In this document: one piece after another, positions 1 through 64,000 of the stretch | Layout of the letters: each line of letters begins with the position of its first letter | Numbering within the stretch: position 1 is the first letter of the stretch | NCBI GenBank assembly: GCA_021783515.1 | Contig: JAJXTV010000004.1 | Coordinates: 1-64,000 of the forward strand | From: Nitrospirota bacterium | GTDB lineage: Bacteria > Nitrospirota > Thermodesulfovibrionia > Thermodesulfovibrionales > UBA6898 | Length of the DNA: 64,000 bases | Direction: 5' to 3' | Translations under genes and position numbers: made by a program | Notes under the pieces: model-generated | What the model saw: only the letters and a program-made list of their open reading frames with translations | Databases searched by the model: none | What the model was told of the DNA's origin: nothing

Positions 1-40
1 TTTAACATCACGGCCTTCTGCCTCCTAACAAAAGAAAAAG

Positions 41-117
41 TGGCGCGCCCTGAGGGAGTCGAACCCCCGACCTGCGGATTCGTAGTCCGACGCTCTATCC
101 AGCTGAGCTAAGGGCGC
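41..117 (-). tRNA. tRNA-Arg(ACG)
   Basis: A complete cloverleaf reads on the minus strand. The acceptor stem GCGCCCT (111-117) pairs with AGGGCGC (45-51), followed by discriminator G and an encoded CCA (41-43). The T arm has GGTTCGACTCC, and the anticodon loop CTACGAA gives anticodon ACG. It lies just downstream of the lipoprotein gene and a tRNA-Ser on the same strand, so the three may share a transcript. Confidence 0.96.
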
Positions 118-134
118 ACGCGCCTTGCGCTTTT

Positions 135-665
135 CTACCCCTTCTTGACGCCGCCTTTGAGAGCCAGACTGTATTTCTGGTGCTCAAAAGGATGGATCGT
201 CGGGAACTTCTCGTACAGCCATCCCTTGAAGATCTCCTTGCCGTCCTCGAATACCTTCACCCTTACCGCAGGATTGTTCGGCTCGTTCGACATCGACGTG
301 ATCTTCAGCCCTTCCATCTTGAAGTCGGGAAGAAATTCTCCGACCTCGATCTTCAGCTTGGAATCGGGAACCTTCAGGTCGCCGTTGAGGTTCACCGTAT
401 ATTCCTTCGCCTTCTTCGTCGCCTTGTCTTCGACGACAAGGACAACCGCCTTCCATTTTCCCTTCACCGAGTCAGGAACGCTGACCGTCGTCTCGCCCTT
501 CGGCATTACTACGCTGGGCTGCTCGCCCGTCGGAGGATGTCCGGCCGGAAGCTGCTGACCCGGCATGCCCGTTTGAGGCATCGGCTGTTCCTGTTTCTTT
601 TTGCAGGCCCCTACCGCGAAAAGCAGCGAAAGACTGCAGACCGCCACCAAAATTTGCTTCTTCAT
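135..665 (-). CDS. Lipoprotein with DUF2155-like C-terminal domain
   Basis: A 176-residue exported lipoprotein. The start at 665 was chosen because AGGAGG lies five bases upstream and it gives a clean signal peptide MKKQILVAVCSLSLLFAVGAC, with Cys21 as the lipidation site; the longer frame to 743 has no such support. A Pro/Gln/Gly-rich linker (about 25-60) follows. The C-terminal part contains GWLYEKFPTIHPFEHQKYSLAL, matching the GW...FP...HP..Y pattern I associate with DUF2155 proteins. Function is unknown. The absence of an Asp at +2 (Lys after Cys) suggests outer-membrane sorting under the E. coli rule. It sits between two tRNA genes on the same strand. Confidence 0.85.
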   Translation of the reverse strand: MKKQILVAVCSLSLLFAVGACKKKQEQPMPQTGMPGQQLPAGHPPTGEQPSVVMPKGETTVSVPDSVKGKWKAVVLVVEDKATKKAKEYTVNLNGDLKVPDSKLKIEVGEFLPDFKMEGLKITSMSNEPNNPAVRVKVFEDGKEIFKGWLYEKFPTIHPFEHQKYSLALKGGVKKG

Positions 666-757
666 GAAGACCTCCTGTTCTGCTCCGTTCATAAAATTTT
701 TTTTTCCTGCCCCGGCGCCGGATCCACAGATGCGGCGCCGCACAAAAAACCGTGTAA

Positions 758-850
758 TGGCGGAGAGGCAGGGATTCGAACCCTGGGTGAAGTTTTACCC
801 CCACAACCGCTTAGCAGGCGGCTGCCTTCGACCGACTCGGCCACCTCTCC
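758..850 (-). tRNA. tRNA-Ser(GCT)
   Basis: The minus-strand acceptor stem GGAGAGG (844-850) pairs with CCTCTCC (762-768), followed by discriminator G and CCA (758-760). The anticodon loop contains GCT. A long variable arm (near GTGGGGGTAAAACTTCACCC) marks it as a class II serine tRNA. The T arm GGTTCGAATCC is canonical. Confidence 0.96.
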
Positions 851-984
851 CAAAACGGTATATAATAACAGCAACTTTTCTTCTTTGTAAAGGAAGATGC
901 GGAGACGGCGGAAAAAGGCCCGGACGCCGACCAGTTGCTCCGAACGCCTTACCTGCCTTCCCGGACGCTCTCCGTACTCGGGCG

Positions 985-1455
985 CTATTTGGCGGCTGAG
1001 AGTGCGAACTTGTTGAGCCAGGCAATATGGCTTTTTTCTTCCTCGATGATCCTGGAGAGCACCTCTTTTTCCTTCATGAGGTCTCTGATGGTATAAAAAT
1101 AAAGAAGGGTTTCCTTCTCAAATCCGATGGCAAATCTGACCGCTTCGGCGACAGTCTTCACCCGGTCGAGAGACGGAAGGGACTTCTCATTACCGAGGAA
1201 AAACTCGGACTCGACAATTGCCCTGAGATACTTCGAGACCTCTTCCCAATCGACCGCCCCCTCGTCCCTTACCACCTCCATAAGGCCGGAGAACGTCTCT
1301 TCATGCTGACGCTCCTTGTCGGCAAGCGTATCGCACAACTCCTTCAGTCCGCCGTCTTCCTTGAACTTATCGGCAACGGCACGGTAAAAGGCATATCCCA
1401 GTTTTTCGGTCTGTACCGCCTGTCCGACCGCCTCGCGCAAAGAAAATTTCTCCAT
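985..1455 (-). CDS. Ferritin-like (rubrerythrin-type) diiron protein
   Basis: A 156-residue, all-helical, cytosolic protein. The four-helix-bundle iron ligands are visible: Glu17, Glu48-x-x-His51, Glu113 and Glu140-x-x-His143 in two E-(x)-ExxH halves. This is the arrangement of the rubrerythrin/ferritin-like superfamily, whose members reduce peroxide or store iron. The C-terminal rubredoxin domain (two CxxC) of classical rubrerythrin is absent, so electrons would have to come from a separate partner. AAGGGGGAAGC precedes the start. The gene follows a small Cys-rich gene by 44 bp on the same strand, a probable operon. Exact substrate unknown. Confidence 0.85.
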   Translation of the reverse strand: MEKFSLREAVGQAVQTEKLGYAFYRAVADKFKEDGGLKELCDTLADKERQHEETFSGLMEVVRDEGAVDWEEVSKYLRAIVESEFFLGNEKSLPSLDRVKTVAEAVRFAIGFEKETLLYFYTIRDLMKEKEVLSRIIEEEKSHIAWLNKFALSAAK

Positions 1456-1499
1456 GCTTCCCCCTTGAATTCATATAAGATAAAAATAGTACGTTAAGC

Positions 1500-1826
1500 T
1501 TAATCCATCTCATCCAGATCGTCAAGCAACAGGGCCCCGCGGCCGACAAGTCTCCCGATGAAGAGATATCCTCCGCAGGGCGGCGCACCTGCACCTGCAG
1601 CGAAGTCGCAGTCCTCCCGATAAAACGGACACCGTCGGCAGAGGCGCAGTTCCAGGCCGGCAGCAATATCCGCTCCTATGGCCCCTTCCTGAATTTCAAA
1701 CGGTAACTTTCTTCCCCCTTTGATCATTCTCTCCACGACGCTGAACCCCCTGCAGGCAAGCTCCTCGCCCTTCGCAGGCTTGTAATACGCGCAGAAACGG
1801 CTGCAGAGATCATCGCCAAGCGCCAT
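1500..1826 (-). CDS. Small cysteine-rich protein, unknown function
   Basis: A 108-residue protein if started at Met 1826; an in-frame extension to 1964 exists but overlaps the divergent radical SAM region. It has an N-terminal CSRFCAYYKPAKGEELAC motif and a C-terminal CRRCPFYREDCDF...PCGG motif, giving eight cysteines in two clusters suited to Zn or Fe-S binding. No signal peptide. It lies directly upstream of the rubrerythrin-like gene in the same direction and is divergent to the radical SAM gene. It could be a partner of either. I do not recognise a named family; no clear Shine-Dalgarno supports the chosen start. Confidence 0.7.
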   Translation of the reverse strand: MALGDDLCSRFCAYYKPAKGEELACRGFSVVERMIKGGRKLPFEIQEGAIGADIAAGLELRLCRRCPFYREDCDFAAGAGAPPCGGYLFIGRLVGRGALLLDDLDEMD

Positions 1827-1908
1827 ATCTAATAGTATCGCGCCTCGGTCCGGAAATGCAAAGAACCGGGACCATCCGACCCGGCAGTACGCGTCACCCG
1901 CAGGGGCC

Positions 1909-3111
1909 ATGGGATCCCTGCACCCACTAGGAATCATGCCCGCCGCCGCGTTACAATACGGCATGCGCTATTACCTGTCCGGCAGGTGCGTACTGAGACG
2001 GCTCGAAACGCCTTCGGTTTATGATATCGAATCGGACGAGTTGTACGAGCTGGACGAAGACGCCTTCGAGTTTCTGGCCTGTTGCGCGTCGCCCGGGGGC
2101 TGCTCCTCCGACAACGGCATCTTCATCGACTACTGCGTGCAGGAGGGCATCCTCGTCACAGGTCCCGTGGCGGTGCGGCGTGCTCCGGTCGTGAGGTCTC
2201 CCGCTCCGTCCCTGCGGTATCTCGAACTGCAGGTTACGGACCGCTGCAATCTCAGGTGCCGCCATTGCTTCATAGGAGAGAGAGGCTCGAACGAACTCTC
2301 GCCCGATGAGATAGGGGCCGTCCTTTCGGAGTTCGAGGCGATGCAGGGGCTGAGGGTCCTGATCACGGGGGGAGAACCGCTGCTTTACAGCCGCTTCGCC
2401 GAATTAAACAGGATGCTTTCGGGGTATTCCCTCCGGAAAGTCCTCTTCACAAACGGCTCGCTGCTAACCCGGAAGATCCTGAGGGAGTTGGCGGTCCACG
2501 AGGTGCAGGTGAGCATCGACGGCCTGAAGGAGGCCCATGACTCCCTGCGGGGAGAGGGTTCCTTCGAAAGCGCGCTCAATGCCGTGAGGACATGCGCCGC
2601 GGAGGGGGTCTGCGTCTCGGTCTCTACCATGGTCCATGCGAAAAATCTGGGCGACTTCGACGCCATGCAGGAACTCTTCGACGGGATCGGGGTGAAAGAC
2701 TGGACCGTGGACGTGCCCTGCGAGACGGGGAGGCTCGAACAGAACAGGGACTTTCTTGTCGACCCCGCGACAGGAGGAAGATATCTTGCCTATGGACGGG
2801 GAGAAGGCCTTCATACGAGCACCCCCGGCTTTGCCTGCGGGCTCCATCTCATGTCCGTAAGCGCGGCAGGCGGGATTTCGAAATGCACCTTCTACGCCGG
2901 CAGGGAGGCCGGCACGGTCCGCGACGGTCTGCTGCGCTGCTGGAAGAAGATCCCGCCGGTCAGGCTCGCTGCGCTGAAATGCGACTGCGCGCATCTCGAG
3001 CAGTGCCGCGGCGGCTGCAGATATCGGGCCGAACTCCTGGACGGGCCCTTCGGCAGGGACCTCTGCCGGTGCGCCCTTTACAATCATCATGCGAGTGATA
3101 TAATAGAATAA
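1909..3111 (+). CDS. Radical SAM/SPASM peptide-modifying enzyme with N-terminal RRE-like domain
   Basis: A 400-residue protein with three parts. Residues about 19-85 resemble a PqqD-like RiPP recognition element (pattern VYDIESDELYELDEDAFEFL...FIDYCVQEGIL). The radical SAM core follows, with Cys113-x3-Cys117-x2-Cys120 for the 4Fe-4S/SAM cluster and GGEPL at 154-158. The C-terminal SPASM region has cysteines 310, 326, 358, 360, 366, 370, 386 and 388 for auxiliary clusters. This layout is typical of enzymes that install thioether or C-C crosslinks in ribosomal peptides. A 20-residue Lys/Cys peptide gene follows 46 bp downstream. Start is uncertain: Met 1936 (AGGA upstream) or Met 1963 would leave the RRE intact. 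Substrate assignment is inference. Confidence 0.88.
   Translation: MGSLHPLGIMPAAALQYGMRYYLSGRCVLRRLETPSVYDIESDELYELDEDAFEFLACCASPGGCSSDNGIFIDYCVQEGILVTGPVAVRRAPVVRSPAPSLRYLELQVTDRCNLRCRHCFIGERGSNELSPDEIGAVLSEFEAMQGLRVLITGGEPLLYSRFAELNRMLSGYSLRKVLFTNGSLLTRKILRELAVHEVQVSIDGLKEAHDSLRGEGSFESALNAVRTCAAEGVCVSVSTMVHAKNLGDFDAMQELFDGIGVKDWTVDVPCETGRLEQNRDFLVDPATGGRYLAYGRGEGLHTSTPGFACGLHLMSVSAAGGISKCTFYAGREAGTVRDGLLRCWKKIPPVRLAALKCDCAHLEQCRGGCRYRAELLDGPFGRDLCRCALYNHHASDIIE
3077..3104 (+). promoter_or_regulatory. Sigma-70-type promoter inside the 3' end of the radical SAM gene
   Basis: TTTACA (3077-3082), a 16-base spacer and a perfect TATAAT (3099-3104). Initiation near 3111 would give an independent transcript of about 160 nt containing only the 20-codon peptide gene and ending at the hairpin at 3239-3272. 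Confidence 0.6.
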
Positions 3112-3157
3112 AAAAGCGCGGGAAGCTGCTATTTTCCAAGGGAAGGGAGGTGTGGCT

Positions 3158-3220
3158 ATGACGATCAAGAAGGTTTCGAAGAAGTCTGCGACCACCTGCA
3201 AATGCAAGAGCTCCTGCTAG
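3158..3220 (+). CDS. 20-residue Lys/Cys-rich peptide, putative radical SAM substrate
   Basis: The frame MTIKKVSKKSATTCKCKSSC ends in TAG and starts seven bases after a strong GGGAGGTG ribosome-binding site. The first half is basic (KKVSKK, leader-like); the second half carries three cysteines in C-x-C-x3-C with Ser/Thr neighbours (core-like). The stop directly follows the last Cys, as in many radical-SAM-modified precursors. It has its own promoter-like sequence (3077-3104) and a terminator, which argues for high expression relative to the maturase. I do not recognise a named precursor family. Its being translated is supported only by the RBS and context; an alternative is that the short transcript is a regulatory RNA. 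Confidence 0.65.
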   Translation: MTIKKVSKKSATTCKCKSSC

Positions 3221-3238
3221 GAACATACGCCTGATAAG

Positions 3239-3272
3239 AAAGGCCCTTGTCCCATCCGGGCCAAGGGCCTTT
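3239..3272. terminator. Bidirectional rho-independent terminator
   Basis: AAAGGCCCTTG (3239-3249) and CAAGGGCCTTT (3262-3272) form a perfect 11-bp stem around a 12-base loop. It lies between the converging peptide gene (ends 3220, plus) and threonine ammonia-lyase (ends 3302, minus), so it can serve both. The U-tracts are short (TTT / TTTCTT). Confidence 0.8.
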
Positions 3273-3301
3273 CTCCGTGCGGAAGCGTGAGGGTTCAGAC
3301 A

Positions 3302-4492
3302 TCAATCCCCGCTCCGCCTCCTCACCTCGAACCCCTTCTGCCTGCAGTCCGACAGAATCTCTTCGAGATGCCCCCTGCCCCTCGTCTCGACGGTGAAGAT
3401 CACTTTCGTCTTCACCACCGGAAGTCCAGGGGCAAGCCGCTCATGCACCACGTTCAGAATATTCCCCCTCCTGGCGGCGATGATTCCGGACAGCGTGTGC
3501 AGTACGCCCGGCAGATCGTCGACAACGGCCTCGAAGACCCCGATCCTCCCGCCCGACAGCAGCCCCTTATGGATGATCCGGTCGACAAGCGTAAAATCGA
3601 TATTGCCGCCGCTCACCACGAGGACGACCTTCTTGCCGGAAAATCTTTGCCGCTCTGCAAACAAGGCGGCCAGCGCCACCGACCCCGCTCCCTCCACGAC
3701 GAGCTTCTTCCTTTCAAGGAAATACAGGACCGCCTCCGCGATGCCGTCCTCCTCCACCGTGAGCATGTCATCCACGAACCGCGAGATGATCTCGAAGGTC
3801 TTCTCCCCCACCCTGCCTACGGCGATGCCGTCGGCGATAGTGGGACGGGGCGTGCATTCCTGAACGTGCCTGTCCTGAAACGAAAGGGCCGCCGAGGGCG
3901 CCGCTGTTGCCTGGACCCCGATGATCTGGGTCGCCGGAGACAGACCCTTCATCGCAACCGCAATTCCCGAAATGAGGCCCCCACCGCCGACCGGCACGAG
4001 CACGCAATCAGGGGTGGACATGTCCTCCGCAATCTCGGTCCCCACCGTCCCCTGTCCCGCAATGACCGCATCGTCGTCGAAGGCATGGATAAACTCGTAT
4101 CCCGCCTGCGAACGCGCAAAGCTCAACGCCTCGTTGAAGCTCTCTCCAAACAGCAAGACCTCCGCTCCGTATCCTTCGGTGGCCTCCTGTTTGACGATCG
4201 GAGCGGTCACCGGCATCACGATCTTTGCCGCCTTCCCCAGTCTCCCGGCAGCGAACGCCACTCCCTGCGCGTGATTGCCCATCGACGCGGCGATCACACT
4301 GCCTCCCCGCACGTCCATGATCCTATTGCAGGCCCCCCTCACCTTGAAAGAACCGGTCTTCTGAAGATTCTCCGCTTTCAGATAGACCTCCGCCCCCGTC
4401 ATCCTGCTGAATGAGCTCGAATAGATCAAGGGGGTCTTATGGACGAATGCAGCGATCCGCCCGGCGGCCCGGCGTATATCTTCCATTGCGAC
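3302..4492 (-). CDS. ilvA: Threonine ammonia-lyase with C-terminal ACT domain
   Basis: A 396-residue PLP enzyme deaminating threonine to 2-oxobutyrate, the entry to isoleucine synthesis or threonine catabolism. The Schiff-base lysine is Lys51 in KTGSFKVRGA. The cofactor phosphate loop is the PVGGGGLISG stretch, and MGNHAQGVAFAA is the usual asparagine loop. The C-terminal ~80 residues (FEAVVDDLPGVLHTLSGIIAARRGNILNV) form a single ACT domain, as in TdcB-like regulated forms rather than the two-ACT-like IlvA of E. coli. Start set at Met 4492; the frame runs open to 4573 but lacks a plausible RBS there. Divergent from the HEAT-repeat gene. Confidence 0.93.
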   Translation of the reverse strand, partial: VAMEDIRRAAGRIAAFVHKTPLIYSSSFSRMTGAEVYLKAENLQKTGSFKVRGACNRIMDVRGGSVIAASMGNHAQGVAFAAGRLGKAAKIVMPVTAPIVKQEATEGYGAEVLLFGESFNEALSFARSQAGYEFIHAFDDDAVIAGQGTVGTEIAEDMSTPDCVLVPVGGGGLISGIAVAMKGLSPATQIIGVQATAAPSAALSFQDRHVQECTPRPTIADGIAVGRVGEKTFEIISRFVDDMLTVEEDGIAEAVLYFLERKKLVVEGAGSVALAALFAERQRFSGKKVVLVVSGGNIDFTLVDRIIHKGLLSGGRIGVFEAVVDDLPGVLHTLSGIIAARRGNILNVVHERLAPGLPVVKTKVIFTVETRGRGHLEEILSDCRQKGFEVRRRSGD

Positions 4493-4623
4493 CATATGCT
4501 TTCCAATGCCTCCCCTTGCGCGAATTGCGATGGCACTATTGTACCTCCCCCCGTCGCCCGTGCCAAGCAGCATTCGCCGGCCTCTCTCTCACGCCGGCCG
4601 CCGCCGGAACTTTGAGGCAGGGA

Positions 4624-4652
4624 TTGCGCCCGGGAAGGGAATGTCGTATCAT
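4624..4652 (+). promoter_or_regulatory. Probable sigma-70 promoter of the HEAT/HD-GYP pair
   Basis: TTGCGC (4624-4629), a 17-base spacer and TATCAT (4647-4652), placed about 40 bp before the GTG start at 4693. Match is moderate. Confidence 0.4.
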
Positions 4653-4692
4653 TACGTTATCCGTCGCATTTATCTCAGACAAGGGGACCGGG

Positions 4693-6876
4693 GTGGCCGA
4701 AGAAACCGATCATACTGCAGAAGAAGACACGAGGGACAAACTCCCCCTCGACGCGAAGCTGCTGTCGGACGCGGTGATCGAGCTGAATATCTCCCGCAGG
4801 AGCGTCGGTCTGTATCCGAGAGAGCACCCGATTACGCGCGAGTCAATCGAGCGGGCCTTCGGCCTTCTGGAAAAACTCTTCGAGTTCCGGGGCAGCATCA
4901 CCCTGGGAATCGCCAAAGACAGCCTGATCATCGACGACAACATCCTCGAAAGAAGGAACCCCGTTTTCAGGGAGTTCGCCCTCAGTCTTCACGAAAAAGG
5001 GATTGCCGCTGTTTCTTTCAGTCGCGGGGTGACCCTCGATGAACTCCTCGACCTCCACGAAATCATCACTGCCAGGGCCGTGGCTGCAGGAAGCGAGACC
5101 ATGGCGCTGGGGGAGGAAAAGGGGCTCCGGCATATCCTGCTCACTCCCCTGGACATAAGCAGGTTTTCCTTTGCGGAAGGACGCCTCAGGGAAGACGGCG
5201 AGGGGGGGGAGATATGGGGGAACTATATCTCGGGCCTGATCGAAGGAACCCTTGCCGACGGCGAAGACGAGGGGATCATCCTGAATGAGGCCCCCGAGGA
5301 CATTGCATCGCTCTTCAATGAACAGGTCCCCGCGGACGCGGCCGACAAGACATATGACAGGGTGATCACCTCCTACCTGAGAAAGAAAGAAGACACCGGC
5401 ACGCGGACGGAGCTGTTCAACCGGTTTCTGTCACTGGTGAGCAATCTCAAACCCGAACTCAAGCAGCAGTTTCTCAGAAGGGCGCTGAGCCATCCCTCGA
5501 CGGAGCCGGCCGAGGCCGAGAGGCTTCTCGGGGAACTCACCCCCCGCGATATCGAGACGATGATGGATATCCTGAGGAAAAACCCCTCCGTGATTCCGGA
5601 AAGCATGCGGAACCTCCTGGACAAGCTGAAAGGTTCAAGAACCGGTAGCGGCTTCTTCGATATCGTTTCGGAAAAACGGGGGGTCATCAACGACATCGAG
5701 ATAGATGAAAACATTCTCACCCTTTTCCACCGCGACGATTTCACGTCCTTTGTAAGAGAAGACTATCAGAAGGAACTCGACGGGATGATGGCCTGCCGTA
5801 GCGCGAAGGGACCGCTGCGCATGCGGGGGCTGAAAGAGGAGTTGAGGGACTCGGCGCTCGAAAGAAGGTTCGCCGAAGTGATGATCGAGCTGCTCGATAC
5901 GGACACACTCGACGGGGAGGCCTACCTGGCTTTTCTCACACGGATATCGGAACTGGCGGAAGATTTTCTCGAAACAGGACGGTTCAGCGAAGTGTCGGAA
6001 ATGTATAATGCGGTCTATTCCCAGTCGATCGCCGGGAGATTCAGGGGCGAGGCACGGAGCATGATCGATTATTTCTTCCGCTCCGACGCCTTCACCGGCA
6101 GATTTATGGATGCGGTCCGCCTCTGGGGCAGGCATGACAGGGAAGGAGTGTTCCGCCTCGTAAACGTCCAGCAGCACCATCTGATCGGCCGGCTTCTCGA
6201 CGCTCTCTCAGCCGAGGAAGACGCGCCGCTCAGGAAGTTCTATATCCTGATACTGTCCGCGCTGGGCAGCAACGTGGCCGCGGAGGCGGTCAAGAGACTG
6301 AACGACGACCGGTGGTTCGTCGTGAGAAACATGCTCTGTCTCATCAGGGAGGCGGGAGGGAAAAAATACGCCGATCATCTGAGAAAATTCTCAAAAAGCA
6401 AAGACAGCCGGATATGGGCGGAAGCGGTGAAGGCGCTGCTCGATCTCAACACCCCGGACTCCTTCTCCCATGTCAGACGGGGTCTCTCGAGCGGGGACCC
6501 GGACCTGAGGGACCAGGCGATACGTCTTTCTGGCATGTACCGTTGCTCCGCTGCAGTACCGCTCCTTGTCCGGATGCTTGAAAAAAGAGATTATCTCGGG
6601 ACCGAGTCATATTATCGGATCGCAGCGGTAAAGGCATTGGGCGATATAGGAAATCCCGGGGCGGTCGACGTCCTGAAGCGGCTTTGCCGTTCGAGAACAT
6701 TATTCTACCGTTCTTCGCTGGAAGAACTGAAGCTCGAAATTTACCGGAGCCTGAAGAACTATCCGCGGGAAAGCATCACGCCCCTTCTCGATATCGGACT
6801 CCATTCGGCGAACGATGAGATACGGTCTATCGCGGCCAGCTTCCTGGACGGGGGGGGCGGCAATGTCGCCGGTTAA
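4693..6876 (+). CDS. HEAT-repeat protein with N-terminal domain shared with the next gene
   Basis: A 727-residue cytosolic protein starting at GTG 4693 (AAGGGG upstream); the frame upstream of this runs into the divergent gene. Residues about 20-130 contain GLYPREHPITRES...KDSLIIDDN, which aligns with GLYSERHPVFTEY...GDSLIVNEA in the downstream HD-GYP protein. A long helical middle follows. The C-terminal ~230 residues are HEAT-like helical repeats (for example RWFVVRNMLCLIREAGG, DLRDQAIRLSGMYR, RIAAVKALGDIGNPGAVDVLKRL). HEAT repeats mediate protein contacts. The tight 14-bp overlap with the HD-GYP gene suggests the two act together, perhaps in cyclic-di-GMP signalling. No catalytic residues seen. 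Confidence 0.85.
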   Translation: MAEETDHTAEEDTRDKLPLDAKLLSDAVIELNISRRSVGLYPREHPITRESIERAFGLLEKLFEFRGSITLGIAKDSLIIDDNILERRNPVFREFALSLHEKGIAAVSFSRGVTLDELLDLHEIITARAVAAGSETMALGEEKGLRHILLTPLDISRFSFAEGRLREDGEGGEIWGNYISGLIEGTLADGEDEGIILNEAPEDIASLFNEQVPADAADKTYDRVITSYLRKKEDTGTRTELFNRFLSLVSNLKPELKQQFLRRALSHPSTEPAEAERLLGELTPRDIETMMDILRKNPSVIPESMRNLLDKLKGSRTGSGFFDIVSEKRGVINDIEIDENILTLFHRDDFTSFVREDYQKELDGMMACRSAKGPLRMRGLKEELRDSALERRFAEVMIELLDTDTLDGEAYLAFLTRISELAEDFLETGRFSEVSEMYNAVYSQSIAGRFRGEARSMIDYFFRSDAFTGRFMDAVRLWGRHDREGVFRLVNVQQHHLIGRLLDALSAEEDAPLRKFYILILSALGSNVAAEAVKRLNDDRWFVVRNMLCLIREAGGKKYADHLRKFSKSKDSRIWAEAVKALLDLNTPDSFSHVRRGLSSGDPDLRDQAIRLSGMYRCSAAVPLLVRMLEKRDYLGTESYYRIAAVKALGDIGNPGAVDVLKRLCRSRTLFYRSSLEELKLEIYRSLKNYPRESITPLLDIGLHSANDEIRSIAASFLDGGGGNVAG

Positions 6877-7957
6877 AGTCGCCGATTTCATATCGCATCT
6901 CATGACCGCGCTGTCGGGCTGCGGCCTCTATTCGGAACGGCACCCCGTCTTTACGGAGTATACCGAAAAAGCCGCCGCTCTCCTGAAAGACCTTTACTCC
7001 GACGGATCGGTCAGCTTTCTCATGATCGGGGACAGTCTCATCGTAAACGAGGCGCCGTTCACCGAAAAGAACTTCTCGGCCGTGAACTTTCTCAAGAGGC
7101 TGAAGAAGAAGAGGATAGAGAAGATCGTCATCAGGGAGGGAATCGATACGGAGGAATTCAGGCAGTTTGCCACTCAGATGGCATCACGGGAGAGCATTGC
7201 GGCCAGCCCACATATCTCCGTCGGGATCATCGAGATCAAATTGAAGACGTCCGCCGTCGGCGCGCCGGAGCTCCTGGGCAAGGGGATGTCTGCCGTCAGA
7301 AACGCGCTGCAGGGAACGTCGCGCTTCAGGCAACTCGACATGATCAGTCTCGAAGGCGCTGTGCTGGACTTTATCTCGACACTGAAAAAAGAGATGAACG
7401 TCCTCCGTATCATAACGCCGGTAAAATCCCACAACGAGTACACCTATGTCCATGCGACGAATGTCGCGGTACTCACGCTTTTTCAGGCCGAGGCGCTGGG
7501 ACTCACGGGCGAAGCACTGCATGATATCGGCCTCGCCGGTCTCCTTCACGACGTGGGCAAGATGTTCGTCCCTGCCACGGTGCTTGATAAACGGTCGGCG
7601 CTGACGCCCGAAGAATGGGACGAGATGAAGAAACACCCGGCCCACGGCGCGGCCTATCTTTCGCGGATGCGCGAGGTCCCGCCCCTTGCGCCGATCGTCG
7701 CATTCGAACATCACATGAAATACAACGGAAGCGGATACCCCGATACGAAACGTATCGCCAGGAAACAACATATTGTCAGCCAAATGGTCAGCATCGCGGA
7801 TTTCTTTGACGCGTTGAGGACCGAAAGACCCTACCGGAAGTCGCTGGACGTCCAGACCGTAACCGGGCTCCTGAAAGAGGCGGCAGGCAGGGACTTTAAC
7901 CCCCTTCTCGTGGATTCCTTCCTCTCGGCTCTCTCCCGCGTCTCCGAAGGCATGTGA
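6863..7957 (+). CDS. HD-GYP domain phosphodiesterase
   Basis: A 364-residue protein that starts inside the 3' end of the HEAT gene (14-bp overlap; GGGGGGCGGCA upstream), so translation is probably coupled. Residues 1-110 are the domain shared with that gene. The HD-GYP domain (about 190-350) contains LLHDVGK with His229-Asp230, HH at 283-284 and NGSGYP at 288-293, close to the canonical HHExxDGxGYP but with MKYN in place of the acidic residue and Asp. These enzymes hydrolyse cyclic-di-GMP through a metal site; most metal ligands are present, so activity is likely but unproven. No membrane segment. Confidence 0.88.
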   Translation: MSPVKVADFISHLMTALSGCGLYSERHPVFTEYTEKAAALLKDLYSDGSVSFLMIGDSLIVNEAPFTEKNFSAVNFLKRLKKKRIEKIVIREGIDTEEFRQFATQMASRESIAASPHISVGIIEIKLKTSAVGAPELLGKGMSAVRNALQGTSRFRQLDMISLEGAVLDFISTLKKEMNVLRIITPVKSHNEYTYVHATNVAVLTLFQAEALGLTGEALHDIGLAGLLHDVGKMFVPATVLDKRSALTPEEWDEMKKHPAHGAAYLSRMREVPPLAPIVAFEHHMKYNGSGYPDTKRIARKQHIVSQMVSIADFFDALRTERPYRKSLDVQTVTGLLKEAAGRDFNPLLVDSFLSALSRVSEGM

Positions 7958-7991
7958 GCCGGGACGCGACCCTCCTGCAGCCGCCTGGCAT

Positions 7992-8023
7992 GGATATCGC
8001 TATGCCTGTTCATAGTGATATCC
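7992..8023. repeat. Strong inverted repeat downstream of the HD-GYP gene
   Basis: GGATATCGCTATG (7992-8004) and CATAGTGATATCC (8011-8023) form a 13-bp stem with one G-T pair and a 6-base loop. There is no T-tract, so it is either an atypical transcript end for the HEAT/HD-GYP operon or a protein-binding palindrome. Confidence 0.6.
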
Positions 8024-8218
8024 GGTCGAGACCGTAAAGGACATCACGCACCGCTTCGCGGAGGCTTTTCCCGGGGGCATTAATTTCCTCCCTTGCGGCG
8101 GCGCGCACGCAACATATTATTAATAAAAGCATCTTTGACGAAAATCGCCGGCCCCGGGACGACCAGTCAGGTCCGGATAAGCCGCCTGACGGAGAGAAAG
8201 GCTTCCTCCCTTTTACAC

Positions 8219-8321
8219 TCACATTTTTGTAGATGCTACAAAAATGTAGTTAACTGGATATCCCCCTGTTTATAAAGGTAAAACAGGGAAAGGGTCCCTG
8301 CGCGATCATACATTTTTGTAG
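8219..8321. promoter_or_regulatory. Three CTACA-N4-TGTAG palindromic sites
   Basis: A perfect 14-bp palindrome with arms CTACA/TGTAG and an A4 centre lies at 8236-8249. Close copies (ACATTTTTGTAG core) are at 8219-8232 and 8308-8321. The first two are 17 bp apart centre to centre and the third is 72 bp further on. All lie 55-155 bp upstream of the sigma-54 promoter at 8375, the usual range for enhancer-binding activators. They do not resemble the NtrC consensus TGCACC-N5-GGTGCA. Confidence 0.6.
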
Positions 8322-8374
8322 CTTACTATCTTCTCCGGCCGCTCATATTCTTCCTAAAACAAAGGGTTCCCGGC

Positions 8375-8390
8375 TGGCACGCCTTTGGCT
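8375..8390 (+). promoter_or_regulatory. Sigma-54 (RpoN) promoter of amtB
   Basis: TGGCACG, four bases, TGGCT: the -24 element is a perfect match and the -12 element differs from TTGCW by one base, with the GG/GC dinucleotides at correct spacing. It lies about 60 bp before the amtB start, fitting nitrogen control. Confidence 0.75.
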
Positions 8391-8447
8391 ATGTTCTTCC
8401 GGCAACCCATGCATACTAACTCAAGATCGACATACAAGGAGCATTCG

Positions 8448-9761
8448 ATGAAAAAAAGGTCTCTTTCCCTCGCCGTGCTGTTGACCCTCGCTATGGTTCT
8501 CCTCATGCCACATGGCGCATTTGCCCAGACCGATGCGAAAGTAGACACCGGCGACACCGCTTTCGTTCTGTTATCGGCGGCGCTCGTCCTGCTCATGACG
8601 CCGGGACTGGCGATGTTCTACGGCGGAATGGTAAGACGGAAAAACGTGCTCGGCACGCTCATGCACAGTTTCATCGCCATCTCCGTGGTGAGCGTCCAGT
8701 GGATACTGATAGGATACAGTCTTTCCTTCGGTCCGGACATCAAGGGGATCATCGGCGGACTCGACTGGATGGGCCTGCAGGGCGTCGGGCTGGCGCCAAA
8801 CCCCGACTACGCCCCCACGATACCCCATATGGCGTTCATGATCTATCAGGCGATGTTCGCTGTAATCACCCCGGCACTGATCAGCGGCGCGATCGCCGAA
8901 AGGATGAAATTTTCGGCCTATCTCCTATTCATCCTGCTCTGGACCACGCTGGTATACGATCCCGTCGCCCATTGGGTATGGGGGGCGGGCGGATGGATGA
9001 AAGGCCTCGGCGTCCTGGATTTCGCGGGCGGCATCGTCGTCCATCTCACCTCCGGCATCTCCGCCCTGGCAGCCGCCCTGTTCATCGGCAAACGCAAAAA
9101 TTATCTTCACGAGCCGATGCCTCCCCACAACCTTCCGATGACCGTGCTGGGCGCCGGGCTCCTCTGGTTCGGGTGGTTCGGGTTCAACGCAGGCAGCGCG
9201 CTTTCCTCGGGAGGGCTGAGCACGATCGCGTTTGTCACCACCCACACGGCTGCGGTAACGGCCACGCTCACCTGGGTGATCATCGAATGGCTCCACCGCG
9301 GCAAACCGACGATGTTCGGAGCGGCGACAGGCGCCATCGCCGGGCTCGCTACCATCACTCCCGCCGCGGGCTTCGTCGGACCGATGCCGGCCTTTCTGAT
9401 CGGGATGTGCGCCGGCGCAGTCTGCTATACCTCTCTCAATCTCAAAGGCAAACTCGGCTATGACGACTCACTCGATGCCTTCGGCGTCCATGGAGTGGGG
9501 GGGATTCTGGGGACCCTGGGCGCCGGCTTCTTTGCGTCGAAGCTGATCAACGCGGCCGGCTCCGACGGCCTCTTTTTCGGCAACGCCCACCAACTCCTCG
9601 TGCAGTGCCTCTCCCTTCTTGCGGCCGCCGTATATGCCTTTGGGGTCACCATGGTACTGCTCGTCCTCATCAACAAGGCGATCGGGCTGCGCCTTTCGGA
9701 GGAAGAAGAAATCGTCGGCCTTGACCTGACCCAGCACGAGGAGAGCGGATATACGCTTTAG
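8448..9761 (+). CDS. amtB: Ammonium transporter
   Basis: A 437-residue Amt/Mep-family inner-membrane channel that takes up ammonium/ammonia. The start at 8448 follows AAGGAG and gives a signal peptide ending in HGAFAQ, as in proteobacterial AmtB. Family hallmarks are visible: DTAFVLLSAALVLLMTPGLAMFYGGMVRRKNVL, the VHLTSGISALAAAL pore region and DAFGVHGVGGILGTLGAGFFA. About eleven transmembrane helices are expected. No glnK/glnB gene for the PII partner lies next to it; the next gene is convergent and unrelated. A sigma-54 promoter and palindromic upstream sites suggest activation under nitrogen limitation. Confidence 0.96.
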   Translation: MKKRSLSLAVLLTLAMVLLMPHGAFAQTDAKVDTGDTAFVLLSAALVLLMTPGLAMFYGGMVRRKNVLGTLMHSFIAISVVSVQWILIGYSLSFGPDIKGIIGGLDWMGLQGVGLAPNPDYAPTIPHMAFMIYQAMFAVITPALISGAIAERMKFSAYLLFILLWTTLVYDPVAHWVWGAGGWMKGLGVLDFAGGIVVHLTSGISALAAALFIGKRKNYLHEPMPPHNLPMTVLGAGLLWFGWFGFNAGSALSSGGLSTIAFVTTHTAAVTATLTWVIIEWLHRGKPTMFGAATGAIAGLATITPAAGFVGPMPAFLIGMCAGAVCYTSLNLKGKLGYDDSLDAFGVHGVGGILGTLGAGFFASKLINAAGSDGLFFGNAHQLLVQCLSLLAAAVYAFGVTMVLLVLINKAIGLRLSEEEEIVGLDLTQHEESGYTL

Positions 9762-9768
9762 GCGGAGC

Positions 9769-11361
9769 TCAGATGAGAATATCCCAATCGGTGTTCTTGA
9801 GAATATTCTTCCTCACCGTTTCCTTCAGCCGAAGATCATACACGTCGACGGGGTTGAAGTCGTCTGACAGGACCATTGCGGGCGTGCCCTCTGGGAAAGA
9901 ATACTCCTTTCCCAGGTAGCGCAGCACGCCGGCCTCGGCGAGCGGATGGATCGGAAACTTCCTCACCCGGGCCGGATCGAACGACAGGGACGGAGCGTCG
10001 TACGCGACGACGGCGATATTGCCGCACCCTCCCCCTTCTGCGGGGTTAAACTCGGGGTATATCTTCACGCTGCGAAAGACCTGCTTCAGGGTCCGCACCA
10101 CAGAGGCCATCACAAAGGGCTGCCTGAGGCTGCCGATAAGATTGAACGCGACAACGCCGCGATCGGTCAGCCGCTGACGGAGAAGCCGAAACGCCTCCAG
10201 ACTGAGGAGATGACCCGGGGTCGTGTCGCCGTTGAAGACGTCCACCACGATATAATCGTACTTCTTCGCAGCGGTCGCCAGAAAATACCTGGCGTCGGAA
10301 ATCACGACACCGCCGGCGTTGCGGAACCCGAAATATCTCCCCGCCACGTCCGCCACCTTCGGATCGATATCCACCACGTCCGTCGCAATTCCGTGCTCCT
10401 CGAACCACCTCGGAATGAGCCCCGCCCCTAACCCGATTACCAGGCTGTTCCTTCCGTCCGGATTCATCCCGTAAGGCAGGAAATTCATGAAGTATGCGTA
10501 CTCGTAAACGGACTGGCCGTTCCGCATATCTACGCCGCTCTGCACAAGGCCGTCGATGATCATCTCCCTCGTGTGGGTCGGGCCGTAGGAGTAGTCCACC
10601 ACTTTCAGATTCCCGTAGAAACTGTCTTCCGAAAAAACCCGGGTGACCGTAGTACCGTCGGCCATCGTCTTCTGGACGCGGCCGCCTCCGATAGGCAGCA
10701 GGAGCGGAAGAAGAAGCACCGGCAGAACATACCACTTCCTTCTGAAGAAAACAAAATAAAGGGCTGAGAGGAGCAGAAGAGTAAAGCCGATGAATTCGAA
10801 TATCATGCCGACCCTGAAGTAGGCTATCAGGACGAAGCCCGTCAGCACCGTTCCGATGAAGCTTCCCGCCGTCGAAAGGGCGTAAAATATGCCGACCGTT
10901 CTCCCGATATTCTTCATCTCCCTGGCCGCGATCTTGATCACATACGGCGAGACGCATCCAAGAAGGAAGAGGGCCGGCCCGAACAGCAACGCAGAGCTGG
11001 CGAGTGCGCCGGAGCGGAGTCCAAGGGACATGCAGGACTTCAGGACGTAGTGCTTCGCTTGGGGGACCAGAAGCGTCAGCAGTCCGGCGGCAAAGATGAT
11101 GCCGTAAAGATAATCAGGGCTGCTCCGCCTGTCGGAAAGAACACCGCCGGCGGCGTATCCGGTCGCCAGCGAGACGAGGGTGACCGTGATCAGGGACGTC
11201 CAGACGAAGAGACTCACCCCGAAAAAGGGGCCGATGACCCTCGATCCGAGCACCTCTATCACCATCACGAGTCCGCCGCAGAGCACCGCGGTCACGATAA
11301 GATAGGCCGCAAACGAAGCCGGGTGCGTATCCCCTTTTCTTACCGCGTCCGCCACCCGCAT
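9769..11361 (-). CDS. Membrane-fused spermidine synthase-like protein
   Basis: A 530-residue fusion. The first ~230 residues are hydrophobic with about eight transmembrane segments, ending FRRKWYVLPVLLLPLLLP. The rest is a Rossmann-fold aminopropyltransferase/methyltransferase-like domain with the nucleotide-binding motif LVIGLGAGLIPRWFEEHG and VVDIDPKV, then VVDVFNGDTTPGHLLSLEAF. In true spermidine synthase the corresponding acidic loop holds catalytic Asp; DVFNGDTTP retains Asp residues, so some group transfer on an amine is plausible, but many such fusions have no known substrate. Convergent with amtB (7-bp gap). A TATAAT lies on the minus strand at 11414-11419. Confidence 0.85.
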   Translation of the reverse strand: MRVADAVRKGDTHPASFAAYLIVTAVLCGGLVMVIEVLGSRVIGPFFGVSLFVWTSLITVTLVSLATGYAAGGVLSDRRSSPDYLYGIIFAAGLLTLLVPQAKHYVLKSCMSLGLRSGALASSALLFGPALFLLGCVSPYVIKIAAREMKNIGRTVGIFYALSTAGSFIGTVLTGFVLIAYFRVGMIFEFIGFTLLLLSALYFVFFRRKWYVLPVLLLPLLLPIGGGRVQKTMADGTTVTRVFSEDSFYGNLKVVDYSYGPTHTREMIIDGLVQSGVDMRNGQSVYEYAYFMNFLPYGMNPDGRNSLVIGLGAGLIPRWFEEHGIATDVVDIDPKVADVAGRYFGFRNAGGVVISDARYFLATAAKKYDYIVVDVFNGDTTPGHLLSLEAFRLLRQRLTDRGVVAFNLIGSLRQPFVMASVVRTLKQVFRSVKIYPEFNPAEGGGCGNIAVVAYDAPSLSFDPARVRKFPIHPLAEAGVLRYLGKEYSFPEGTPAMVLSDDFNPVDVYDLRLKETVRKNILKNTDWDILI

Positions 11362-11545
11362 CTCCAGTCCGGCAAGAAGGCTATGCCTGTCTTCATGAGT
11401 TCATCCGACACGTATTATACCGCAATCCCGCTGCCCAATTCCTCTTCGGCAAGACGCGCGGCCCCGTCCGACCCGGCATACCAGTGGACTGCGACGGCGA
11501 GTATCGGTACACTATCAGGAAGTCCAGTTACAAACGGGAGCGCAC

Positions 11546-12289
11546 ATGAAAAGATTCAGGTGGCACATATATATGTCTCTTCTGCTCGTCGCCTTTTCGA
11601 TAGCCGCCTATTTCGTCCAGATAGAAGTATTCCATCGCACCGAGGACACCATCTTCTATATGATGCAGGACGTGGCCTTCGTCCCGATCCAGGTCCTGCT
11701 GGTTACCCTGATCCTGAACCAGCTCCTGATTTCGCGCGAGAAGCAGATCCTGCTAAAGAAGCTGAACATGCTGATAGGCACTTTTCACATTGAGCTCGGG
11801 TCCCGCCTCATCGAGCTCTGTACGCAGTTCAGCGCCGACAGCGAGGGGGTAAGGTCCCGTCTCATGGTCGGCCCAAAATGGTCCGCCAAGGACTTCCGAG
11901 ACGCGGCGGCCTTCGCCAGTACGGCCGACCCGGGAATAGACAGCAGACGGTCGGACCTGAACGCCCTCAAGGTCTTTCTGGAATCGAAGCGGGCCTTTCT
12001 GCTGAGCCTGCTGGCAAACCCGAACCTTCTCGAACATGAGGCCTTCACCGACCTGCTCTGGGCGGTCTTCCATCTTGCGGAAGAGCTCTCCGCACGGAAG
12101 GGGTTTGAGGGGCTGCCCCGGGTGGATTACGACCATCTTTCGGGCGATATCAAGCGGGCGTATATCCAGTTGCTGGTGCAGTGGCTGTTCTATATGCAGC
12201 ACCTGAAGGGAGACTACCCCTATCTCTTCTCCCTCGCGGTCCGGATGAACCCGCTCGATCCGGATGCCGACGCGGTTGTGAAGGAATAG
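11546..12289 (+). CDS. Two-helix membrane protein, unknown function
   Basis: A 247-residue protein preceded by GGGAG. Two transmembrane segments lie near the N-terminus (about 9-27 and 43-62), then a charged cytosolic helical region of ~180 residues without recognisable catalytic motifs (REKQILLKKLNMLIGTFHIELGSRLIELC...). The C-terminal half is rich in Leu and helical (LLWAVFHLAEELSARKG, YIQLLVQWLFYMQHLKGDYPYLFSLAVRMNP). I do not recognise a named family. It stands alone, divergent from the spermidine synthase-like gene and convergent with a small secreted peptide gene. Confidence 0.75.
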   Translation: MKRFRWHIYMSLLLVAFSIAAYFVQIEVFHRTEDTIFYMMQDVAFVPIQVLLVTLILNQLLISREKQILLKKLNMLIGTFHIELGSRLIELCTQFSADSEGVRSRLMVGPKWSAKDFRDAAAFASTADPGIDSRRSDLNALKVFLESKRAFLLSLLANPNLLEHEAFTDLLWAVFHLAEELSARKGFEGLPRVDYDHLSGDIKRAYIQLLVQWLFYMQHLKGDYPYLFSLAVRMNPLDPDADAVVKE

Positions 12290-12339
12290 GCCCTCCGTTG
12301 AGCTTCGTTTCCTGGTTTCCCCGGTCTTTTTGAGGGGGA

Positions 12340-12468
12340 CTATCTGCTGAAAGATGGAACCCTTGAGCTGTCCGGGAGAGTAGTGGAATGCCTTGCAGGT
12401 TTATCGGCTGCTTGCGCAACTGCGATTAACGCAAAGACAACGACTGCTATAACTGACGTCTTCTTCAT
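12340..12468 (-). CDS. 42-residue secreted peptide, unknown
   Basis: A short minus-strand frame starting ATG at 12468 with AAGGGGGGGG ribosome-binding site 8 bases upstream. It encodes MKKTSVIAVVVFALIAVAQA followed by ADKPARHSTTLPDSSRVPSFSR. The first 20 residues are a textbook Sec signal peptide with an AQA/A cleavage site, leaving a 22-residue basic, Ser/Pro-rich mature peptide. It lies between two convergent-side genes, 77 bp downstream of phosphohexomutase on the same strand. It may be a small exported protein or a degraded remnant of a longer one. Confidence 0.55.
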   Translation of the reverse strand: MKKTSVIAVVVFALIAVAQAADKPARHSTTLPDSSRVPSFSR

Positions 12469-12544
12469 GATAAAGCCCCCCCTTGATAGTCTTGCGGGAT
12501 AAGATCTCCGGCAGCAATGGACGCCGGCGGGGGAATGCTCCCCC

Positions 12545-14173
12545 CTACATCCCCAGCGCCTCTTTCGTCATCCGCTCCGCCGTCTCGAAGACCGCCTTCT
12601 TCCCCTCCTCGGTCCTCGCCTCGATATAGAACCTGACCTTCGGCTCGGTGCCGGAAGGCCGTATCATCAGCCATGACCCGTCGTCGAAGACGAGCTTTGT
12701 CCCGTCCACCGGGATCACGTGCCTGACGGTCCTGCTGCCGCCTCCGATCTCGATCGTCGTCCCCTCGCGGTAACGGTCCTTCAGGACCGAAAGCTTTGCG
12801 AGAAGAGGTGCGCCGACGAGAGACTTGTCGACCGATATCCCGGACCGGTCGGGATAGAAATGGCCGAATTCGTCCATGATCTCTCCGAGATATTCTCCGA
12901 GGTTCTTGCCGGTGACAGCCGTCATCTCGATGGCCAGGAGGAGGCCGAAGATCGCGTCCTTCTCGAGGGTATGGTTGTATCCCGAGATACCGTCCGACTC
13001 CTCGAAGGCGACGATCGCCCTTTCCGGGGCATTCCTGAGCAGATACGGTCTGAAGTTCTTGAAGCCGACCTTCGTTTCACGCACCGGCACGCCGAGCTTT
13101 TCAGCGACCGCGTTGACCAGGTTGCTCGTGCCGACGGACTTTGCCGCGACCCCGGAGATCCCCTTGTGCACATGGAGAAAATGAAGGGCCATCGCCCCGA
13201 AATAGTTCATCGGGATCTGCATCGTGCCGTCGCTGAACCGGATGCGGTCGCCGTCGGGGTCCATGATCGCGCCGAGTCTGAACTTCGCGCTGCTCTCCCG
13301 CAGCACCTTCTCGACGCCAGCCATATTCTTTTCGGAAGGCTCCGGCGCCACTCCCCCGAAGAGATAGTCGTCGCCCGTCCTGAGGTAGACGACCTTGTCG
13401 CTTTTTCCCAGGATGCGTTCCGCCCTGCCCCTCGTCGCTCCGTGCACGTTGTCGATGCAGAGGGTGCAGTCGCTTTCCGCAAGGAAAGCGCGGATACCTG
13501 CGATGTCGAGCGTCTTCCGTTCGGTGATATACCTGAGATAGAGCGCAGGCAAGTCGATCCGTTCGACATCGGAGGCGTGGGGCGGCTGAATGAGCCGCGA
13601 TTCTCCCATCATCCTATTGGCGATCTCTTCAATCCTCCCGGTGATCTCCGATCCGGCGGGACCTCCGTCGGAAGGGTTGAACTTGAAGCCGGCATAATTC
13701 GCCGGGTTATGCGACGGCGTCAGATTGATCGAACAGGCGGCATGAGCCATCTCGATCCCGGCGGAAAACTCGGGGGTGGGGGCCTCCCCGGCATACCAAG
13801 CCCTGATGCCCTCTCCCCGGAGGAGCCCGATCACCTCCATCGAGAACTGCTCGCCGAGGAAACGGTTGTCATGTCCGACAATCACGCCCCGTTTCCGTAT
13901 CTCGTCGAAATCAGCCGTCCCCATGGCGCTCAGCACATTTGCGTCGCCGCTCTTGAACATCTCGATGATTGCAGCCGTGACGATCCGCACATTGCTGAAG
14001 GTAAAATCAGCGCCGATCTCTCCGCGCCAGCCGGACGTCCCGAATACGATCCTCGCAGGAGCGGTATTGCCCCGCGCAAACCGTTCTATCTGGGGAAGAA
14101 GACCCCGGTTCCCGGAGGCGTCCGACAATATCGCCTTCCAGCATGAAGCAGCATCGTTAAATCCCTGAGCCAT
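12545..14173 (-). CDS. Phosphoglucomutase/phosphomannomutase family protein
   Basis: A 542-residue alpha-D-phosphohexomutase that moves phosphate between C6 and C1 of a hexose phosphate. The catalytic phosphoserine loop is LTPSHNPANYAGFKF, the metal-binding loop is DPDGDR, the sugar-binding loop is FEESDGISG and the phosphate-binding loop is RPSGTEPKVRFYIEA. The Thr-Pro-Ser-His-Asn-Pro version of the serine loop and the length fit the archaeal/bacterial type also seen with phosphoglucomutase activity. ATG 14173 follows GGGAGGG; the preceding in-frame TTG is less likely. Substrate (glucose or mannose phosphate) cannot be decided from sequence alone. Confidence 0.92.
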   Translation of the reverse strand: MAQGFNDAASCWKAILSDASGNRGLLPQIERFARGNTAPARIVFGTSGWRGEIGADFTFSNVRIVTAAIIEMFKSGDANVLSAMGTADFDEIRKRGVIVGHDNRFLGEQFSMEVIGLLRGEGIRAWYAGEAPTPEFSAGIEMAHAACSINLTPSHNPANYAGFKFNPSDGGPAGSEITGRIEEIANRMMGESRLIQPPHASDVERIDLPALYLRYITERKTLDIAGIRAFLAESDCTLCIDNVHGATRGRAERILGKSDKVVYLRTGDDYLFGGVAPEPSEKNMAGVEKVLRESSAKFRLGAIMDPDGDRIRFSDGTMQIPMNYFGAMALHFLHVHKGISGVAAKSVGTSNLVNAVAEKLGVPVRETKVGFKNFRPYLLRNAPERAIVAFEESDGISGYNHTLEKDAIFGLLLAIEMTAVTGKNLGEYLGEIMDEFGHFYPDRSGISVDKSLVGAPLLAKLSVLKDRYREGTTIEIGGGSRTVRHVIPVDGTKLVFDDGSWLMIRPSGTEPKVRFYIEARTEEGKKAVFETAERMTKEALGM

Positions 14174-14474
14174 CAAGCCCTCCCTTATGCGTAATTTGTA
14201 TGTCTATTGTAACCCAAGAAAAAAGGAGCGGCAACCGCTGCGGCATCGCCCGCCGGAATCTTTCCGACGCCGTCAAACCCGCGTATCCCTCCGCGATGCA
14301 CGTGGTGAACCGCTCGTCCCGGCACGGCCTTTCATTTCCCGTTCCGTATCGGCTATGATACTGATAAGGAGTGGTTGCTGTCGAAAGCCCTTTGTGACGC
14401 CAAGGGCGGAGACAGGCGTACCTTATGAGAAGCGTACCTTCTCATGAGAAAGGATTTCTGACATAGAAACGACC
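14174..14474. other. Divergent intergenic region with a hairpin
   Basis: 301 bp between divergent genes. A hairpin ATGAGAAG-N5-CTTCTCAT occupies 14425-14445, and GCGTACCTT occurs twice around it (14417 and 14433), making a small direct/inverted repeat just before the start of the downstream gene. A weak promoter (TTCATT 14331, TATGAT 14354) is possible. Nothing else seen. Confidence 0.5.
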
Positions 14475-15005
14475 TTGGCACAACGGACCCCCCATAATGC
14501 CATCAGGTGCCCTACTCTAGAATTCTCCGGGACCGCGATCAGTGAACTGGAGGGCGACAAGACCGTCTTCACGGTCCCGAGGGATCAGATCCGGCGCCTG
14601 ACGCTCCTGTATGAGTCTGAGGTAAAAAATCCCTTTTGCCGGTACTTCATGGGGTTCGTCCTCTTTTTTCTGGGGCTGGTCGGGCTGATCGCCGTCATGC
14701 TTGCAAGCGCCATCGGACACCCTCTCCTTCAGCCGGAGACCGGCAGCTCCGAACTCGCTCCTCTTCTTCTGCTGCTCTGGCTTCTGATCGGGGTAGGAAT
14801 CTGGCTTCTTTCGGCGATATTCAGTGCCCGGTATCGGCTGCTGATCGATGCTTCGGGCGGGCAGCATAAGGTTTCGTTTGCCAAAGCGATGACTCTGCTG
14901 GAGATCCGTCAGTTCATAAAACGGGCACAGATGTTTTTCGGGTATGAGATAGACGTCTCGGTCCTCGACAAAGCGGGGGTCTCATCGATGCTGGGGGATG
15001 ATTAA
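14475..15005 (+). CDS. Small membrane protein, unknown function
   Basis: A 176-residue protein with two adjacent transmembrane segments in the middle (about 57-80 FMGFVLFFLGLVGLIAVMLASAIG and 94-115 APLLLLLWLLIGVGIWLLSAIF). The N-terminal part (LEFSGTAISELEGDKTVFTVPRDQIRRLTLLY) and the C-terminal part after the helices look like two halves of a PH-like beta-rich domain, a layout common in uncharacterised membrane proteins. The start is a TTG without a clear Shine-Dalgarno; an internal start is possible but would remove the first strands. It is followed directly by a dispersed repeat. Confidence 0.65.
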   Translation: MAQRTPHNAIRCPTLEFSGTAISELEGDKTVFTVPRDQIRRLTLLYESEVKNPFCRYFMGFVLFFLGLVGLIAVMLASAIGHPLLQPETGSSELAPLLLLLWLLIGVGIWLLSAIFSARYRLLIDASGGQHKVSFAKAMTLLEIRQFIKRAQMFFGYEIDVSVLDKAGVSSMLGDD

Positions 15006-15013
15006 GGCTCCCG

Positions 15014-15222
15014 TTGCATAAATATCGTCACGAAGGCAGGGAGAGCGCCCGAAAAGCCTTTCGTGGCCATTCCTTCGCGCATCGGAAGCCGCGTCCAAAG
15101 ACCCTGCCCGGGACATAACCTTCCGTGAAGTCCTGTACTACCGCCGCCATGCTCTGTCAAATCCTATCGCATCGGAAAGGAAAGGATCTGAGGGCCGCTC
15201 TCCCCGCCGGTATGCACCGTTA
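15014..15222 (+). repeat. Dispersed repeat element, copy A
   Basis: About 209 bp, starting TTGCATAAATATCGTCACG and ending GCCGGTATGCACC, so the ends carry a short inverted repeat (GCATA/TATGC). It aligns over nearly its whole length with copy C (61723-61928, reverse complement) at roughly 80% by eye, and with a shortened copy B (51461-51655). Inside, the motif CGCATCGGAA occurs twice (near 15078 and 15168), each inside a hairpin. It lies in a convergent gene gap. No open reading frame is conserved among copies. Confidence 0.85.
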
Positions 15223-15263
15223 AGGCTGCTATTGCCTGCCGGGAATAAGCGCCCCGCCCGCAC

Positions 15264-17828
15264 TCAAAACGTATACCGTCCCTCGATGAAGTTTTTTGCG
15301 TACTCCTCCACCGAGGCGTCGTCGTTGAGCACCGCGTCGAGCTGCCGCGTATAAGCGACAAGTCTGCCCAGCTTGTCCAGGAGCCTTTCAAGGTCCCCCC
15401 GGCTGATATTGGCAAGCCTGCCGATGATAAGGTCTCCCTTCGTCACGATGTTGAACCCGTATTCCCGCAGCACCGTGCCGATGAGCTCGATCCGCCGCGA
15501 ACGCTTGACCATGTCAGTAGCCCCCCCGACGAACCGGAAATAGACGTGGTTGTTCCTGGCGTTCTCGCTGCAGTAGCAGTCGAGCATGTTGAAATGATAC
15601 CCGAACCTGATGCTGAGGTTCACATACTCCCCCGAGGCGACCGCCACGTTATAGCCGGCGTAGTCCTTGCCGTCGGTCGTGATATCGGGCATTCTCATCA
15701 TGCTCGACAGGAAATCGTTTGCGTTCAGCGACACCGCATGCGACTGCCAAACCCCCGGGTGGAGCATCCCCCCGATGATCGCGCTCAGCGGGACCGAGGT
15801 AATATCTTCCCTTTTGGCGCTGCCGGACTTTCTCCCGCCGGCGAGCCCGCCGCCGATGTCGACGACCACAATCCCGGTGGGAATCGGGAGGTCCAGCCTG
15901 ATCGCCATGTGGCGCTTCGCCATGTCGCTCCCGTACCGCGCCCGGTCGACCAGCTCTCCGACGGACTTCTCGTGGATGAACCTGAGGATGTCGTGCATCG
16001 TCTTGCATCCCTCGGGGGTAAAGTCGTCCAGCAGGGGATCGACAAGATTCAGGATCGAGATGTATCTCAGGACGTATCTCCTCTTCCTGAATTCGAACAG
16101 CTCCTCCATCTTCATCGAATTCCCCACAGCCTGCTCGATCAATTCCTTCGCAATCCCGTCGTAGACGACCGCGCCGTCGTCGTCCGCCTTCAGCGTGACC
16201 TCCTGGCCGTGCTGCAAAAGGGTGGTCGCCTCGCCGGTGTTGACGACTGTAGGAACCCTGAACTCCCTGCAGAGAGAAGCCATATGACTCGTCGGCGTCC
16301 CTGTATCGGTAATGATCGCCGACACGTACGGCATGATCCGGACGAAGTTCGAGGAGTCGTATTTCGCCACGAGCACGGAGCCCTTCGGGAACTTGTCGAG
16401 CTCCCCCGGGTGCCTCGCCACGAAGACCCGGCCGCCGCCCACGCCCTTCTGTACCACGACGCCTTTGTCTTGCATTAATACGGCGCGCGCCCCGGCGGCC
16501 CCTTCGCGAACGACCGCCGTCTTTTCGGCCGCCTCGGAAACCCGCAGCGGCCGCGACTGCAGGATATATATCTTCCCGCTCTTGTCTATTGCCCATTCGA
16601 TGTCCTGCGGCCTCCGGAAATGCTTCTCGATATGCGCCGCCAGCCCGGCAAGCGCCCTGACCTCGTCGTCCGGGAGGCAGGATACTTCCCCCGAGTCCTC
16701 CGGCGCCTCCACCTTCTCGACCCCGCCTGTCTCGCGCGCCACGACCATCGAGTCCTTCTTGCCGTATCTCCTGCCGACAATGACGGGCTCCGCATCCTTC
16801 TTTACCATATACATGTCGGCATCGGTCTGCCCCTCGACCACGGACGTGCCGAGGCCCCATGCCGCATTGATGACAAGGACATCCTTGTCGCCGTTGGGCG
16901 CAACGGAATAGATCACGCCGCTTTTTGCCGCGTCGACCATCACCAGGCAGCCGGCCGCCATCTTGTTGTCGCCGGGCCGGTAACCGTGCATCTTCTGGTA
17001 TGCGACGGCATTGACGGAAAAGAGACTGCCGAGCACCTTTTTGTACGCCTCTCCGACCTCCCTCCCCGCGGCCGGCACGTTCAGGACGGTATCGAACTGC
17101 CCCGCGAAGGAAAAATCGCCGTCTTCCTCTTCCGCGCTGCTCCTGACGGCGAGGAAACAGTCCCTTCCGAAGGTCTCCCTGATCCTCTCGACTGCGCTCT
17201 CCAGGGCAGTAGCGAGGTCCGGAGGGATTTCGCCGCCGAGAATCGAGCCCCGCAGCCGCGCAAGTGCCTCGTCTTCGTCATCAACCCCCGCGCGGAGCCT
17301 CTCGATCTCATCCTGCAGGCCGTTGTGCTTCATGAACTCGTCGAACGCGTGCGTCGTCACGGCGAAGGCGTCGGGAACATTCAGTTTCAGGTAATTCTTC
17401 ATCTCGGCAAGGGCCGCGTTCTTTCCCCCCACTTCGCGGAACATGTTCCAGGTTATGTCCTTGTAATCCAGGACCATCTCCGCGCGGGAGGGTGTCACGT
17501 CGTAGATGAGCGTCTTGATATGCTCGTCGATGCGGCTGAAGGCTCCGCGGAGCCGAGGGTAGCGGTTCTGCGTGAGGAGATCGAAATCCTGGATCGAGCC
17601 GTAGACCGTCCCTGCGAGATCGGAATATGCGCTCTTGATATAGTTGATGTCGAAGAGGTACTCTCCCCCGAGTTTGTCGCCGAAATCGGCGATGATCTCG
17701 AGCGCCCTGTTGTTATTTTCAAGCACTTCCTTGAAGTACTTGAAGGCCGTCGCAAACGGAGTCGCTTCCGGTGCCGGACCCTTCGAGCGCCTCAGGAAAG
17801 AAATTATGCGGCTGAATACCTTCCGCAC
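15264..17828 (-). CDS. PEP synthase/pyruvate phosphate dikinase-like protein lacking the PEP barrel
   Basis: An 854-residue protein. Residues about 120-450 form the ATP-grasp nucleotide-binding part of the dikinase family (GGKNAALAEM at 134-143, RSSAEEEDGDFSFAGQFDTVLNV, QDIEWAID...ILQSRPL). The swivelling phosphohistidine domain follows with GTPTSHMASLCREFRVPTVV, catalytic His515. The last ~270 residues do not show the PEP/pyruvate TIM-barrel motifs of PpsA or PpdK, and I do not recognise them. It may therefore transfer phosphate from ATP through His515 to an unknown acceptor. Two bases separate it from the response regulator upstream; with the histidine kinase this makes a three-gene operon. 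Confidence 0.85.
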   Translation of the reverse strand: MRKVFSRIISFLRRSKGPAPEATPFATAFKYFKEVLENNNRALEIIADFGDKLGGEYLFDINYIKSAYSDLAGTVYGSIQDFDLLTQNRYPRLRGAFSRIDEHIKTLIYDVTPSRAEMVLDYKDITWNMFREVGGKNAALAEMKNYLKLNVPDAFAVTTHAFDEFMKHNGLQDEIERLRAGVDDEDEALARLRGSILGGEIPPDLATALESAVERIRETFGRDCFLAVRSSAEEEDGDFSFAGQFDTVLNVPAAGREVGEAYKKVLGSLFSVNAVAYQKMHGYRPGDNKMAAGCLVMVDAAKSGVIYSVAPNGDKDVLVINAAWGLGTSVVEGQTDADMYMVKKDAEPVIVGRRYGKKDSMVVARETGGVEKVEAPEDSGEVSCLPDDEVRALAGLAAHIEKHFRRPQDIEWAIDKSGKIYILQSRPLRVSEAAEKTAVVREGAAGARAVLMQDKGVVVQKGVGGGRVFVARHPGELDKFPKGSVLVAKYDSSNFVRIMPYVSAIITDTGTPTSHMASLCREFRVPTVVNTGEATTLLQHGQEVTLKADDDGAVVYDGIAKELIEQAVGNSMKMEELFEFRKRRYVLRYISILNLVDPLLDDFTPEGCKTMHDILRFIHEKSVGELVDRARYGSDMAKRHMAIRLDLPIPTGIVVVDIGGGLAGGRKSGSAKREDITSVPLSAIIGGMLHPGVWQSHAVSLNANDFLSSMMRMPDITTDGKDYAGYNVAVASGEYVNLSIRFGYHFNMLDCYCSENARNNHVYFRFVGGATDMVKRSRRIELIGTVLREYGFNIVTKGDLIIGRLANISRGDLERLLDKLGRLVAYTRQLDAVLNDDASVEEYAKNFIEGRYTF

Positions 17829-17830
17829 AC

Positions 17831-18196
17831 CTATTTGGCGAGCGCCCGCTGGATCGAGGCCTTCAGTTCCTTGATCTTGACCGGCTTCGGGAAAAAGTCA
17901 TGCACGTCTCCCCGCAGGGCCTCGATCGCCGCGTCGAGATTCGCAAAGGCGGTGATCATGATCACCTTGGTCTCGGGATAGAGCCGCTTCACCGTCCTGA
18001 GCACTTCCATCCCGTCGATGCCCTTCATCTTCAGGTCCGTCACCACCACGTCGAACCTTTCGTTTTTGAGCCGTTCGAGCGCCGGCTCCGCATTCAAAAA
18101 CGTCTCGACATTAAACCCGTCCTGCTCAAGGGCCAGCCTCGCCATATCTCCGACGATCTTCTCATCGTCTATTACCATGATCTTTTGGTCCGCCAT
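17831..18196 (-). CDS. Single-domain response regulator
   Basis: A 121-residue CheY-like receiver with no output domain. The acidic pair Asp10-Asp11, phospho-acceptor Asp54 (VVTDLKM), Thr82 (MITAF) and Lys104 (FPKPVK) are all in place. It sits between the histidine kinase gene (71 bp upstream) and the PEP-synthase-like gene (2 bp downstream). Lacking a DNA-binding domain, it probably relays phosphate or docks on a protein; the adjacent PEP-synthase-like enzyme is the obvious candidate target, by inference. Confidence 0.93.
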   Translation of the reverse strand: MADQKIMVIDDEKIVGDMARLALEQDGFNVETFLNAEPALERLKNERFDVVVTDLKMKGIDGMEVLRTVKRLYPETKVIMITAFANLDAAIEALRGDVHDFFPKPVKIKELKASIQRALAK

Positions 18197-18267
18197 CGCA
18201 TCCTCTCCTTTCTATGCTCCCATGCGTATGCACGCCTCCACTGCGCAGTCACTTCCGCCTCCCCCTG

Positions 18268-19686
18268 CTACCCTCCTTCAATCAGTCCCGCACTCTTATT
18301 ATAAACCGGAAGCTCGATCGTAAACGTAGTGCCGGCGCCGACCATACTGTCGACCTTGATGTTCCCGCCGTGGTTCTTTACGATCCCGTAGCTGACCGAC
18401 AGCCCCAGGCCGGTCCCCCCGACCCCTTTGGTGCTGAAGAAGGGATCGAAGACATGAGGAAGAAATTCGGGGGGGATGCCCTTCCCGGTGTCGATCACGT
18501 CCACCTTTACCGTCCGTTCCTCTTCGCCCGGCCTCGTCGCGAGTTTCAGCACCCCGCCCCTCTCCATCGCGTGGACCGCGTTGACGATGAGGTTGACGAG
18601 CACCTGCTGGATCTGATGATCGTCGATATAGACATGCGCGAGGCCCTCTCCCAGTTCCGTCCTCACCTCCACATTCGAGATGTCGAGGGTGTTCTGCATC
18701 AGCTCGAGCGACTTTCTCACCGTCTCGTTGATATTCCGCTCTTCGAGCTTTGACTCCTTCGGCTTCGAGAAATCAAGCAGGTTCTTCACGATCTCCTCGA
18801 TCCGCTCCGTCTCGCCGCTGATCTGCTTCATCAACTCCAGCCGGTTCGTCTCGTTCAGTACGTCATAAAATTCCATATAATTCTGGGCGATCATCGAGAT
18901 GTTGTTGAGCGGGTTCGTCAGCTCATGGGCGACGCCGGCGGTAAGGATGCCGAGCGAGGCCAGTTTTTTCGACTGGATCAGCTCGTCTTCCCTGTTCCCC
19001 AGCTCCTCGGACATCGCATTGACCGCGGCGATCACGGTGCCGAACTCGTCGTCCGGCACGCTGCCTTCGATCTTGTGAAAGTTTCCCTGGGAGATCGACT
19101 TTGCGAGCCTCTGGATCTCTCTGAGGGAGCGGAGTATCCTCTGGGAGATGAAATGGCTCACGATGACCGCCGACGCGAGGATCGCCCAGAACGAATAAAA
19201 CAGCACGTTCTTCGACCGCGTGATGATATCGTTCACTCCTTTTCGCTCAAGACGCGTTATCGTGTTCGAGAACTCCCGAAGGCCTCTCCCCCTGGTCCTG
19301 AGCTTCGCGTCTATCCTCACGCTGTGGCCCACGCTCGTCTTGACCTCATCGACCACTTCCGCATACTGCCTGAGATACGACTTCAACAGGTCGAGATTTG
19401 TTTCCCCGATCGCCCGGCTTATGTCAGCGCTCACCTGCCCTATCGACCTCTCGGTCGCGTCGATCTTCTCCTTTATATCGAGGAGCGCCGATTCGTCTTG
19501 ATAAAGGAAGTAGTTCTTCTCGGAGAGCCTCATCTCGAGAAACGACGCGTTGAGATCATCGGCTATTTCGACAAACCGCAGCTTGGTGAGAATAAGGTTA
19601 AGGTTCTGCATCGCAAAAAAACCGATCAGAAGGATCAACCCGATATTGAATACGTTCGACAGGATGATCTTGTTTTCTATCTTCAT
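18268..19686 (-). CDS. Membrane sensor histidine kinase
   Basis: A 472-residue kinase. Transmembrane helices at about 9-27 and 162-182 bracket a ~135-residue periplasmic helical sensor containing the LSEKNYFLYQDE motif; a HAMP linker follows, then HisKA with His254 (GVAHELTNPLNNI) and HATPase_c with N box VNLIVNAVHAM, G1 DTGKGIPPE and GTGLGLSVSYGIV. Its partner is the single-domain receiver gene just downstream. It resembles the kinase at 30197-31747 in both sensor motif and core, suggesting paralogues. A perfect TATAAT (19697-19702, minus) lies only 10 bp before the ATG. Confidence 0.93.
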   Translation of the reverse strand: MKIENKIILSNVFNIGLILLIGFFAMQNLNLILTKLRFVEIADDLNASFLEMRLSEKNYFLYQDESALLDIKEKIDATERSIGQVSADISRAIGETNLDLLKSYLRQYAEVVDEVKTSVGHSVRIDAKLRTRGRGLREFSNTITRLERKGVNDIITRSKNVLFYSFWAILASAVIVSHFISQRILRSLREIQRLAKSISQGNFHKIEGSVPDDEFGTVIAAVNAMSEELGNREDELIQSKKLASLGILTAGVAHELTNPLNNISMIAQNYMEFYDVLNETNRLELMKQISGETERIEEIVKNLLDFSKPKESKLEERNINETVRKSLELMQNTLDISNVEVRTELGEGLAHVYIDDHQIQQVLVNLIVNAVHAMERGGVLKLATRPGEEERTVKVDVIDTGKGIPPEFLPHVFDPFFSTKGVGGTGLGLSVSYGIVKNHGGNIKVDSMVGAGTTFTIELPVYNKSAGLIEGG

Positions 19687-19825
19687 ATACGCCGATATTA
19701 TACCCCACGCGGCCGTATAAATGAGCCTGCCCGCGTTCTGTACCCGGCGTTTCAGGGCCGACCGCCAACCGCGGCAGATATTGAGCGCCCTGCCCCCTTA
19801 TATTACCGCCGGACGCGTGAAGGGA

Positions 19826-19861
19826 AGAAAAAAAACGGGCCGGCAGATCAGGCCGGCCCGT
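19826..19861 (-). terminator. Rho-independent terminator of the MFS gene
   Basis: On the minus strand ACGGGCCGGC (19852-19861) pairs perfectly with GCCGGCCCGT (19835-19844) around a 7-base loop and runs into nine T (19826-19834). It lies 26 bp after the MFS stop codon. Confidence 0.92.
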
Positions 19862-19886
19862 CGGTATACGGTGCGCAGAGAGGCGC

Positions 19887-21395
19887 TTAGACCCCCTCGA
19901 ACTCCTTTGCGGCCTCCGAATCCAGAACGCCCTCGTCTTTCTTCGAGACGGAGAGCAGCGTGCCGCCGATGTTGATGATCAGGAGCACCAGGATCACGAC
20001 GAGAAAGCCGTGCATAAAGGCCCCGTCCTTGTCGGCCAGCGGGATGCTCGTGTTCCGGAAGACGTGCTCGACATGCTGATAGCCCTTTTCTGCGAGGTAC
20101 TTATGCTCCAGCGAGCTGAAGATCAGGCCCGATATGTCGACGCCGAAGATCAGTCCCAGAGACCTCATCATGTTAAGGACACCGCCGGCAACGCCCCATT
20201 TCTCCTTGGGTGCGGCGCTCATGATCGCGCTGTTATTCGGAGGAGTAAATAACCCCATGCCGACACCGAGGATTATCAGTTCCGACAGCAATACCGCCAT
20301 GTTCACGGTGGTGCCTAAGAACATGAGCCCCGCGCATGCGATTGCGGAAAGCGCCATTCCCGACGTAGTCATGATCCTGGCCCCGTATTTGTCCGAGATA
20401 TGTCCCGAGAACGGGGCGACTACCGCCATGGCAAGGGGGATCGGCGTCAGGAGCATGCCGGTCATCGCTACGCTCATATTCAACACCCTTTCCAGATAGA
20501 AAGGCATCAGGAAGAGCACCGCAAACAGCACGTAATACGAAAGCATGCCCGTAAGGTTCCCGATAAGGAACGTGCCGTTTTTGAAAAGCGACAGGTCGAT
20601 CATCGGGTGTTTAACATTCAGCTCGGTAATCACGAATGCCGACAGCAGGATCACCGCGTTGATGAAATAGACGATGATCGTCTTGGAGCCCCAGCCGAGC
20701 TTGTCGCCCATGTTAAAGGCCAGCACGAGAAATGCGAGGCCCGAGGCAAAGGTCGCCGCGCCGAGGAAGTCGATCTTCTCCTTCTTGTCCGATTTCTTCT
20801 GCGGCGGCAGGATAAAAAGGGCCGCTATCACGCCAAAAATACCGATCGGGATGTTTACGTAAAAAATCGCCCTCCAGCCTATCGCGGCGATCAGAAGCCC
20901 GCCGACAAACGGCCCGACCGACATCGAAATCGCCTGCACGGCGCCCTGGATACCGATCGCCTTCCCCCTCTCGGTAGCGGGAAAGGCCTGCGTAATGATT
21001 GCGACCGAGTTGGCCTGAAGCAGCCCGGCGCCTACCGCCTGGAGTATGCGGGCGCCTATCATGAAAGAGGCGTTCGGCGACATGCCGCAAAAGAGCGATC
21101 CTATCGTAAACACGACAAAACCGAAGGTGTAAAGTTTGGACCTGCCGTACATGTCGGCAAGCCGCCCGAAGAGGGGCAGAAAGATCGTCAGGGTAAGCAT
21201 ATAAGCGATCGCCACCCACTCAATAGTGGCCATCGAGACATTAAAATCGTTCTTTAGGGTCGGCATCGCCACATTCACGATGCTCACGTCAAGCGCCGAC
21301 ATTGTGGCGCCGATAAGTACAGTGGTCAAAATGAACCACTTCCAGGTCGGGCGCTCCGAAAAGAACGGATGCGGTAACGCAAGTAACTTCTTCAT
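19887..21395 (-). CDS. MFS drug efflux transporter, DHA2 (EmrB/QacA) type
   Basis: A 502-residue inner-membrane proton antiporter with about fourteen hydrophobic segments. Motif A is LPLFGRLADMYGRSKLY, motif C lies at the helix containing GPFVGGLLIAAIGWRAIFYVNIPIG, the signature of the 14-helix DHA2 family, and LDVSIVNVAMPTLKNDF near the N-terminus is motif D1. AAGGAGG precedes the start. It is a single-gene unit: a strong terminator follows and an operator-like palindrome overlaps its promoter. No emrA-like adaptor or TetR/MarR regulator gene is adjacent. Substrate unknown. Confidence 0.92.
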   Translation of the reverse strand: MKKLLALPHPFFSERPTWKWFILTTVLIGATMSALDVSIVNVAMPTLKNDFNVSMATIEWVAIAYMLTLTIFLPLFGRLADMYGRSKLYTFGFVVFTIGSLFCGMSPNASFMIGARILQAVGAGLLQANSVAIITQAFPATERGKAIGIQGAVQAISMSVGPFVGGLLIAAIGWRAIFYVNIPIGIFGVIAALFILPPQKKSDKKEKIDFLGAATFASGLAFLVLAFNMGDKLGWGSKTIIVYFINAVILLSAFVITELNVKHPMIDLSLFKNGTFLIGNLTGMLSYYVLFAVLFLMPFYLERVLNMSVAMTGMLLTPIPLAMAVVAPFSGHISDKYGARIMTTSGMALSAIACAGLMFLGTTVNMAVLLSELIILGVGMGLFTPPNNSAIMSAAPKEKWGVAGGVLNMMRSLGLIFGVDISGLIFSSLEHKYLAEKGYQHVEHVFRNTSIPLADKDGAFMHGFLVVILVLLIINIGGTLLSVSKKDEGVLDSEAAKEFEGV

Positions 21396-21411
21396 CGAAA
21401 TCCTCCTTAGT

Positions 21412-21450
21412 GGCTAATTATTATTAATAATCAGCCGATTATAAGTAATC
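21412..21450 (-). promoter_or_regulatory. Promoter with overlapping palindromic operators for the MFS gene
   Basis: A 25-bp palindrome, GGCTAATTATTA (21412-21423), one central base, TAATAATCAGCC (21425-21436), has one mismatch in twelve. Next to it GATTA-N4-TAATC (21437-21450) is a second palindrome. A perfect minus-strand TATAAT lies at 21438-21443, so the large palindrome would cover the transcription start. This is the geometry of a repressor site (TetR or MarR type). The -35 element is poor. Confidence 0.65.
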
Positions 21451-21497
21451 AGGGACAGGTAAACTCCGAAACTATTCACCCAAAAAAAAGGAGGAGC

Positions 21498-21560
21498 ATG
21501 AAAAAAAAGAAGCTTGGCAAGCATTTCGAAATGACGAAAAACAAAAGGGGTCTCGGCTAA
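21498..21560 (+). CDS. Possible 20-residue basic peptide
   Basis: ATG at 21498 follows an excellent AAGGAGGAGC site and opens a 20-codon frame encoding MKKKKLGKHFEMTKNKRGLG, then TAA. Just after it GGTCTCGG and CTGAGACC form an imperfect hairpin (21549-21585) resembling a transcript end. It is divergent from the MFS gene. The strong RBS and downstream hairpin suggest a small expressed unit, but coding is not proven and the lysine run is also what a purine-rich RBS region would encode by chance. Confidence 0.35.
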   Translation: MKKKKLGKHFEMTKNKRGLG

Positions 21561-21712
21561 CCCGGATCCTGGCGCTAACTGAGACCACCCTTTCATTTCC
21601 TCGTCACCTCAACCCTTGTCTATTATTCTTTAATATTAATTATATCCCTCAATTGTGAATCAATTATGAAGAGACGTTTCAGAAGTTTTAATGGAGAGAT
21701 AAAAACGGCAAA

Positions 21713-22927
21713 TCAGTCTGGATAAGCGAGACTTCTGGGGATTTCAGCCTGCTCTTTTCGGACGGGCATGTACCACAAAATGCCGTCAACGAGCATCAGC
21801 AGGCCTACAACAACGAGGTAAAGGTCGAATGAGGTGAGTATCCCGAGCCCGAAATAGCTTATGAGGCCTATGCCGATACTCATGAAGGAAAAACCGGTCC
21901 GCATGAAGGCAAGACCCGTCCTCGCCCGCGCATAGATCGTCCGGTAACATGCTGCAATCGTCCTCTGGGCGGCGAGGACGTTTCTCTCCCTCGCCAACTG
22001 CGTGCGCACCCTGCTGGAGGGAGAAGGATAAAATATCGTGCAGTGATCGGCGAGCATATCCCCCATCCGCGCCAGCATCGTGCCCTTTGTCGGTGAGGTC
22101 GCCCCCGTTTCGTCGAGGTAATGATAGTTTTCGAGAAAGAGGAGCGTCGCCGCAGTCACCTCGACAAGGGTGTGGTGTCCCGGCGGCGTCAACCTCGACC
22201 TCCGGATCCTCAGATAGCTGGGCAGACCAAGGAAAAAAATGACCGCCCCGAGCGAAATGAGAAAGAAAAAGTCGAAGGGATAGCTCGTTGAACTCTTGGA
22301 ATGCAGAAGGGTATTGGCCAGGGCGAGGGTACCGAGGCCCCATCTCTGGAAAGAAAGGCCCGTCCTTGCCTTTGCAAGGTCCGTCCGATAACAGGCAAGC
22401 CTGGTCCTCCACTGGGCCATCGTGTTCCGCCAGTAGGCGAGGCCCGTCCGTTCCGTCCCGATGAGCGCGCCCACCTTCTCATGGAGAAAGTCCTGGATAT
22501 ACCATCGGATGTCATCGGCAAGGGCAACCCTGAACTCATATGTCCCGGCCCCGAGATATTTCTTCACCTGTTCCCGCAGATCGGGCCTGTCAGGATAACG
22601 CGCGGCGATCGTCACCGTCCCGCTGGTGTCCTGCATGACCGGCATCCAGAGGCCCGAGGAAACGACTGCCGGATCGAGTCCTGTCAGCACATCAGGCGGT
22701 ATCGGCAGACGTTCGTCGTATTCGACCGAAGGACAACCGTAGTGGACCGAGAGCGCCTCCAACAGGAGATCCTTCCGGACTCCGTATTCGCCGATGAGCA
22801 GCTTTTCAAGGTCGATCCCCCTGGTGCGGGACCGGGTGATCGCCTCATCGAGCCGGGCGCTGTCGAGGACTTCCCTTTCTGTCAGAAGAGAAAATTCGGA
22901 AGCGGACTGGAGATCAGTCGGCATCAT
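21713..22927 (-). CDS. Membrane protein with GspE-N-like domain and two DUF202 modules
   Basis: A 404-residue protein; ATG 22927 overlaps the end of the upstream paralogue (the stop at 22914-22916 lies inside it), so translation is coupled. Residues about 1-160 look like the N-terminal domain of type II secretion ATPases (LDEAITRSRTRGIDLEKLLIGEYGVRKDLLLEALSVHYGCPSVEYD). Two DUF202-type modules follow, each with arginine-rich R-T repeats before a membrane segment pair (ARTGLSFQRWGLGTLALANTLL; ARTGLAFMRTGFSFMSIGIGLI). DUF202 proteins are small membrane proteins of unknown function; the tandem fused form is unusual. Last gene of the long minus-strand stretch. Confidence 0.82.
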   Translation of the reverse strand: MMPTDLQSASEFSLLTEREVLDSARLDEAITRSRTRGIDLEKLLIGEYGVRKDLLLEALSVHYGCPSVEYDERLPIPPDVLTGLDPAVVSSGLWMPVMQDTSGTVTIAARYPDRPDLREQVKKYLGAGTYEFRVALADDIRWYIQDFLHEKVGALIGTERTGLAYWRNTMAQWRTRLACYRTDLAKARTGLSFQRWGLGTLALANTLLHSKSSTSYPFDFFFLISLGAVIFFLGLPSYLRIRRSRLTPPGHHTLVEVTAATLLFLENYHYLDETGATSPTKGTMLARMGDMLADHCTIFYPSPSSRVRTQLARERNVLAAQRTIAACYRTIYARARTGLAFMRTGFSFMSIGIGLISYFGLGILTSFDLYLVVVGLLMLVDGILWYMPVRKEQAEIPRSLAYPD

Positions 22928-24560
22928 TGCTGAACACCGCCTTTCCCCAATACCGCCCGGGTCTGCCGTAATCCGGCACTGTAATTTCCATGTCGCCGTA
23001 ACAGTAGGGATACTGGATGCGCATCTTTTCGGCAGGGCCCGCCCAACGGAAGCCGTCGACGATGAGCACAAGCCCGGTGAGGATCATCGCCACGTTCAAT
23101 ATCGTCCAGCCGATCGATCCCGCACCGAAGTAAAACTGAAGCCCGGCGCCGACACCGCAGATGCTTATCCCTGTCCTGATAAAGGCCATTCCGGTGCGGG
23201 AGTGCGCCATCACGGTGCGGAGCCTCGCCATCACATTGCGCCTGTCCGCAAGCACGGTCCGCTCGAGGGCGAGGCCGGTAGTCGCCCAAATGCCCGGCAG
23301 GTCCGTCGCCCGCACGGGGGGACAGCCCTTTTCCTTCTTCCCCCGGCCGTTCCGCTTATGCCCCGCAGGGATCACGAAATCCCATATAGTCTCTCGCATA
23401 TTCCTCGTCACCGCGCACGCCATGCCGGAAAGCCAGGTCCGCCTGCTTCCAAAATACCAGTGAAATCCTTCGAGTATCATGAGGACCCCCACCACGATCA
23501 GCGACACGTCGAAGATCGTCCAGCCGCTCGCGTGGAAAGACCTGATCAGGCCGATGCCGAGTCCGCTGAAGGCGATGCCCGTCCTCGTGAAGGCAAGCCC
23601 GGTTCTGGCCTTCGAGACCACCGTGCGGTATCCCGCCAGCGATGTCCGCTCCTCGGCGAGATCGGTCCTGTCGCTGGCGAGAAAACGCCTTCTCATCACC
23701 GGAGAGAGGATCCCCCAGTGATCCCTCAGCTCGTCTGCACCCGGAACCTCGCCGCTACGCTCTATCACCGGAGCTCCCGTCGATGACCGGGCCTCGAGGA
23801 CCGTCGTGCCCCAGGTCGGCTCGCTGCATTCGTAGTCGATCGGCTTCTTCGCCACCGACCGGCAGGGCAGATACCACTTCATCCCGTCGAAGATCATGAC
23901 GACGCCGGCGATCAGCAGCGGCACAGAGAAAAGGATGTCCCACCCGGCGCCGAACACCCTCAAAAACAACAGGGCGATCGCAATAAAGGATATTCCCGTC
24001 CTGATAAAGGCAAGACCGGTGCGCCCCTTGGCAAGAAGCGTGCGGAAATACGCATAGGTAGACCGCCTGTACGCGAAGGCGGTCCTCACAAGGGCAAGGG
24101 GGGTCCTGCCCCCGCTGATCCGAAAGTTCGGGTTCACGTCGAAATTGTTTTCGATGATCCTCACCAGATCTTGGGGTAAGGCCACCCGGAAGGAAACGGA
24201 AGAGACATTCAGTGTCACCTTGATATCTTCGATGACGGAAGGATCGTCGGGTGCATAGGCGACGACCTCGGCCTCTCCCCCGTTGACCGACAGGGGATAC
24301 CAGAGGGCCTTTTTCTGCCTCTCCAGGTCAAGGCGCAGCGTAACGAGATACGGGGCCATCAATCCCTCGTCGTATTCAACGAAGGGGCATCCGCAGTACT
24401 CGGCCAAACAAAACAGCAATTCGTGCTTCGGCACGCCCTTTCCGAGAAGCGCGTCTTCAGGGTGCCTGCCCGAAGCCCGCGATTCTTCAAGGCATTCCTG
24501 CAATTCCCGCGAGCCGAGGATTTCCCGTCTCACGAGTCTCTCAAATCTTCCGTAAGCCAT
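22914..24560 (-). CDS. Membrane protein with GspE-N-like domain and three DUF202 modules
   Basis: A 548-residue paralogue of the following gene. ATG 24560 follows GAGGAG; a TTG at 24578 is an alternative. The N-terminal ~150 residues show the GspE-N-like pattern (LQECLEESRASGRHPEDALLGKGVPKHELLFCLAEYCGCPFVEYDE). Three DUF202 modules follow, each with a block of spaced Arg-Thr pairs then a helix pair: KGRTGLAFIRTGISFIAIALLFL, KARTGLAFTRTGIAFSGLGIGLI and HSRTGMAFIRTGISICGVGAGL. The modules are clearly internal duplications. It lies 104 bp downstream of tatA in the same direction. Confidence 0.82.
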   Translation of the reverse strand: MAYGRFERLVRREILGSRELQECLEESRASGRHPEDALLGKGVPKHELLFCLAEYCGCPFVEYDEGLMAPYLVTLRLDLERQKKALWYPLSVNGGEAEVVAYAPDDPSVIEDIKVTLNVSSVSFRVALPQDLVRIIENNFDVNPNFRISGGRTPLALVRTAFAYRRSTYAYFRTLLAKGRTGLAFIRTGISFIAIALLFLRVFGAGWDILFSVPLLIAGVVMIFDGMKWYLPCRSVAKKPIDYECSEPTWGTTVLEARSSTGAPVIERSGEVPGADELRDHWGILSPVMRRRFLASDRTDLAEERTSLAGYRTVVSKARTGLAFTRTGIAFSGLGIGLIRSFHASGWTIFDVSLIVVGVLMILEGFHWYFGSRRTWLSGMACAVTRNMRETIWDFVIPAGHKRNGRGKKEKGCPPVRATDLPGIWATTGLALERTVLADRRNVMARLRTVMAHSRTGMAFIRTGISICGVGAGLQFYFGAGSIGWTILNVAMILTGLVLIVDGFRWAGPAEKMRIQYPYCYGDMEITVPDYGRPGRYWGKAVFSNDAD

Positions 24561-24664
24561 GTCTCCTCTATTATACAACTGAAAGACGGAGCGGCGGGGA
24601 AGGAAGGTCCTTCGACTCCGTCTGTGCTGCCTTGCTCACCCGTCTTCGAAACAATTCCCGGACG

Positions 24665-24868
24665 TTATGAGGTCTTGTCCTGCCGGGGGGGCACATCCTT
24701 CTCGTAATCGATCTTGCTTTTTCCGTCGTCCGCCATCGCCTTCTTGAATTCCCGTATGCTCTTGCCAAGTCCCGCGCCTATCTCGGGAAGTTTTCCCGGC
24801 CCGAAAACAATCAGCGCGATGGCCAGTATCACGATAAGATGCAGCGGCTGAAACAATCCTTCAAACAT
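24665..24868 (-). CDS. tatA: Twin-arginine translocase subunit TatA/E
   Basis: A 67-residue protein with one N-terminal membrane helix ([37 protein letters not shown]). The FGPGKLPE hinge and the following amphipathic helix are diagnostic of TatA/TatE, which oligomerises to let folded twin-arginine proteins cross the inner membrane. GGAGG precedes the start. No tatB or tatC is adjacent. It sits between a UspA gene (28 bp) and the multi-DUF202 genes. Confidence 0.93.
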
Positions 24869-24896
24869 TTACCGTTACCTCCGTTGTTCCCTCTCC

Positions 24897-25328
24897 CTAA
24901 GCTGCTTCCGTACCCACAACGAGTACCGGGCAGGGGGCCCGGCTAACGACCTTATTGACGACGTTGTCGCCGATGATCTTTCTCAGCCAGTTCCTCTTCC
25001 TCGCGCCCATGATGATCAGATCGCATCGCTCCTCTTCGGCAACCTCTAATATTTTTTTCGATGCGTCCTTTCCTTCTTCAAGCCTCGTTTTGACAAGCGC
25101 CTTTTCTGCGGAGGCCGTATCCTTCATCTCCGCGACCGCCCTGCCGCCGCCGCTGTCCAATACATCCTCGATACTCTTTACCCCCGTGAGGTTCAGATCG
25201 CCCTCGTACGGGGGTATGACCTTGACGATGGTAACCCAGCACCGCTCGTCGTCAGCCAGCCTCAGACCCTGATGCAGCACCTCGCGGGAGCCGTTGACTG
25301 CAATAAGAACTTTTCTGTACCCTTTCAT
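24897..25328 (-). CDS. Universal stress protein, single domain
   Basis: A 143-residue UspA-fold protein; start at Met 25328, since the in-frame extension to 25430 overlaps the upstream gene and has no domain content. The nucleotide-binding motif appears as IIMGARKRNWLRKIIGDNVVNKVVSRAPCPVLVV, close to the GxxGxxxxxxGSxxxxVxxxxxxPVLVV pattern but with Lys/Arg/Asn in place of some Gly and Ser, so ATP binding is uncertain. It follows the tandem UspA gene by 14 bp. Confidence 0.85.
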   Translation of the reverse strand: MKGYRKVLIAVNGSREVLHQGLRLADDERCWVTIVKVIPPYEGDLNLTGVKSIEDVLDSGGGRAVAEMKDTASAEKALVKTRLEEGKDASKKILEVAEEERCDLIIMGARKRNWLRKIIGDNVVNKVVSRAPCPVLVVGTEAA

Positions 25329-25342
25329 TTTACTGTCCCTCT

Positions 25343-26200
25343 CTATCTCACGGCAAGCACGGGACAGGGCGCCCCGATGAGCACCCTCTCCGTCGTGCTT
25401 CCCATGATCGCTTTGTTCACGCCTCGCCACCCGTAACTTCCCATGACGATAAGGTCTTTCTTGAGTCCGGCGGCAGTCTCGATTATCTTTTCCGCCGAAT
25501 GACCTTCCTTAACCTCTGTCTTGACAGAAACGCCCTTCGCCGAGGCCGCCGCGACGGCTGCGTCGACAATCTTCTGCGCCTCCTGGTTCATGCTCTTTTT
25601 GATCGAGTCGGTCCTGAAGAAGCCCAGGAGCTCTTCGTACCGCGGGATAACGTACAGCACCGTAATCTCCACCCCGTCGGTCCCGGAAAGGCTGCAGGCC
25701 CTGTCGAGCGCCTTGACGCTGAACTCCGACCCGTCGAACGGGACGAGGATCGAGCGATACGAACCGGAGCAGTCGGAACAGGGCTTCTTCACCACCAGCA
25801 CGTCGACCGGCGAATTGACAATCACCTGGGATGTGACGCTGCCCATGAGAAGCCGGTTGATGCCGCGCCTCCCGAAGGTGCCGAGCACGACCAGGTCCGC
25901 CTTTTTCTCCTTCGCCATGGTCACCAGCACTTCCGGAGGCTCTCCCTCGCAGAGGACCGACTTCGTCTCGACCCCGAACTCCCGCGAGATCATCTCCTTC
26001 GTCTCAAGACAAACCTTTTCGCCGTGTTTCAGACGTTTTTCCATGTGATTCGGTGAGATGCCGAACTCTTCGGAATCGAAGTAGACGGCGTGGACGAGGA
26101 TGATCTCTCCCCCGTGCCGCCTGACCCAGTTCGCCGCCTCCGTCAGCGCGGCCTTACTCGGCTGTGAATCGTCGAACCCGACCAAAAGGGTCTTATACAT
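25343..26200 (-). CDS. Tandem universal stress protein
   Basis: A 285-residue protein made of two UspA domains (about 1-140 and 146-285). Both keep the ATP-binding signature: VVLGTFGRRGINRLLMGSVTSQVIVNSPVDVLVV and IVMGSYGWRGVNKAIMGSTTERVLIGAPCPVLAV. Such proteins bind ATP and help survival under starvation or oxidative stress; partner unknown. A CSDC pair between the domains (DCSGS) is of unknown importance. Start is two bases after the stop of the upstream gene, so it is translationally coupled within the operon. Confidence 0.92.
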   Translation of the reverse strand: MYKTLLVGFDDSQPSKAALTEAANWVRRHGGEIILVHAVYFDSEEFGISPNHMEKRLKHGEKVCLETKEMISREFGVETKSVLCEGEPPEVLVTMAKEKKADLVVLGTFGRRGINRLLMGSVTSQVIVNSPVDVLVVKKPCSDCSGSYRSILVPFDGSEFSVKALDRACSLSGTDGVEITVLYVIPRYEELLGFFRTDSIKKSMNQEAQKIVDAAVAAASAKGVSVKTEVKEGHSAEKIIETAAGLKKDLIVMGSYGWRGVNKAIMGSTTERVLIGAPCPVLAVR

Positions 26201-26202
26201 GA

Positions 26203-26991
26203 CTAATGCGCGCCTCCGCCCTTCCGGAAGACCAGCCCGACCCCGAAGCCCGCTCCGAGGGCGACAAGGATCGAGATGAGACCGTAGGCAGCAGCCTTGT
26301 TCTTCGCCATGCCGGCGAGCGACTTCACGATGCCGACCTGCTCCACATGCACCTTCGTATCGGCGCTGTCGACCACCTTGTTGTCCTTTACTGCATAGAC
26401 GGAAACGGTATACTCGCCCGGAGGCGCCTGGTAGGGCCAGTCGAGCAGGATATAGTACTGCTGCTCGCCGCCCTCCTGCGTCGTCGAGATCTTCCCGGAT
26501 GCGGTGGAGTAGAGCTTCGACGCCTCCTTGAAGCTCACGAACTCATCGAACCACTTCTCTTTTTCCGCAACGCTCGCGACCGGCGAGACCTCGGAATGCT
26601 TCTCCAGGGCCGGATATCCGAGAACGTGCTTGTTCATTTCTTCTTCGCTCAGCATGTCCGAGAGGTTCTTCGTGCTCTGAACGAAATAGAGCGTCGGCAC
26701 GCGCTCGAACGTAAGCTTTCCGACGTTCATCCATAAAAGCCCCCCGACCTTCCCCTTCTGCCTGAGGACCTGCTCCCCTTCGGGAGAAGCGATCTTGACG
26801 ACCAGGTCGGTGCCGGGGTCGGACACCCCTCTGACGCTGACGGTGCTGCCGTGATAGAAGAAGTCCACGGAAATACGGTCGTGGTTCGCCGTGGCGGTCA
26901 GCTTCGCAAAAGCGGTCCCCGACGACACCAATACGGCAAACAACAGAAAGACGGCTGTTCTCAACCCTGCGTGTTTGACGAGCGTATTCAT
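26203..26991 (-). CDS. TIGR02186-like membrane-anchored exported protein
   Basis: A 262-residue protein with an N-terminal signal peptide ending at TAFA/K (about residue 29) and one C-terminal transmembrane helix (AAAYGLISILVALGAGFGVGLVF), leaving a large periplasmic domain. The domain contains ISVDFFYHGSTVSVRG near its start, the pattern I recall for the putative transmembrane family PF09608/TIGR02186. Members are usually encoded beside TauE/SafE-type transporters, as here: its ATG overlaps the stop of the transporter gene by one base. Probable accessory subunit of that transporter; mechanism unknown. Confidence 0.8.
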   Translation of the reverse strand: MNTLVKHAGLRTAVFLLFAVLVSSGTAFAKLTATANHDRISVDFFYHGSTVSVRGVSDPGTDLVVKIASPEGEQVLRQKGKVGGLLWMNVGKLTFERVPTLYFVQSTKNLSDMLSEEEMNKHVLGYPALEKHSEVSPVASVAEKEKWFDEFVSFKEASKLYSTASGKISTTQEGGEQQYYILLDWPYQAPPGEYTVSVYAVKDNKVVDSADTKVHVEQVGIVKSLAGMAKNKAAAYGLISILVALGAGFGVGLVFRKGGGAH

Positions 26992-27914
26992 TAGTGTCCT
27001 CCTCCCATCGACAGGAGCAGCGAAGGCGTCGAGGTAAGGTCGTATACGATCTTCACCGTGACGACCAGAACGATCACCGCAAGGATGATCTTCAGCTGGT
27101 CTCCCTTGAGCTTTCTTCCGAATACCGCGCCGACCTGCGCGCCGAACGTCGAGCCGATGAGCAGGAGGACAGCCAGCACGAAATCGACGTTATGGTTGGT
27201 ATAGGCCTGAAGGAACGTCACCTCGATACAGTTAAAAAGGATCTGAAAGAGACTGGTCCCGACGACGACATGCATAGGCATCCTCAGGATATAGACCATG
27301 ACCGGCACCATCAAAAAACCGCCGCCAACTCCCATCAGCGCGGCAAGGACGCCGACAAAGGCCCCGAAGATGACAGGAAGAAGCGCGGAATGCGTCACAC
27401 CCGACTTTTCGAAGTGCGTCTGCATCGGAAGAGACTGGAGGAACTTCGAAAACCCGGATTCTTTCACCGGCTTGCTTGTCGCTGTCGCGGTCTTCGTCTT
27501 CTTCATGCTCGAAAGGCTTTCAAAAAACATATACGTACCCACTGACCCGAGCATCAGCACATAGGTCATCTTGATCACGAAGTCGGCGTTGCCCATCGCC
27601 TTGAGCACCTTGATCGCCTGAACGCCGCCGAGACCTCCGACGAACCCCCCGATCAGAAGATAGATGCCCATCTTGAAATCGACATTCCCGACCTTCCAGT
27701 GGGCGTACGTCCCTGACGTGGATGCCGCCACGATCTGATTGGAATCAGTCGCCGCCGCCACCGTCGAAGGGATCCCGAACATAATCAAAAGAGGCGTCAT
27801 GAGAAATCCGCCTCCTACGCCGAAAAGTCCAGATAACAGTCCTACCGCGAGACCCAGCCCCACAGGGATGAGAATGTTGACGCTGGTCAGCGCTACGGGT
27901 AAATACAGATACAT
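26991..27914 (-). CDS. TauE/SafE (TSUP) family anion exporter
   Basis: A 307-residue inner-membrane protein starting at Met 27914 after AGGAGG. Both halves carry the family repeat, GLLSGLFGVGGGFLMTPLL and LAALMGVGGGFLMVPVMVYIL, with seven to nine hydrophobic segments. TSUP proteins move sulfite, sulfoacetate or related organic anions across the inner membrane. The coupled downstream TIGR02186-like gene and flanking Usp genes place it in a stress-related operon. A KKTKTATATSKPV cytosolic loop separates the halves. Confidence 0.9.
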   Translation of the reverse strand: MYLYLPVALTSVNILIPVGLGLAVGLLSGLFGVGGGFLMTPLLIMFGIPSTVAAATDSNQIVAASTSGTYAHWKVGNVDFKMGIYLLIGGFVGGLGGVQAIKVLKAMGNADFVIKMTYVLMLGSVGTYMFFESLSSMKKTKTATATSKPVKESGFSKFLQSLPMQTHFEKSGVTHSALLPVIFGAFVGVLAALMGVGGGFLMVPVMVYILRMPMHVVVGTSLFQILFNCIEVTFLQAYTNHNVDFVLAVLLLIGSTFGAQVGAVFGRKLKGDQLKIILAVIVLVVTVKIVYDLTSTPSLLLSMGGGH

Positions 27915-27982
27915 CCGAATCCTCCTTCTTTCTTTTACGAAATGTTTTTTTGCCGCAAATCCAGCTGCGCTTCCTGTACTGC

Positions 27983-28483
27983 TCAGTGAGAGTGGGCCGG
28001 GACGAAGGTCTGTCTCGCCATCGTCACGACCGGCCTTGAAGCCGTCCTGACGAGTTTGTTCAGCTCCCGTGCCGAGACGTTCCCGTTGTCCGTAATGCTC
28101 GGGCTGAGAATGACCATGTCTATGCCGGACTTCTTTCCGAGAAAGTCCTTGATGGCAGGAAACAGGTCCACCGCAGCCTCGTGGACATTGACGCCCACTC
28201 CCGACTCCCTGCACTTCTCCGCGAGAAGGCCGGCCTTCTTTTCGGCTGATTCCCCAACCGATTCCCCCCTGGCCATCGCCTGCCGCGCAGAGTCGTGCTC
28301 GTTCGCCTCGGCAAAGGCGACCGCCGTCATCAGGTCGTCGAACCTTTCCCTGAGGCTCTTTTTGTTGTTGGCAATGAGGATGGATATGTCCTTATCCATG
28401 GTCTTTGCCAGATCGATCGCATAGTTGAGCCCTTCATCCATGTCCTCGCTCTCGTACGTGACAAATAAAAGTTGTTTCCTCAT
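27983..28483 (-). CDS. Universal-stress-like cytosolic protein
   Basis: A 166-residue protein (start Met 28483, AGGAGGT upstream; a longer frame to 28537 is not supported). It begins RKQLLFVTYESEDMDEGLNYAIDLAKTMDKDISILIA, typical of a Usp/Rossmann-like fold, and has MVILSPSITDNGNVSARELNKLVRTASRPVVTMA near the end, but lacks the glycine-rich ATP motif of UspA. First gene downstream of the sigma-54-like promoter at 28526-28541. Function unknown. Confidence 0.8.
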   Translation of the reverse strand: MRKQLLFVTYESEDMDEGLNYAIDLAKTMDKDISILIANNKKSLRERFDDLMTAVAFAEANEHDSARQAMARGESVGESAEKKAGLLAEKCRESGVGVNVHEAAVDLFPAIKDFLGKKSGIDMVILSPSITDNGNVSARELNKLVRTASRPVVTMARQTFVPAHSH

Positions 28484-28525
28484 TCTTACCTCCTGATTCT
28501 TACCAACTCTTTGAACATGAGATAG

Positions 28526-28541
28526 AGCACATACCATGCCT
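28526..28541 (-). promoter_or_regulatory. Sigma-54-like promoter upstream of the Usp/TSUP operon
   Basis: Minus strand AGGCATG, GTAT, GTGCT: the invariant GG and GC are ten bases apart and most flanking bases fit TGGCACG-N4-TTGCW (three mismatches). Initiation would fall about 30 bp before the Met at 28483. An NtrC-type activator gene lies immediately upstream, which raises the plausibility. Confidence 0.5.
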
Positions 28542-28733
28542 GAAGATAACTAATTGGAGTTAAATGATATTTCCTAGAGGGGTACCGACTGCGTTTAAAC
28601 TATGAACAGTGTTGGCCGGGCGGGGGATTACGTTTCAGCGCGTTTGCTGTTACATAAGCCATTGTTTAATAGTACTTTTCTTAGTGACTTGCCTCTTAGT
28701 TCCCTTGCGTTAAAAAAATGAACACAGAAAACA

Positions 28734-30065
<1,332 letters not shown>

Positions 30066-30196
30066 TAATCATTCACCTTTCAGTCCGACACTGATAATTC
30101 AAGCCCTTTCCCCTATTATTTTCGATACTTACAATTATAACCTAAATAATCACTTTAGATTTATCATCATTCTCTTCCATACAGCCGCACCTCGCG

Positions 30197-31747
30197 CTAC
30201 GCGACCCTCTTGGGCAGGGTGATCGTAAAGGTAGTTCCCCCGCCGATGGCGGAATCGACCCCGATCTTGCCGCCGTGCTTCTGCACGATATTAAAGACAA
30301 TGGCAAGTCCGAGACCCGTCCCTTTTCCCTTCGTCGTATAGAACGGCTCGAATATCTTTTCGGCCGTCTCGGCAGACAGGCCCTGCCCGCTGTCGGACAC
30401 CCGTATGACCGCCGCCCGCTCGGACTCCTCTACGGAGACTCTCAGGTCGCCCTCTCCGGACATGGCCTCGACCGCGTTCGCAAAGAGATTGATGAAAACC
30501 TGCTCCAGCTGTTCCTGGTCGGCCTCGATCACCACCTCCTGAGGATGAAGTTCCAGAGCAAACCGTACGCCGCCGGTTTCGACCGAATTCCCGAGGTGGC
30601 GATAAACCCCCTCTATAAGACTTCGCAGCTCGACCGGCCTCAGATGGGGCTCCCTGCCCCGCGCGAAGTCAAGAAGATCCCCCACGATCTTCTTGACTCG
30701 CATCGTTTCGGAGAATATGTCGCCGAGGGACTGCCGCATGAAAGGAGGAATATCGTCTCCTGCTTTCTTCATCAGCCGCTGGGAGGTCGTATAAATGTTG
30801 TTCAGGGGGTTGTTGAGCTCATGCGCCACTCCCGAGGCGAGCGTGCCGATGGCGGCGAGCTTCTTCGACTGGATGAGTTCCTTCTCTCTCTGGGCCAGTT
30901 GCTCTTCCATCGCATTGAATTTCTGTATCAGCACCCCCACCTCGTCATGGTCGGCCCAGTTGCCGGCCGGAAGGGCGATCGTCGAAAACTCTCCCGCCCC
31001 CGTCCTTTCGACCACCTCGGTAAGCGCCTCCAGACGCCTGACCACGTTGCTGATGATGAAAAGAAATGTCCCTATTCCGATGAAAAGAAAAAGCGGGAAA
31101 AATATCAGGATCGCCATCTGCGAGATATGGATGAACCGGTCGACCTTCGCCCTCGCCCCTTTGTCGAGCTCCCTCGAGATCACCACGATATCTTCGCCGT
31201 TTTTCCTCAGCGCGCTGATATCCGAGTCAAGTGCCCTGAGTTCCTGTACCGGCTTCGAACCGGCGTCGAGCAAAAATACGCCTTGCAGAAGGTCGGCATT
31301 AAGGAGCGGGCGCTCGAGAAACGTCGACTCGATCAGGGGGAAGAACTTCTCGTGGCGCCGGCGGGAAGGTTTGATGTCGCTAAATTCCCGCTGAAAGTCC
31401 CAGAAAATGACCTCTATGTTCCTGAAGTTTCTCTCATAGTCGAGTATCCTGTTCTCAAGGCCCGCCAGCGCCCCGGTGTCGTCGAACTGCCTGCTCTCCC
31501 GGAGGATGTCCTTCAGCTGTTTCAGGTAGACAAAGACGCTCTTCTGCTCCCCGATGTCGTTGAGGAGGAAGAAGTTCTTTTCATGCCTTCTCAGCTGAAG
31601 CGATTTGCTCCTGATGGTGTCGGTCACCTCCAGGTACTGGATCTCCTTCTTTATATTAATGAAGTTGATGTATTCGAAGACGACGAGGACCGCGATAATA
31701 AGCGCGGTGACAAAAAAGCTGAGGGCTATTTTTTTCTTCAGTAACAT
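30197..31747 (-). CDS. Membrane sensor histidine kinase
   Basis: A 516-residue kinase starting at Met 31747; the upstream part of the open frame is antisense to the nitrilase gene and was excluded. Helices at about 8-25 and 211-233 enclose a ~185-residue periplasmic sensor with the LRRHEKNFFLLND motif also seen in the kinase at 18268. HAMP, HisKA with His309 (GVAHELNNPLNNI) and HATPase_c (LINLFANAVEAM-like N box, DSGQGLSAE, GKGTGLGLAIV) follow. It pairs with the NtrC-type regulator downstream. The signal sensed is unknown. Confidence 0.93.
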   Translation of the reverse strand: MLLKKKIALSFFVTALIIAVLVVFEYINFINIKKEIQYLEVTDTIRSKSLQLRRHEKNFFLLNDIGEQKSVFVYLKQLKDILRESRQFDDTGALAGLENRILDYERNFRNIEVIFWDFQREFSDIKPSRRRHEKFFPLIESTFLERPLLNADLLQGVFLLDAGSKPVQELRALDSDISALRKNGEDIVVISRELDKGARAKVDRFIHISQMAILIFFPLFLFIGIGTFLFIISNVVRRLEALTEVVERTGAGEFSTIALPAGNWADHDEVGVLIQKFNAMEEQLAQREKELIQSKKLAAIGTLASGVAHELNNPLNNIYTTSQRLMKKAGDDIPPFMRQSLGDIFSETMRVKKIVGDLLDFARGREPHLRPVELRSLIEGVYRHLGNSVETGGVRFALELHPQEVVIEADQEQLEQVFINLFANAVEAMSGEGDLRVSVEESERAAVIRVSDSGQGLSAETAEKIFEPFYTTKGKGTGLGLAIVFNIVQKHGGKIGVDSAIGGGTTFTITLPKRVA

Positions 31748-31895
31748 GATCTTTTCCCTATGGAGGTATTCTAAGGCATTGCGCGCATTTTTTAAATGGC
31801 CGGAGGGGAGCGCCCGACTGAACCAAGCCGCTACCCATCTGATATAATAGAGCTCTGAAATGAAAATAACGCTGCCCGCCAAGTTTGCGCCTGCT

Positions 31896-31949
31896 CTTTC
31901 CCCCGGGCGAGCTCGTCGTCGAGGCAAAGGACCTCGCCCGGGGAGAAAG
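31896..31949 (+). promoter_or_regulatory. Long 5'-UTR hairpin before the nitrilase gene
   Basis: CTTTC-CCCCGGGCGAG (31896-31911) pairs with CTCGCCCGGGG-A-GAAAG (31933-31949): 16 bp with one bulged A. The loop itself contains CTCG/CGAG. The only Shine-Dalgarno-like bases before the ATG (GGGGAGAAAGG) are in the 3' arm and would be masked. A TATAAT lies at 31843-31848 upstream, so the hairpin would be in the leader. Ligand or regulator unknown. Confidence 0.6.
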
Positions 31950-31960
31950 GCTTTGTTAAG

Positions 31961-32755
31961 ATGGTGAAGGCGGGATTTTTTCAGTTCGCCCCGGAATTCG
32001 GGGACGTGGAGGGCAACGTCGACAAGGTTGTTTCGGCGCTGTCCGGCGAGGCGTTCGACCTCATCGTCCTTCCCGAGCTCTTCAGCACCGGCTATCAGTT
32101 CGCTTCGAAGGAAGAGGTCGCCGAACTCTCCGAGGAGATTCCCTCGGGTCATACCACGCAAAGACTGATCGCATTTTCGGAAAAAAAAGGCGTCTGTATT
32201 GCGGCCGGCATGGCCGAGAGACAGGGTGACCGCTTCTTTAACTCGGCGGTGCTGACTGGCCCCGACGGGTTCATCGGGGTCTACCGAAAGACCCATCTCT
32301 TTTTTGAAGAGAAGCTCTGGTTTTCACCGGGAGACACCGGATTTACAGTATGGGAGACACGGGCAGGGAGGATCGGCATCATGATCTGCTTCGACTGGTT
32401 CTTCCCCGAAGCGGCCCGGACCCTTGCCCTGAAGGGCGCGGATCTGATCGCGCATCCCTCCAACCTCGTCCTGCCCTACTGCCCTGATTCGATGCCGACA
32501 CGCTGCCTCGAAAACCGGGTCTTTGCCGTGACCGCAAACAGGACCGGCAGCGAGCAGCGCGGAGGCAAAGAGATGCTCGAATTCATCGGGACGAGCGAGA
32601 TCGTATCGCCCTCGGGCAAGGTCCTTTGCAGGGCCGGCAGGGAGAAAGAAGAGATCGGCTATGCCACGATCGACGTCACCGCGGCGCGCAACAAGGACCT
32701 GAACCGCTTTAACAACCTTTTTGCCGACAGGAGGGAGATCTTCTACCGCGCCTGA
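31961..32755 (+). CDS. Carbon-nitrogen hydrolase (nitrilase superfamily)
   Basis: A 264-residue cytosolic enzyme with the full catalytic triad: Glu39 (VLPELF), Lys110 (YRKTHLF) and Cys143 (MICFDWFFPE). Superfamily members cleave amide or nitrile C-N bonds (omega-amidase, carbamoylputrescine amidase and others). The substrate cannot be named from the motifs alone. A strong leader hairpin precedes it and no good free RBS is visible, so translation is probably controlled. The next gene is convergent, 6 bp away. Confidence 0.93.
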   Translation: MVKAGFFQFAPEFGDVEGNVDKVVSALSGEAFDLIVLPELFSTGYQFASKEEVAELSEEIPSGHTTQRLIAFSEKKGVCIAAGMAERQGDRFFNSAVLTGPDGFIGVYRKTHLFFEEKLWFSPGDTGFTVWETRAGRIGIMICFDWFFPEAARTLALKGADLIAHPSNLVLPYCPDSMPTRCLENRVFAVTANRTGSEQRGGKEMLEFIGTSEIVSPSGKVLCRAGREKEEIGYATIDVTAARNKDLNRFNNLFADRREIFYRA

Positions 32756-32761
32756 CCGCTT

Positions 32762-33034
32762 TCAGAACGGTAGCACCGTATCGTATTCCGGCAGAATGCG
32801 GGCGATCTCTTCCGTAGTCATATGAGGAAAACTGTCTCCGGGGTTGTTCGAATATATCTTCACGCGGACCTCGTTCAGCGTCTCGACATTCAGCGCTACG
32901 GCCTCATCCCCGAAGTCGAGCTTCTCGTCCATCACAAAAACCGTCACCTCATCGTCCGCCAGCGTAAGTCCGACCGCCATCCGGAGCGCCTCGGCCTGCC
33001 CGTCCCTGACCAGGACCGCGATCTTCTTTCGCAT
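32762..33034 (-). CDS. Small DsrE-like protein
   Basis: A 90-residue protein beginning MRKKIAVLVRDGQAEALRMAVGLTLADDEVTVFVMDEKL, which fits the beta-alpha-beta start of the DsrE/DsrF-like sulfur-relay fold (intracellular sulfur carrier or flavodoxin-like). No conserved cysteine is present, so sulfur transfer is unlikely. The end (MTTEEIARILPEYDTVLPF) looks complete. Isolated gene, convergent with the nitrilase gene. Annotation rests on pattern only. Confidence 0.65.
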   Translation of the reverse strand: MRKKIAVLVRDGQAEALRMAVGLTLADDEVTVFVMDEKLDFGDEAVALNVETLNEVRVKIYSNNPGDSFPHMTTEEIARILPEYDTVLPF

Positions 33035-33349
33035 GTTGCCCCTCCCCGCTTTTCGGCCGATAATCAGTATACGCCGTAATCACCCTGCCGGCCGTGCTAC
33101 ATATTTATCACAGGCGGCGGCGGGCGGTCAAGGCATACCGGGCCATGTCCGGCTATTTCAGCAGGATATTGAAGAAGTCTGCACCTGTCAAGAAGGGCTG
33201 TCATACCCGCGCAGGCGGGTATCCAAGCTCACCGGAAATAATGGGGCCTGCGCCAAAATGCGCTCTTTCAGTGCCTGTCAGCGTTCAGACAGGGGGAAAA
33301 TAGGAACGCGGACATAGATTATCCCTCTTCGTTTATTTCATAATAGACA
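33035..33349. other. Intergenic region with REP-like palindrome
   Basis: 315 bp between divergent genes. ATACCCGC-GCAG-GCGGGTAT (33203-33222) is a perfect 8-bp hairpin inside the sequence TGTCATACCCGCGCAGGCGG followed by GTATCCA, a REP-like unit common in bacterial intergenic regions. CCTGTC/GACAGG (about 33274-33293) forms a second small hairpin. No gene seen. Confidence 0.7.
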
Positions 33350-34348
33350 ATGGGTCCACGCATTTCGGTAATAATACCCAACTATAACGGAGGCCTGACG
33401 ATCGGGTCGTGTCTTGAGGCGTTGTTCGCCTCGGCGTATGACAACTTCGAGGCGATCGTGGTCGACGACTGCTCTTCGGACGATTCCCGGGAGATCATCG
33501 CCCGCTTCCCCTGCCGGCTTATTGCGCTCGGACAGCGTTCCGGCGCGGCGAAGGCCAGAAACGCCGGCGCGCGGAACAGTTCCGGCGAGGTCCTCTTTTT
33601 CATCGACGCGGACTGTGTCGTTCAGCGCGACACGCTCCGGCTCGTAGACCGGGCGGTCGGACGGCAGGACGATGTCGTCGTGGGCGGCAGCTACACGCAG
33701 ATACCCTTCGACGACCGCTTCTTCAGCACTTTTCAGTCCGCCTTCATCCACTACGCCGAGACAAAAAAGGCCGAGCCGGATTACGTCGCCAGCCATGCCA
33801 TGGCGATGAGGCGGGAGCTCTTCGAAAAAAGCGGCGGGTTCCCGGAGGACTTCATGCCGATCATCGAGGACGTGGAATTCAGTCATCGTCTGCGCCGGTC
33901 GGGATCGACTCTCAGGATGGACGCCTCAATACTAGTCAGACATGTCTTCGGGTTCACCTTTCTGAAGTCGCTGAGAAACGCCTTCAGAAAATCGATGTAC
34001 TGGACCGCCTACTCCCTGAAAAACCGCGACCTGTTGACCGATTCGGGCACCGCGTCGGTCGAACTCAAGGCGAACGTCCTTTCGTTCTTTTCGGTATTGC
34101 TGCTTCTTCTTCTCTTCCTTGTTCTGGGCCGGCCGCCTCTTCTGGCCTGCGTCCCTGCGGTCCTTGCCATGAACCTCTACGTGAGCAGGCGCTTTTTTGC
34201 CTCGCTCGGACGGGCAAAAGGGCTTTCTTTCCTGCTGCCCGCCGCGCTTTATTACATGGCGGTCTACCCGCTGCCGATAGGCGCCGGATCTCTTGCCGGA
34301 ATGATGAAATTCTATCTCGGCAGGGGCGAGTTGGGCCGGCTGCGCTGA
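33350..34348 (+). CDS. Family 2 glycosyltransferase with C-terminal membrane helices
   Basis: A 332-residue GT-A fold enzyme: VIIPNYNGGLTIGSCLEAL at the N-terminus, donor-binding FFIDADC (DxD-type motif near residue 85), acceptor-region SGGFPEDFMPIIEDVEFSHRLRR. Residues about 245-325 form two to three membrane helices, so it acts at the inner membrane facing the cytosol. Its TGA overlaps the ATG of the radical SAM gene (ATGA-type overlap), and that gene in turn overlaps a transglutaminase gene: a tightly coupled trio. No Shine-Dalgarno is visible before its ATG. Confidence 0.9.
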   Translation: MGPRISVIIPNYNGGLTIGSCLEALFASAYDNFEAIVVDDCSSDDSREIIARFPCRLIALGQRSGAAKARNAGARNSSGEVLFFIDADCVVQRDTLRLVDRAVGRQDDVVVGGSYTQIPFDDRFFSTFQSAFIHYAETKKAEPDYVASHAMAMRRELFEKSGGFPEDFMPIIEDVEFSHRLRRSGSTLRMDASILVRHVFGFTFLKSLRNAFRKSMYWTAYSLKNRDLLTDSGTASVELKANVLSFFSVLLLLLLFLVLGRPPLLACVPAVLAMNLYVSRRFFASLGRAKGLSFLLPAALYYMAVYPLPIGAGSLAGMMKFYLGRGELGRLR

Positions 34349-35430
34349 TGTATTCGCCGTTCCGCTACGCCGGGTCCGCCATCTGGAAGAGAAGGCCTAT
34401 CCATCTGACCTTCTTCCTCACCAAAAGGTGTAATTCCCGCTGCCCCTTCTGCTTCTATCTCAGGAACGCCGACGGTAACGACAGCGGGTCGGCGGAACTC
34501 GACCTCGAAGAGATCTCCCGGATATCCCGCTCCTTCGGAAGCCTCCTCTGGCTCGCCTTCTCGGGCGGGGAGATATTTCTCCGGGAAGACCTTGTCGAGA
34601 TAAGCCGGCTGTTCTACAAATACAACCGCCCCGCGGTCATCCTCTTTCCGACGAACGGCCTTCTTCCTGAACTGATCGCGGAGAGAATAACCCGCATCCT
34701 CGGGGACTGCAGAAAGAGCGTAATCGCGGTGAAGCTCTCCCTCGACGGCATCGGCGGCGACCACGACCGTCTCCGAAATACCCCGGGGAGCTTCGACAGG
34801 ACGATGGAGACGTACCGGCTGCTCGGGAGGCTCCTCGAAAGGCATCCGCACTTCGAGCTCGGGGTGAATACCGTTTTTTGTTCAGGGAACCAGGACGGGA
34901 TGGACGGGATCATCGACTTTGTGAGCGGGATGAAACAGATCAAGACGCATACGATCTCGCTGGTCAGGGGAAATCTGGCGGACGCCGGCCACAAGGAAGT
35001 CGACCTCGGGAAATATCAGCGGGCGATCAGCAGACTCGAACAGAACCTGAAGGACAGAACGGCGAGCGTCTACCGCTTCAGGGGCGCCCGGATAAAGGCG
35101 GCCCAGGACATCCTCCAGAGGCGCATGATCCACCGGACGATCTGCGAGAAGAGGCAGGTGACCCCCTGCTATGCCGGAAGGCTCAACGTCGTCCTCACCG
35201 AAAGCGGCGAGGTCTTCCCCTGCGAGATCCTCTCCGGCCCGCTCGGCAACGTCAGGGACCGCGAGTACGATATCATGAAGGTGCTCGAATCCCCGGAGGC
35301 CCGGAAGGTGACCGGCTCTATCAGGGACAAGGGCTGTTACTGCACCCACGAGTGCTACTTCATGACCAATATCCTCTTCAACCCGCGGCGCTACCCCGCG
35401 CTCCTCAGGGAATACCTCCATCTGCGGTGA
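34348..35430 (+). CDS. Radical SAM/SPASM-like protein
   Basis: A 360-residue enzyme with CNSRCPFC (Cys33, Cys37, Cys40) for the SAM-bound 4Fe-4S cluster and SGGEIFLREDL as the GGE motif. The C-terminal region has additional cysteines (CYAGRLNVVLTESGEVFPCEIL and CYCTHECYF) consistent with a SPASM/twitch auxiliary cluster. There is no RRE domain, unlike the enzyme at 1909. Encoded between a membrane glycosyltransferase and a membrane-anchored transglutaminase with overlapping starts and stops. No small precursor peptide gene was found nearby, so the substrate may be a lipid, glycan or protein. Confidence 0.9.
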   Translation: MYSPFRYAGSAIWKRRPIHLTFFLTKRCNSRCPFCFYLRNADGNDSGSAELDLEEISRISRSFGSLLWLAFSGGEIFLREDLVEISRLFYKYNRPAVILFPTNGLLPELIAERITRILGDCRKSVIAVKLSLDGIGGDHDRLRNTPGSFDRTMETYRLLGRLLERHPHFELGVNTVFCSGNQDGMDGIIDFVSGMKQIKTHTISLVRGNLADAGHKEVDLGKYQRAISRLEQNLKDRTASVYRFRGARIKAAQDILQRRMIHRTICEKRQVTPCYAGRLNVVLTESGEVFPCEILSGPLGNVRDREYDIMKVLESPEARKVTGSIRDKGCYCTHECYFMTNILFNPRRYPALLREYLHLR

Positions 35431-36896
35431 ACTATCCGGCCGTGTTCAGGAAGGCGGCATACGCGGGCATCGTCGCGCTCTGGATCGCCGCCACGGCGGC
35501 CCTCGTAGCGCGGCATTACCGCGCGCCGCATACGGGGAAACAGGCTTCTGTCCCGGTCGTCCTGCCCGATCAGTTCTTCGGAGAACGCTGGATGGGGATC
35601 TACTTCGGAGGCAGAAAGATCGGCTATTCCAGGGGGACCTTCGACAAAATGAAGGGCGGGTACAAAATGTCCGAGAGCACGACCCTGCGCCTCACCGTGA
35701 TGGGCTCCGTAAAGGAAGTGCGGACGGATACCGAGGCATCGCTCTCTCCCTCCCTTCTTCTGGAGTCTTTCCATGCAAAGCTCATGGCCGACGCCGACCT
35801 CGACGTACACGGGACGGTCAGGGGGAAAGAGCTTCTTCTGACTATCAAGACAGCGGGTGGCAGTTCGAGCCGCGTCGTGCCGCTTCCGCGGGACCCCTCT
35901 CTCGGCGTGTCGATGCTGCCTGCCCTGTTTGCCGGCGGAATAGCAAAAGGGAAGAGGGTGGAGATCACATCGTTCGATCCGGCCTCCCTCAGCCAGCAGC
36001 AGGTATCGGTCGAAGTCGTCGGGAAGGAAGAAACAGAGGCGGGCGGAACGGTTTTCGACGCGTATAAGCTGAAGGGCTCCCTCGGCGGAACGGACTTCTT
36101 TCTCTGGCTTTCGGAGAAGGGGGAGTTGCTGAAAGAGGAAAGCCCTGCCGGATTCACTCTTGTCAGGGAAGACAGGGCCGAGGCGCAGAAAGATATCGGC
36201 GCCTCGGCCGATCTTGTCACACAGGCGTCGCTGCCCTTCAATCTTCGGCTGCCTCCCCTGACCCAATACCTGAAGGTAAGGATTTCCGGCCTTGATCCCG
36301 CTGAATTCTCGCTGAACGGCGGGAGACAGCACTTCGTCCGGGGGGTCCTCGAGATCGTCCGGGAGGACCTGAAATCCGGAGCGGGCAGACGGGAAACCTT
36401 CGTTAATGGGCATGCCGGCGAAAACGGCGCCCTCCGGGATAGCGCCTTTATCCAGTCAAAAGACAAGAGGATCGTCTCCCTGGCGTCCGATATAGTCCGG
36501 GGGGAAAAGGACCGCCTGAAGGCGGCAAGGCTTATCTGCGACTGGGTTTACCGGAATATCGGGAAGACGCCCTCGGTTACGTTCCCGACGGCAGTCGACG
36601 TCTTTCTGACGAGAAAGGGAGACTGTAACGAGCACACGACCCTCTATACCGCCCTCGCCCGCGCGGCCGGCATCCCCACCCGAATGGCGGCCGGCCTCGT
36701 CTATAAGGACGGCAGGCTCTTTTACCACGCATGGCCGGAGATATTCGCGGAGAGCTGGATCGCGGTCGACCCGACCTTCGGCCAGTTTCCGGCCGATGCG
36801 GCCCACATTCGCCTCGTCACCGGAGATGTCGACCAGCAGACGAAGCTGATCCGGGTAATCGGGAAGATACGGATCGAAGGGATAGCATACCGGTAG
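35427..36896 (+). CDS. Membrane-anchored transglutaminase-like protein
   Basis: A 489-residue protein starting at GTG 35427, four bases overlapping the radical SAM stop (GTGA); the longer frame upstream is antisense-free but unrelated in content. One N-terminal membrane helix (about 9-28) anchors a periplasmic protein. Residues 45-250 form a beta-rich domain (WMGIYFGGRKIGYSRGTF...), and the C-terminal transglutaminase core has Cys400 (KGDCNEHT), His434 (YHAWPE) and Asp448 (VDPTFG), a complete catalytic triad. It could cleave or crosslink peptide bonds on the product of its two neighbours; that is inference. Confidence 0.88.
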   Translation: MNYPAVFRKAAYAGIVALWIAATAALVARHYRAPHTGKQASVPVVLPDQFFGERWMGIYFGGRKIGYSRGTFDKMKGGYKMSESTTLRLTVMGSVKEVRTDTEASLSPSLLLESFHAKLMADADLDVHGTVRGKELLLTIKTAGGSSSRVVPLPRDPSLGVSMLPALFAGGIAKGKRVEITSFDPASLSQQQVSVEVVGKEETEAGGTVFDAYKLKGSLGGTDFFLWLSEKGELLKEESPAGFTLVREDRAEAQKDIGASADLVTQASLPFNLRLPPLTQYLKVRISGLDPAEFSLNGGRQHFVRGVLEIVREDLKSGAGRRETFVNGHAGENGALRDSAFIQSKDKRIVSLASDIVRGEKDRLKAARLICDWVYRNIGKTPSVTFPTAVDVFLTRKGDCNEHTTLYTALARAAGIPTRMAAGLVYKDGRLFYHAWPEIFAESWIAVDPTFGQFPADAAHIRLVTGDVDQQTKLIRVIGKIRIEGIAYR

Positions 36897-36944
36897 CGCC
36901 TCCCGACCGCCGTGAAAGCGGGCGGGATCAGACGCTGCCGGCTC

Positions 36945-37169
36945 TTATTCTTCTGTATCGGATAATTCTTCGGCGCTGAAACCCGGACAGTTCGCGGCAA
37001 ACACCTCGAACGACCGCGGCAGGGTGTTCGACGGCAATTCCTGCCTCAGTTTGCCGACCGGGGAAACGCACTTCACCTTATTGTTGTGAGTGCGGATAAG
37101 ATTAAAACAATCGAGACAACTTTTCTTTTCCAAGGACCTCTCCCGTACGTTAATGAACTCTCTTTCCAT
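36945..37169 (-). CDS. Small cysteine-containing protein, unknown
   Basis: A 74-residue frame; a TTG at 37133 preceded by GGGAGAGG is a better-supported start than the ATG at 37169. It contains SCLDCFNLIRTHNNKVKC and a later NCPGF, four cysteines in CxxC...C...C, suggesting a small zinc or Fe-S site, and an NTLPRSFEVFAANCPGF tail. No signal peptide. Convergent with the transglutaminase gene and upstream of, but not tightly linked to, livF. Family not recognised. The remaining 120 bp to livF hold nothing I can identify. Confidence 0.6.
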   Translation of the reverse strand: MEREFINVRERSLEKKSCLDCFNLIRTHNNKVKCVSPVGKLRQELPSNTLPRSFEVFAANCPGFSAEELSDTEE

Positions 37170-37290
37170 ACATTTTAGAACATTTTTGCCCGTTCATGCA
37201 TCCTTTTCCTGCAGAATTTTTTTGAACCGGCAAGAAAACCGCCCGGAACACCGCAAAATTCCTCGTTCTGCGACCTCAAAAAAAAATTTC

Positions 37291-37989
37291 TTACTCTCCC
37301 AGATACGCCTGTTTGACCTTCTCGTTGCCGAGCAGTGCTTCGCTGCTGCCCTGCAGGGTGATCGCTCCGCTTTCCAGCACATATCCCCGGTGGGAGAGCC
37401 TGAGAGCCGCCCTGGCATTTTGCTCGACGAGGAGGACCGTCATGCCTTCCCGGTTGATCTCCTCGATCGTCCTGAAGATCCTGCTCACCATGATCGGGGC
37501 AAGCCCGAGAGAGGGCTCGTCGAGCAGGAGTATCTCCGGCCGCGCCATCAGCGCCCTGCCTATCGCCAGCATCTGCTGCTCCCCGCCGCTCAGCGTCCCG
37601 CCGTACTGTCTTGACCTTTCCTTCAGGATCGGAAAAAGCCTGAAGACGTTTTCTATCTGCTCCGGAAAACTTCCCCGCCCGGGAAAGGCGCCCATCTCAA
37701 GGTTCTCCTTTACGGTGAGCCGGGGAAAGATCCTTCTGCCCTCAGGCGCCTGGCTGACCCCCCTCTCGACGATGCGATGGGGCGGCAGGACCGCAATGTC
37801 CTCCCCGTGCAGCTCGATCCTGCCCGACGAGGGCTTCAGCACGCCCGAGATCGTCATCAGGCAGGTCGATTTTCCAGCCCCGTTGCTGCCGATCAGGGAG
37901 ACGATCTCCCCTTTCGAGATCGTCAGGTCTATGCCTCTCAGCGCCTCTATCGGTCCGTACCGCGTGCGAACGGCTTCGAGTTTCAGCAT
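37291..37989 (-). CDS. livF: Branched-chain amino acid ABC transporter ATPase LivF
   Basis: A 232-residue ATPase: Walker A GSNGAGKST, signature LSGGEQQMLAIGRALM, Walker B ILLLDEPSLGLAP, and the EQNARAAL stretch typical of LivF. One of two ATPases energising import of branched-chain amino acids or a related substrate. Last gene of livH-livM-livG-livF, 3 bp after livG. Confidence 0.95.
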   Translation of the reverse strand: MLKLEAVRTRYGPIEALRGIDLTISKGEIVSLIGSNGAGKSTCLMTISGVLKPSSGRIELHGEDIAVLPPHRIVERGVSQAPEGRRIFPRLTVKENLEMGAFPGRGSFPEQIENVFRLFPILKERSRQYGGTLSGGEQQMLAIGRALMARPEILLLDEPSLGLAPIMVSRIFRTIEEINREGMTVLLVEQNARAALRLSHRGYVLESGAITLQGSSEALLGNEKVKQAYLGE

Positions 37990-37992
37990 AAA

Positions 37993-38757
37993 TCAGTGCA
38001 GCTCCTTGCCGAGATACGCCTCGATCACCAGCGGATCGTTCCTGATCTCCCGGGCAACCCCCTCGGCGATCTTCACTCCGTGATCGATGACCACGATGCG
38101 GTCGGATATGCCCATGACGACCTTCATGTCGTGCTCGATCAGTATGATCGTCTTTCCGATATTCCTCAGGTTCCTGATGATCGTCATCATCTCTTCAGTC
38201 TCCTGGGGGTTCATGCCGGCCGTCGGCTCATCGAGAAGGATCAGCGGGGCCCCCGTCGCCATCGCCCTGGCTATCTCGATCTTCCTCTGCAGGCCGTAGG
38301 CCAGGCTGCCCGCGCTCTTTTCCGCGAGCGTCTCGATGCCGAGGAATTCGAGGTACTCAAAGGCCTTTTCCCTCACCTCCCTCTCTTCCCGCACGAAGCC
38401 CGAAAGCCGCAGCACCGCCTGAAGAAGCCCCGACCGTATCATAGGGTGCTGGGCGACCACGACATTTTCGATGACGCTCATATCTCTGAAAAGCCGTATA
38501 TTCTGGAAGGTGCGGGAGATGCCGCGCCTGCTGATCCTGTCGGCGGGCATCCCGGTGATCTCCGCCTCCCGAAAGACGATGCTTCCTTTCGTCGGCCTGA
38601 GAAACCCGGTAAGGCAATTGAAAAGGGTCGTCTTCCCGGCTCCGTTGGGCCCGATAACGCTCTGGATGGCGCCGTCTTTCACCCCGAAACTGACGTCTTC
38701 GAGCGCGCGGATCCCGCCGAAATGCTTGGAGAGGCCCTTAACTTTCAGGAGATGCAT
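37993..38757 (-). CDS. livG: Branched-chain amino acid ABC transporter ATPase LivG
   Basis: A 254-residue ATPase with Walker A GPNGAGKTT and Walker B LILLDEPTAGMNPQE, the latter characteristic of LivG. The C-terminal IEHDMKVVMGISDRIVVIDHG region is complete. The signature reads SLAYGLQRKIEIARAMA, a LivG-type variant of the ABC motif. Its start lies inside the 3' end of livM (20-bp overlap), so translation is coupled. Confidence 0.95.
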   Translation of the reverse strand: MHLLKVKGLSKHFGGIRALEDVSFGVKDGAIQSVIGPNGAGKTTLFNCLTGFLRPTKGSIVFREAEITGMPADRISRRGISRTFQNIRLFRDMSVIENVVVAQHPMIRSGLLQAVLRLSGFVREEREVREKAFEYLEFLGIETLAEKSAGSLAYGLQRKIEIARAMATGAPLILLDEPTAGMNPQETEEMMTIIRNLRNIGKTIILIEHDMKVVMGISDRIVVIDHGVKIAEGVAREIRNDPLVIEAYLGKELH

Positions 38758-39865
38758 TCTTCCTCCCGAAAAGCCCCTGGGGCCTGAAGACCATGATAAA
38801 GACGAGGCCGCATCCGACCGCCAGCATCCGGTAAAGCTGGGCCTCCCTGAGCAGCTCGGGGAGAAAGACGAGCAGCAGCGCCCCGAGGATCACGCCGGCG
38901 ACGCTCCCCGCCCCGCCGATAATCACCATGCAGAGCATCATCACGGATTCCATAAAGGTGAAGCTTTCCGGAGAAACGAACCGCATCTTCGCCGCGAAAA
39001 GACAGCCGGCGATCCCGGCCCAGAACGCGCCGAATGCGCAGGCATACAGCTTATACCGCATCGTGCTGATGCCCATCGCCGAAGAAGCGATTTCATCTTC
39101 CCGTATGGCGATCCATGCCCGGCCGATCTTGGAGGTGACGACCCGGCGCATCACAAATACCGTCACCACCACAAAAAAAAGGACAAGGTAATAGTACGCC
39201 GGGAGGCTCGCGAGCGAAGCCCCGAAGAAGGTGGGGGCATCGATGCCGGATATCCCGTTGGGCCCCTTCGTCAGACTGTCCCAGTTGTTCAGCACAAGAC
39301 GGACGATCTCTCCGAAACCGAGCGTCACGATCGCAAGGTAATCGCCCCTTAGCCTCAGCGCAGGAAAGGCCAGCAGAAGGCCGGCAAGTGTCGTAATTCC
39401 GACTGCGAGGGGCAGCGCCGTCCAGAAGCCGAGCCCGAGCATCGTGTTCAGCAGCGCATAACTGTACGCCCCTATCGCGTAAAAGGCGGCAAAGCCGAGA
39501 TTCAGGAGACCCGCATAGCCGACAACGACGTTCAGTCCGAGGGCGAGGATGATATAGATGCCCGCAAGGACCGCCACGTCGATCCAGTAATTGCCGGCCG
39601 CAAGCGGAACGACCAGAAGCGGCGCAAACAGAAGCGGGGCAAAGCGGCGGGATTTCAGGCCGATATTCTCCAGCCCCTGCCGCAACGGTCCCGTCTTTTT
39701 CACCCTGTCGGATACGGCACCCAGAAGGGGAATCGAAACAGCGAGGACAACGAAGAGAACACCCGCCGCCTCCGGGCCGCGGAACGGAAGGAAAAGGAGC
39801 GAGAACCAGGCCGATGCGATCAACGGCTTCGTGAATCTTTCCGCCTTCCCGCCGATGGGCCTCAT
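38738..39865 (-). CDS. livM: Branched-chain amino acid ABC transporter permease LivM
   Basis: A 375-residue permease with about ten hydrophobic segments and the family region YIILALGLNVVVGYAGLLNLGFAAFYAIGAYSYALL, plus GPNGISGID and the cytoplasmic EAA-like loop GRAWIAIREDEIASSAMGI. It starts four bases after the livH stop. Hydrophilic N-terminal residues (MRPIGGKAERF) are normal for LivM. Confidence 0.95.
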   Translation of the reverse strand: MRPIGGKAERFTKPLIASAWFSLLFLPFRGPEAAGVLFVVLAVSIPLLGAVSDRVKKTGPLRQGLENIGLKSRRFAPLLFAPLLVVPLAAGNYWIDVAVLAGIYIILALGLNVVVGYAGLLNLGFAAFYAIGAYSYALLNTMLGLGFWTALPLAVGITTLAGLLLAFPALRLRGDYLAIVTLGFGEIVRLVLNNWDSLTKGPNGISGIDAPTFFGASLASLPAYYYLVLFFVVVTVFVMRRVVTSKIGRAWIAIREDEIASSAMGISTMRYKLYACAFGAFWAGIAGCLFAAKMRFVSPESFTFMESVMMLCMVIIGGAGSVAGVILGALLLVFLPELLREAQLYRMLAVGCGLVFIMVFRPQGLFGRKNASPES

Positions 39866-39869
39866 GATC

Positions 39870-40772
39870 TCAGATCTTCTCTTCCGGGGCCTTCCCGAAG
39901 AGCCCGCCCGGCCTCACCAGGAGGATGCCGATCAAAACGACAAAGGCATAGGCGTCCTTGTATTCGCTCGAAATGTAGCTTGCCCCGAGGCTCTCGACAA
40001 GCCCCAGGAGAATGCCTCCGAACATCGCGCCGGGGATGCTGCCTATGCCTCCCAGCACCGCGGCCGTGAACGCCTTGATGCCTGCGATATACCCGATGAA
40101 ATAGTTGACGAGGCCGTAGTATGCCGCAACCATCACGCCTGCCACCGAGGCAAGTCCCGAGCCGACGACGAACGTGATCGAGATGACCTTATCGACGTTG
40201 ATGCCCAGGAGGGACGCCATCGTCTTGTCCTGCGCCACGGCCCGCATCGCCTTGCCGGTCTTCGTCTTCATCACGAAGGCCTGCAGGGAGACCATCATGA
40301 CCCCCGAGACGACGATGATCGCCGCCTGAAGATAGCTCACCCTCGTCGAAAGAAAACGGAAGCCGCCGGAGCCAAAGAGGGACGGGAAGACCTTGTCGGT
40401 GGCGCCCTGTGTCAGCATCACATAGTTCTGAAGGAAGATCGAAACGCCGATGGCGCTGATCAGGGGACTCAGTCTCGATGCGTTCCGCAGGGGCTTATAG
40501 GCGAGTTTCTCGACAGTAAAACCATAGGCGGAACAGATAAGCGCCGCAAGGACGACGACCAGAAGAAGCGTCAGGGGGAGACTTACCGCGGTCAGCCCGA
40601 CCGAGGTGAAGAAGGCCAGCAGGATGATGCCGAGATAGGCGCCGATCATGTAGATCTCCCCGTGCGCGAAGTTGATCAGTTCGAGGATGCCGTAGACCAT
40701 GGTATAGCCGAGCGCGATCAGGGCGTAGACACTTCCCAGGGTGAGACCGTTGATGATCTGTTGGAGTAACAC
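39870..40772 (-). CDS. livH: Branched-chain amino acid ABC transporter permease LivH
   Basis: A 300-residue permease beginning with GTG. LQQIINGLTLGSVYALIALGYTMVYGILELINFAHGEIYMIGAY is a nearly perfect LivH N-terminus, which fixes the start. The EAA-like loop GKAMRAVAQDKTMASLLGIN is present. The periplasmic binding protein gene (livK/livJ) is not in the operon or elsewhere in the window. A promoter-like sequence ends only five bases before the start codon. Confidence 0.94.
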   Translation of the reverse strand: MLLQQIINGLTLGSVYALIALGYTMVYGILELINFAHGEIYMIGAYLGIILLAFFTSVGLTAVSLPLTLLLVVVLAALICSAYGFTVEKLAYKPLRNASRLSPLISAIGVSIFLQNYVMLTQGATDKVFPSLFGSGGFRFLSTRVSYLQAAIIVVSGVMMVSLQAFVMKTKTGKAMRAVAQDKTMASLLGINVDKVISITFVVGSGLASVAGVMVAAYYGLVNYFIGYIAGIKAFTAAVLGGIGSIPGAMFGGILLGLVESLGASYISSEYKDAYAFVVLIGILLVRPGGLFGKAPEEKI

Positions 40773-40777
40773 AGGGA

Positions 40778-40806
40778 ATATTAACAGAAAGAGGGCCGAT
40801 TTTCAA
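40778..40806 (-). promoter_or_regulatory. Sigma-70 promoter of the liv operon
   Basis: Minus strand TTGAAA (40801-40806), 17 bases, TAATAT (40778-40783). Initiation would fall within a few bases of the GTG start of livH, implying a leaderless or nearly leaderless mRNA; no Shine-Dalgarno is present. Confidence 0.5.
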
Positions 40807-41008
40807 AAAAGCCACGGAGGCCGCGACACCCAAGCCGTTCTTCCCGAAATGCCCCGACGGAGCCTCATCCTGCCGCTGCTGAAACCATGGCACATGAAGC
40901 TCCGCGCCTTAGAAATCTTCGAGCACCGCGCCACAGAGCACAGGACTTGAACGATTTGTCAGGCTTTCTTGATGCATGATGCCGCATCCATGCGGATGCC
41001 GGCGCCGC

Positions 41009-41821
41009 TTATCTCTTCTTCACCTTCCTCACCGTGTCCCTCGCCCTGCTCTCGTAGAACTCTTCGAGCACCGAAAGCACCCCCGGGTTCTTCTCGATGA
41101 TGGATTCGATAGCGAGCCTGCCGATCTCGCAGACCTGAAGCGGTCCGAGGGCGGTGACGTTGGCGGTCCTGGGCCTTCCGGTCAGAAACGCCACCTCGCC
41201 GAACACGTCGCCTTCGCCGAGCACTGCAAGTTCGACCTCTCTGCCAAGAAGATGGGCCGTTACCCTGGCGCCCCCCGATTCGATAAAGAAGAGAGAATCC
41301 CCTGAATCGCCCTCTTCGACGACTCTTTCCCCGTCCTCAAAAGACCTCCGGCTAAGCCCGGCCATCACCTCCCTGAATGCCTCCCTCGACAGGCTGGAGA
41401 AGATCTTCGGGACCCTCGCCGACGCCGGCCCCGATTCCGCAGGCCGTTCTGTGGCCTTCCCCTCCGGCGGCTTCACGGGTCCGGGCCGCCTCGCCGCCTC
41501 TATCTCCTGAAGGACTTCCAGGGACCGTTCGATCGCTTCTTCGTCGAGCGGGTCAAGACGAAGGATGATCCGGTAGAGCGCTGCCGCCTTCTGCGCAAAG
41601 CCCCGCTCCCTCAGCAATCCCGCGCACCGATGATAGCACGCTATGGCCTGGCCGGTTTCGCCGTTCTTCTGGTAGACGTCGCCGAGCCGAAGAAATATCT
41701 GAGGGTTGTCGCCTTCTTCCGCCATTACCCCCTTAAGCGCCTGTTTTGCGGTCTCCCACTGCTGCTTTCTCACCGCACCGAAATAGCTGTCCCAATTCCT
41801 CTTCGTCATCGTCGGGTGCAC
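41009..41821 (-). CDS. TPR and cyclic-nucleotide-binding domain protein
   Basis: A 270-residue cytosolic protein. GTG 41821 follows AGGAGGTAG; Met 41809 is an alternative. The N-terminal ~100 residues are TPR-like helices (NPQIFLRLGDVYQKNGETGQAIACYHRCAGLL). After a Pro-rich linker, residues about 145-255 form a cNMP-binding beta-roll (FEDGERVVEEGDSGDSLFFIESG...VLGEGDVFGEVAFLTGRPRTANVTAL). The phosphate-binding cassette reads FGEVAFLTGRPRTA and has Arg in the expected position, so nucleotide binding is plausible. No effector domain; probably a regulatory adaptor. Confidence 0.88.
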   Translation of the reverse strand: MHPTMTKRNWDSYFGAVRKQQWETAKQALKGVMAEEGDNPQIFLRLGDVYQKNGETGQAIACYHRCAGLLRERGFAQKAAALYRIILRLDPLDEEAIERSLEVLQEIEAARRPGPVKPPEGKATERPAESGPASARVPKIFSSLSREAFREVMAGLSRRSFEDGERVVEEGDSGDSLFFIESGGARVTAHLLGREVELAVLGEGDVFGEVAFLTGRPRTANVTALGPLQVCEIGRLAIESIIEKNPGVLSVLEEFYESRARDTVRKVKKR

Positions 41822-41964
41822 CTACCTCCTCTTTCATTACATTTAAAGGAAAAACGCCGATTTTGTCAAAGTCCCGCCGCTGCCATTAAAACGCGGTTTG
41901 CCATCACAAAATAATGTCGATCAGCTGTCTTTGTGAGGTGTTCAGCCATTTTCTCTCCTCCCTT

Positions 41965-41996
41965 TTGGACAAGACCGGCCGCAAATAATATATAAT
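41965..41996 (+). promoter_or_regulatory. Probable promoter of dapL-folK
   Basis: TTGGAC (41965-41970) and TATATAAT (41989-41996) give a spacing of 18 with TATATA or 20 with TATAAT. The predicted leader is about 30 nt and includes the GGGAGG ribosome-binding site before the TTG start. Confidence 0.45.
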
Positions 41997-42032
41997 ATTT
42001 GGCATACTATCACGAATACCCGGGAGGTACAG

Positions 42033-43208
42033 TTGAAACCAAAGGTTTTTGTGGAGATGGCGTCGCGCGTCAAGAATCTCCCCCCTTACCTTTTTGCATC
42101 GATAGACAAAATGAAACAGGAGGCCAGGGCGAAGGGCGTCGACGTGATCGATATGAGCATCGGCGACCCCGACATCCCGACCCCCGCCCATATCGTCGAG
42201 GCCATGAAACAGGCCGTCGAAAAACCCGAACACCATCGCTATCCTTCCTACGAGGGCATGCTGTCGTTCAGGGAAGGGGTCGCCGGCTGGTACAGACGGC
42301 GTTTCGGGGTCACGCTCGACCCGAAAAGCGAGGTGCTCTCCCTCATCGGCTCGAAAGAGGGGATCGGCCATCTGCCGCTCGCTTTCGTCGAACCGGGCGA
42401 CACGGTGTTGGTCCCCTCTCCCGGTTATCCTGTCTACCCCGTGAGCGTCCTTTTTGCGGGCGGAGAAAGCTATATCATGCCGCTCAGGGAGGAAAACGGG
42501 TTTCTGCCGGATTTCAGCTCCATCCCCCAGAGCACGCTTCTGAAGACCAGGCTGATGTTCCTCAATTATCCGAACAACCCGACCTCGGCCGTCGCCCCGC
42601 GGAAGTTCTACGAGGAAGTGATCAACCTGGCCGACAAATACAACATTATCGTCTGTCATGACGCCGCCTACAGCGAGATCTATTTCGGCGACGAGAAGCC
42701 GCTGAGCTTCATGGAGGTCAACGGCGCAAAGGACGTGGGGATAGAGTTCCATTCCCTCTCGAAGACTTACAACATGACCGGCTGGAGGATCGGGTTCGCC
42801 GTCGGCAACGCCGACGTCATCGCCGGCCTCGGAAAGATCAAGACGAACCTCGACTCAGGCGTGTTCCAGGCTATTCAGGAGGCGTCAGTCGTCGCCCTGA
42901 ATACCGACGAGAAGCTGCTCTCCGGGATCAGGTCGACCTATCGGGAAAGACGGGACGTCCTGTATGAGGGCCTCCGGGACATCGGCATCGAACTGGAAAA
43001 GCCCGAAGCGAGCTTTTACCTCTGGGCAAAGGTGCCGCAAGGCTTCGACTCGGCCGGCTTTGTGATCCACCTCCTCGAAAAGACAGGGGTGCTCGCAACC
43101 CCCGGAAACGGCTTCGGCGCACCTGGAGAGGGTTATGTGAGGTTCGCCCTGACCGTTACCGCTGAAAGGACCAAAGAGGCGGTCGAGAGGATCAGGAAAT
43201 CTCTCTAG
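42033..43208 (+). CDS. dapL: LL-diaminopimelate aminotransferase
   Basis: A 391-residue fold-type I PLP aminotransferase. The start is TTG after CGGGAGGTACAG; Met 42057 is an alternative. Conserved parts include IDMSIGDPDIPTPAHIVEAM, SKEGIGHLPLAFVEPGD, FLNYPNNPTSAVA, the PLP-lysine region SLSKTYNMTGWRIGFAVGN (lysine of SLSK) and PGNGFGAPGEGYVRFAL. The sequence resembles the DapL-type enzymes that convert tetrahydrodipicolinate directly to LL-diaminopimelate for lysine and peptidoglycan. A close relative acting on another amino acid cannot be excluded. folK follows, probably co-transcribed. Confidence 0.9.
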   Translation: MKPKVFVEMASRVKNLPPYLFASIDKMKQEARAKGVDVIDMSIGDPDIPTPAHIVEAMKQAVEKPEHHRYPSYEGMLSFREGVAGWYRRRFGVTLDPKSEVLSLIGSKEGIGHLPLAFVEPGDTVLVPSPGYPVYPVSVLFAGGESYIMPLREENGFLPDFSSIPQSTLLKTRLMFLNYPNNPTSAVAPRKFYEEVINLADKYNIIVCHDAAYSEIYFGDEKPLSFMEVNGAKDVGIEFHSLSKTYNMTGWRIGFAVGNADVIAGLGKIKTNLDSGVFQAIQEASVVALNTDEKLLSGIRSTYRERRDVLYEGLRDIGIELEKPEASFYLWAKVPQGFDSAGFVIHLLEKTGVLATPGNGFGAPGEGYVRFALTVTAERTKEAVERIRKSL

Positions 43209-43230
43209 CCTTCCTTTGAGATGTGCGCTC

Positions 43231-43704
43231 ATGACCGTTGCCTATATAGGGATCGGCTCCAATCTCGGCAACAAAGGCGGCAACTGCCTGAAGGCGATCG
43301 AATTGATCAGGCAGGGTGGACTCACGGTGTCCAGGGTATCCTCTTTATACGAAACCGCGCCGTGGGGTATAAAAAACCAGCCCCGGTTCATCAATATGGC
43401 GGTCGAGATCAAAACCGGCCTCCCGCCCGGGGAACTCCTCGCCCTCCTTAAGACCATAGAGAAGAAGATGGGAAGGAAGAAATCAATGCGATGGGGCCCC
43501 CGCCGCATCGACCTGGACATCCTGCTCTACGGCGATCTTACCGTGCGGGACGATGCCCTCACCATCCCCCATCCCCATATGCACGAGAGGGAATTCGTGC
43601 TCGAACCCCTCTCGGAAATAGCCCCCGAAGCCGTCCACCCCGTCCTTCATAAGAAGGTAAGCGCCCTCTTCGCCGAGCGACGCGGAGAGGGGCGGCCGGA
43701 ATAA
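43231..43704 (+). CDS. folK: 6-hydroxymethyl-7,8-dihydropterin pyrophosphokinase
   Basis: A 157-residue HPPK catalysing pyrophosphate transfer from ATP to hydroxymethyl-dihydropterin in folate synthesis. Motifs: YIGIGSNLGNK, YETAPWGIKNQPRFINMAVEI, WGPRRIDLDILLYG (the Mg-binding aspartates) and IPHPHMHEREFVLEPL. The start at 43231 (MTVAYIG) gives the normal family N-terminus; a TTG 15 bases upstream is also in frame. It lies 22 bp after dapL. Confidence 0.95.
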   Translation: MTVAYIGIGSNLGNKGGNCLKAIELIRQGGLTVSRVSSLYETAPWGIKNQPRFINMAVEIKTGLPPGELLALLKTIEKKMGRKKSMRWGPRRIDLDILLYGDLTVRDDALTIPHPHMHEREFVLEPLSEIAPEAVHPVLHKKVSALFAERRGEGRPE

Positions 43705-43735
43705 GGGCGGCAATTTTCTTACGCTTTTCTTCAAA

Positions 43736-43802
43736 TATTGCGCAATAACTCATCTAAAATTAAAATTTGAAGTTGAATCCTCGTTGGCCGTTCTAATATA
43801 CT
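43736..43802 (+). promoter_or_regulatory. Promoter and upstream palindrome for the beta-propeller gene
   Basis: TTGAAT (43773-43778), 18 bases, TATACT (43797-43802). A perfect 12-bp palindrome TATTGCGCAATA lies at 43736-43747, about 25 bp before the -35, a position suited to an activator or repressor. The leader is about 115 nt and contains no clear structure. Confidence 0.55.
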
Positions 43803-43924
43803 AGAGCACGGAAGCAAGATATGAGTAAATGCGCAACGTGAAGGAGGTGGTTGCGGGAATAAGAAATGAGGGGTTCAGTTTCGGGAGAAGAAGTCCAACA
43901 GGAAAATAAAAAGGGGAGAAATTA

Positions 43925-45019
43925 ATGAAAAACAAGTTCACCGTAGTACTGGTTCTTTTGGCAGCAGCGGTAGGTTTTGTGATGTCCACCGGCCACGACC
44001 GTAATGTCATGGCGTCGAGCGAACAGGTAGTCAACGTAAAAGTCGAAGACGCAAAACCCGCACCCACGTTTAACGGCATCGCCTACATCGCCGGTCATGG
44101 CGGCCATCTCGCCATCATCGACATGAGGACGATGAAATCGCCGACGGACATAGAAAAAGGCAGGATCGTCCTGACCGAGGCCGGCTCCGAGATGGAAGGC
44201 AAGATCGCAGGAATGTCCTTCGAAGAGGTGAAGAAGGCCGGCGGCTCCCACGGGCAGGCCCTGATCCATGAGAAGGGCGACAAGGTACTCGTTGCCGGCA
44301 CGCTCAACGGGGACGTCTACAAGGTGGACCTGAAGACCGGCAAGAAGGAAGGCCCCATCAAGGTCGGCCAGAAGTTCTGCGGCGCGATCGTCGGTCCCGA
44401 CGGCAACATATACTTCGAGGACATGGCCGACGGCAACGTCTATGTCTGGGACTCCAAGACGCTGAAGACCGTCGACAAGATGCCTGTGGGCAAGGCGGTA
44501 TGCGGCATCCAGTGGACGAAGGGCGCGAAGAAGGCGTATATCACCGACATGCCGACCGGAATCGTCTACGTCTACGACTGGAAAACGAAGAAGAAGCTCA
44601 AAGAGATCAGCAGCCCCGAGATGACGTTCATCCATCAGGCCAGAATGACCCCCGACGGCAAGCACCTCTGGGTCAGCGCCCCGAACGAGTTCGATCCGGG
44701 CCTGAAGCCGGGCACGCACAAGAGCCAGGTGATCATCATCGACACGAAGACGGACGAAATCGTCAAGAGGCTGGTACTTCCGGACAACGTAAGGCCGCAT
44801 GACTTTGCCTTCACGAAAGACGGCAAGTATGCCTTCCTCGCATCGAGGACCTACGGCGACGACAGCACGCTCGTCGTAATGGACAGAAAGACCGACAACA
44901 TCGTCGAGACAGTCTCCGCCTGCGCGTCCTGCCACAAGGCATACGGCATCCAGGTGAAGATCGACAAAGGTTCTCCGCTTCTTTGCGGTATCGAAATCGA
45001 CTGGCATCCCGGTAAGTAA
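43925..45019 (+). CDS. Exported YVTN-type beta-propeller with one c-type haem motif
   Basis: A 364-residue protein with a Sec signal peptide (MKNKFTVVLVLLAAAVGFVMSTG) and repeated propeller blades (GPDGNIYFEDMADGNVYVWDSKTLKTV, PDGKHLWVSAPNEFD, KDGKYAFLASRTYGDDSTLVVMDRKTDNIV). A CASCH haem-attachment motif lies at 333-337, so the protein is probably a periplasmic c-type cytochrome. Cys110-type pair and C-terminal Cys are also present. AGGGGAGA precedes the start. A terminator follows and an ABC exporter cluster lies downstream; the relation between them is inference. Confidence 0.85.
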   Translation: MKNKFTVVLVLLAAAVGFVMSTGHDRNVMASSEQVVNVKVEDAKPAPTFNGIAYIAGHGGHLAIIDMRTMKSPTDIEKGRIVLTEAGSEMEGKIAGMSFEEVKKAGGSHGQALIHEKGDKVLVAGTLNGDVYKVDLKTGKKEGPIKVGQKFCGAIVGPDGNIYFEDMADGNVYVWDSKTLKTVDKMPVGKAVCGIQWTKGAKKAYITDMPTGIVYVYDWKTKKKLKEISSPEMTFIHQARMTPDGKHLWVSAPNEFDPGLKPGTHKSQVIIIDTKTDEIVKRLVLPDNVRPHDFAFTKDGKYAFLASRTYGDDSTLVVMDRKTDNIVETVSACASCHKAYGIQVKIDKGSPLLCGIEIDWHPGK

Positions 45020-45047
45020 GCAGACAGTCGGTTTATCTGAACAGAAG

Positions 45048-45078
45048 AGGGCCGGGGGAGAAGTTTCCCGGCCCTTTC
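45048..45078 (+). terminator. Rho-independent terminator
   Basis: AGGGCCGGG (45048-45056) pairs with CCCGGCCCT (45067-45075) around a 10-base loop, followed by TTTCC. It lies 29 bp after the beta-propeller gene and separates it from the ABC exporter genes. Confidence 0.85.
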
Positions 45079-45134
45079 CATTGAGAACGCGCCATTATCG
45101 ACAAAACGAATTTTAGAACCCCGCTCCACGCCGG

Positions 45135-45164
45135 TTAGACTTTTGGCCAGGAGAAACCTATAAT
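45135..45164 (+). promoter_or_regulatory. Promoter of the ABC exporter operon, leaderless geometry
   Basis: TTAGAC (45135-45140), 18 bases, perfect TATAAT (45159-45164). Only five bases separate the -10 box from the ATG at 45170, so transcription would begin at or next to the start codon. Confidence 0.55.
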
Positions 45165-45169
45165 ATATT

Positions 45170-46375
45170 ATGAAAAAGATCAGAATTTTCACTCTTGCGG
45201 CACGGAACCTCAGACGAAAGTTCATCAGGACACTCGTACTTCTGCTCATCGTGGCGGTGGTCACGGGTACGCTCCTGAGCGCCACCATCTTCATCAGCGG
45301 CATGAAGAACGCGCTGAGGATCGGCACTTATCGCCTGGGAGCGGACGTTCTCGTCGTGCCGGAAAAGAATGAATCGCAGGCGAAGGCCGCCCTCCTGGCA
45401 GGAGAACCTACCAGCTTTTACATGAGCAGGGACGTCCTGAAGAAGGTGCAGGCGGTCGAAGGGGTCGGGAAGGCAACCGCTCAGCTCTTCATCAAACCGG
45501 CTTCTTTCACCTGTTGCGCCAACGTAGACGCCTTCCTCGTCGCGTTCGACCCCAAGATGGATTTTACCATCGAGCCATGGCTGCAGAAGAACCTCAAGAA
45601 GCCGCTGACCGACGAGGAGATTATCGTCGGGAGCTCCATCCCCGTTGTTGTCGGAGACACGCTGCCGTTTTTCGGTACGCCCTTCACGGTGGTCGGCACG
45701 ATGGAGCCGACCGGCATGAAGTTTTTCGACCAGTCCGTCTTTATGACGATGGACGCCGCGTATCAGATGGCGGAGAACTCGAAAACCAAGGCGATGGAGC
45801 CGATATCGATCAACAGGGACGAGATCTCGGCCGTGCTCGTCCAGGACCAGGAGAACTTTAACCCCGACAGAGTGGCGATCAAGATCGAGCACGACGTCGC
45901 AGGGGTGAAGGCGATCGCCTCCGACGAGGTGGTCAGCACCGTCAGGAGACAGCTGGGAGGCCTGCTGAAGGGCATACTGGCGATCAGCGCAGTATTATGG
46001 GGCCTCGCGCTGCTGATGATGGGATTTGCGTTCTACATGATCGTAAACGAAAGGCAGAGGGAACTCGGACTCCTTCGCGCGATGGGAGCAAAGAAAGGGC
46101 ATGTCTTCGGCCTGATCATCTCCGAAGCAGTCGCGATATCCATCGTCGGCGGGATAGTCGGAATGGCGGTCGGTTCTGCGCTTTTGCTATCCTTCAAGAA
46201 CCTGATCATGCACAGCCTCAAACTCCCCTATCTTCTTCCTTCGGCGGTCGTGCTGATCGAACTGATTGCGGGGGCGGTCCTTTTTGCCGTACTCACCGGG
46301 CTTCTGGCTTCGCTGCTGCCGGCGGTTTCCGCCAGCAGGATGGAACCCTATGAAGCAATAAGGAAAGGAGAATAG
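45170..46375 (+). CDS. FtsX-like ABC transporter permease
   Basis: A 401-residue MacB/LolC-type permease: an N-terminal helix (LRRKFIRTLVLLLIVAVVTGTLLSA), a ~220-residue periplasmic domain and three C-terminal helices with the FtsX core (FYMIVNERQRELGLLRAMGAKKGHVFGLIISEAVAISIVGGIVGMAVG). The periplasmic part contains PASFTCCANVDAFLVAFDP, an unusual adjacent Cys pair that could bind metal or form a disulfide. It is followed by a TPR lipoprotein and an ATPase gene, the parts of a tripartite exporter or lipoprotein-handling machine. Substrate unknown. Confidence 0.9.
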   Translation: MKKIRIFTLAARNLRRKFIRTLVLLLIVAVVTGTLLSATIFISGMKNALRIGTYRLGADVLVVPEKNESQAKAALLAGEPTSFYMSRDVLKKVQAVEGVGKATAQLFIKPASFTCCANVDAFLVAFDPKMDFTIEPWLQKNLKKPLTDEEIIVGSSIPVVVGDTLPFFGTPFTVVGTMEPTGMKFFDQSVFMTMDAAYQMAENSKTKAMEPISINRDEISAVLVQDQENFNPDRVAIKIEHDVAGVKAIASDEVVSTVRRQLGGLLKGILAISAVLWGLALLMMGFAFYMIVNERQRELGLLRAMGAKKGHVFGLIISEAVAISIVGGIVGMAVGSALLLSFKNLIMHSLKLPYLLPSAVVLIELIAGAVLFAVLTGLLASLLPAVSASRMEPYEAIRKGE

Positions 46376-46377
46376 GG

Positions 46378-47022
46378 ATGAAGAGAACGACCCGCGGAAT
46401 CGCGCTCGCATCCTCTTTGTTTGCGGCGCTGCTGCTGTTGCCGATCTGCTTCACCGCCTGCTCGAAGGAAAAGGAAGAGCCGGCCGGGAAGTCCAAAGAG
46501 GCGGCAATCAACCCGTACTCGAGCGAATCGGTCTTTACGGAAGTCAAGAAGAAACTGGAAAAGAACCCTGATGACGTCGATACGCTTTACCACCTGGCCG
46601 ATCTCTATGACCGGAACAACCTCTATCCCCAGGCGATCGAGACCTACGAGAAGGTCGTCAAGCTCAAACCCGATATGGGATATGCGTATCTCAAAATCGG
46701 CACTGCCTATGACCGGATTGACAAGCCTGCGGAGGCGGTGGCGGCGTTCAAGAGGGCCGAGAAGCACATGCCCAACTACCCGGTCCTGTATAACAATATG
46801 GGGGTCGCCTACGGCAAGATGAACAAGCTTAACGAAGAGGTCATTTGCCTCAAAAAGGCGATCAGGCTCAGGCCGACATATACGGCGGCGCATTTCAATC
46901 TCGGGATCACCTATCTGAAGCTGAAGGACAAGAAAGAGGCGAAGAAACAATACGACGAGCTGATGAAGTTCGACGAAGGCGCAGCACAATTGCTCATGAA
47001 AGAGATCGATAAGGCCCCGTAA
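46378..47022 (+). CDS. TPR-repeat lipoprotein
   Basis: A 214-residue exported protein with a lipobox ICFTAC (Cys28). After a charged linker come about four TPR units (DDVDTLYHLADLYDRNNLYPQAIETYEKVVKLKPD, MGYAYLKIGTAYDRIDKPAEAVAAFKRAEKH, PVLYNNMGVAYGKMNKLNEEVICLKKAIRLRP, YTAAHFNLGITYLKLKDKKEAKKQYDELMKF). It begins two bases after the permease stop, so it probably interacts with that exporter as a periplasmic adaptor. Confidence 0.92.
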   Translation: MKRTTRGIALASSLFAALLLLPICFTACSKEKEEPAGKSKEAAINPYSSESVFTEVKKKLEKNPDDVDTLYHLADLYDRNNLYPQAIETYEKVVKLKPDMGYAYLKIGTAYDRIDKPAEAVAAFKRAEKHMPNYPVLYNNMGVAYGKMNKLNEEVICLKKAIRLRPTYTAAHFNLGITYLKLKDKKEAKKQYDELMKFDEGAAQLLMKEIDKAP

Positions 47023-47043
47023 AGCGGCGCTTCGGGAGGACAC

Positions 47044-47718
47044 GTGATAGAAGTCAGGGAACTCACCAAGACATATGTACTAGACGGACAGGTCTTCAAA
47101 GCGGTAGACAACGTATCCTTCGTCATCGGACGGGGCGAGATGGCCTCGATCATCGGTCATTCTGGCAGCGGCAAGACGACCCTCTTGAGCCTGATCGGCG
47201 GTCTGACGAAGCCGGCATCGGGCAGCGTGCTCATCGAAGGCAAGGCGATATGGTCGATGTCCGACGACGAGCTTTCGGGATTCAGAAACCGCAAGATGAA
47301 CTTCATCTACCAGTTCTCGAGTCTCGTGCCGACGCTCACCGCCCTCGAAAACATTCTGCTGCCGACCGCCTTCGGCGACCACGGCGAAAATCTGGTGGAT
47401 TATGCCCGTGAACTGCTCGGCGTCGTCGGCCTGACAGAGAAGGAGAACTCGTATCCCTCACACCTCTCCGGCGGGCAGCAGCGGCGGATCGCAATCGCGC
47501 GCGCCTTTATCAACAAACCCGACATCGTCCTTGCGGATGAGCCTACCGGCGACCTCGATGAGGATACCGAAAACGAGATCATCGCGCTCTTCAACCGGAT
47601 GAACAAGGATGCCGGCACGACCTTTGTCATCGTCACCCATAACAAGGAGATCGCTGCCCTCACCGGCCATCAGCTGAAGATGGCCAATGGGATCGTGAGC
47701 GACATCAGCCGGGCGTAG
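47044..47718 (+). CDS. ABC transporter ATPase (LolD/MacB type)
   Basis: A 224-residue ATPase beginning GTG after GGGAGGAC. Walker A GHSGSGKTT, signature LSGGQQRRIAIARAFI, Walker B DIVLADEPTGDLDEDTENEI and the H-loop VTHNKEIA are intact. The family normally pairs with FtsX-like permeases such as the one two genes upstream. It completes a three-gene operon (permease, lipoprotein, ATPase). Confidence 0.94.
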   Translation: MIEVRELTKTYVLDGQVFKAVDNVSFVIGRGEMASIIGHSGSGKTTLLSLIGGLTKPASGSVLIEGKAIWSMSDDELSGFRNRKMNFIYQFSSLVPTLTALENILLPTAFGDHGENLVDYARELLGVVGLTEKENSYPSHLSGGQQRRIAIARAFINKPDIVLADEPTGDLDEDTENEIIALFNRMNKDAGTTFVIVTHNKEIAALTGHQLKMANGIVSDISRA

Positions 47719-47727
47719 GGACCGCGG

Positions 47728-48444
47728 TCACCCTTCTCCGTACATCCCGCGCAGCTCATCGGTATACGACCCGTCCGCGCCGTAGAGAATAAGGGGCTTC
47801 TCCACCTTCAGGCCCGGTCTCGCACCCTTCACCGCCTCTACCAGCACGATCTTGGACACGGCTCCGGCATCGTTATGGGCGAAGCGTATCCTCTTGGGCT
47901 CGAGCTTCACTTCCCTGAGAGCGTCGATCACCTCGACAAGCCTTTCGGGGTGAAAGATCATGCAGAACCTCCCCTTCGCCCTGAGAAGATGGGAGGCGGC
48001 CTTCGCAAGCGCGGGCAGCCGCAGTCTGAGCTCGTGCCGGGCCACTGCCCTCTCCTGCCCGAGGCTCAGACGGCCCGACAGCGGTTTTCTGAAAGGGGGG
48101 TTCGACACCACGAGATCGCAGGAGGCTGCGGGGCAGGCGGACCCGATATCGTTGATGTCCGCAAGGAGGGCGCTCACCCTCTCTTCCAGGCCGTTGATGC
48201 GGATATTCTTCTCGACAAGCCGGTACAGCGATTCCTGCAGTTCCGCAAGAAGGACCGTCGCGTCCGGGTATTTCTTTGCCAGGAGGAGCCCGATGATCCC
48301 CGAGCCTGCGCCGAGGTCCGCGATTGCCTTCACGTATTTCATATTTACGAAGGAATAAAGAAGAAGGGCGTCGACTGAAAAACGGTATCCGTCCATGTTC
48401 TGGTATACCTTGACGTCGCGCAGCCCGTCGAGAGAGGTCTTCAT
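47728..48444 (-). CDS. TrmN6-like N6-adenine methyltransferase
   Basis: A 238-residue SAM-dependent enzyme: DLGAGSGIIGLLLAKKYP (SAM-binding motif I) and the catalytic SNPPF of amino-methyltransferases. The N-terminal DVKVYQNMDGYRFSVDALLLYSFV is typical of the tRNA1(Val) A37 methyltransferase (TrmN6/YfiC) group and of 50S-modifying relatives, so the target is probably tRNA. Its start overlaps the stop of the HAD phosphatase gene by 4 bp. Confidence 0.85.
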   Translation of the reverse strand: MKTSLDGLRDVKVYQNMDGYRFSVDALLLYSFVNMKYVKAIADLGAGSGIIGLLLAKKYPDATVLLAELQESLYRLVEKNIRINGLEERVSALLADINDIGSACPAASCDLVVSNPPFRKPLSGRLSLGQERAVARHELRLRLPALAKAASHLLRAKGRFCMIFHPERLVEVIDALREVKLEPKRIRFAHNDAGAVSKIVLVEAVKGARPGLKVEKPLILYGADGSYTDELRGMYGEG

Positions 48445-49100
48445 CGCTCTCCTTCGGCGCCTCCGATCGCAGGCAGGAGCCTCACCAGTTCCCCGATCTC
48501 CGAAATGATATGGTCGGCGGCCTTCAGGTACTCGATTCCCCTGAAGCCGTAGGTGACCGCCACGGTATGGACCCCCGCCGCGCGGCCGGCCTCGATGTCA
48601 TAATTGCTGTCTCCCACCATGACCGCCTCACGCGGGCTTACGCCGAAAACGGCAAGCGCCTTCTGAACAGGCACGGGTGAAGGTTTCCTCTCCTCCGCGC
48701 TGTCGCCTCCGAGGACCATATCGAAATACTGCAGCAGGCCGAGTTCCCCGAGCAGCTTTCTTGACATCGCTTCCCTCTTGTTCGAAATAACCGCCTTCCT
48801 GTAGCCCCCGAGCCTTTCGAGCGTCTCACGCACGCCTGCATACGGCTCGGTGAAATCGGCGAGATGGTCGGAATAATACCGGGTGAAGCGGTCAAGGACA
48901 TCCGGCACTATCCCGGTCCGCTCTTCGCCGACCAGCTTTTCTATAAGACGAGTTATCCCTTCCCCCACCAGGGTGATGGTCCGGGCAGGCGTGATCTGCC
49001 CGAAGCCGTAAGGCTCCGTCGCGTAGTTGAGCGCATTGGTGATGTCCACACTCGAATCCACGAGCGTCCCGTCGAGATCGAACATCAGGAGACTGATCAT
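48441..49100 (-). CDS. HAD-family phosphatase, phosphoglycolate phosphatase type
   Basis: A 219-residue haloacid dehalogenase-fold phosphatase. Motif I is MFDLDGTLVDSS with nucleophile Asp8 and Asp10; motif II and III are present as ISNKRE and VMVGDSNYDIEAGRAAGV. The cap-domain layout fits Gph, which removes 2-phosphoglycolate; other small sugar phosphates are possible. Four-base overlaps with both neighbours show tight coupling. Confidence 0.88.
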   Translation of the reverse strand: MISLLMFDLDGTLVDSSVDITNALNYATEPYGFGQITPARTITLVGEGITRLIEKLVGEERTGIVPDVLDRFTRYYSDHLADFTEPYAGVRETLERLGGYRKAVISNKREAMSRKLLGELGLLQYFDMVLGGDSAEERKPSPVPVQKALAVFGVSPREAVMVGDSNYDIEAGRAAGVHTVAVTYGFRGIEYLKAADHIISEIGELVRLLPAIGGAEGER

Positions 49101-49774
49101 AACAACCCTATAAAACCGCCCTGACGACCGGCCACACCCTTCGAAAAACGGTACGAATAGAATCTATCGGGGGCGCAAAAGGTGCATTCAGGGGATACCC
49201 AAACATTTGCCGGAGGGACGCCCAGAGACAACACCTGCTGCCTGTTCGCCGAGGGGAGATCCAGATAATATTTTTCACCCTTCCTGGAATAATAGCCGCC
49301 CTCTCCCGTAGCCCTCCCGACCGCATCGACGACTTCGCCTCCCACCTCGTAGGAGCATCCGCCGATGGCAGGACCTATGGCAACGACGATATCCTTTATC
49401 TCTCCCGCATACCTGTCGAGGATCGCCTCCACCGTCTTCTTCACTATCGCAGAGGCGGTTCCCCTCCAGCCGGCATGCACCGCCGCGACGACCTTCTTTC
49501 CCTTTTCATGGACCAGCACCGGCACACAGTCCGCAACCTGCACTCCGACCAGCACCCCCTTCTCCCTCGTGATCACCGCATCGCCGATTCCCGGCTCCCG
49601 CGCCGCAGAGAGAAAGATGATACGATCGGTATGTTTCTGGATCGGCAGATAGACCGCCTCCGGCGCGATACCCGCAATCCTGCCTATCTCGCACCGGTCC
49701 GCACCGACAGCCTTGCCCGTAAAAAAAGCGGTGATTCCGCCGCCGAATATTTCAGGAACGATCACCCCTTTCAA
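49097..49774 (-). CDS. pgeF: Purine nucleoside phosphorylase/polyphenol oxidase-domain protein (YfiH type)
   Basis: A 225-residue protein of the DUF152/YfiH family, formerly called laccase and shown elsewhere to act on purine nucleosides and to aid peptidoglycan-precursor fidelity. The zinc triad is visible in KHTDRI, VADCVP and HAGWRGTA. GPAIGGCSYEVGGEVVDAV is the conserved turn. Coupled by 4-bp overlaps to nnrDE upstream and the HAD gene downstream. Confidence 0.9.
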   Translation of the reverse strand: MKGVIVPEIFGGGITAFFTGKAVGADRCEIGRIAGIAPEAVYLPIQKHTDRIIFLSAAREPGIGDAVITREKGVLVGVQVADCVPVLVHEKGKKVVAAVHAGWRGTASAIVKKTVEAILDRYAGEIKDIVVAIGPAIGGCSYEVGGEVVDAVGRATGEGGYYSRKGEKYYLDLPSANRQQVLSLGVPPANVWVSPECTFCAPDRFYSYRFSKGVAGRQGGFIGLL

Positions 49775-51330
49775 CGGGCCTGATCTTCCCCGAGAGACAA
49801 GAAGGCGGAACCGAGCCGTTCGATGATATCGGCGGCGGTCATAGAATATCTGCCCTTCGAAAAGGCGGCGATATCGCCGGAGAGGCCGTGCATGTATACA
49901 CCCAGCGCCGCAGCATCGAGGGGGGGCATTCCCTGCCCGAGAAACCCCGCCACGATCCCGGTCAGGACATCTCCCGACCCCGCAGTAGCCATGCCGGGGT
50001 TCCCGGTGGTGTTGATGAACGCCTTTCCTTCCGGCTCCGCGACGATCGTCGGCGCCCCCTTGAGAACGAGGTATGCTCCCGTCTCCTTCGCAAACGAACG
50101 AGAGGTCCCCAGCCTGTCTGCCCCGATCTTTGCAATCACCCGGGCGAGATCGGACCCACCCCGTCTCAGCAGCCTCGCCATCTCTCCGATATGAGGAGTG
50201 AGAACGATCGGCGATCTCGCCTTCTTCAGGACGCCGGCAATTCCTTCTATTGAGTTGATCCCGTCGGCATCGAGCACCATCGGGACGGCGGAGTTCAGGA
50301 TGAGCCGGGACACGAGCCTTCGTGTGTCTTCCGAGACGCCTATCCCAGGTCCGACCGCGATAACATCCGCCTTGCCGCTTGCAAAGCCGAGTATCTCCTC
50401 TTCCGCCGAGGAGGAAATCTCTCCCCTTCCGGTGTCGTGAAGAGGAAGAACCATCTCCTCGGCCACGCGGGACTGAATAATATCGGCCAGCGTCTCGGGG
50501 ACACCCAGCGTCACCATGCCGGCACCCGCGCAGAGGCAGGCCCTGGCGGTCATGAGAGCGGCCCCGGTCTTTCCCCTCGATCCGGCAACCACCAGAACGT
50601 GGCCGTAATCGCCTTTGTAGGAATGCAGAGGCCTCTCCGGGACCAGGGACGCCGCCATGATGCCTTCAATAGTCTCGACCTTTACTGTATCGGCAGAAAG
50701 AAGCTCACGGGGAAAACCGATGTCGGCAACAGACAGTTTCCCGCAGTATTCGGCGCCGGGATGAAGGAGATGCCCGATCTTCGGCAGGCCGAAAGTGACG
50801 GTGTAGTCCGCCCTGACCGCCTCGCCGAGGACCGCTCCGCTGTCCGCCGAAATGCCCGACGGGATATCGACCGACACGACCGGAGCAGACGAACCGTTGA
50901 GGGCCGAAATGACCCCCGCAGCAGGCTGTCGCACCGTCCTGCTGATGCCTGTGCCGCATATCGCATCGATCACGACTGCGCTGTGGATGTCGGCGCTCCG
51001 TATGCCGGTGCGGAACTCCACCGGAACTCCCATCTTCCTGGCCGTCCTGTATTGCGCGAGGCAGTCCGTCGAAAGGCCCTTCTCACGCGACAGCAGAAGC
51101 ACCCTCGCGTTCCAGCCGTGGTTAAAAAGTTCGCGGGCGGCGACGATACCGTCCCCCCCGTTATTCCCTCCTCCTGCGATCGCGATCACCTTCCTCTTTT
51201 CGAAGAGCTCTCTCACCTGCAAGGCGACCGCGAGCCCCGCCCGCTCCATAAGAACGGCGGAGGGTATGCCGAAGTACTTGATCGCCTTTTCGTCTATCCG
51301 CCTCATCTCGGCGGCTGTCACGACTTTCAT
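49771..51330 (-). CDS. nnrDE: Bifunctional NAD(P)H-hydrate epimerase/dehydratase
   Basis: A 519-residue fusion. Residues 1-215 are the YjeF-N epimerase domain (VTAAEMRRIDEKAIKYFGIPSAVLMERAG, GGGNNGGDGIVAARELF), and the rest is the ADP-dependent NAD(P)HX dehydratase, a ribokinase-like fold (VVAGSRGKTGAALMTARACLCAGAGMVTL, TPHIGEMARLL, NTTGNPGMATAGSGDVLTGIVAG). It repairs damaged hydrated NAD(P)H. The gene is followed by pgeF, HAD phosphatase and methyltransferase genes in one coupled operon; a dispersed repeat lies upstream. Confidence 0.95.
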   Translation of the reverse strand: MKVVTAAEMRRIDEKAIKYFGIPSAVLMERAGLAVALQVRELFEKRKVIAIAGGGNNGGDGIVAARELFNHGWNARVLLLSREKGLSTDCLAQYRTARKMGVPVEFRTGIRSADIHSAVVIDAICGTGISRTVRQPAAGVISALNGSSAPVVSVDIPSGISADSGAVLGEAVRADYTVTFGLPKIGHLLHPGAEYCGKLSVADIGFPRELLSADTVKVETIEGIMAASLVPERPLHSYKGDYGHVLVVAGSRGKTGAALMTARACLCAGAGMVTLGVPETLADIIQSRVAEEMVLPLHDTGRGEISSSAEEEILGFASGKADVIAVGPGIGVSEDTRRLVSRLILNSAVPMVLDADGINSIEGIAGVLKKARSPIVLTPHIGEMARLLRRGGSDLARVIAKIGADRLGTSRSFAKETGAYLVLKGAPTIVAEPEGKAFINTTGNPGMATAGSGDVLTGIVAGFLGQGMPPLDAAALGVYMHGLSGDIAAFSKGRYSMTAADIIERLGSAFLSLGEDQAR

Positions 51331-51460
51331 CGGTTTTCTCCTCTCCTATCAGAAGTCATTCCGCCCGCAAAAGAACTCTCGACGCCGCACCGTTGCCGTC
51401 CAGGACGTAAGAAAATGGTCGAATGCCGAATGCACGCCCTCACTCCTTGTGCGCCCGCCG

Positions 51461-51655
51461 GCTGCATAATCACCGCCATGGCGGGCCGCAGGAGTGGCCC
51501 GAAAGACCTTCTGCGGCGATTCCCTGGCGCATCGGAAGCTGCATCGGCAACGCCCAGGGGGGACGAAGCCCTGTGTCCTTGACGCCATGCTACGGCAAAT
51601 CCTGGCGCATCAAGAAGGATTTGAGAGACGCACTTCCCGCCCGCTATGCAACGTG
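51461..51655 (+). repeat. Dispersed repeat element, copy B (shortened)
   Basis: About 195 bp: starts GCTGCATAATCACC, contains GCGGCGATTCCCTGGCGCATCGGAAGC (given here in two parts: GCGGCGATTCC and CTGGCGCATCGGAAGC) and ends CCGCTATGCAACG. The middle ~20-25 bp of copies A and C is missing. A perfect 8-bp hairpin CAAATCCT/AGGATTTG (51596-51603 and 51616-51623) carries CTGGCGCATC at its loop. It occupies the gap between acpS and nnrDE; the rest of that gap (51331-51460) shows nothing recognisable. Confidence 0.8.
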
Positions 51656-51659
51656 GGGG

Positions 51660-52031
51660 CTATCTTTCCAGCACCACACACGCCACACCGTATTCCCGCT
51701 CGTGGCTCAGGCTGAGATGGGCGGACCTGATCGCTTCCCGCTCGAGGAGTTCCCCTGCCCGGCCCCGCATCCTCAGAAAGGGGCGACCGCTCCCGCTATT
51801 GACAACCTCGACATCGGTGAGCGCAAGAGGCACTTCCGAGCCGATCGCCTTAATGAACGCCTCCTTCGCCGCGAACCTCACCGAGAGCGAGGGCCACGGC
51901 TCCGCTTTCCCGTAGGCATACGCGATTTCTTCCCCGGTAAAGACCCTCCGGAGAAACCTCTCACCCCAGCGCTCCACCGCCTTCCTCATCCTCTCCACCT
52001 TCACGATGTCCACTCCGATGCCGTGTATCAT
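51660..52031 (-). CDS. acpS: Holo-[acyl-carrier-protein] synthase
   Basis: A 123-residue phosphopantetheinyl transferase that activates acyl carrier protein. GIGVDIVKVERM (Mg-binding Asp) and RFAAKEAFIKA (Glu/Lys) are the two family signatures, and HLSLSHEREYGVACVVLE ends the fold. The start at 52031 follows AAGGA; the frame extends to 52067 without support. pdxJ lies upstream on the same strand, with a repeat between. Confidence 0.95.
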   Translation of the reverse strand: MIHGIGVDIVKVERMRKAVERWGERFLRRVFTGEEIAYAYGKAEPWPSLSVRFAAKEAFIKAIGSEVPLALTDVEVVNSGSGRPFLRMRGRAGELLEREAIRSAHLSLSHEREYGVACVVLER

Positions 52032-52078
52032 TTGCAGTTCCTTTGCACCGCCAGGATAAAACAACATGTCCTCTCCAA

Positions 52079-52150
52079 AATCCCCCCCACCCTCCCTTTG
52101 CCAAAGGGAGGCAACATCCCTTCTTTAACAAAGAGGGGGAAGGGGAGATC
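52079..52150. repeat. REP-like intergenic hairpin pair
   Basis: CCTCCCTTT-GCC-AAAGGGAGG (52091-52111) is a perfect 9-bp hairpin, followed by CCCTTCTTT-AACA-AAGAGGGGG (about 52118-52139), a second imperfect one, all inside a C-rich/G-rich tract. This arrangement is a common type of bacterial intergenic repeat. It lies between pdxJ and acpS. Confidence 0.75.
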
Positions 52151-52183
52151 TTCCGGAGAATGGAACTCGGGGTGAGACACCTA

Positions 52184-52909
52184 TCACTTGCCGCTTTCCG
52201 CCGCGCGCACCAAATCCTTCATCTCCCTGACAGCCCTTTCGAGGCCGACCAGCACGGCGCGCGCGATGATGCTGTGTCCGATATAAAGTCCCCTCAGCCC
52301 CTCTATCTCGGCGATGCGCGACACGTTGTGATAATTGAGTCCGTGGCCGGCGTTCGTCAGCAGTCCTATCTCGATCGCCTTTCTTGCCGCGACGATGACC
52401 CTCGTGAGTTCCCGCTCCTGCCGGTCTCCCCGCTCATCCGAATAACGGCCGGTATGAATCTCGACCATGTCGGCGCCGACCTCCTTCGACCGCTCGACGT
52501 CATCCTTGTCCGGATCAATGAAAAGGCTTACCTTTATTCCGTTGTCATGGAGGACCCTGACGGCATTCCCCACCGTCTTCTTCCCCTGCCTTACGTCGAG
52601 CCCTCCCTCGGTCGTCAGCTCCTGCCTCTTCTCCGGCACCAAGGTCACCATATCCGGCCTCGTCTTGGCCGCGATCTTCAGAATCTCTTTCGTCGCCGCC
52701 ATCTCGAGGTTTAGTTCGACAGGCACAAACCTTCTGAGGATATCCAGATCGCGGTCGTTAATATGCCGTCTGTCCTCTCTGAGGTGCACCGTGATGCCGT
52801 CGGCGCCGCCGAGCACGGCGAGTGAGGCCGCCATCACCGGCTCCGGGTCGCTTCCTCCGCGGGCCTGCCTCAGCGTTGCAACATGGTCTACATTCACTCC
52901 AAGAATCAT
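52184..52909 (-). CDS. pdxJ: Pyridoxine 5'-phosphate synthase
   Basis: A 241-residue TIM-barrel enzyme that closes the pyridoxine ring from 1-deoxyxylulose 5-phosphate and 3-amino-2-oxopropyl phosphate. LGVNVDHVATLRQARGGSDPEP, ADGITVHLREDRRHINDRD, NLEMAAT, VTLVPEKRQELTTEGGLDV and INAGHGLNYHNV-type (TNAGHGLNYHNV) motifs are all diagnostic. Full length for the family. Confidence 0.97.
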   Translation of the reverse strand: MILGVNVDHVATLRQARGGSDPEPVMAASLAVLGGADGITVHLREDRRHINDRDLDILRRFVPVELNLEMAATKEILKIAAKTRPDMVTLVPEKRQELTTEGGLDVRQGKKTVGNAVRVLHDNGIKVSLFIDPDKDDVERSKEVGADMVEIHTGRYSDERGDRQERELTRVIVAARKAIEIGLLTNAGHGLNYHNVSRIAEIEGLRGLYIGHSIIARAVLVGLERAVREMKDLVRAAESGK

Positions 52910-53004
52910 CTCTTCTCCGTTCGCATGTGATATACCCTGACCTGCTATCTACCCCTGAAAACTATATCCGACCTTCAATAAAAGGCTGTGCTGAAACGAC
53001 AGGC

Positions 53005-53445
53005 CTACGGCACCACGGTAACGTCGTCGACCGCGGAGGAGACCACGAAGACTTTAATATTATTTGCGTCCTCATCCGCGGGAAGGAGGAAAAACCCCTT
53101 CATACCGCCGTCCTCCCTGTTGGAGAGAAAGAACCCCCTCTCCCACGGCACCTTCCCTTCGAGAAACCCGACCAGACATTCTCCGTCCTTGAATCTCACG
53201 AAGGCGCGGTTGCCCACCGGCCGGCGGATGCCGTAGGACTTTTTCTCCTTGTATTCGTAGTCCCCCTCGAAGGACTTCACAAAAAAGACCGCCTTCATCT
53301 CCTCGAGACGTATCGCATGCATCTTGCCGGTGGCGGCCTCTTCGAGCCGAACGTCGTCCTTCAGAGGCGAAAAGTCTGCCACATACCCCTTCAGCATCTT
53401 TCCGTCCCTGAATCTCATCACCGACTTTTCCCGTTGATGCCCCAT
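53005..53445 (-). CDS. Hypothetical protein with duplicated beta-rich domain
   Basis: A 146-residue cytosolic protein. Two similar segments are visible: VMRFRDGKMLKGYVADFSPLKDDVRL (about 9-34) and AFVRFKDGECLVGFLEGKVPWERGFFL (about 84-110), both of the type V-x-F-x-DG-x(2)-x-G, suggesting a duplicated small beta-barrel, possibly PilZ- or Sm-like. No catalytic residues or membrane segment. Downstream of hyp/foldase genes by 50 bp in the same direction. Function unknown. Confidence 0.7.
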   Translation of the reverse strand: MGHQREKSVMRFRDGKMLKGYVADFSPLKDDVRLEEAATGKMHAIRLEEMKAVFFVKSFEGDYEYKEKKSYGIRRPVGNRAFVRFKDGECLVGFLEGKVPWERGFFLSNREDGGMKGFFLLPADEDANNIKVFVVSSAVDDVTVVP

Positions 53446-53495
53446 ATCGTCCTCCTTCCCACTGCCTTGCCTGACGACGGCTCCCTCTTAAAAGT

Positions 53496-54419
53496 TTACT
53501 TGAGACTTATCTCAATCGCGGAATGCTTCCTCGCACCCTCGAGCCATGCAGCGTATGCCTCCGCCTTCCTCTGCTGCGTCAGAACCTTCCGGATCTCGTC
53601 CCGTACCTCATCAAACGCCGCGATGCGCTCCGGCTGCCGCTCTTTCACTCTGACCAGATAATATCCGCTCACTCCCTTATAAGGGCCGCCATATTGACCT
53701 GCCCCCAGGTTCATAAGACCTGACGAGATCTCGGGAGAGAAAAAATCCGCGCTGACCCATCCGTAATCGATCACCGTCGCCTTCCCTTCCGCCCGGAGTC
53801 TGCCGGCCGCCTCGTCGAAGTCCATTTTCTCTGCCCTCATCTCTTTCAGCGCACGCAGGGCATCTTCCTCTGAGCCCATCTCGACCATCTTCACCAGCAT
53901 CCGTGCAGGTGTGATGAACGGTTTGGGACTGCTGCGGTAGTAGTCTCTGATCTCTTCTTCGGTAACCGGCGATTCCTTTTCGAGGCCCTCGACAAAGCGG
54001 GCCGCGATCATCCTTTCCTGCGTCCTCTTCTGATAGCCCCTGATGTTCTCTCCCGAAGCGTCGAGCATCTTCTGAAAGGGCCCGCTGCCCATCTTCTCCC
54101 TGACGGAGTCGACTTCGGCATTCACCTCATCGTCCGGGACCCGTATCCCCCGTTTTGCAGCCTCATCGAGGACGAGCCGCTCGTCGACCAGCTGCGCAAG
54201 CACAGCTCGCTTCAGCCTCTCCCTGTCGACGTCTACCTTCTGCCGCGCGTGCTCCCTGACCCGCTCCTTCATCGCGCGGTCGAGCGTTTCCACGCCAATC
54301 GCTCTGCCGTTGACCACCGCCACAGGCTGCCTCGCACACCCGGAGACAAGGCCCCACACGACAACGGAAACAATAACGGGCAATACGCTTCTTCTCATTG
54401 CGTGCGGGGCCGTCAGCAT
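53496..54419 (-). CDS. Exported SurA/PrsA-type peptidyl-prolyl isomerase lipoprotein
   Basis: A 307-residue protein. Signal peptide ending GLVSGC (Cys near residue 28, lipobox), a SurA N-like helical region (AVVNGRAIGVETLDRAMKERVREHARQKVDVDRERLKRAVLAQLVDERLVLDEA) and a parvulin domain (RMLVKMVEMGSEEDALRALKEMRAEKMDFDEAAGRLRAEG...DYGWVSADFFSPEISSGLMNLGAGQYGGP...GYYLVRVKER). It helps fold outer-membrane or exported proteins. ATG 54419 overlaps the hypE stop (ATGCTGA); Met 54398 is an alternative start. Its place behind hypE is probably read-through rather than function. Confidence 0.9.
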   Translation of the reverse strand: MLTAPHAMRRSVLPVIVSVVVWGLVSGCARQPVAVVNGRAIGVETLDRAMKERVREHARQKVDVDRERLKRAVLAQLVDERLVLDEAAKRGIRVPDDEVNAEVDSVREKMGSGPFQKMLDASGENIRGYQKRTQERMIAARFVEGLEKESPVTEEEIRDYYRSSPKPFITPARMLVKMVEMGSEEDALRALKEMRAEKMDFDEAAGRLRAEGKATVIDYGWVSADFFSPEISSGLMNLGAGQYGGPYKGVSGYYLVRVKERQPERIAAFDEVRDEIRKVLTQQRKAEAYAAWLEGARKHSAIEISLK

Positions 54420-55411
54420 ATCCTGGGCAACTGGTCTCCTGAAAGCATGTCTACTATTCTAATACCGCCGACCGCCGTTTTCAACAGAACCGTCCGGCCA
54501 GGAACCTCGACCACCTCGCCTATCACGGCGCTGTCCGCCCCCGCAGCGGTCTCCCTCATCTCTGCGACAAGCTGAGCGGCATCCCCGGGGCCGACGACCG
54601 CCACGAGGATCCCCTCGTTCGCGATATACAGCGGGTCGAGGCCGAGCAGCTCGCACGCCCCTCTGACGCCGGGTCTCACCATGACCGCCGCCTCCTGCAC
54701 CATGATGCCGAACCCGGAGTCCACCGCGATCTCCTTAAGGGTGGTGGCGAGGCCCCCTCTCGTCGGGTCCCTCATCATCCTTAGGGTCTTTGCCGCCCCG
54801 AGCATGCGCTTCGTCAGACCGTTCAGGGGGGCCACGTCGCTCAGGAGCGGCGGATCAAAGGAGATTCCGTTTCGCTCGGCCATCACGGCGACCCCGTGAT
54901 TGCCGATGCTGCCGCTCAGGACCACCCTGTCCCCCGGCCTCACCTGAAGAGGGGAAAGATCGACCCCGTCCCCGAGGACCCCGAAGCCGGCGGTATTGAT
55001 GAAGAGGCCGTCGGCCTTTCCTCTGTCTACCACCTTCGTGTCCCCCGCGACGATCCGGACCCCGGCCTCATCCGATGCCGCCCTCATCGAGCTGAGGACC
55101 GTCTTGAGATCTTTCATCGAAAACCCTTCCTCGATGATGAAACCCGCGGTCATATAAAGAGGCAGCGCGCCAGAGACGGAAAGGTCGTTCACCGTACCGC
55201 ATACCGCGAGTCGACCTATGTCGCCGCCCGGAAAAAAGAGCGGCGAAACGACATAGGAGTCTGTCGTGATCGCGATCCGTCCGGCCGGGCCGTGGGCGAG
55301 TACCGCCGAGTCGTTCAACTGCTCGATGTTGAGAACGGGGGCAAAGTGTTCCCGTATGAGGTCGTGCATAAGACGGCCCCCGCTGCCGTGTCCGAGCTGT
55401 ATCAATTCCAT
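54413..55411 (-). CDS. hypE: Hydrogenase maturation protein HypE
   Basis: A 332-residue protein that dehydrates a thiocarbamate on its C-terminal cysteine to thiocyanate, the source of the cyanide ligands of [NiFe]-hydrogenase. The required last residues are present (PRIC, Cys332). ATP-binding PurM-like motifs: TDSYVVSPLFFPGGDIGRLAVCGTVNDLSVSGA. Follows hypD by 13 bp. Confidence 0.96.
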   Translation of the reverse strand: MELIQLGHGSGGRLMHDLIREHFAPVLNIEQLNDSAVLAHGPAGRIAITTDSYVVSPLFFPGGDIGRLAVCGTVNDLSVSGALPLYMTAGFIIEEGFSMKDLKTVLSSMRAASDEAGVRIVAGDTKVVDRGKADGLFINTAGFGVLGDGVDLSPLQVRPGDRVVLSGSIGNHGVAVMAERNGISFDPPLLSDVAPLNGLTKRMLGAAKTLRMMRDPTRGGLATTLKEIAVDSGFGIMVQEAAVMVRPGVRGACELLGLDPLYIANEGILVAVVGPGDAAQLVAEMRETAAGADSAVIGEVVEVPGRTVLLKTAVGGIRIVDMLSGDQLPRIC

Positions 55412-55424
55412 GCCCCCCCCTGCT

Positions 55425-56513
55425 TCATAACTTCATGCCCTCTATCGCCTTGTACTTGTAATATGCCGCGCAGCTGCCTTCGGAGCTCACCATGCACGGT
55501 CCTACCGGCCTGTCGGGCGTGCATGCCTTGCCGAAGAGCCCGCAGTCGGTCGGTATCTTCACGCCCTTGAGCACGTCGCCGCAGGCACAGGCGGTCCGGA
55601 CATTCTCGGTGCGGACCTCGGGCCTCAGGACCGCCGCCGCGTCCCTGTGTCCGAAGGCCTCCCTCACTTTCAGGCCGCTCAGGGGTATCGTACCGATACC
55701 CCTCCATTCGGCATCTTCAGGTTCGAAGCATTCCCCCAGGACCGCAATCGCCTTCGGGTTGCCCTCCGGTTTGACCACCCGGGTATATTGGATCTCTATG
55801 CGCGCTGCACCGGCGGCAAGCTGCTCGAGGATCATGCGGATACCGGAAAGGATGTCCTGCGCATCGAAGCCGGTGACGACCGAGGGTTTCCCGTGCTGAG
55901 AGGCGAGGAACCCGTAGGGTGCAGTCCCGATGACCGTGCTGACGTGGCCGGGGAGGATGAAGCCGTCCACCCTCACCTCTCCGGATTCGAGGAGCGCCTT
56001 CAGGGCGGGAGGCACCGTCTTGTGCACCGAGTAGATAAAAAAGTTTTCGACCCCTCTTCTTTCGGCCTCCATGATCGTCCCCGCCACGGAGGGAGACGTG
56101 GTCTCGAATCCGGTAGCGAAGAAAACCACTTTTTTGCCCTTCTCCCTCTCCGCGAATGTCAGGGCGTCAAGCGGCGAGTAGACGATCCTCACGTCGCCCC
56201 CCTCGGCCTTTGCATTGAAGAGCGACTTCCCGCTTCCGGGCACTCTCATCATGTCTCCGAAGGTCGTCAGGACCACTCCTTCAGATTTCGCGATCGCGAT
56301 TGCGGTGTCGACGTCCCTGACAGCCGTAACGCAGACCGGGCAGCCGGGGCCGCTCAAAAGCAGAACGCCCTCGGGAAGGAGGTCTCGTATGCCGTGCCTG
56401 AAGATCGCCACGGTATGGGTCCCGCAGACCTCCATGAGCCTCACCGGCCGGTCGATCTTCTCCATGAGCTCCCGCATCCTCGCGACGGTCTCTTTCATCC
56501 CTGGTCCGTTCAT
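55425..56513 (-). CDS. hypD: Hydrogenase maturation protein HypD
   Basis: A 362-residue scaffold that, with HypC, assembles the Fe(CN)2CO unit. CGTHTVAIFRHGIRDLLPEGVLLLSGPGCPVCVT holds the conserved Cys; GFETTSP is the central motif; the C-terminal CACGDVLKGVKIPTDCGLFGKAC...GPCMVSSEGSCAAYY ligates the 4Fe-4S cluster. It overlaps the hypF stop by 4 bp. The usual hypC gene between hypF and hypD is absent. Confidence 0.96.
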   Translation of the reverse strand: MNGPGMKETVARMRELMEKIDRPVRLMEVCGTHTVAIFRHGIRDLLPEGVLLLSGPGCPVCVTAVRDVDTAIAIAKSEGVVLTTFGDMMRVPGSGKSLFNAKAEGGDVRIVYSPLDALTFAEREKGKKVVFFATGFETTSPSVAGTIMEAERRGVENFFIYSVHKTVPPALKALLESGEVRVDGFILPGHVSTVIGTAPYGFLASQHGKPSVVTGFDAQDILSGIRMILEQLAAGAARIEIQYTRVVKPEGNPKAIAVLGECFEPEDAEWRGIGTIPLSGLKVREAFGHRDAAAVLRPEVRTENVRTACACGDVLKGVKIPTDCGLFGKACTPDRPVGPCMVSSEGSCAAYYKYKAIEGMKL

Positions 56514-58873
56514 GTCCCGGCCTTCAGCCTTTCCCTGAGGACATATGCCTGCCCGAGAGAGATTCCCGCGTCATTACAGGGAACGATTTCATTCACGAAG
56601 ACCTGCATCCCGTCGGCCCGCAACAGCGTCTCGACCTTATCCAGCAGGCAGACGTTCTGGAAGACGCCGCCGCTCAGGACAGCCTTTCTCAGGTTATGCA
56701 TGAGCGAGAGCTTCAGGACCGTCCTGGCGACAGCCGCCGCAGCCGTATTATGGAATTTCGAGGAAATCACCCTCTTGTCGACTCCCTTCGAGAGGTCCTG
56801 CAGGATACCCAACAGCGACAGACCGAAGTCTATCTCCATGACGTCCCTGAAGCTTATGTCTACCGCGTAATCGTCCGCCACGTCCCGCAGCACAAGCGAC
56901 TCGAGGGCCATCGCCGCCTCGCCCTCGAAGGTATTGGTATCGCATACGCCGATCATCGCGGACACCGCATCGAAGAGCCTGCCCGCTCCCGAAGACAGAG
57001 GCGAAAACTCTCTCATCCCCGCAACCTTCAGGACATTACCTATATTCTCGCGGCCGTATTTTTCGACAAATCCGCTCGGCTGCAGGTATTCCCCTATCTT
57101 GTCGCCGGCGGCTTCCTGCAGGTAGCTGAGCGACGTCCGCCAGGGCTCCTTCACCGCCGTCTCGCCTCCCGGCAGCGGGACCGGCCGAATGTGGGCGACC
57201 CTCTTGAAACCGAAGGGGTCGGCCACGAGAAACTCCCCTCCCCACAGGGTACCGTCATCCCCGTATCCGGTGCCGTCGAAGGCCACCCCGATCACCTTTT
57301 CCCTGATACCGTTTTCAGCCATCACCGAGGCGATATGCGCATAATGGTGCTGCACCGGCACCTTCCTTATCCCGTCCTGCCCCAGCGCCCATCGCGACGA
57401 CATATACGAGGGATGGGGGTCATACGCCAGCGCCTCCGGCGATGCCCGGTAGACCGCCTTAAGGTTCCGAAGGGTCTCCTCGAAAAAGGAGAGCGTATCG
57501 AAATTCTCCATGTCGCCGATATGCTGGCTCGGAATCGCGTATCTGCCCTTTGTGAGCGTGAAGGTATTCTTCAGATCGGCGCCGCAGCCGAGCACCTCGG
57601 GACCGTCCTCATACAACGGAATCGGCTCGGGAACGAATCCCCTCGACCGCCTGATGAAAAACCTGCGCTCGGGCCTCAGCGCCCAGCCCTGAGCCGGGGA
57701 AGAAACACCCGAGACGCCGTCGCTCATCCTGACGACCGAATCGTCGATCCGCATAAAGATGTCGCGGTCATGGAACAAAAAGGCGTCGGCGATACCCGAA
57801 AGCTTCTCCGCCGCCTCCTCATTGCTGGTCACGATCGGCTCCTCGGAGATGTTTCCGCTCGTCATCACGAGCGCATCGAAATAAGGCACTTCCGCCGGGC
57901 CGTCCGAAAGAGGGCGCCGGAAGAGGAGATGGTGCAGCGGGGTATAGGGAAGCATGAAACCGATACGCCTGTTCCCCGGAGCAATCGCGCCGGGCAGAGG
58001 CGCATCTTGACGCCTCTCGAGGAGCACGATCGGGCTATTCCGCGAAAGGAGAAGCTCCTCCTCGTCCTCCGAAACAAGACAGAATCTCTTCACCGTCGCG
58101 ACGTCCGGCGCCATAAGGGCAAACGGCTTGTTGTTTCTTCTTTTCCTCTGCCGGAGCAGACCGACCGACCGTTCGTTCAGAGCGTCAGCCGCGAGATGGA
58201 ATCCGCCGAGCCCCCTGATCGCAACGATCTGTCCCTTCCGGAGCAGGGCTATCGCACCAGCTACCGCATCGGCTTCATCAACCGTTGTCCCTTCCGCCAT
58301 CACCTTCAGACGGACGCGGGGGCCGCAACGCGGGCAGGCGTTCGGCTGGGCGTGAAAGCGTCTGTTTTCAGGATCGTGATACTCCGAATCGCAGTCGGGG
58401 CACATCGCAAAGACGTCCATCGTGGTGTTCGGCCTGTCGTAAGGGACCGAACGGGTAATCGAATACCTCGGCCCGCAGTTCGTGCAGTTGATGAAGGGAT
58501 AGAGGTGGCGCCTGTCCTTCGGATCGAAGAGTTCCTCCAGGCAGTCCCCACAGATGGAGACGTCCGGCGAAAGAAGGGTAAAGCTTCCGTTTGCCGAGCT
58601 CTCGCGTATCGAAAAACCCTCATGCCCGAAGCACTGGCGGGGGGCCACCTCGACGCTCAGGATCTTCGAAAGCGGAGGACTTTCCTTCCGGAGCCGGTCG
58701 AGAAAGAGGCCGATCTCGCCTCCCTCGGCCTCGATCAGCACGCCGTCGGCGGTGTTGGTGATGAAGCCGTTGACCTTCAGTTCTCTGGCGAGATTAAAGA
58801 CGAACGGCCTGAATCCGACGCCCTGGACGATACCCTTGATCGAAATCGTAAGACATTCCGCATCTGCTGCCAT
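56510..58873 (-). CDS. hypF: Carbamoyltransferase HypF
   Basis: A 787-residue enzyme that activates carbamoyl phosphate and passes the carbamoyl group to HypE. Domains in order: acylphosphatase (GIVQGVGFRPFVFNLAREL), two C-x2-C-x18-C-x2-C zinc fingers (CGDCLEELFDP...NCTNCGPRYS and CPDCDSEYHDP...ACPRCGPR), YrdC-like (RGLGGFHLAADA), and Kae1-like domain with HHYAHIASVMAENG and GTGYGDDGTLWGGEF. Start set at Met 58873 (AAAGGA directly before; a TATAAT immediately upstream of that); the longer frame to 58939 has no domain support. Length and order are normal. Confidence 0.95.
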   Translation of the reverse strand: MAADAECLTISIKGIVQGVGFRPFVFNLARELKVNGFITNTADGVLIEAEGGEIGLFLDRLRKESPPLSKILSVEVAPRQCFGHEGFSIRESSANGSFTLLSPDVSICGDCLEELFDPKDRRHLYPFINCTNCGPRYSITRSVPYDRPNTTMDVFAMCPDCDSEYHDPENRRFHAQPNACPRCGPRVRLKVMAEGTTVDEADAVAGAIALLRKGQIVAIRGLGGFHLAADALNERSVGLLRQRKRRNNKPFALMAPDVATVKRFCLVSEDEEELLLSRNSPIVLLERRQDAPLPGAIAPGNRRIGFMLPYTPLHHLLFRRPLSDGPAEVPYFDALVMTSGNISEEPIVTSNEEAAEKLSGIADAFLFHDRDIFMRIDDSVVRMSDGVSGVSSPAQGWALRPERRFFIRRSRGFVPEPIPLYEDGPEVLGCGADLKNTFTLTKGRYAIPSQHIGDMENFDTLSFFEETLRNLKAVYRASPEALAYDPHPSYMSSRWALGQDGIRKVPVQHHYAHIASVMAENGIREKVIGVAFDGTGYGDDGTLWGGEFLVADPFGFKRVAHIRPVPLPGGETAVKEPWRTSLSYLQEAAGDKIGEYLQPSGFVEKYGRENIGNVLKVAGMREFSPLSSGAGRLFDAVSAMIGVCDTNTFEGEAAMALESLVLRDVADDYAVDISFRDVMEIDFGLSLLGILQDLSKGVDKRVISSKFHNTAAAAVARTVLKLSLMHNLRKAVLSGGVFQNVCLLDKVETLLRADGMQVFVNEIVPCNDAGISLGQAYVLRERLKAGT

Positions 58874-58999
58874 TCCTTTATTATAACCGATTGCAGTAAG
58901 GGGATTTCCCGAAAAGAGGCAGGGGAAGGGGGCGTACACATGACCTTCATTAATGCAAACCGGCGGTGAGACACAAGCATGACAACTTCGCGGACGAGA

Positions 59000-59293
59000 C
59001 TATTGAAGCGTCGGGATTCTTACCGAAAGGATTTCCTTTATCAATCCTGTAACGTATGCTGCCGCATCCCCTCTTTGCTCATATGAGCATTCCTTGTCCT
59101 TTATCCGCGCCACATTATGAGTCTCCAGATCTATCGTGACGACTTCAACGCAATAGCGGGAGTCTTTCAGCACGACGCCGTATGCCCAGAGCAGACCATC
59201 GGCATCCTTGCCGATAGTCCCCCGGCTGACAGGCCTCCTGAACTCATTCCTGATCACGTCCTCCACCGAGAAATGAGACGATTTCTTTTTCAT
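59000..59293 (-). CDS. Hypothetical protein
   Basis: A 97-residue soluble protein (MKKKSSHFSVEDVIRNEFRRP...). ASP-like strands around DADGLLWAYGVVLKDSRYCVEVVTIDLETHNVARIKD suggest an alpha/beta fold. One base overlaps the end of the upstream gene, so it is coupled to it. No family recognised. It lies in the 126-bp-free gap upstream of hypF and faces the same way. Confidence 0.65.
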   Translation of the reverse strand: MKKKSSHFSVEDVIRNEFRRPVSRGTIGKDADGLLWAYGVVLKDSRYCVEVVTIDLETHNVARIKDKECSYEQRGDAAAYVTGLIKEILSVRIPTLQ

Positions 59294-59535
59294 CAGTTAT
59301 CCAAATACGTTAACTGGAGCATATCGTCGACCAATTCTTCGGCGGCATAGGTTCCGTTCCCGAGATCGTTGAGGGTCGCGGACATGAAGGCTATCTGCTT
59401 ATCGATGGGACCGGCTTCCCCCACCCAGTCTTCCACGATTTCCCGTGTAATGCCCTTGTTTACCGTCTGCGCCTTTTTCGTCAGGGCATCATAGAGGCTG
59501 TCCAGAGCGGACTTTGTCATCCCCTTATCTTTCAT
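59293..59535 (-). CDS. Hypothetical helical protein
   Basis: An 80-residue, probably helical protein (SALDSLYDALTKKAQTVNKGITREIVEDWVGEAGPIDKQIAFMSATLNDLGNGTYAAEELVDDML). Coupled by a 1-base overlap to the following 97-residue protein. TATAAT lies five bases before the ATG with AGGG between, so the start may be leaderless or weakly ribosome-bound. A conserved neighbour pair of unknown function. Confidence 0.65.
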   Translation of the reverse strand: MKDKGMTKSALDSLYDALTKKAQTVNKGITREIVEDWVGEAGPIDKQIAFMSATLNDLGNGTYAAEELVDDMLQLTYLDN

Positions 59536-59660
59536 GCCCTATTATACCATGCGAAGACGGTCAACCTGCCGATCGAAGAATAATGCAACGCTGGATTAAT
59601 TCCCGCGATGGTTTCTATAATAAATAAAGCAGCGGTTAACCTCAACCCGGGGAGAAGAAT

Positions 59661-60233
59661 ATGGCGGAAGTGATGGCAAAGGGCGTAAACTTTCTGTATG
59701 CAAAGCGGTACATCGAGACAAACTACGGAGAAGACAGATGGGAAAAGGTGATGAAGGCGCTGCCTCCGAAGGACCGGGATGTCTGGAGCGGAGGTGTCAT
59801 GGTCACCAGCAGCTATCCGTTTTCCGCCTTCAAGGCTATGATCACCGCCTTGTCGAAGGAACTGGGCGCGGTGAAGAACGACGAGCTCGCGAGGATCTAC
59901 GAATATGTCGCCGACCAGAGCCTGAGCAAGGTCTACAAGATATTCTTCCGCTTTGCAAACCCTTCCTTCGTGATAAAGAATTACCCGAAGCTCTGGGACA
60001 ATTTCTTCAACAGCGGAACGGTCTCGGTGCCCGTCGCCGAAAAGGGCCACGCGGTGCTGAAATTCCTCCTGCCCGAGATCTTCGTCGACTGGCTCGCCCC
60101 TGCCTGCCTCGGCTATTCCAAAAAGGCGGTCGAGATGTCCGGCGGCAAGGGGCTCGCGATGAAAGAACTGGGGAAACAGCATATCGGCACGGGAGAGTGG
60201 GAAATCTCCTATGAGCTGTTCTGGAGCGAGTGA
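59661..60233 (+). CDS. DUF2378-like protein
   Basis: A 190-residue cytosolic protein preceded by GGGGAG. Features NPSFVIKNYPKLWDNFFNSGTVSV, LPEIFVDWLAPACLGYSKKAVEMSGGKGLAMKELGKQHIGTGEWEISYELFWSE: the PKLW..FF..G and ...GT(G)EWEISYELFW ending match the pattern I recall for the DUF2378/TIGR02265 family, first noted in Myxococcus. Function unknown. The Cys-cluster gene follows after 3 bp. Confidence 0.65.
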   Translation: MAEVMAKGVNFLYAKRYIETNYGEDRWEKVMKALPPKDRDVWSGGVMVTSSYPFSAFKAMITALSKELGAVKNDELARIYEYVADQSLSKVYKIFFRFANPSFVIKNYPKLWDNFFNSGTVSVPVAEKGHAVLKFLLPEIFVDWLAPACLGYSKKAVEMSGGKGLAMKELGKQHIGTGEWEISYELFWSE

Positions 60234-60236
60234 CCC

Positions 60237-60548
60237 GTGAAGCAGAGGGAACTCAGCGAGAAAGAACGGCTCTGCATCTCCTGCCAGAAATGCTGCAAGG
60301 AGATATTTATCTATACCCATCCGATCCTCTACAGCTGCCCGACTGATACCGTAGTCGACTTCTACCGCGCGCGCGGCTTCGACATCACGCGACTGGGAGA
60401 GGACGCCCTCATCCTTTCCCTCAAACATACCTGCCCCCATCTTACCCCGGAGGGGTGCGATATCTACGAAAAACGGCCGCAGGCCTGCGCCGATTATTCC
60501 GGCATAGAGGACTTCGGCGACGGGTGCCTCTGGTCGACGCTCACCTAA
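60237..60548 (+). CDS. YkgJ-family cysteine cluster protein
   Basis: A 103-residue protein starting at GTG. CISCQKCCKEIFIYT and TCPHLTPEGCDIYEKRPQAC give the conserved eight-cysteine pattern C-x2-C-x2-CC...C...C...C of the YkgJ family, which binds zinc or Fe-S. These proteins are widespread and of unknown function. Coupled to the DUF2378-like gene. Confidence 0.88.
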   Translation: MKQRELSEKERLCISCQKCCKEIFIYTHPILYSCPTDTVVDFYRARGFDITRLGEDALILSLKHTCPHLTPEGCDIYEKRPQACADYSGIEDFGDGCLWSTLT

Positions 60549-60565
60549 CGGCCGGGTGACTGCCG

Positions 60566-61696
60566 ATGGTACCGCCGGAATACGTCAATCGAAGACGGCT
60601 CGCCGATACCTTCATCGGCTTGATACAGATCGACTCTCCCTCTTTCCGCGAGCAGGCGATAGGGGAGCGGCTTAGGGTCGAGTTGGAGCGGGCAGGCTGC
60701 GCCGTCGAGAAGCAGGAATACGACAGGTCCTTCAACCTCGTGGGAAGAAGAAAAGGCACTTCGGCGGGGGCACTCCCCCTTCTCGTCTGCGCGCACATGG
60801 ACACGATAGAACCGACGGAAGGGATCGAGTTCAGCGAGGTTGACGGGATGATCCGCAGCACCGGCAAGACGGTGCTCGGCGCCGACGACAAAAGCGCCCT
60901 CGCCCAGATCCTCGAAGCCCTGAGCGTAATCCATGAGCGCGATCTCCCCCTCGGAGACCTCGAGATCGTCTTCACTTCGGCCGAGGAGAGGGGCCTCTTC
61001 GGATCGAAAAATCTCGACTTTTCCCGCCTCCGCTCCAGACATGCGCTCGTGCTCGACGCCTGCGCCGAGATGGGGAGCCTCATCGTATCGGCGCCCACCC
61101 ACGTGACCTATGAAATGAGAGTGACCGGCCGGCCGGCACATGCGGGCATCGAACCGGAAGCGGGCATTAATGCGATACGGGTAGCAGCGCTGATCGTCGC
61201 CTCGCTCCCCGATGGAAGAATATCCGAACAGACCACCGCTAACATCGGTGAGATCAGGGGAGGCACCGCAACCAACGTCGTGCCCCAACAGGTCGTTCTC
61301 AGGGGCGAGTTCAGAAGCCGGAGCGGCCCGGAGCTGGAGGCGCTGAGGGAAGAAATATTCGGCTCCGCACGCTCGATCGCCGCGGCCCACGGGGCCGAAA
61401 TCGAGATCACTCCCACAGAAGATTACCGCGCGTTCACGATTCCTGAGGACGATCCTTTTCTGCAGTTTCTCTGCGGCGTCTTCAGGAAATGCGGCAAGGC
61501 GCCGCTGCTCGTGCCGACCGGCGGCGGTTCGGACGCAAACATATTCAACGGGAAGGGGATAACGGCCGTCAACATGGCAAACGGGATGCGCAGGGTCCAT
61601 TCGTCCGACGAGCATATCTCCGTCGACGATCTTAACGAAGGCTGCCGCCTCCTCCTTCAGGCGGTGACCGATTTTCGGGGATTTGAGGAAAGATAG
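60566..61696 (+). CDS. M20-family metallopeptidase, PepT-like
   Basis: A 376-residue two-metal exopeptidase. Zinc ligands and catalytic residues are visible in VCAHMDTIEP, LGADDKSALAQ, TSAEERGLFGS, and the C-terminal HSSDEHISVDDL histidine. The lid-domain segment GRPAHAGIEPEAGINAI is typical. It resembles the PepT/YgfY-like tripeptidase group rather than DapE or ArgE. Substrate peptide not determined. A dispersed repeat follows, then convergent PAS gene. Confidence 0.9.
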   Translation: MVPPEYVNRRRLADTFIGLIQIDSPSFREQAIGERLRVELERAGCAVEKQEYDRSFNLVGRRKGTSAGALPLLVCAHMDTIEPTEGIEFSEVDGMIRSTGKTVLGADDKSALAQILEALSVIHERDLPLGDLEIVFTSAEERGLFGSKNLDFSRLRSRHALVLDACAEMGSLIVSAPTHVTYEMRVTGRPAHAGIEPEAGINAIRVAALIVASLPDGRISEQTTANIGEIRGGTATNVVPQQVVLRGEFRSRSGPELEALREEIFGSARSIAAAHGAEIEITPTEDYRAFTIPEDDPFLQFLCGVFRKCGKAPLLVPTGGGSDANIFNGKGITAVNMANGMRRVHSSDEHISVDDLNEGCRLLLQAVTDFRGFEER

Positions 61697-61722
61697 ACGA
61701 CTGAGAAATCAGTCTTACCCCT

Positions 61723-61928
61723 AACGTTGCATACCGGCGGGAAGAGCGTCCCTCACAATACTTTCTGATGCGACAGGATTTGACAGAGCATGACGGCGGC
61801 AATACAAGACTTCACGAAAAGTTATGTCCCGGTCAGGGACTTCGGACATGGCTTCCGATGCGCCAGGGAATCGCCGCGAAAGGCTTTTCGGGCCGCCCGC
61901 CCCGCCTCCGTGACGATATGTATGCATC
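61723..61928 (-). repeat. Dispersed repeat element, copy C
   Basis: About 206 bp in the orientation opposite to copies A and B. Read on the minus strand it starts GATGCATACATATCGTCACGG, shares GCCCGAAAAGCCTTTCG and TCATGCTCTGTCAAATCCTG with copy A, and ends GCCGGTATGCAACG, giving short terminal inverted repeats (GCATA/TATGC). The CGCATCGGAA and CGCATCAGAA motifs repeat ~100 bp apart. It lies in a convergent gap. Confidence 0.85.
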
Positions 61929-61935
61929 GGGAGAG

Positions 61936-62736
61936 TTATTTCAGCTCTTCCAGGTCGTCCCGGAGTTTCTCCATGCAATGAGGGCAGATGGCATGGGTAA
62001 ACTCGGCATCGGAATGCTCCGAGACATACGCCTCGACCTGCCGCCAATAGCCGCTGTCGTCGCGGATCTTCTTGCACCAGGCGCAGATCGGCAGGAGACC
62101 GCTCAGCGTCTTGACATTCGAGAGCGCCTCCCGAAGCTCTTCGATCAGCATTTCCCTCTCCATCTCCGCCATCTGCCGTTCTGAGATCTCCCGCTGGAGC
62201 CTCTCGTTCACTCTCGAGATTTCGGCCGTCCGCTCCCCCACGAGCCATTCCAGATGATTGCGGTGGATATCGAGTTCCTCCTCGGTCAGTCTTCGCTTCG
62301 TAATGTCCCTCACCACATGGATCAGCCCCACAAGCCCTCCCCTGTTGTCGAACCTCGGAATCGCACGGATCTCGATATACATGTTCAGGTGCGGCTCGAA
62401 CGTCTCGAACACGGCCGCCTCTCCCGTCCGCAGGCACGCGCAGCTTGGGCATCCCTCGGGGGGACAGTTACTGCCGTGATAGAACTCGAAACATTTCGCC
62501 TTCCCCTCATTCAGGCGCGGCAGACCCAGCCGCTCCCCCGCCGCCCTGTTCGCATAGATGATGTTGAAATCCCTGTCATGGACCGTAATCATGTCCGTGA
62601 TCGAATCGAAGATATTGCGCCAGTCCTGCCCGCTCGGGCCGGCACCGTTCGCCTCATAAGCCTGTCTCGGATCGGACGGAACGACCGCACCGAAGAAATC
62701 CTTCAGCCTCTCCCTGGTTTTGTCCCGGACACCCAT
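61936..62736 (-). CDS. PAS-domain sensor protein with C-terminal Cys/His motif
   Basis: A 266-residue cytosolic protein without kinase or GGDEF domains. PAS domain at about 40-150 (FDSITDMITVHDRDFNIIYANRAAGERLGLP), with an inserted Cys-rich loop NCPPEGCPSCAC that could hold a cofactor. A coiled coil (about 155-215) leads to ICAWCKKIRDDSGYWRQVEAYVSEHSDAEFTHAICPHCMEKL, a CxxC...HxxC..C signature often found at the end of PAS proteins. It may be a metal- or redox-responsive module that dimerises with another signalling partner. Confidence 0.85.
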   Translation of the reverse strand: MGVRDKTRERLKDFFGAVVPSDPRQAYEANGAGPSGQDWRNIFDSITDMITVHDRDFNIIYANRAAGERLGLPRLNEGKAKCFEFYHGSNCPPEGCPSCACLRTGEAAVFETFEPHLNMYIEIRAIPRFDNRGGLVGLIHVVRDITKRRLTEEELDIHRNHLEWLVGERTAEISRVNERLQREISERQMAEMEREMLIEELREALSNVKTLSGLLPICAWCKKIRDDSGYWRQVEAYVSEHSDAEFTHAICPHCMEKLRDDLEELK

Positions 62737-62830
62737 ACTGGCTATTATGCATGCGGGAGATTAAAAGAGGATGAAAGAATCATGAAAAAATCTTCATGCA
62801 TCGCCGGGCGCATGCGGCGGCACGGAAAAA

Positions 62831-63592
62831 TCAGACGCGAAAAATGCCGGTCGGCGCCTGCCGGCTTGCCGTAAACAGGCCTATTCTCCCGCCGAGTACT
62901 TCGCGATGGGTCCTCAGGGCCACCGAAGGGTCGTTGTTTTCACCCGAAAGGTGGGAAAGGCATGCCCACCTCAAACGTCCTCCGGCCAGGAGGAGCTCAG
63001 CCGACTCATGGTTCGAAATATGCCCCGACGGCCCCTGGATACGGCGCTTCAGAAATGCCGGATACGGGCCTGCCTTGAGCATGGCAGGATCGTAGTTACT
63101 CTCGATAAAGACCGCGTCGAGACCGGCCACCTCATCGGCGAGACCGCCAAAGACATGTCCGAGGTCGGTCATGATGCCTAGCCTTTTCCCCCCCGACTCG
63201 ACGATAAATACAGCCCCGTCTTCGCCGTCGTGCGGCGTGGCGACAGTACGAACGGTCACCGGCCCGAAACCGACCGCATCTCCGGTCCGGAAAAACCGCA
63301 CCTCGGCCAGCCGTCCGAGCCGGCACCGCTTTTCGGATGCGGCGAGCGTCTTTTCGGTGATGAAGAGGGGGAGCCCGTACTTTCGCTGAAATACGCCGGC
63401 ATGCCTGGCGTGGTCCGAATGGTCGTGGGAGATGATGACCGCGTCCACACCCCGGATATCGCGCCCGTACGCGGCAAGTCGGCCCTCGGCGGCGCTTCCG
63501 CAGATGCCTGCATCAAAAAGCAGCCTCACCCCTCCCGTTTCGACATATATGCAGTTGCCGCTGCTGCCCGATTGCAGGGAAATCGCGATCAT
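62831..63592 (-). CDS. MBL-fold metallo-hydrolase (YycJ/WalJ type)
   Basis: A 253-residue metallo-beta-lactamase-fold enzyme with the dinuclear site HDHSDH, then TPHD and a distal Asp/His. The N-terminal LQSGSSGNCIYVETGGVRLLFDAG is typical of the YycJ/WalJ group, nuclease-like proteins. SHLSGENNDP near the end carries another His. It follows a 54-residue gene by six bases on the same strand. Confidence 0.88.
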   Translation of the reverse strand: MIAISLQSGSSGNCIYVETGGVRLLFDAGICGSAAEGRLAAYGRDIRGVDAVIISHDHSDHARHAGVFQRKYGLPLFITEKTLAASEKRCRLGRLAEVRFFRTGDAVGFGPVTVRTVATPHDGEDGAVFIVESGGKRLGIMTDLGHVFGGLADEVAGLDAVFIESNYDPAMLKAGPYPAFLKRRIQGPSGHISNHESAELLLAGGRLRWACLSHLSGENNDPSVALRTHREVLGGRIGLFTASRQAPTGIFRV

Positions 63593-63598
63593 AAAGGG

Positions 63599-63763
63599 CT
63601 ACTCTTCCTTTTCACGGATGAGCCCGACCTTTTCGACCGGCACCACTATCCACCCCGCATCCGACTCCAGATAGACCTCTTCCTCGTTCACCTCGACCAG
63701 CCTGCCGATATAGACCGTCTCGGCGGTGATCACTTCGACTATCTTCCCTATGAGTTCCGTCAT
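63599..63763 (-). CDS. 54-residue beta-rich protein, unknown
   Basis: An ATG at 63763 with GGAGGAGC directly upstream opens MTELIGKIVEVITAETVYIG, continuing to a TAG at 63599. The whole sequence is alternating strands (IVEVITAETVYIGRLVEVNEEEVYLESDAGWIVVPVEKVGLI), like a small SH3- or Sm-like barrel. It overlaps the end of the upstream membrane gene by 4 bp and lies 6 bp before the MBL gene, so it is part of that operon. Confidence 0.75.
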   Translation of the reverse strand: MTELIGKIVEVITAETVYIGRLVEVNEEEVYLESDAGWIVVPVEKVGLIREKEE

Positions 63764-64000
63764 GCTCCTCCACGCTTTCTTTTTGACCCGTTAAGATTGC
63801 GGATTACCTCGGCGCCGACCAGGAAGATGCAGGCCGAGTAGAACATCCAGAGCAGAAAAAAGACAAACGCCGTCAGAGACCCGTAGACCTTGCCGAGATG
63901 GGCAACCGAGACGACATACCAGGTAAAAAAATGCTTCGCGATTTCGAGGAACAAAGCGGTGAAAAGCCCTCCCTGGAAGGCGCCCGACAGCGGCACCGTT
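63760..64000 (-). CDS. YihY/BrkB-type membrane protein, C-terminal part
   Basis: The gene enters from beyond the right edge; only the last ~80 codons are inside the window. They read FQGGLFTALFLEIAKHFFTWYVVSVAHLGKVYGSLTAFVFFLLWMFYSACIFLVGAEVIRNL, two membrane helices with the YGSLTAFVFFLLWMFYSA-x-IFLVGAEV ending that is typical of the YihY/UPF0761 family. The start is outside the window. Coupled to the 54-residue gene by overlap. Confidence 0.85.
   Translation of the reverse strand, partial: TVPLSGAFQGGLFTALFLEIAKHFFTWYVVSVAHLGKVYGSLTAFVFFLLWMFYSACIFLVGAEVIRNLNGSKRKRGGA

Follow-up and report, generated by a model that had tools for sequence, protein, structure and literature searches.

The locus described here raises the question of whether a radical SAM enzyme and the very short, cysteine-containing reading frame behind its gene constitute a maturase and its substrate, that is, a RiPP system, and what the product of such a system might do in the cell. 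Both genes lie in a stretch of 64,000 nucleotides (hereafter, the window) from the 3.16 Mb genome of a Nitrospirota bacterium of the order Thermodesulfovibrionales. A preliminary description, made from the sequence alone, had read the pair as a RiPP unit of an unrecognized family with three modified cysteines, and had stated that this reading would be refuted if homologous enzymes lacked a downstream cysteine peptide or if the peptide frame were not conserved at the codon level.

The maturase gene occupies positions 1963..3111 (+) and encodes a 382 aa protein. The enzyme ORF of the preliminary description was confirmed, but its length of 400 residues had to be corrected: homologues align from residue 18-19 of the listed ORF, placing the start at Met19 (window position 1963), and the start at 1909, which is not conserved among homologues, was rejected. 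A TACAAT box located 5 nt before the start codon (1952..1957, +) probably serves, by inference, as the -10 element for a leaderless transcript. Many enzyme homologues carry a TATAAT-like box 6-10 nt before the ATG, without a Shine-Dalgarno sequence, and it is because of this combination that the enzyme mRNA is considered likely to be leaderless in the window and in homologues, an inference from sequence alone. By the same inference, leaderless transcription appears to be conserved across the enzyme homologues. On the opposite strand, a cysteine-containing 154-residue ORF (1500-1964, -) overlaps the discarded start region of the enzyme; it has no Pfam or NCBIfam match.

By sequence and predicted structure, the enzyme is an RRE-radical SAM-SPASM protein, with the RRE assigned on the basis of a model. 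This PqqD-like, winged-helix leader-binding domain, spanning residues 1-80 (1963..2202, +; pLDDT 88 for the domain model), contains a conserved acidic strand, DELYELD, and has no sequence match in NCBIfam. The radical SAM domain (Pfam PF04055, E 4.5e-21) carries a CxxxCxxC motif (C95, C99, C102; 2245..2268, +) that is invariant in 64 homologues. In the SPASM region (2830..3078, +), seven cysteines, arranged as C292-x10-G-x4-C308 and C340-x-C342-x5-C348-x3-C352-x17-C370, are effectively invariant in the alignment of 64 orthologues; the score with the SPASM model TIGR04085 falls slightly short of the cut-off (26.1 versus 27 bits), and the assignment is also backed by a structural match to the C-terminal part of anSME and CteB. 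The AlphaFold2 model of the enzyme (pLDDT 93) was compared with known structures using VIA-align and Foldseek, and its architecture is that of SkfB and CteB. The top VIA-align match is SuiB with the SuiA peptide (5v1t; Z 27.1 over 355 residues, model residues 2-374), followed by SkfB (Z 26.2), with anSME, CteB (Z 23.8) and ChlB close behind. For the isolated N-terminal domain (first 81 residues), the best Foldseek matches are the RREs of TbiB1, SuiB, LynD and MccB, with weak E-values (at least 0.05). The CxxxCxxC motif and SPASM cysteine set recognized in the preliminary description thus held, as did its PqqD-like N-terminus, the latter by structure prediction and with the reservation just given. 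The family was rightly left unassigned: all 84 NCBIfam family matches are weak and none comes near its cut-off, the best being WgkB (91 bits versus a cut-off of 650), and the curated cut-offs of the known maturase equivalogs (those of sactipeptides, ranthipeptides, mycofactocin and geopeptide, WgkB, NirJ and others) are not met.

The precursor peptide gene (3158..3220, +) begins 46 nt past the enzyme stop codon and encodes MTIKKVSKKSATTCKCKSSC in 20 codons, with a basic leader (residues 1-13) followed by the core CKCKSSC (residues 14-20). A start at GTG 3152 was rejected in favour of ATG 3158 (20 aa), since a length of exactly 20 codons is shared by almost all homologues. The gene is preceded by the Shine-Dalgarno sequence GGGAGG (3145..3150, +), and a strong Shine-Dalgarno is present in nearly all of its homologues. 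Its promoter, TTTACA-16-TATAAT (3077..3104, +), which matches 11 of the 12 consensus positions, is embedded in the 3' end of the enzyme gene and is the sole promoter-like site in the region, with 0.2 expected by shuffling; the same intragenic arrangement is found in many related loci. A terminator hairpin (3237..3274, +; -29 kcal/mol, z -6) follows, and the next gene past it (3302-4573) is on the opposite strand. The 20-codon gene, strong ribosome-binding site, internal promoter and terminator proposed earlier all held, and only the remark that the precursor is among the shortest is no more than fair, PqqA precursors being only slightly longer.

This 20-codon gene is real and strongly conserved. 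The C-terminal pattern CKCKxxC-stop was found in 123 of the 176 genomes of the order (120 after removal of spurious matches) and in none when reversed. Almost all of the collected peptide genes have exactly 20 codons, with 19 in the Thermodesulfovibrio-like family f10. The C-terminal Cys and Lys codons were fixed by the search, so that conservation of these amino acids, though not their synonymous variation, is partly a matter of ascertainment. Outside the codons that defined the search, I3, K5 and T13 are nearly fixed, with third positions free to vary, and codons 2-13, which lie outside the search pattern, have a pN of 0.26 versus a pS of 0.77, indicative of purifying selection. The test of codon-level conservation was thus passed.

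So was the test of a downstream cysteine peptide beside homologous enzymes. An initial survey found this peptide immediately behind the enzyme gene in almost all near relatives, and among 107 distinct enzyme loci, 81 are followed by a TCKCKxSC peptide less than 400 nt downstream (median gap, 44 nt); where the peptide is not adjacent, it is usually found elsewhere in the same genome. Adjacency as a strict rule was rejected, given that many genomes carry solo peptides. Among genomes at least 90% complete, 87 contain both genes, 3 the peptide only, 8 the enzyme only and 31 neither (Fisher 4e-19). Of the 8 genomes that seem to have the enzyme alone, six encode variants that the strict pattern does not capture, for instance, CKCKNSC or CKCHSSC, and the apparent cases of an enzyme without substrate mostly resolved to variant or contig-truncated peptides. 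At the genus level, 61 of the 85 genera of the order have both, 22 neither, and only 1 + 1 are discordant; shuffling of peptide labels within mixed genera yielded p 5e-5, the floor of the test. These tests control for relatedness only partly, and in incomplete assemblies linked genes may be missing jointly. Two near-complete genomes, G136 and G039, have the peptide and no enzyme in the assembly. Genome G007, one of the three counted as peptide only, was rejected as another such case because a contig end cuts the enzyme; at that contig end (L103), two CKCK copies, each after a C-terminal fragment of the enzyme gene, form a tandem duplication. Outside the order, all 16 fetched peptide loci adjoin the enzyme, more distant enzymes are adjoined by MIIKKVTKMSAGTCKCKESC or MTITKVAKVSASVCKCKSSC, and the pair is also present in other classes of the phylum. 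Neither gene was found in f29 and f32, other large families of the phylum, and searches of plasmids for the enzyme and of viral contigs for the peptide pattern gave no match. Overall, the pairing is established and its interpretation as a RiPP enzyme with its 20-residue peptide is well supported, so that the earlier RiPP-unit reading survived both of its refutation tests, with modification of the cysteines being inferred only.

Two aspects of the system, hairpins in the 5'UTR and a copper-linked branch of peptides, were beyond what the preliminary description could see. Many CKCK genes are preceded by a pair, and in some cases a trio, of small hairpins that have (A/G)NGAA pentaloops; the hairpin nearest the gene overlaps the Shine-Dalgarno sequence. 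Of 89 leaders, 57 have one hairpin or more and 32 have two or more, against shuffled expectations of 4.9 and 0.2, respectively. Covariation is strong, with 35 cells changed on both sides versus 9.5 in shuffles. Three pairs in each hairpin served to select the sequences; in hairpin 1, the outer pair had no part in this selection, and it is paired in 26/26 sequences, with 15 double changes. We consider the tandem hairpins to be a putative regulatory RNA element not represented in Rfam, a search of which with the CKCK 5'UTR produced no believable match. The copy in the window has degenerated beyond recognition. Matches of the RNA model in its genome (E 4e-5 to 2e-3), at least two of which lie inside or overlap coding sequence and none of which is the UTR in the window, were treated as chance. 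Tandem RNGAA hairpins located 20-70 nt upstream of the peptide ATG were seen at L095-L097, L127, L128, L047, L105 and other loci.

With a looser pattern, a second peptide type, TCKCHxSC (for example, MTIKKVTKKKGLTCKCHKSC), was identified in 31 of the 176 genomes, and in none when reversed; one of these matches (G062) looks spurious. The CKCH peptides (L197-L202, L233-L251) are located in copper-resistance loci, together with CopA/CopB-type ATPases and Met-rich periplasmic proteins. A P1B ATPase is encoded within 3.5 kb in 16 of 25 CKCH loci and a Met-rich ORF in 20 of 25, often directly downstream. The complete ATPases have either CPC with YN and MxxSS, or CPH with a His-rich N-terminus, and the ATPases of these loci score 587-639 versus a cut-off of 397 for the copper ATPase model TIGR01511; a multicopper oxidase adjoins one of the peptides. 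Judged by location, the CKCH branch is a component of copper-resistance operons. CKCH peptides are not adjacent to the enzyme, and their presence is not significantly associated with it (24 of 30 have the enzyme, p 0.13); that the same enzyme acts on them is unproven and inferred from sequence similarity. At CKCK loci, the type present in the window, the corresponding counts are 1 of 60 for the P1B ATPase and 4 of 60 for the Met-rich ORF, a few duplicate loci included, so that this type is not generally flanked by metal genes and a neighbouring copper ATPase, taken as a criterion, is not met. Superoxide dismutase, rubrerythrin/ferritin-like, thiol peroxidase and nitroreductase genes are found nearby in some CKCK lineages, and a TPR protein with ispE in others; conserved neighbours were rejected as a clue to CKCK function, there being no single partner across lineages. 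No protease or exporter is consistently found near peptide loci.

The best explanation, which we favour with moderate confidence, is a two-gene RiPP system in which the Cys-Lys core is modified and the product probably handles metal. The 20-residue precursor, the one element that rests on genetic evidence, would be expressed from its own promoter. Its basic half, IKKVSKK, may be held by the acidic RRE strand DELYELD, a mode suggested by a conserved acidic strand facing a conserved basic precursor half and dependent on the predicted structure. The radical SAM/SPASM enzyme would then introduce a radical-based, oxygen-independent change into CKCKSSC, with one or more of its three cysteines as the probable site. 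This chemistry is drawn from knowledge of the enzyme family, and both the action of the enzyme on the peptide and the identity of the changed residues, including the three modified cysteines proposed earlier, remain inferences. The product is envisaged as a small, nearly invariant intracellular peptide, not an exported antibiotic, which would most likely handle metal, namely, copper in the CKCH branch. We consider this role most likely because copper-resistance operons include the CKCHxSC sister peptides, and these operons are its only basis; metal binding itself is inferred, and, as metal genes do not generally flank CKCK loci, a metal role of the CKCK type is merely carried over from the CKCH branch. 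Speaking against the metal reading, thioether formation at the cysteine sulfurs would weaken thiolate metal binding. Removal of the leader is unexplained, since no protease or exporter is consistently nearby. The hosts are probably anaerobes, judging by what is generally known of this order. A bolder reading, compatible with the evidence but less likely than not, holds that this is a new RiPP class whose synthesis probably needs no oxygen, in which a Cys-Lys 20-mer becomes a binder of copper or soft metals, an anaerobic counterpart of the captophorins, with CKCK as the housekeeping form under the tandem-hairpin RNA and CKCH as the resistance-operon form.

Several other explanations have to be weighed. 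Short ORFs are common, but a chance small ORF is all but excluded, and indeed already refuted, by the absence of reversed matches, the pairing with the enzyme and the codon-level conservation. It remains possible that the peptide is modified and processed to a small redox cofactor like PQQ or mycofactocin, with the copper link limited to a divergent branch. The near-invariant peptide sequence across the order, as a rule in one chromosomal copy, the lack of a transporter or immunity gene, the solo copies unlinked to the enzyme and the presence of the mycofactocin maturase among the weak NCBIfam matches are compatible with this view; however, no dedicated protease or dehydrogenase is a conserved neighbour, and the CKCH branch is located in metal operons.

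A nascent-chain sensor, that is, a cysteine uORF whose translation responds to metal and regulates the gene behind it, in the manner of the copper-responsive CruR of Bordetella, with the enzyme link being secondary, appears unlikely. CKCH peptides are often encoded just upstream of genes for a Met-rich protein and CopA, a copper uORF with a Cys motif is known (PMC9426467), and the peptide gene has a structured 5'UTR and a terminator; yet, the next gene in the window is on the opposite strand, behind the terminator, a uORF would not be expected to co-occur strictly with, and lie next to, an RRE maturase, no arrest motif is present and the cysteines are translated last. Least plausible among the peptide products is a sactipeptide or ranthipeptide bacteriocin: the enzyme architecture is the same as in SkfB and CteB, but immunity, exporter and protease genes are lacking, the core does not diversify, and it is highly charged, without hydrophobic acceptor residues.

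The two-gene RiPP system that we favour has partial precedents. SuiB (streptide), SkfB (SKF) and CteB share with the enzyme the whole-chain fold, including the N-terminal RRE, radical SAM domain and C-terminal cluster region, but identity is ~20% or less, no NCBIfam equivalog is reached, and the precursor is here much shorter, unrelated in sequence and encoded either behind the enzyme gene or at another locus of the genome. The geopeptide/GeoRSP and SbtM radical SAM families of NCBIfam share a weak profile over the radical SAM and SPASM parts, but the enzyme scores only 52 to 79 bits versus cut-offs of 350 to 400. PQQ (PqqA/PqqD/PqqE) and mycofactocin likewise involve a very short precursor, an RRE, a radical SAM/SPASM enzyme and a near-invariant, non-antibiotic product; unlike in these systems, the core residues are different, no accessory gene set is present and the RRE is fused to the enzyme. 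The closest functional parallel in the literature searched is provided by the captophorins (bufferins, oxazolin and fontiphorin), RiPPs that have Lys-Cys or Cys-Lys precursor motifs, as here, function in copper detoxification and are built by O2-using multinuclear iron enzymes (MNIO) (PMC13097082). By contrast, the present enzyme is a radical SAM protein of probably anaerobic bacteria, and none of the 61 relatives searched, the window's own genome included, has an MNIO (PF05114) over the Pfam cut-off. The CKCH branch resembles CruR in having a small Cys-motif frame upstream of copper genes; CruR itself belongs to DUF2946, is longer, contains CXXC as well as the arrest motif RAPP, and lacks a maturase (PMC9426467).

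The architecture is already known, but NCBIfam, Pfam and Rfam have no entry for the family, for its precursor, for the CKCH branch linked to copper or for the RNA element. Exact-string and topic searches recovered no description of the family in the open-access literature searched, the coverage of which is partial and not proof. The radical SAM RiPPs thereby gain an unannotated, order-wide, deeply conserved precursor-maturase pair whose precursor is so short that gene callers may overlook it and whose product may be an undescribed small metal-handling molecule. The near-invariance of the peptide, together with its sister form in copper operons, points to RiPPs as ordinary molecules of metal physiology in bacteria without MNIO chemistry, although this is only a suggestion. 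The system is directly testable, with one enzyme, one synthesizable 20-mer and, if family f10 corresponds to Thermodesulfovibrio, cultured hosts, and the tandem hairpins offer a small new regulatory RNA for study.

Some recurrent gene arrangements were also observed. Near the enzyme-peptide pair, some lineages repeatedly have genes for rubrerythrin/ferritin-like proteins, superoxide dismutase and nitroreductase (window 985-1455, -; L018, L099, L035). In several families (L095-L097, L104, L107 and others), a TPR lipoprotein gene and then ispE come immediately after the peptide gene, also where the enzyme is encoded elsewhere. Finally, solo CKCK peptides at L098, L102 and L109-L111 are found in an operon-like arrangement, after a gene for an HD-domain protein and before one for a small cytochrome c.
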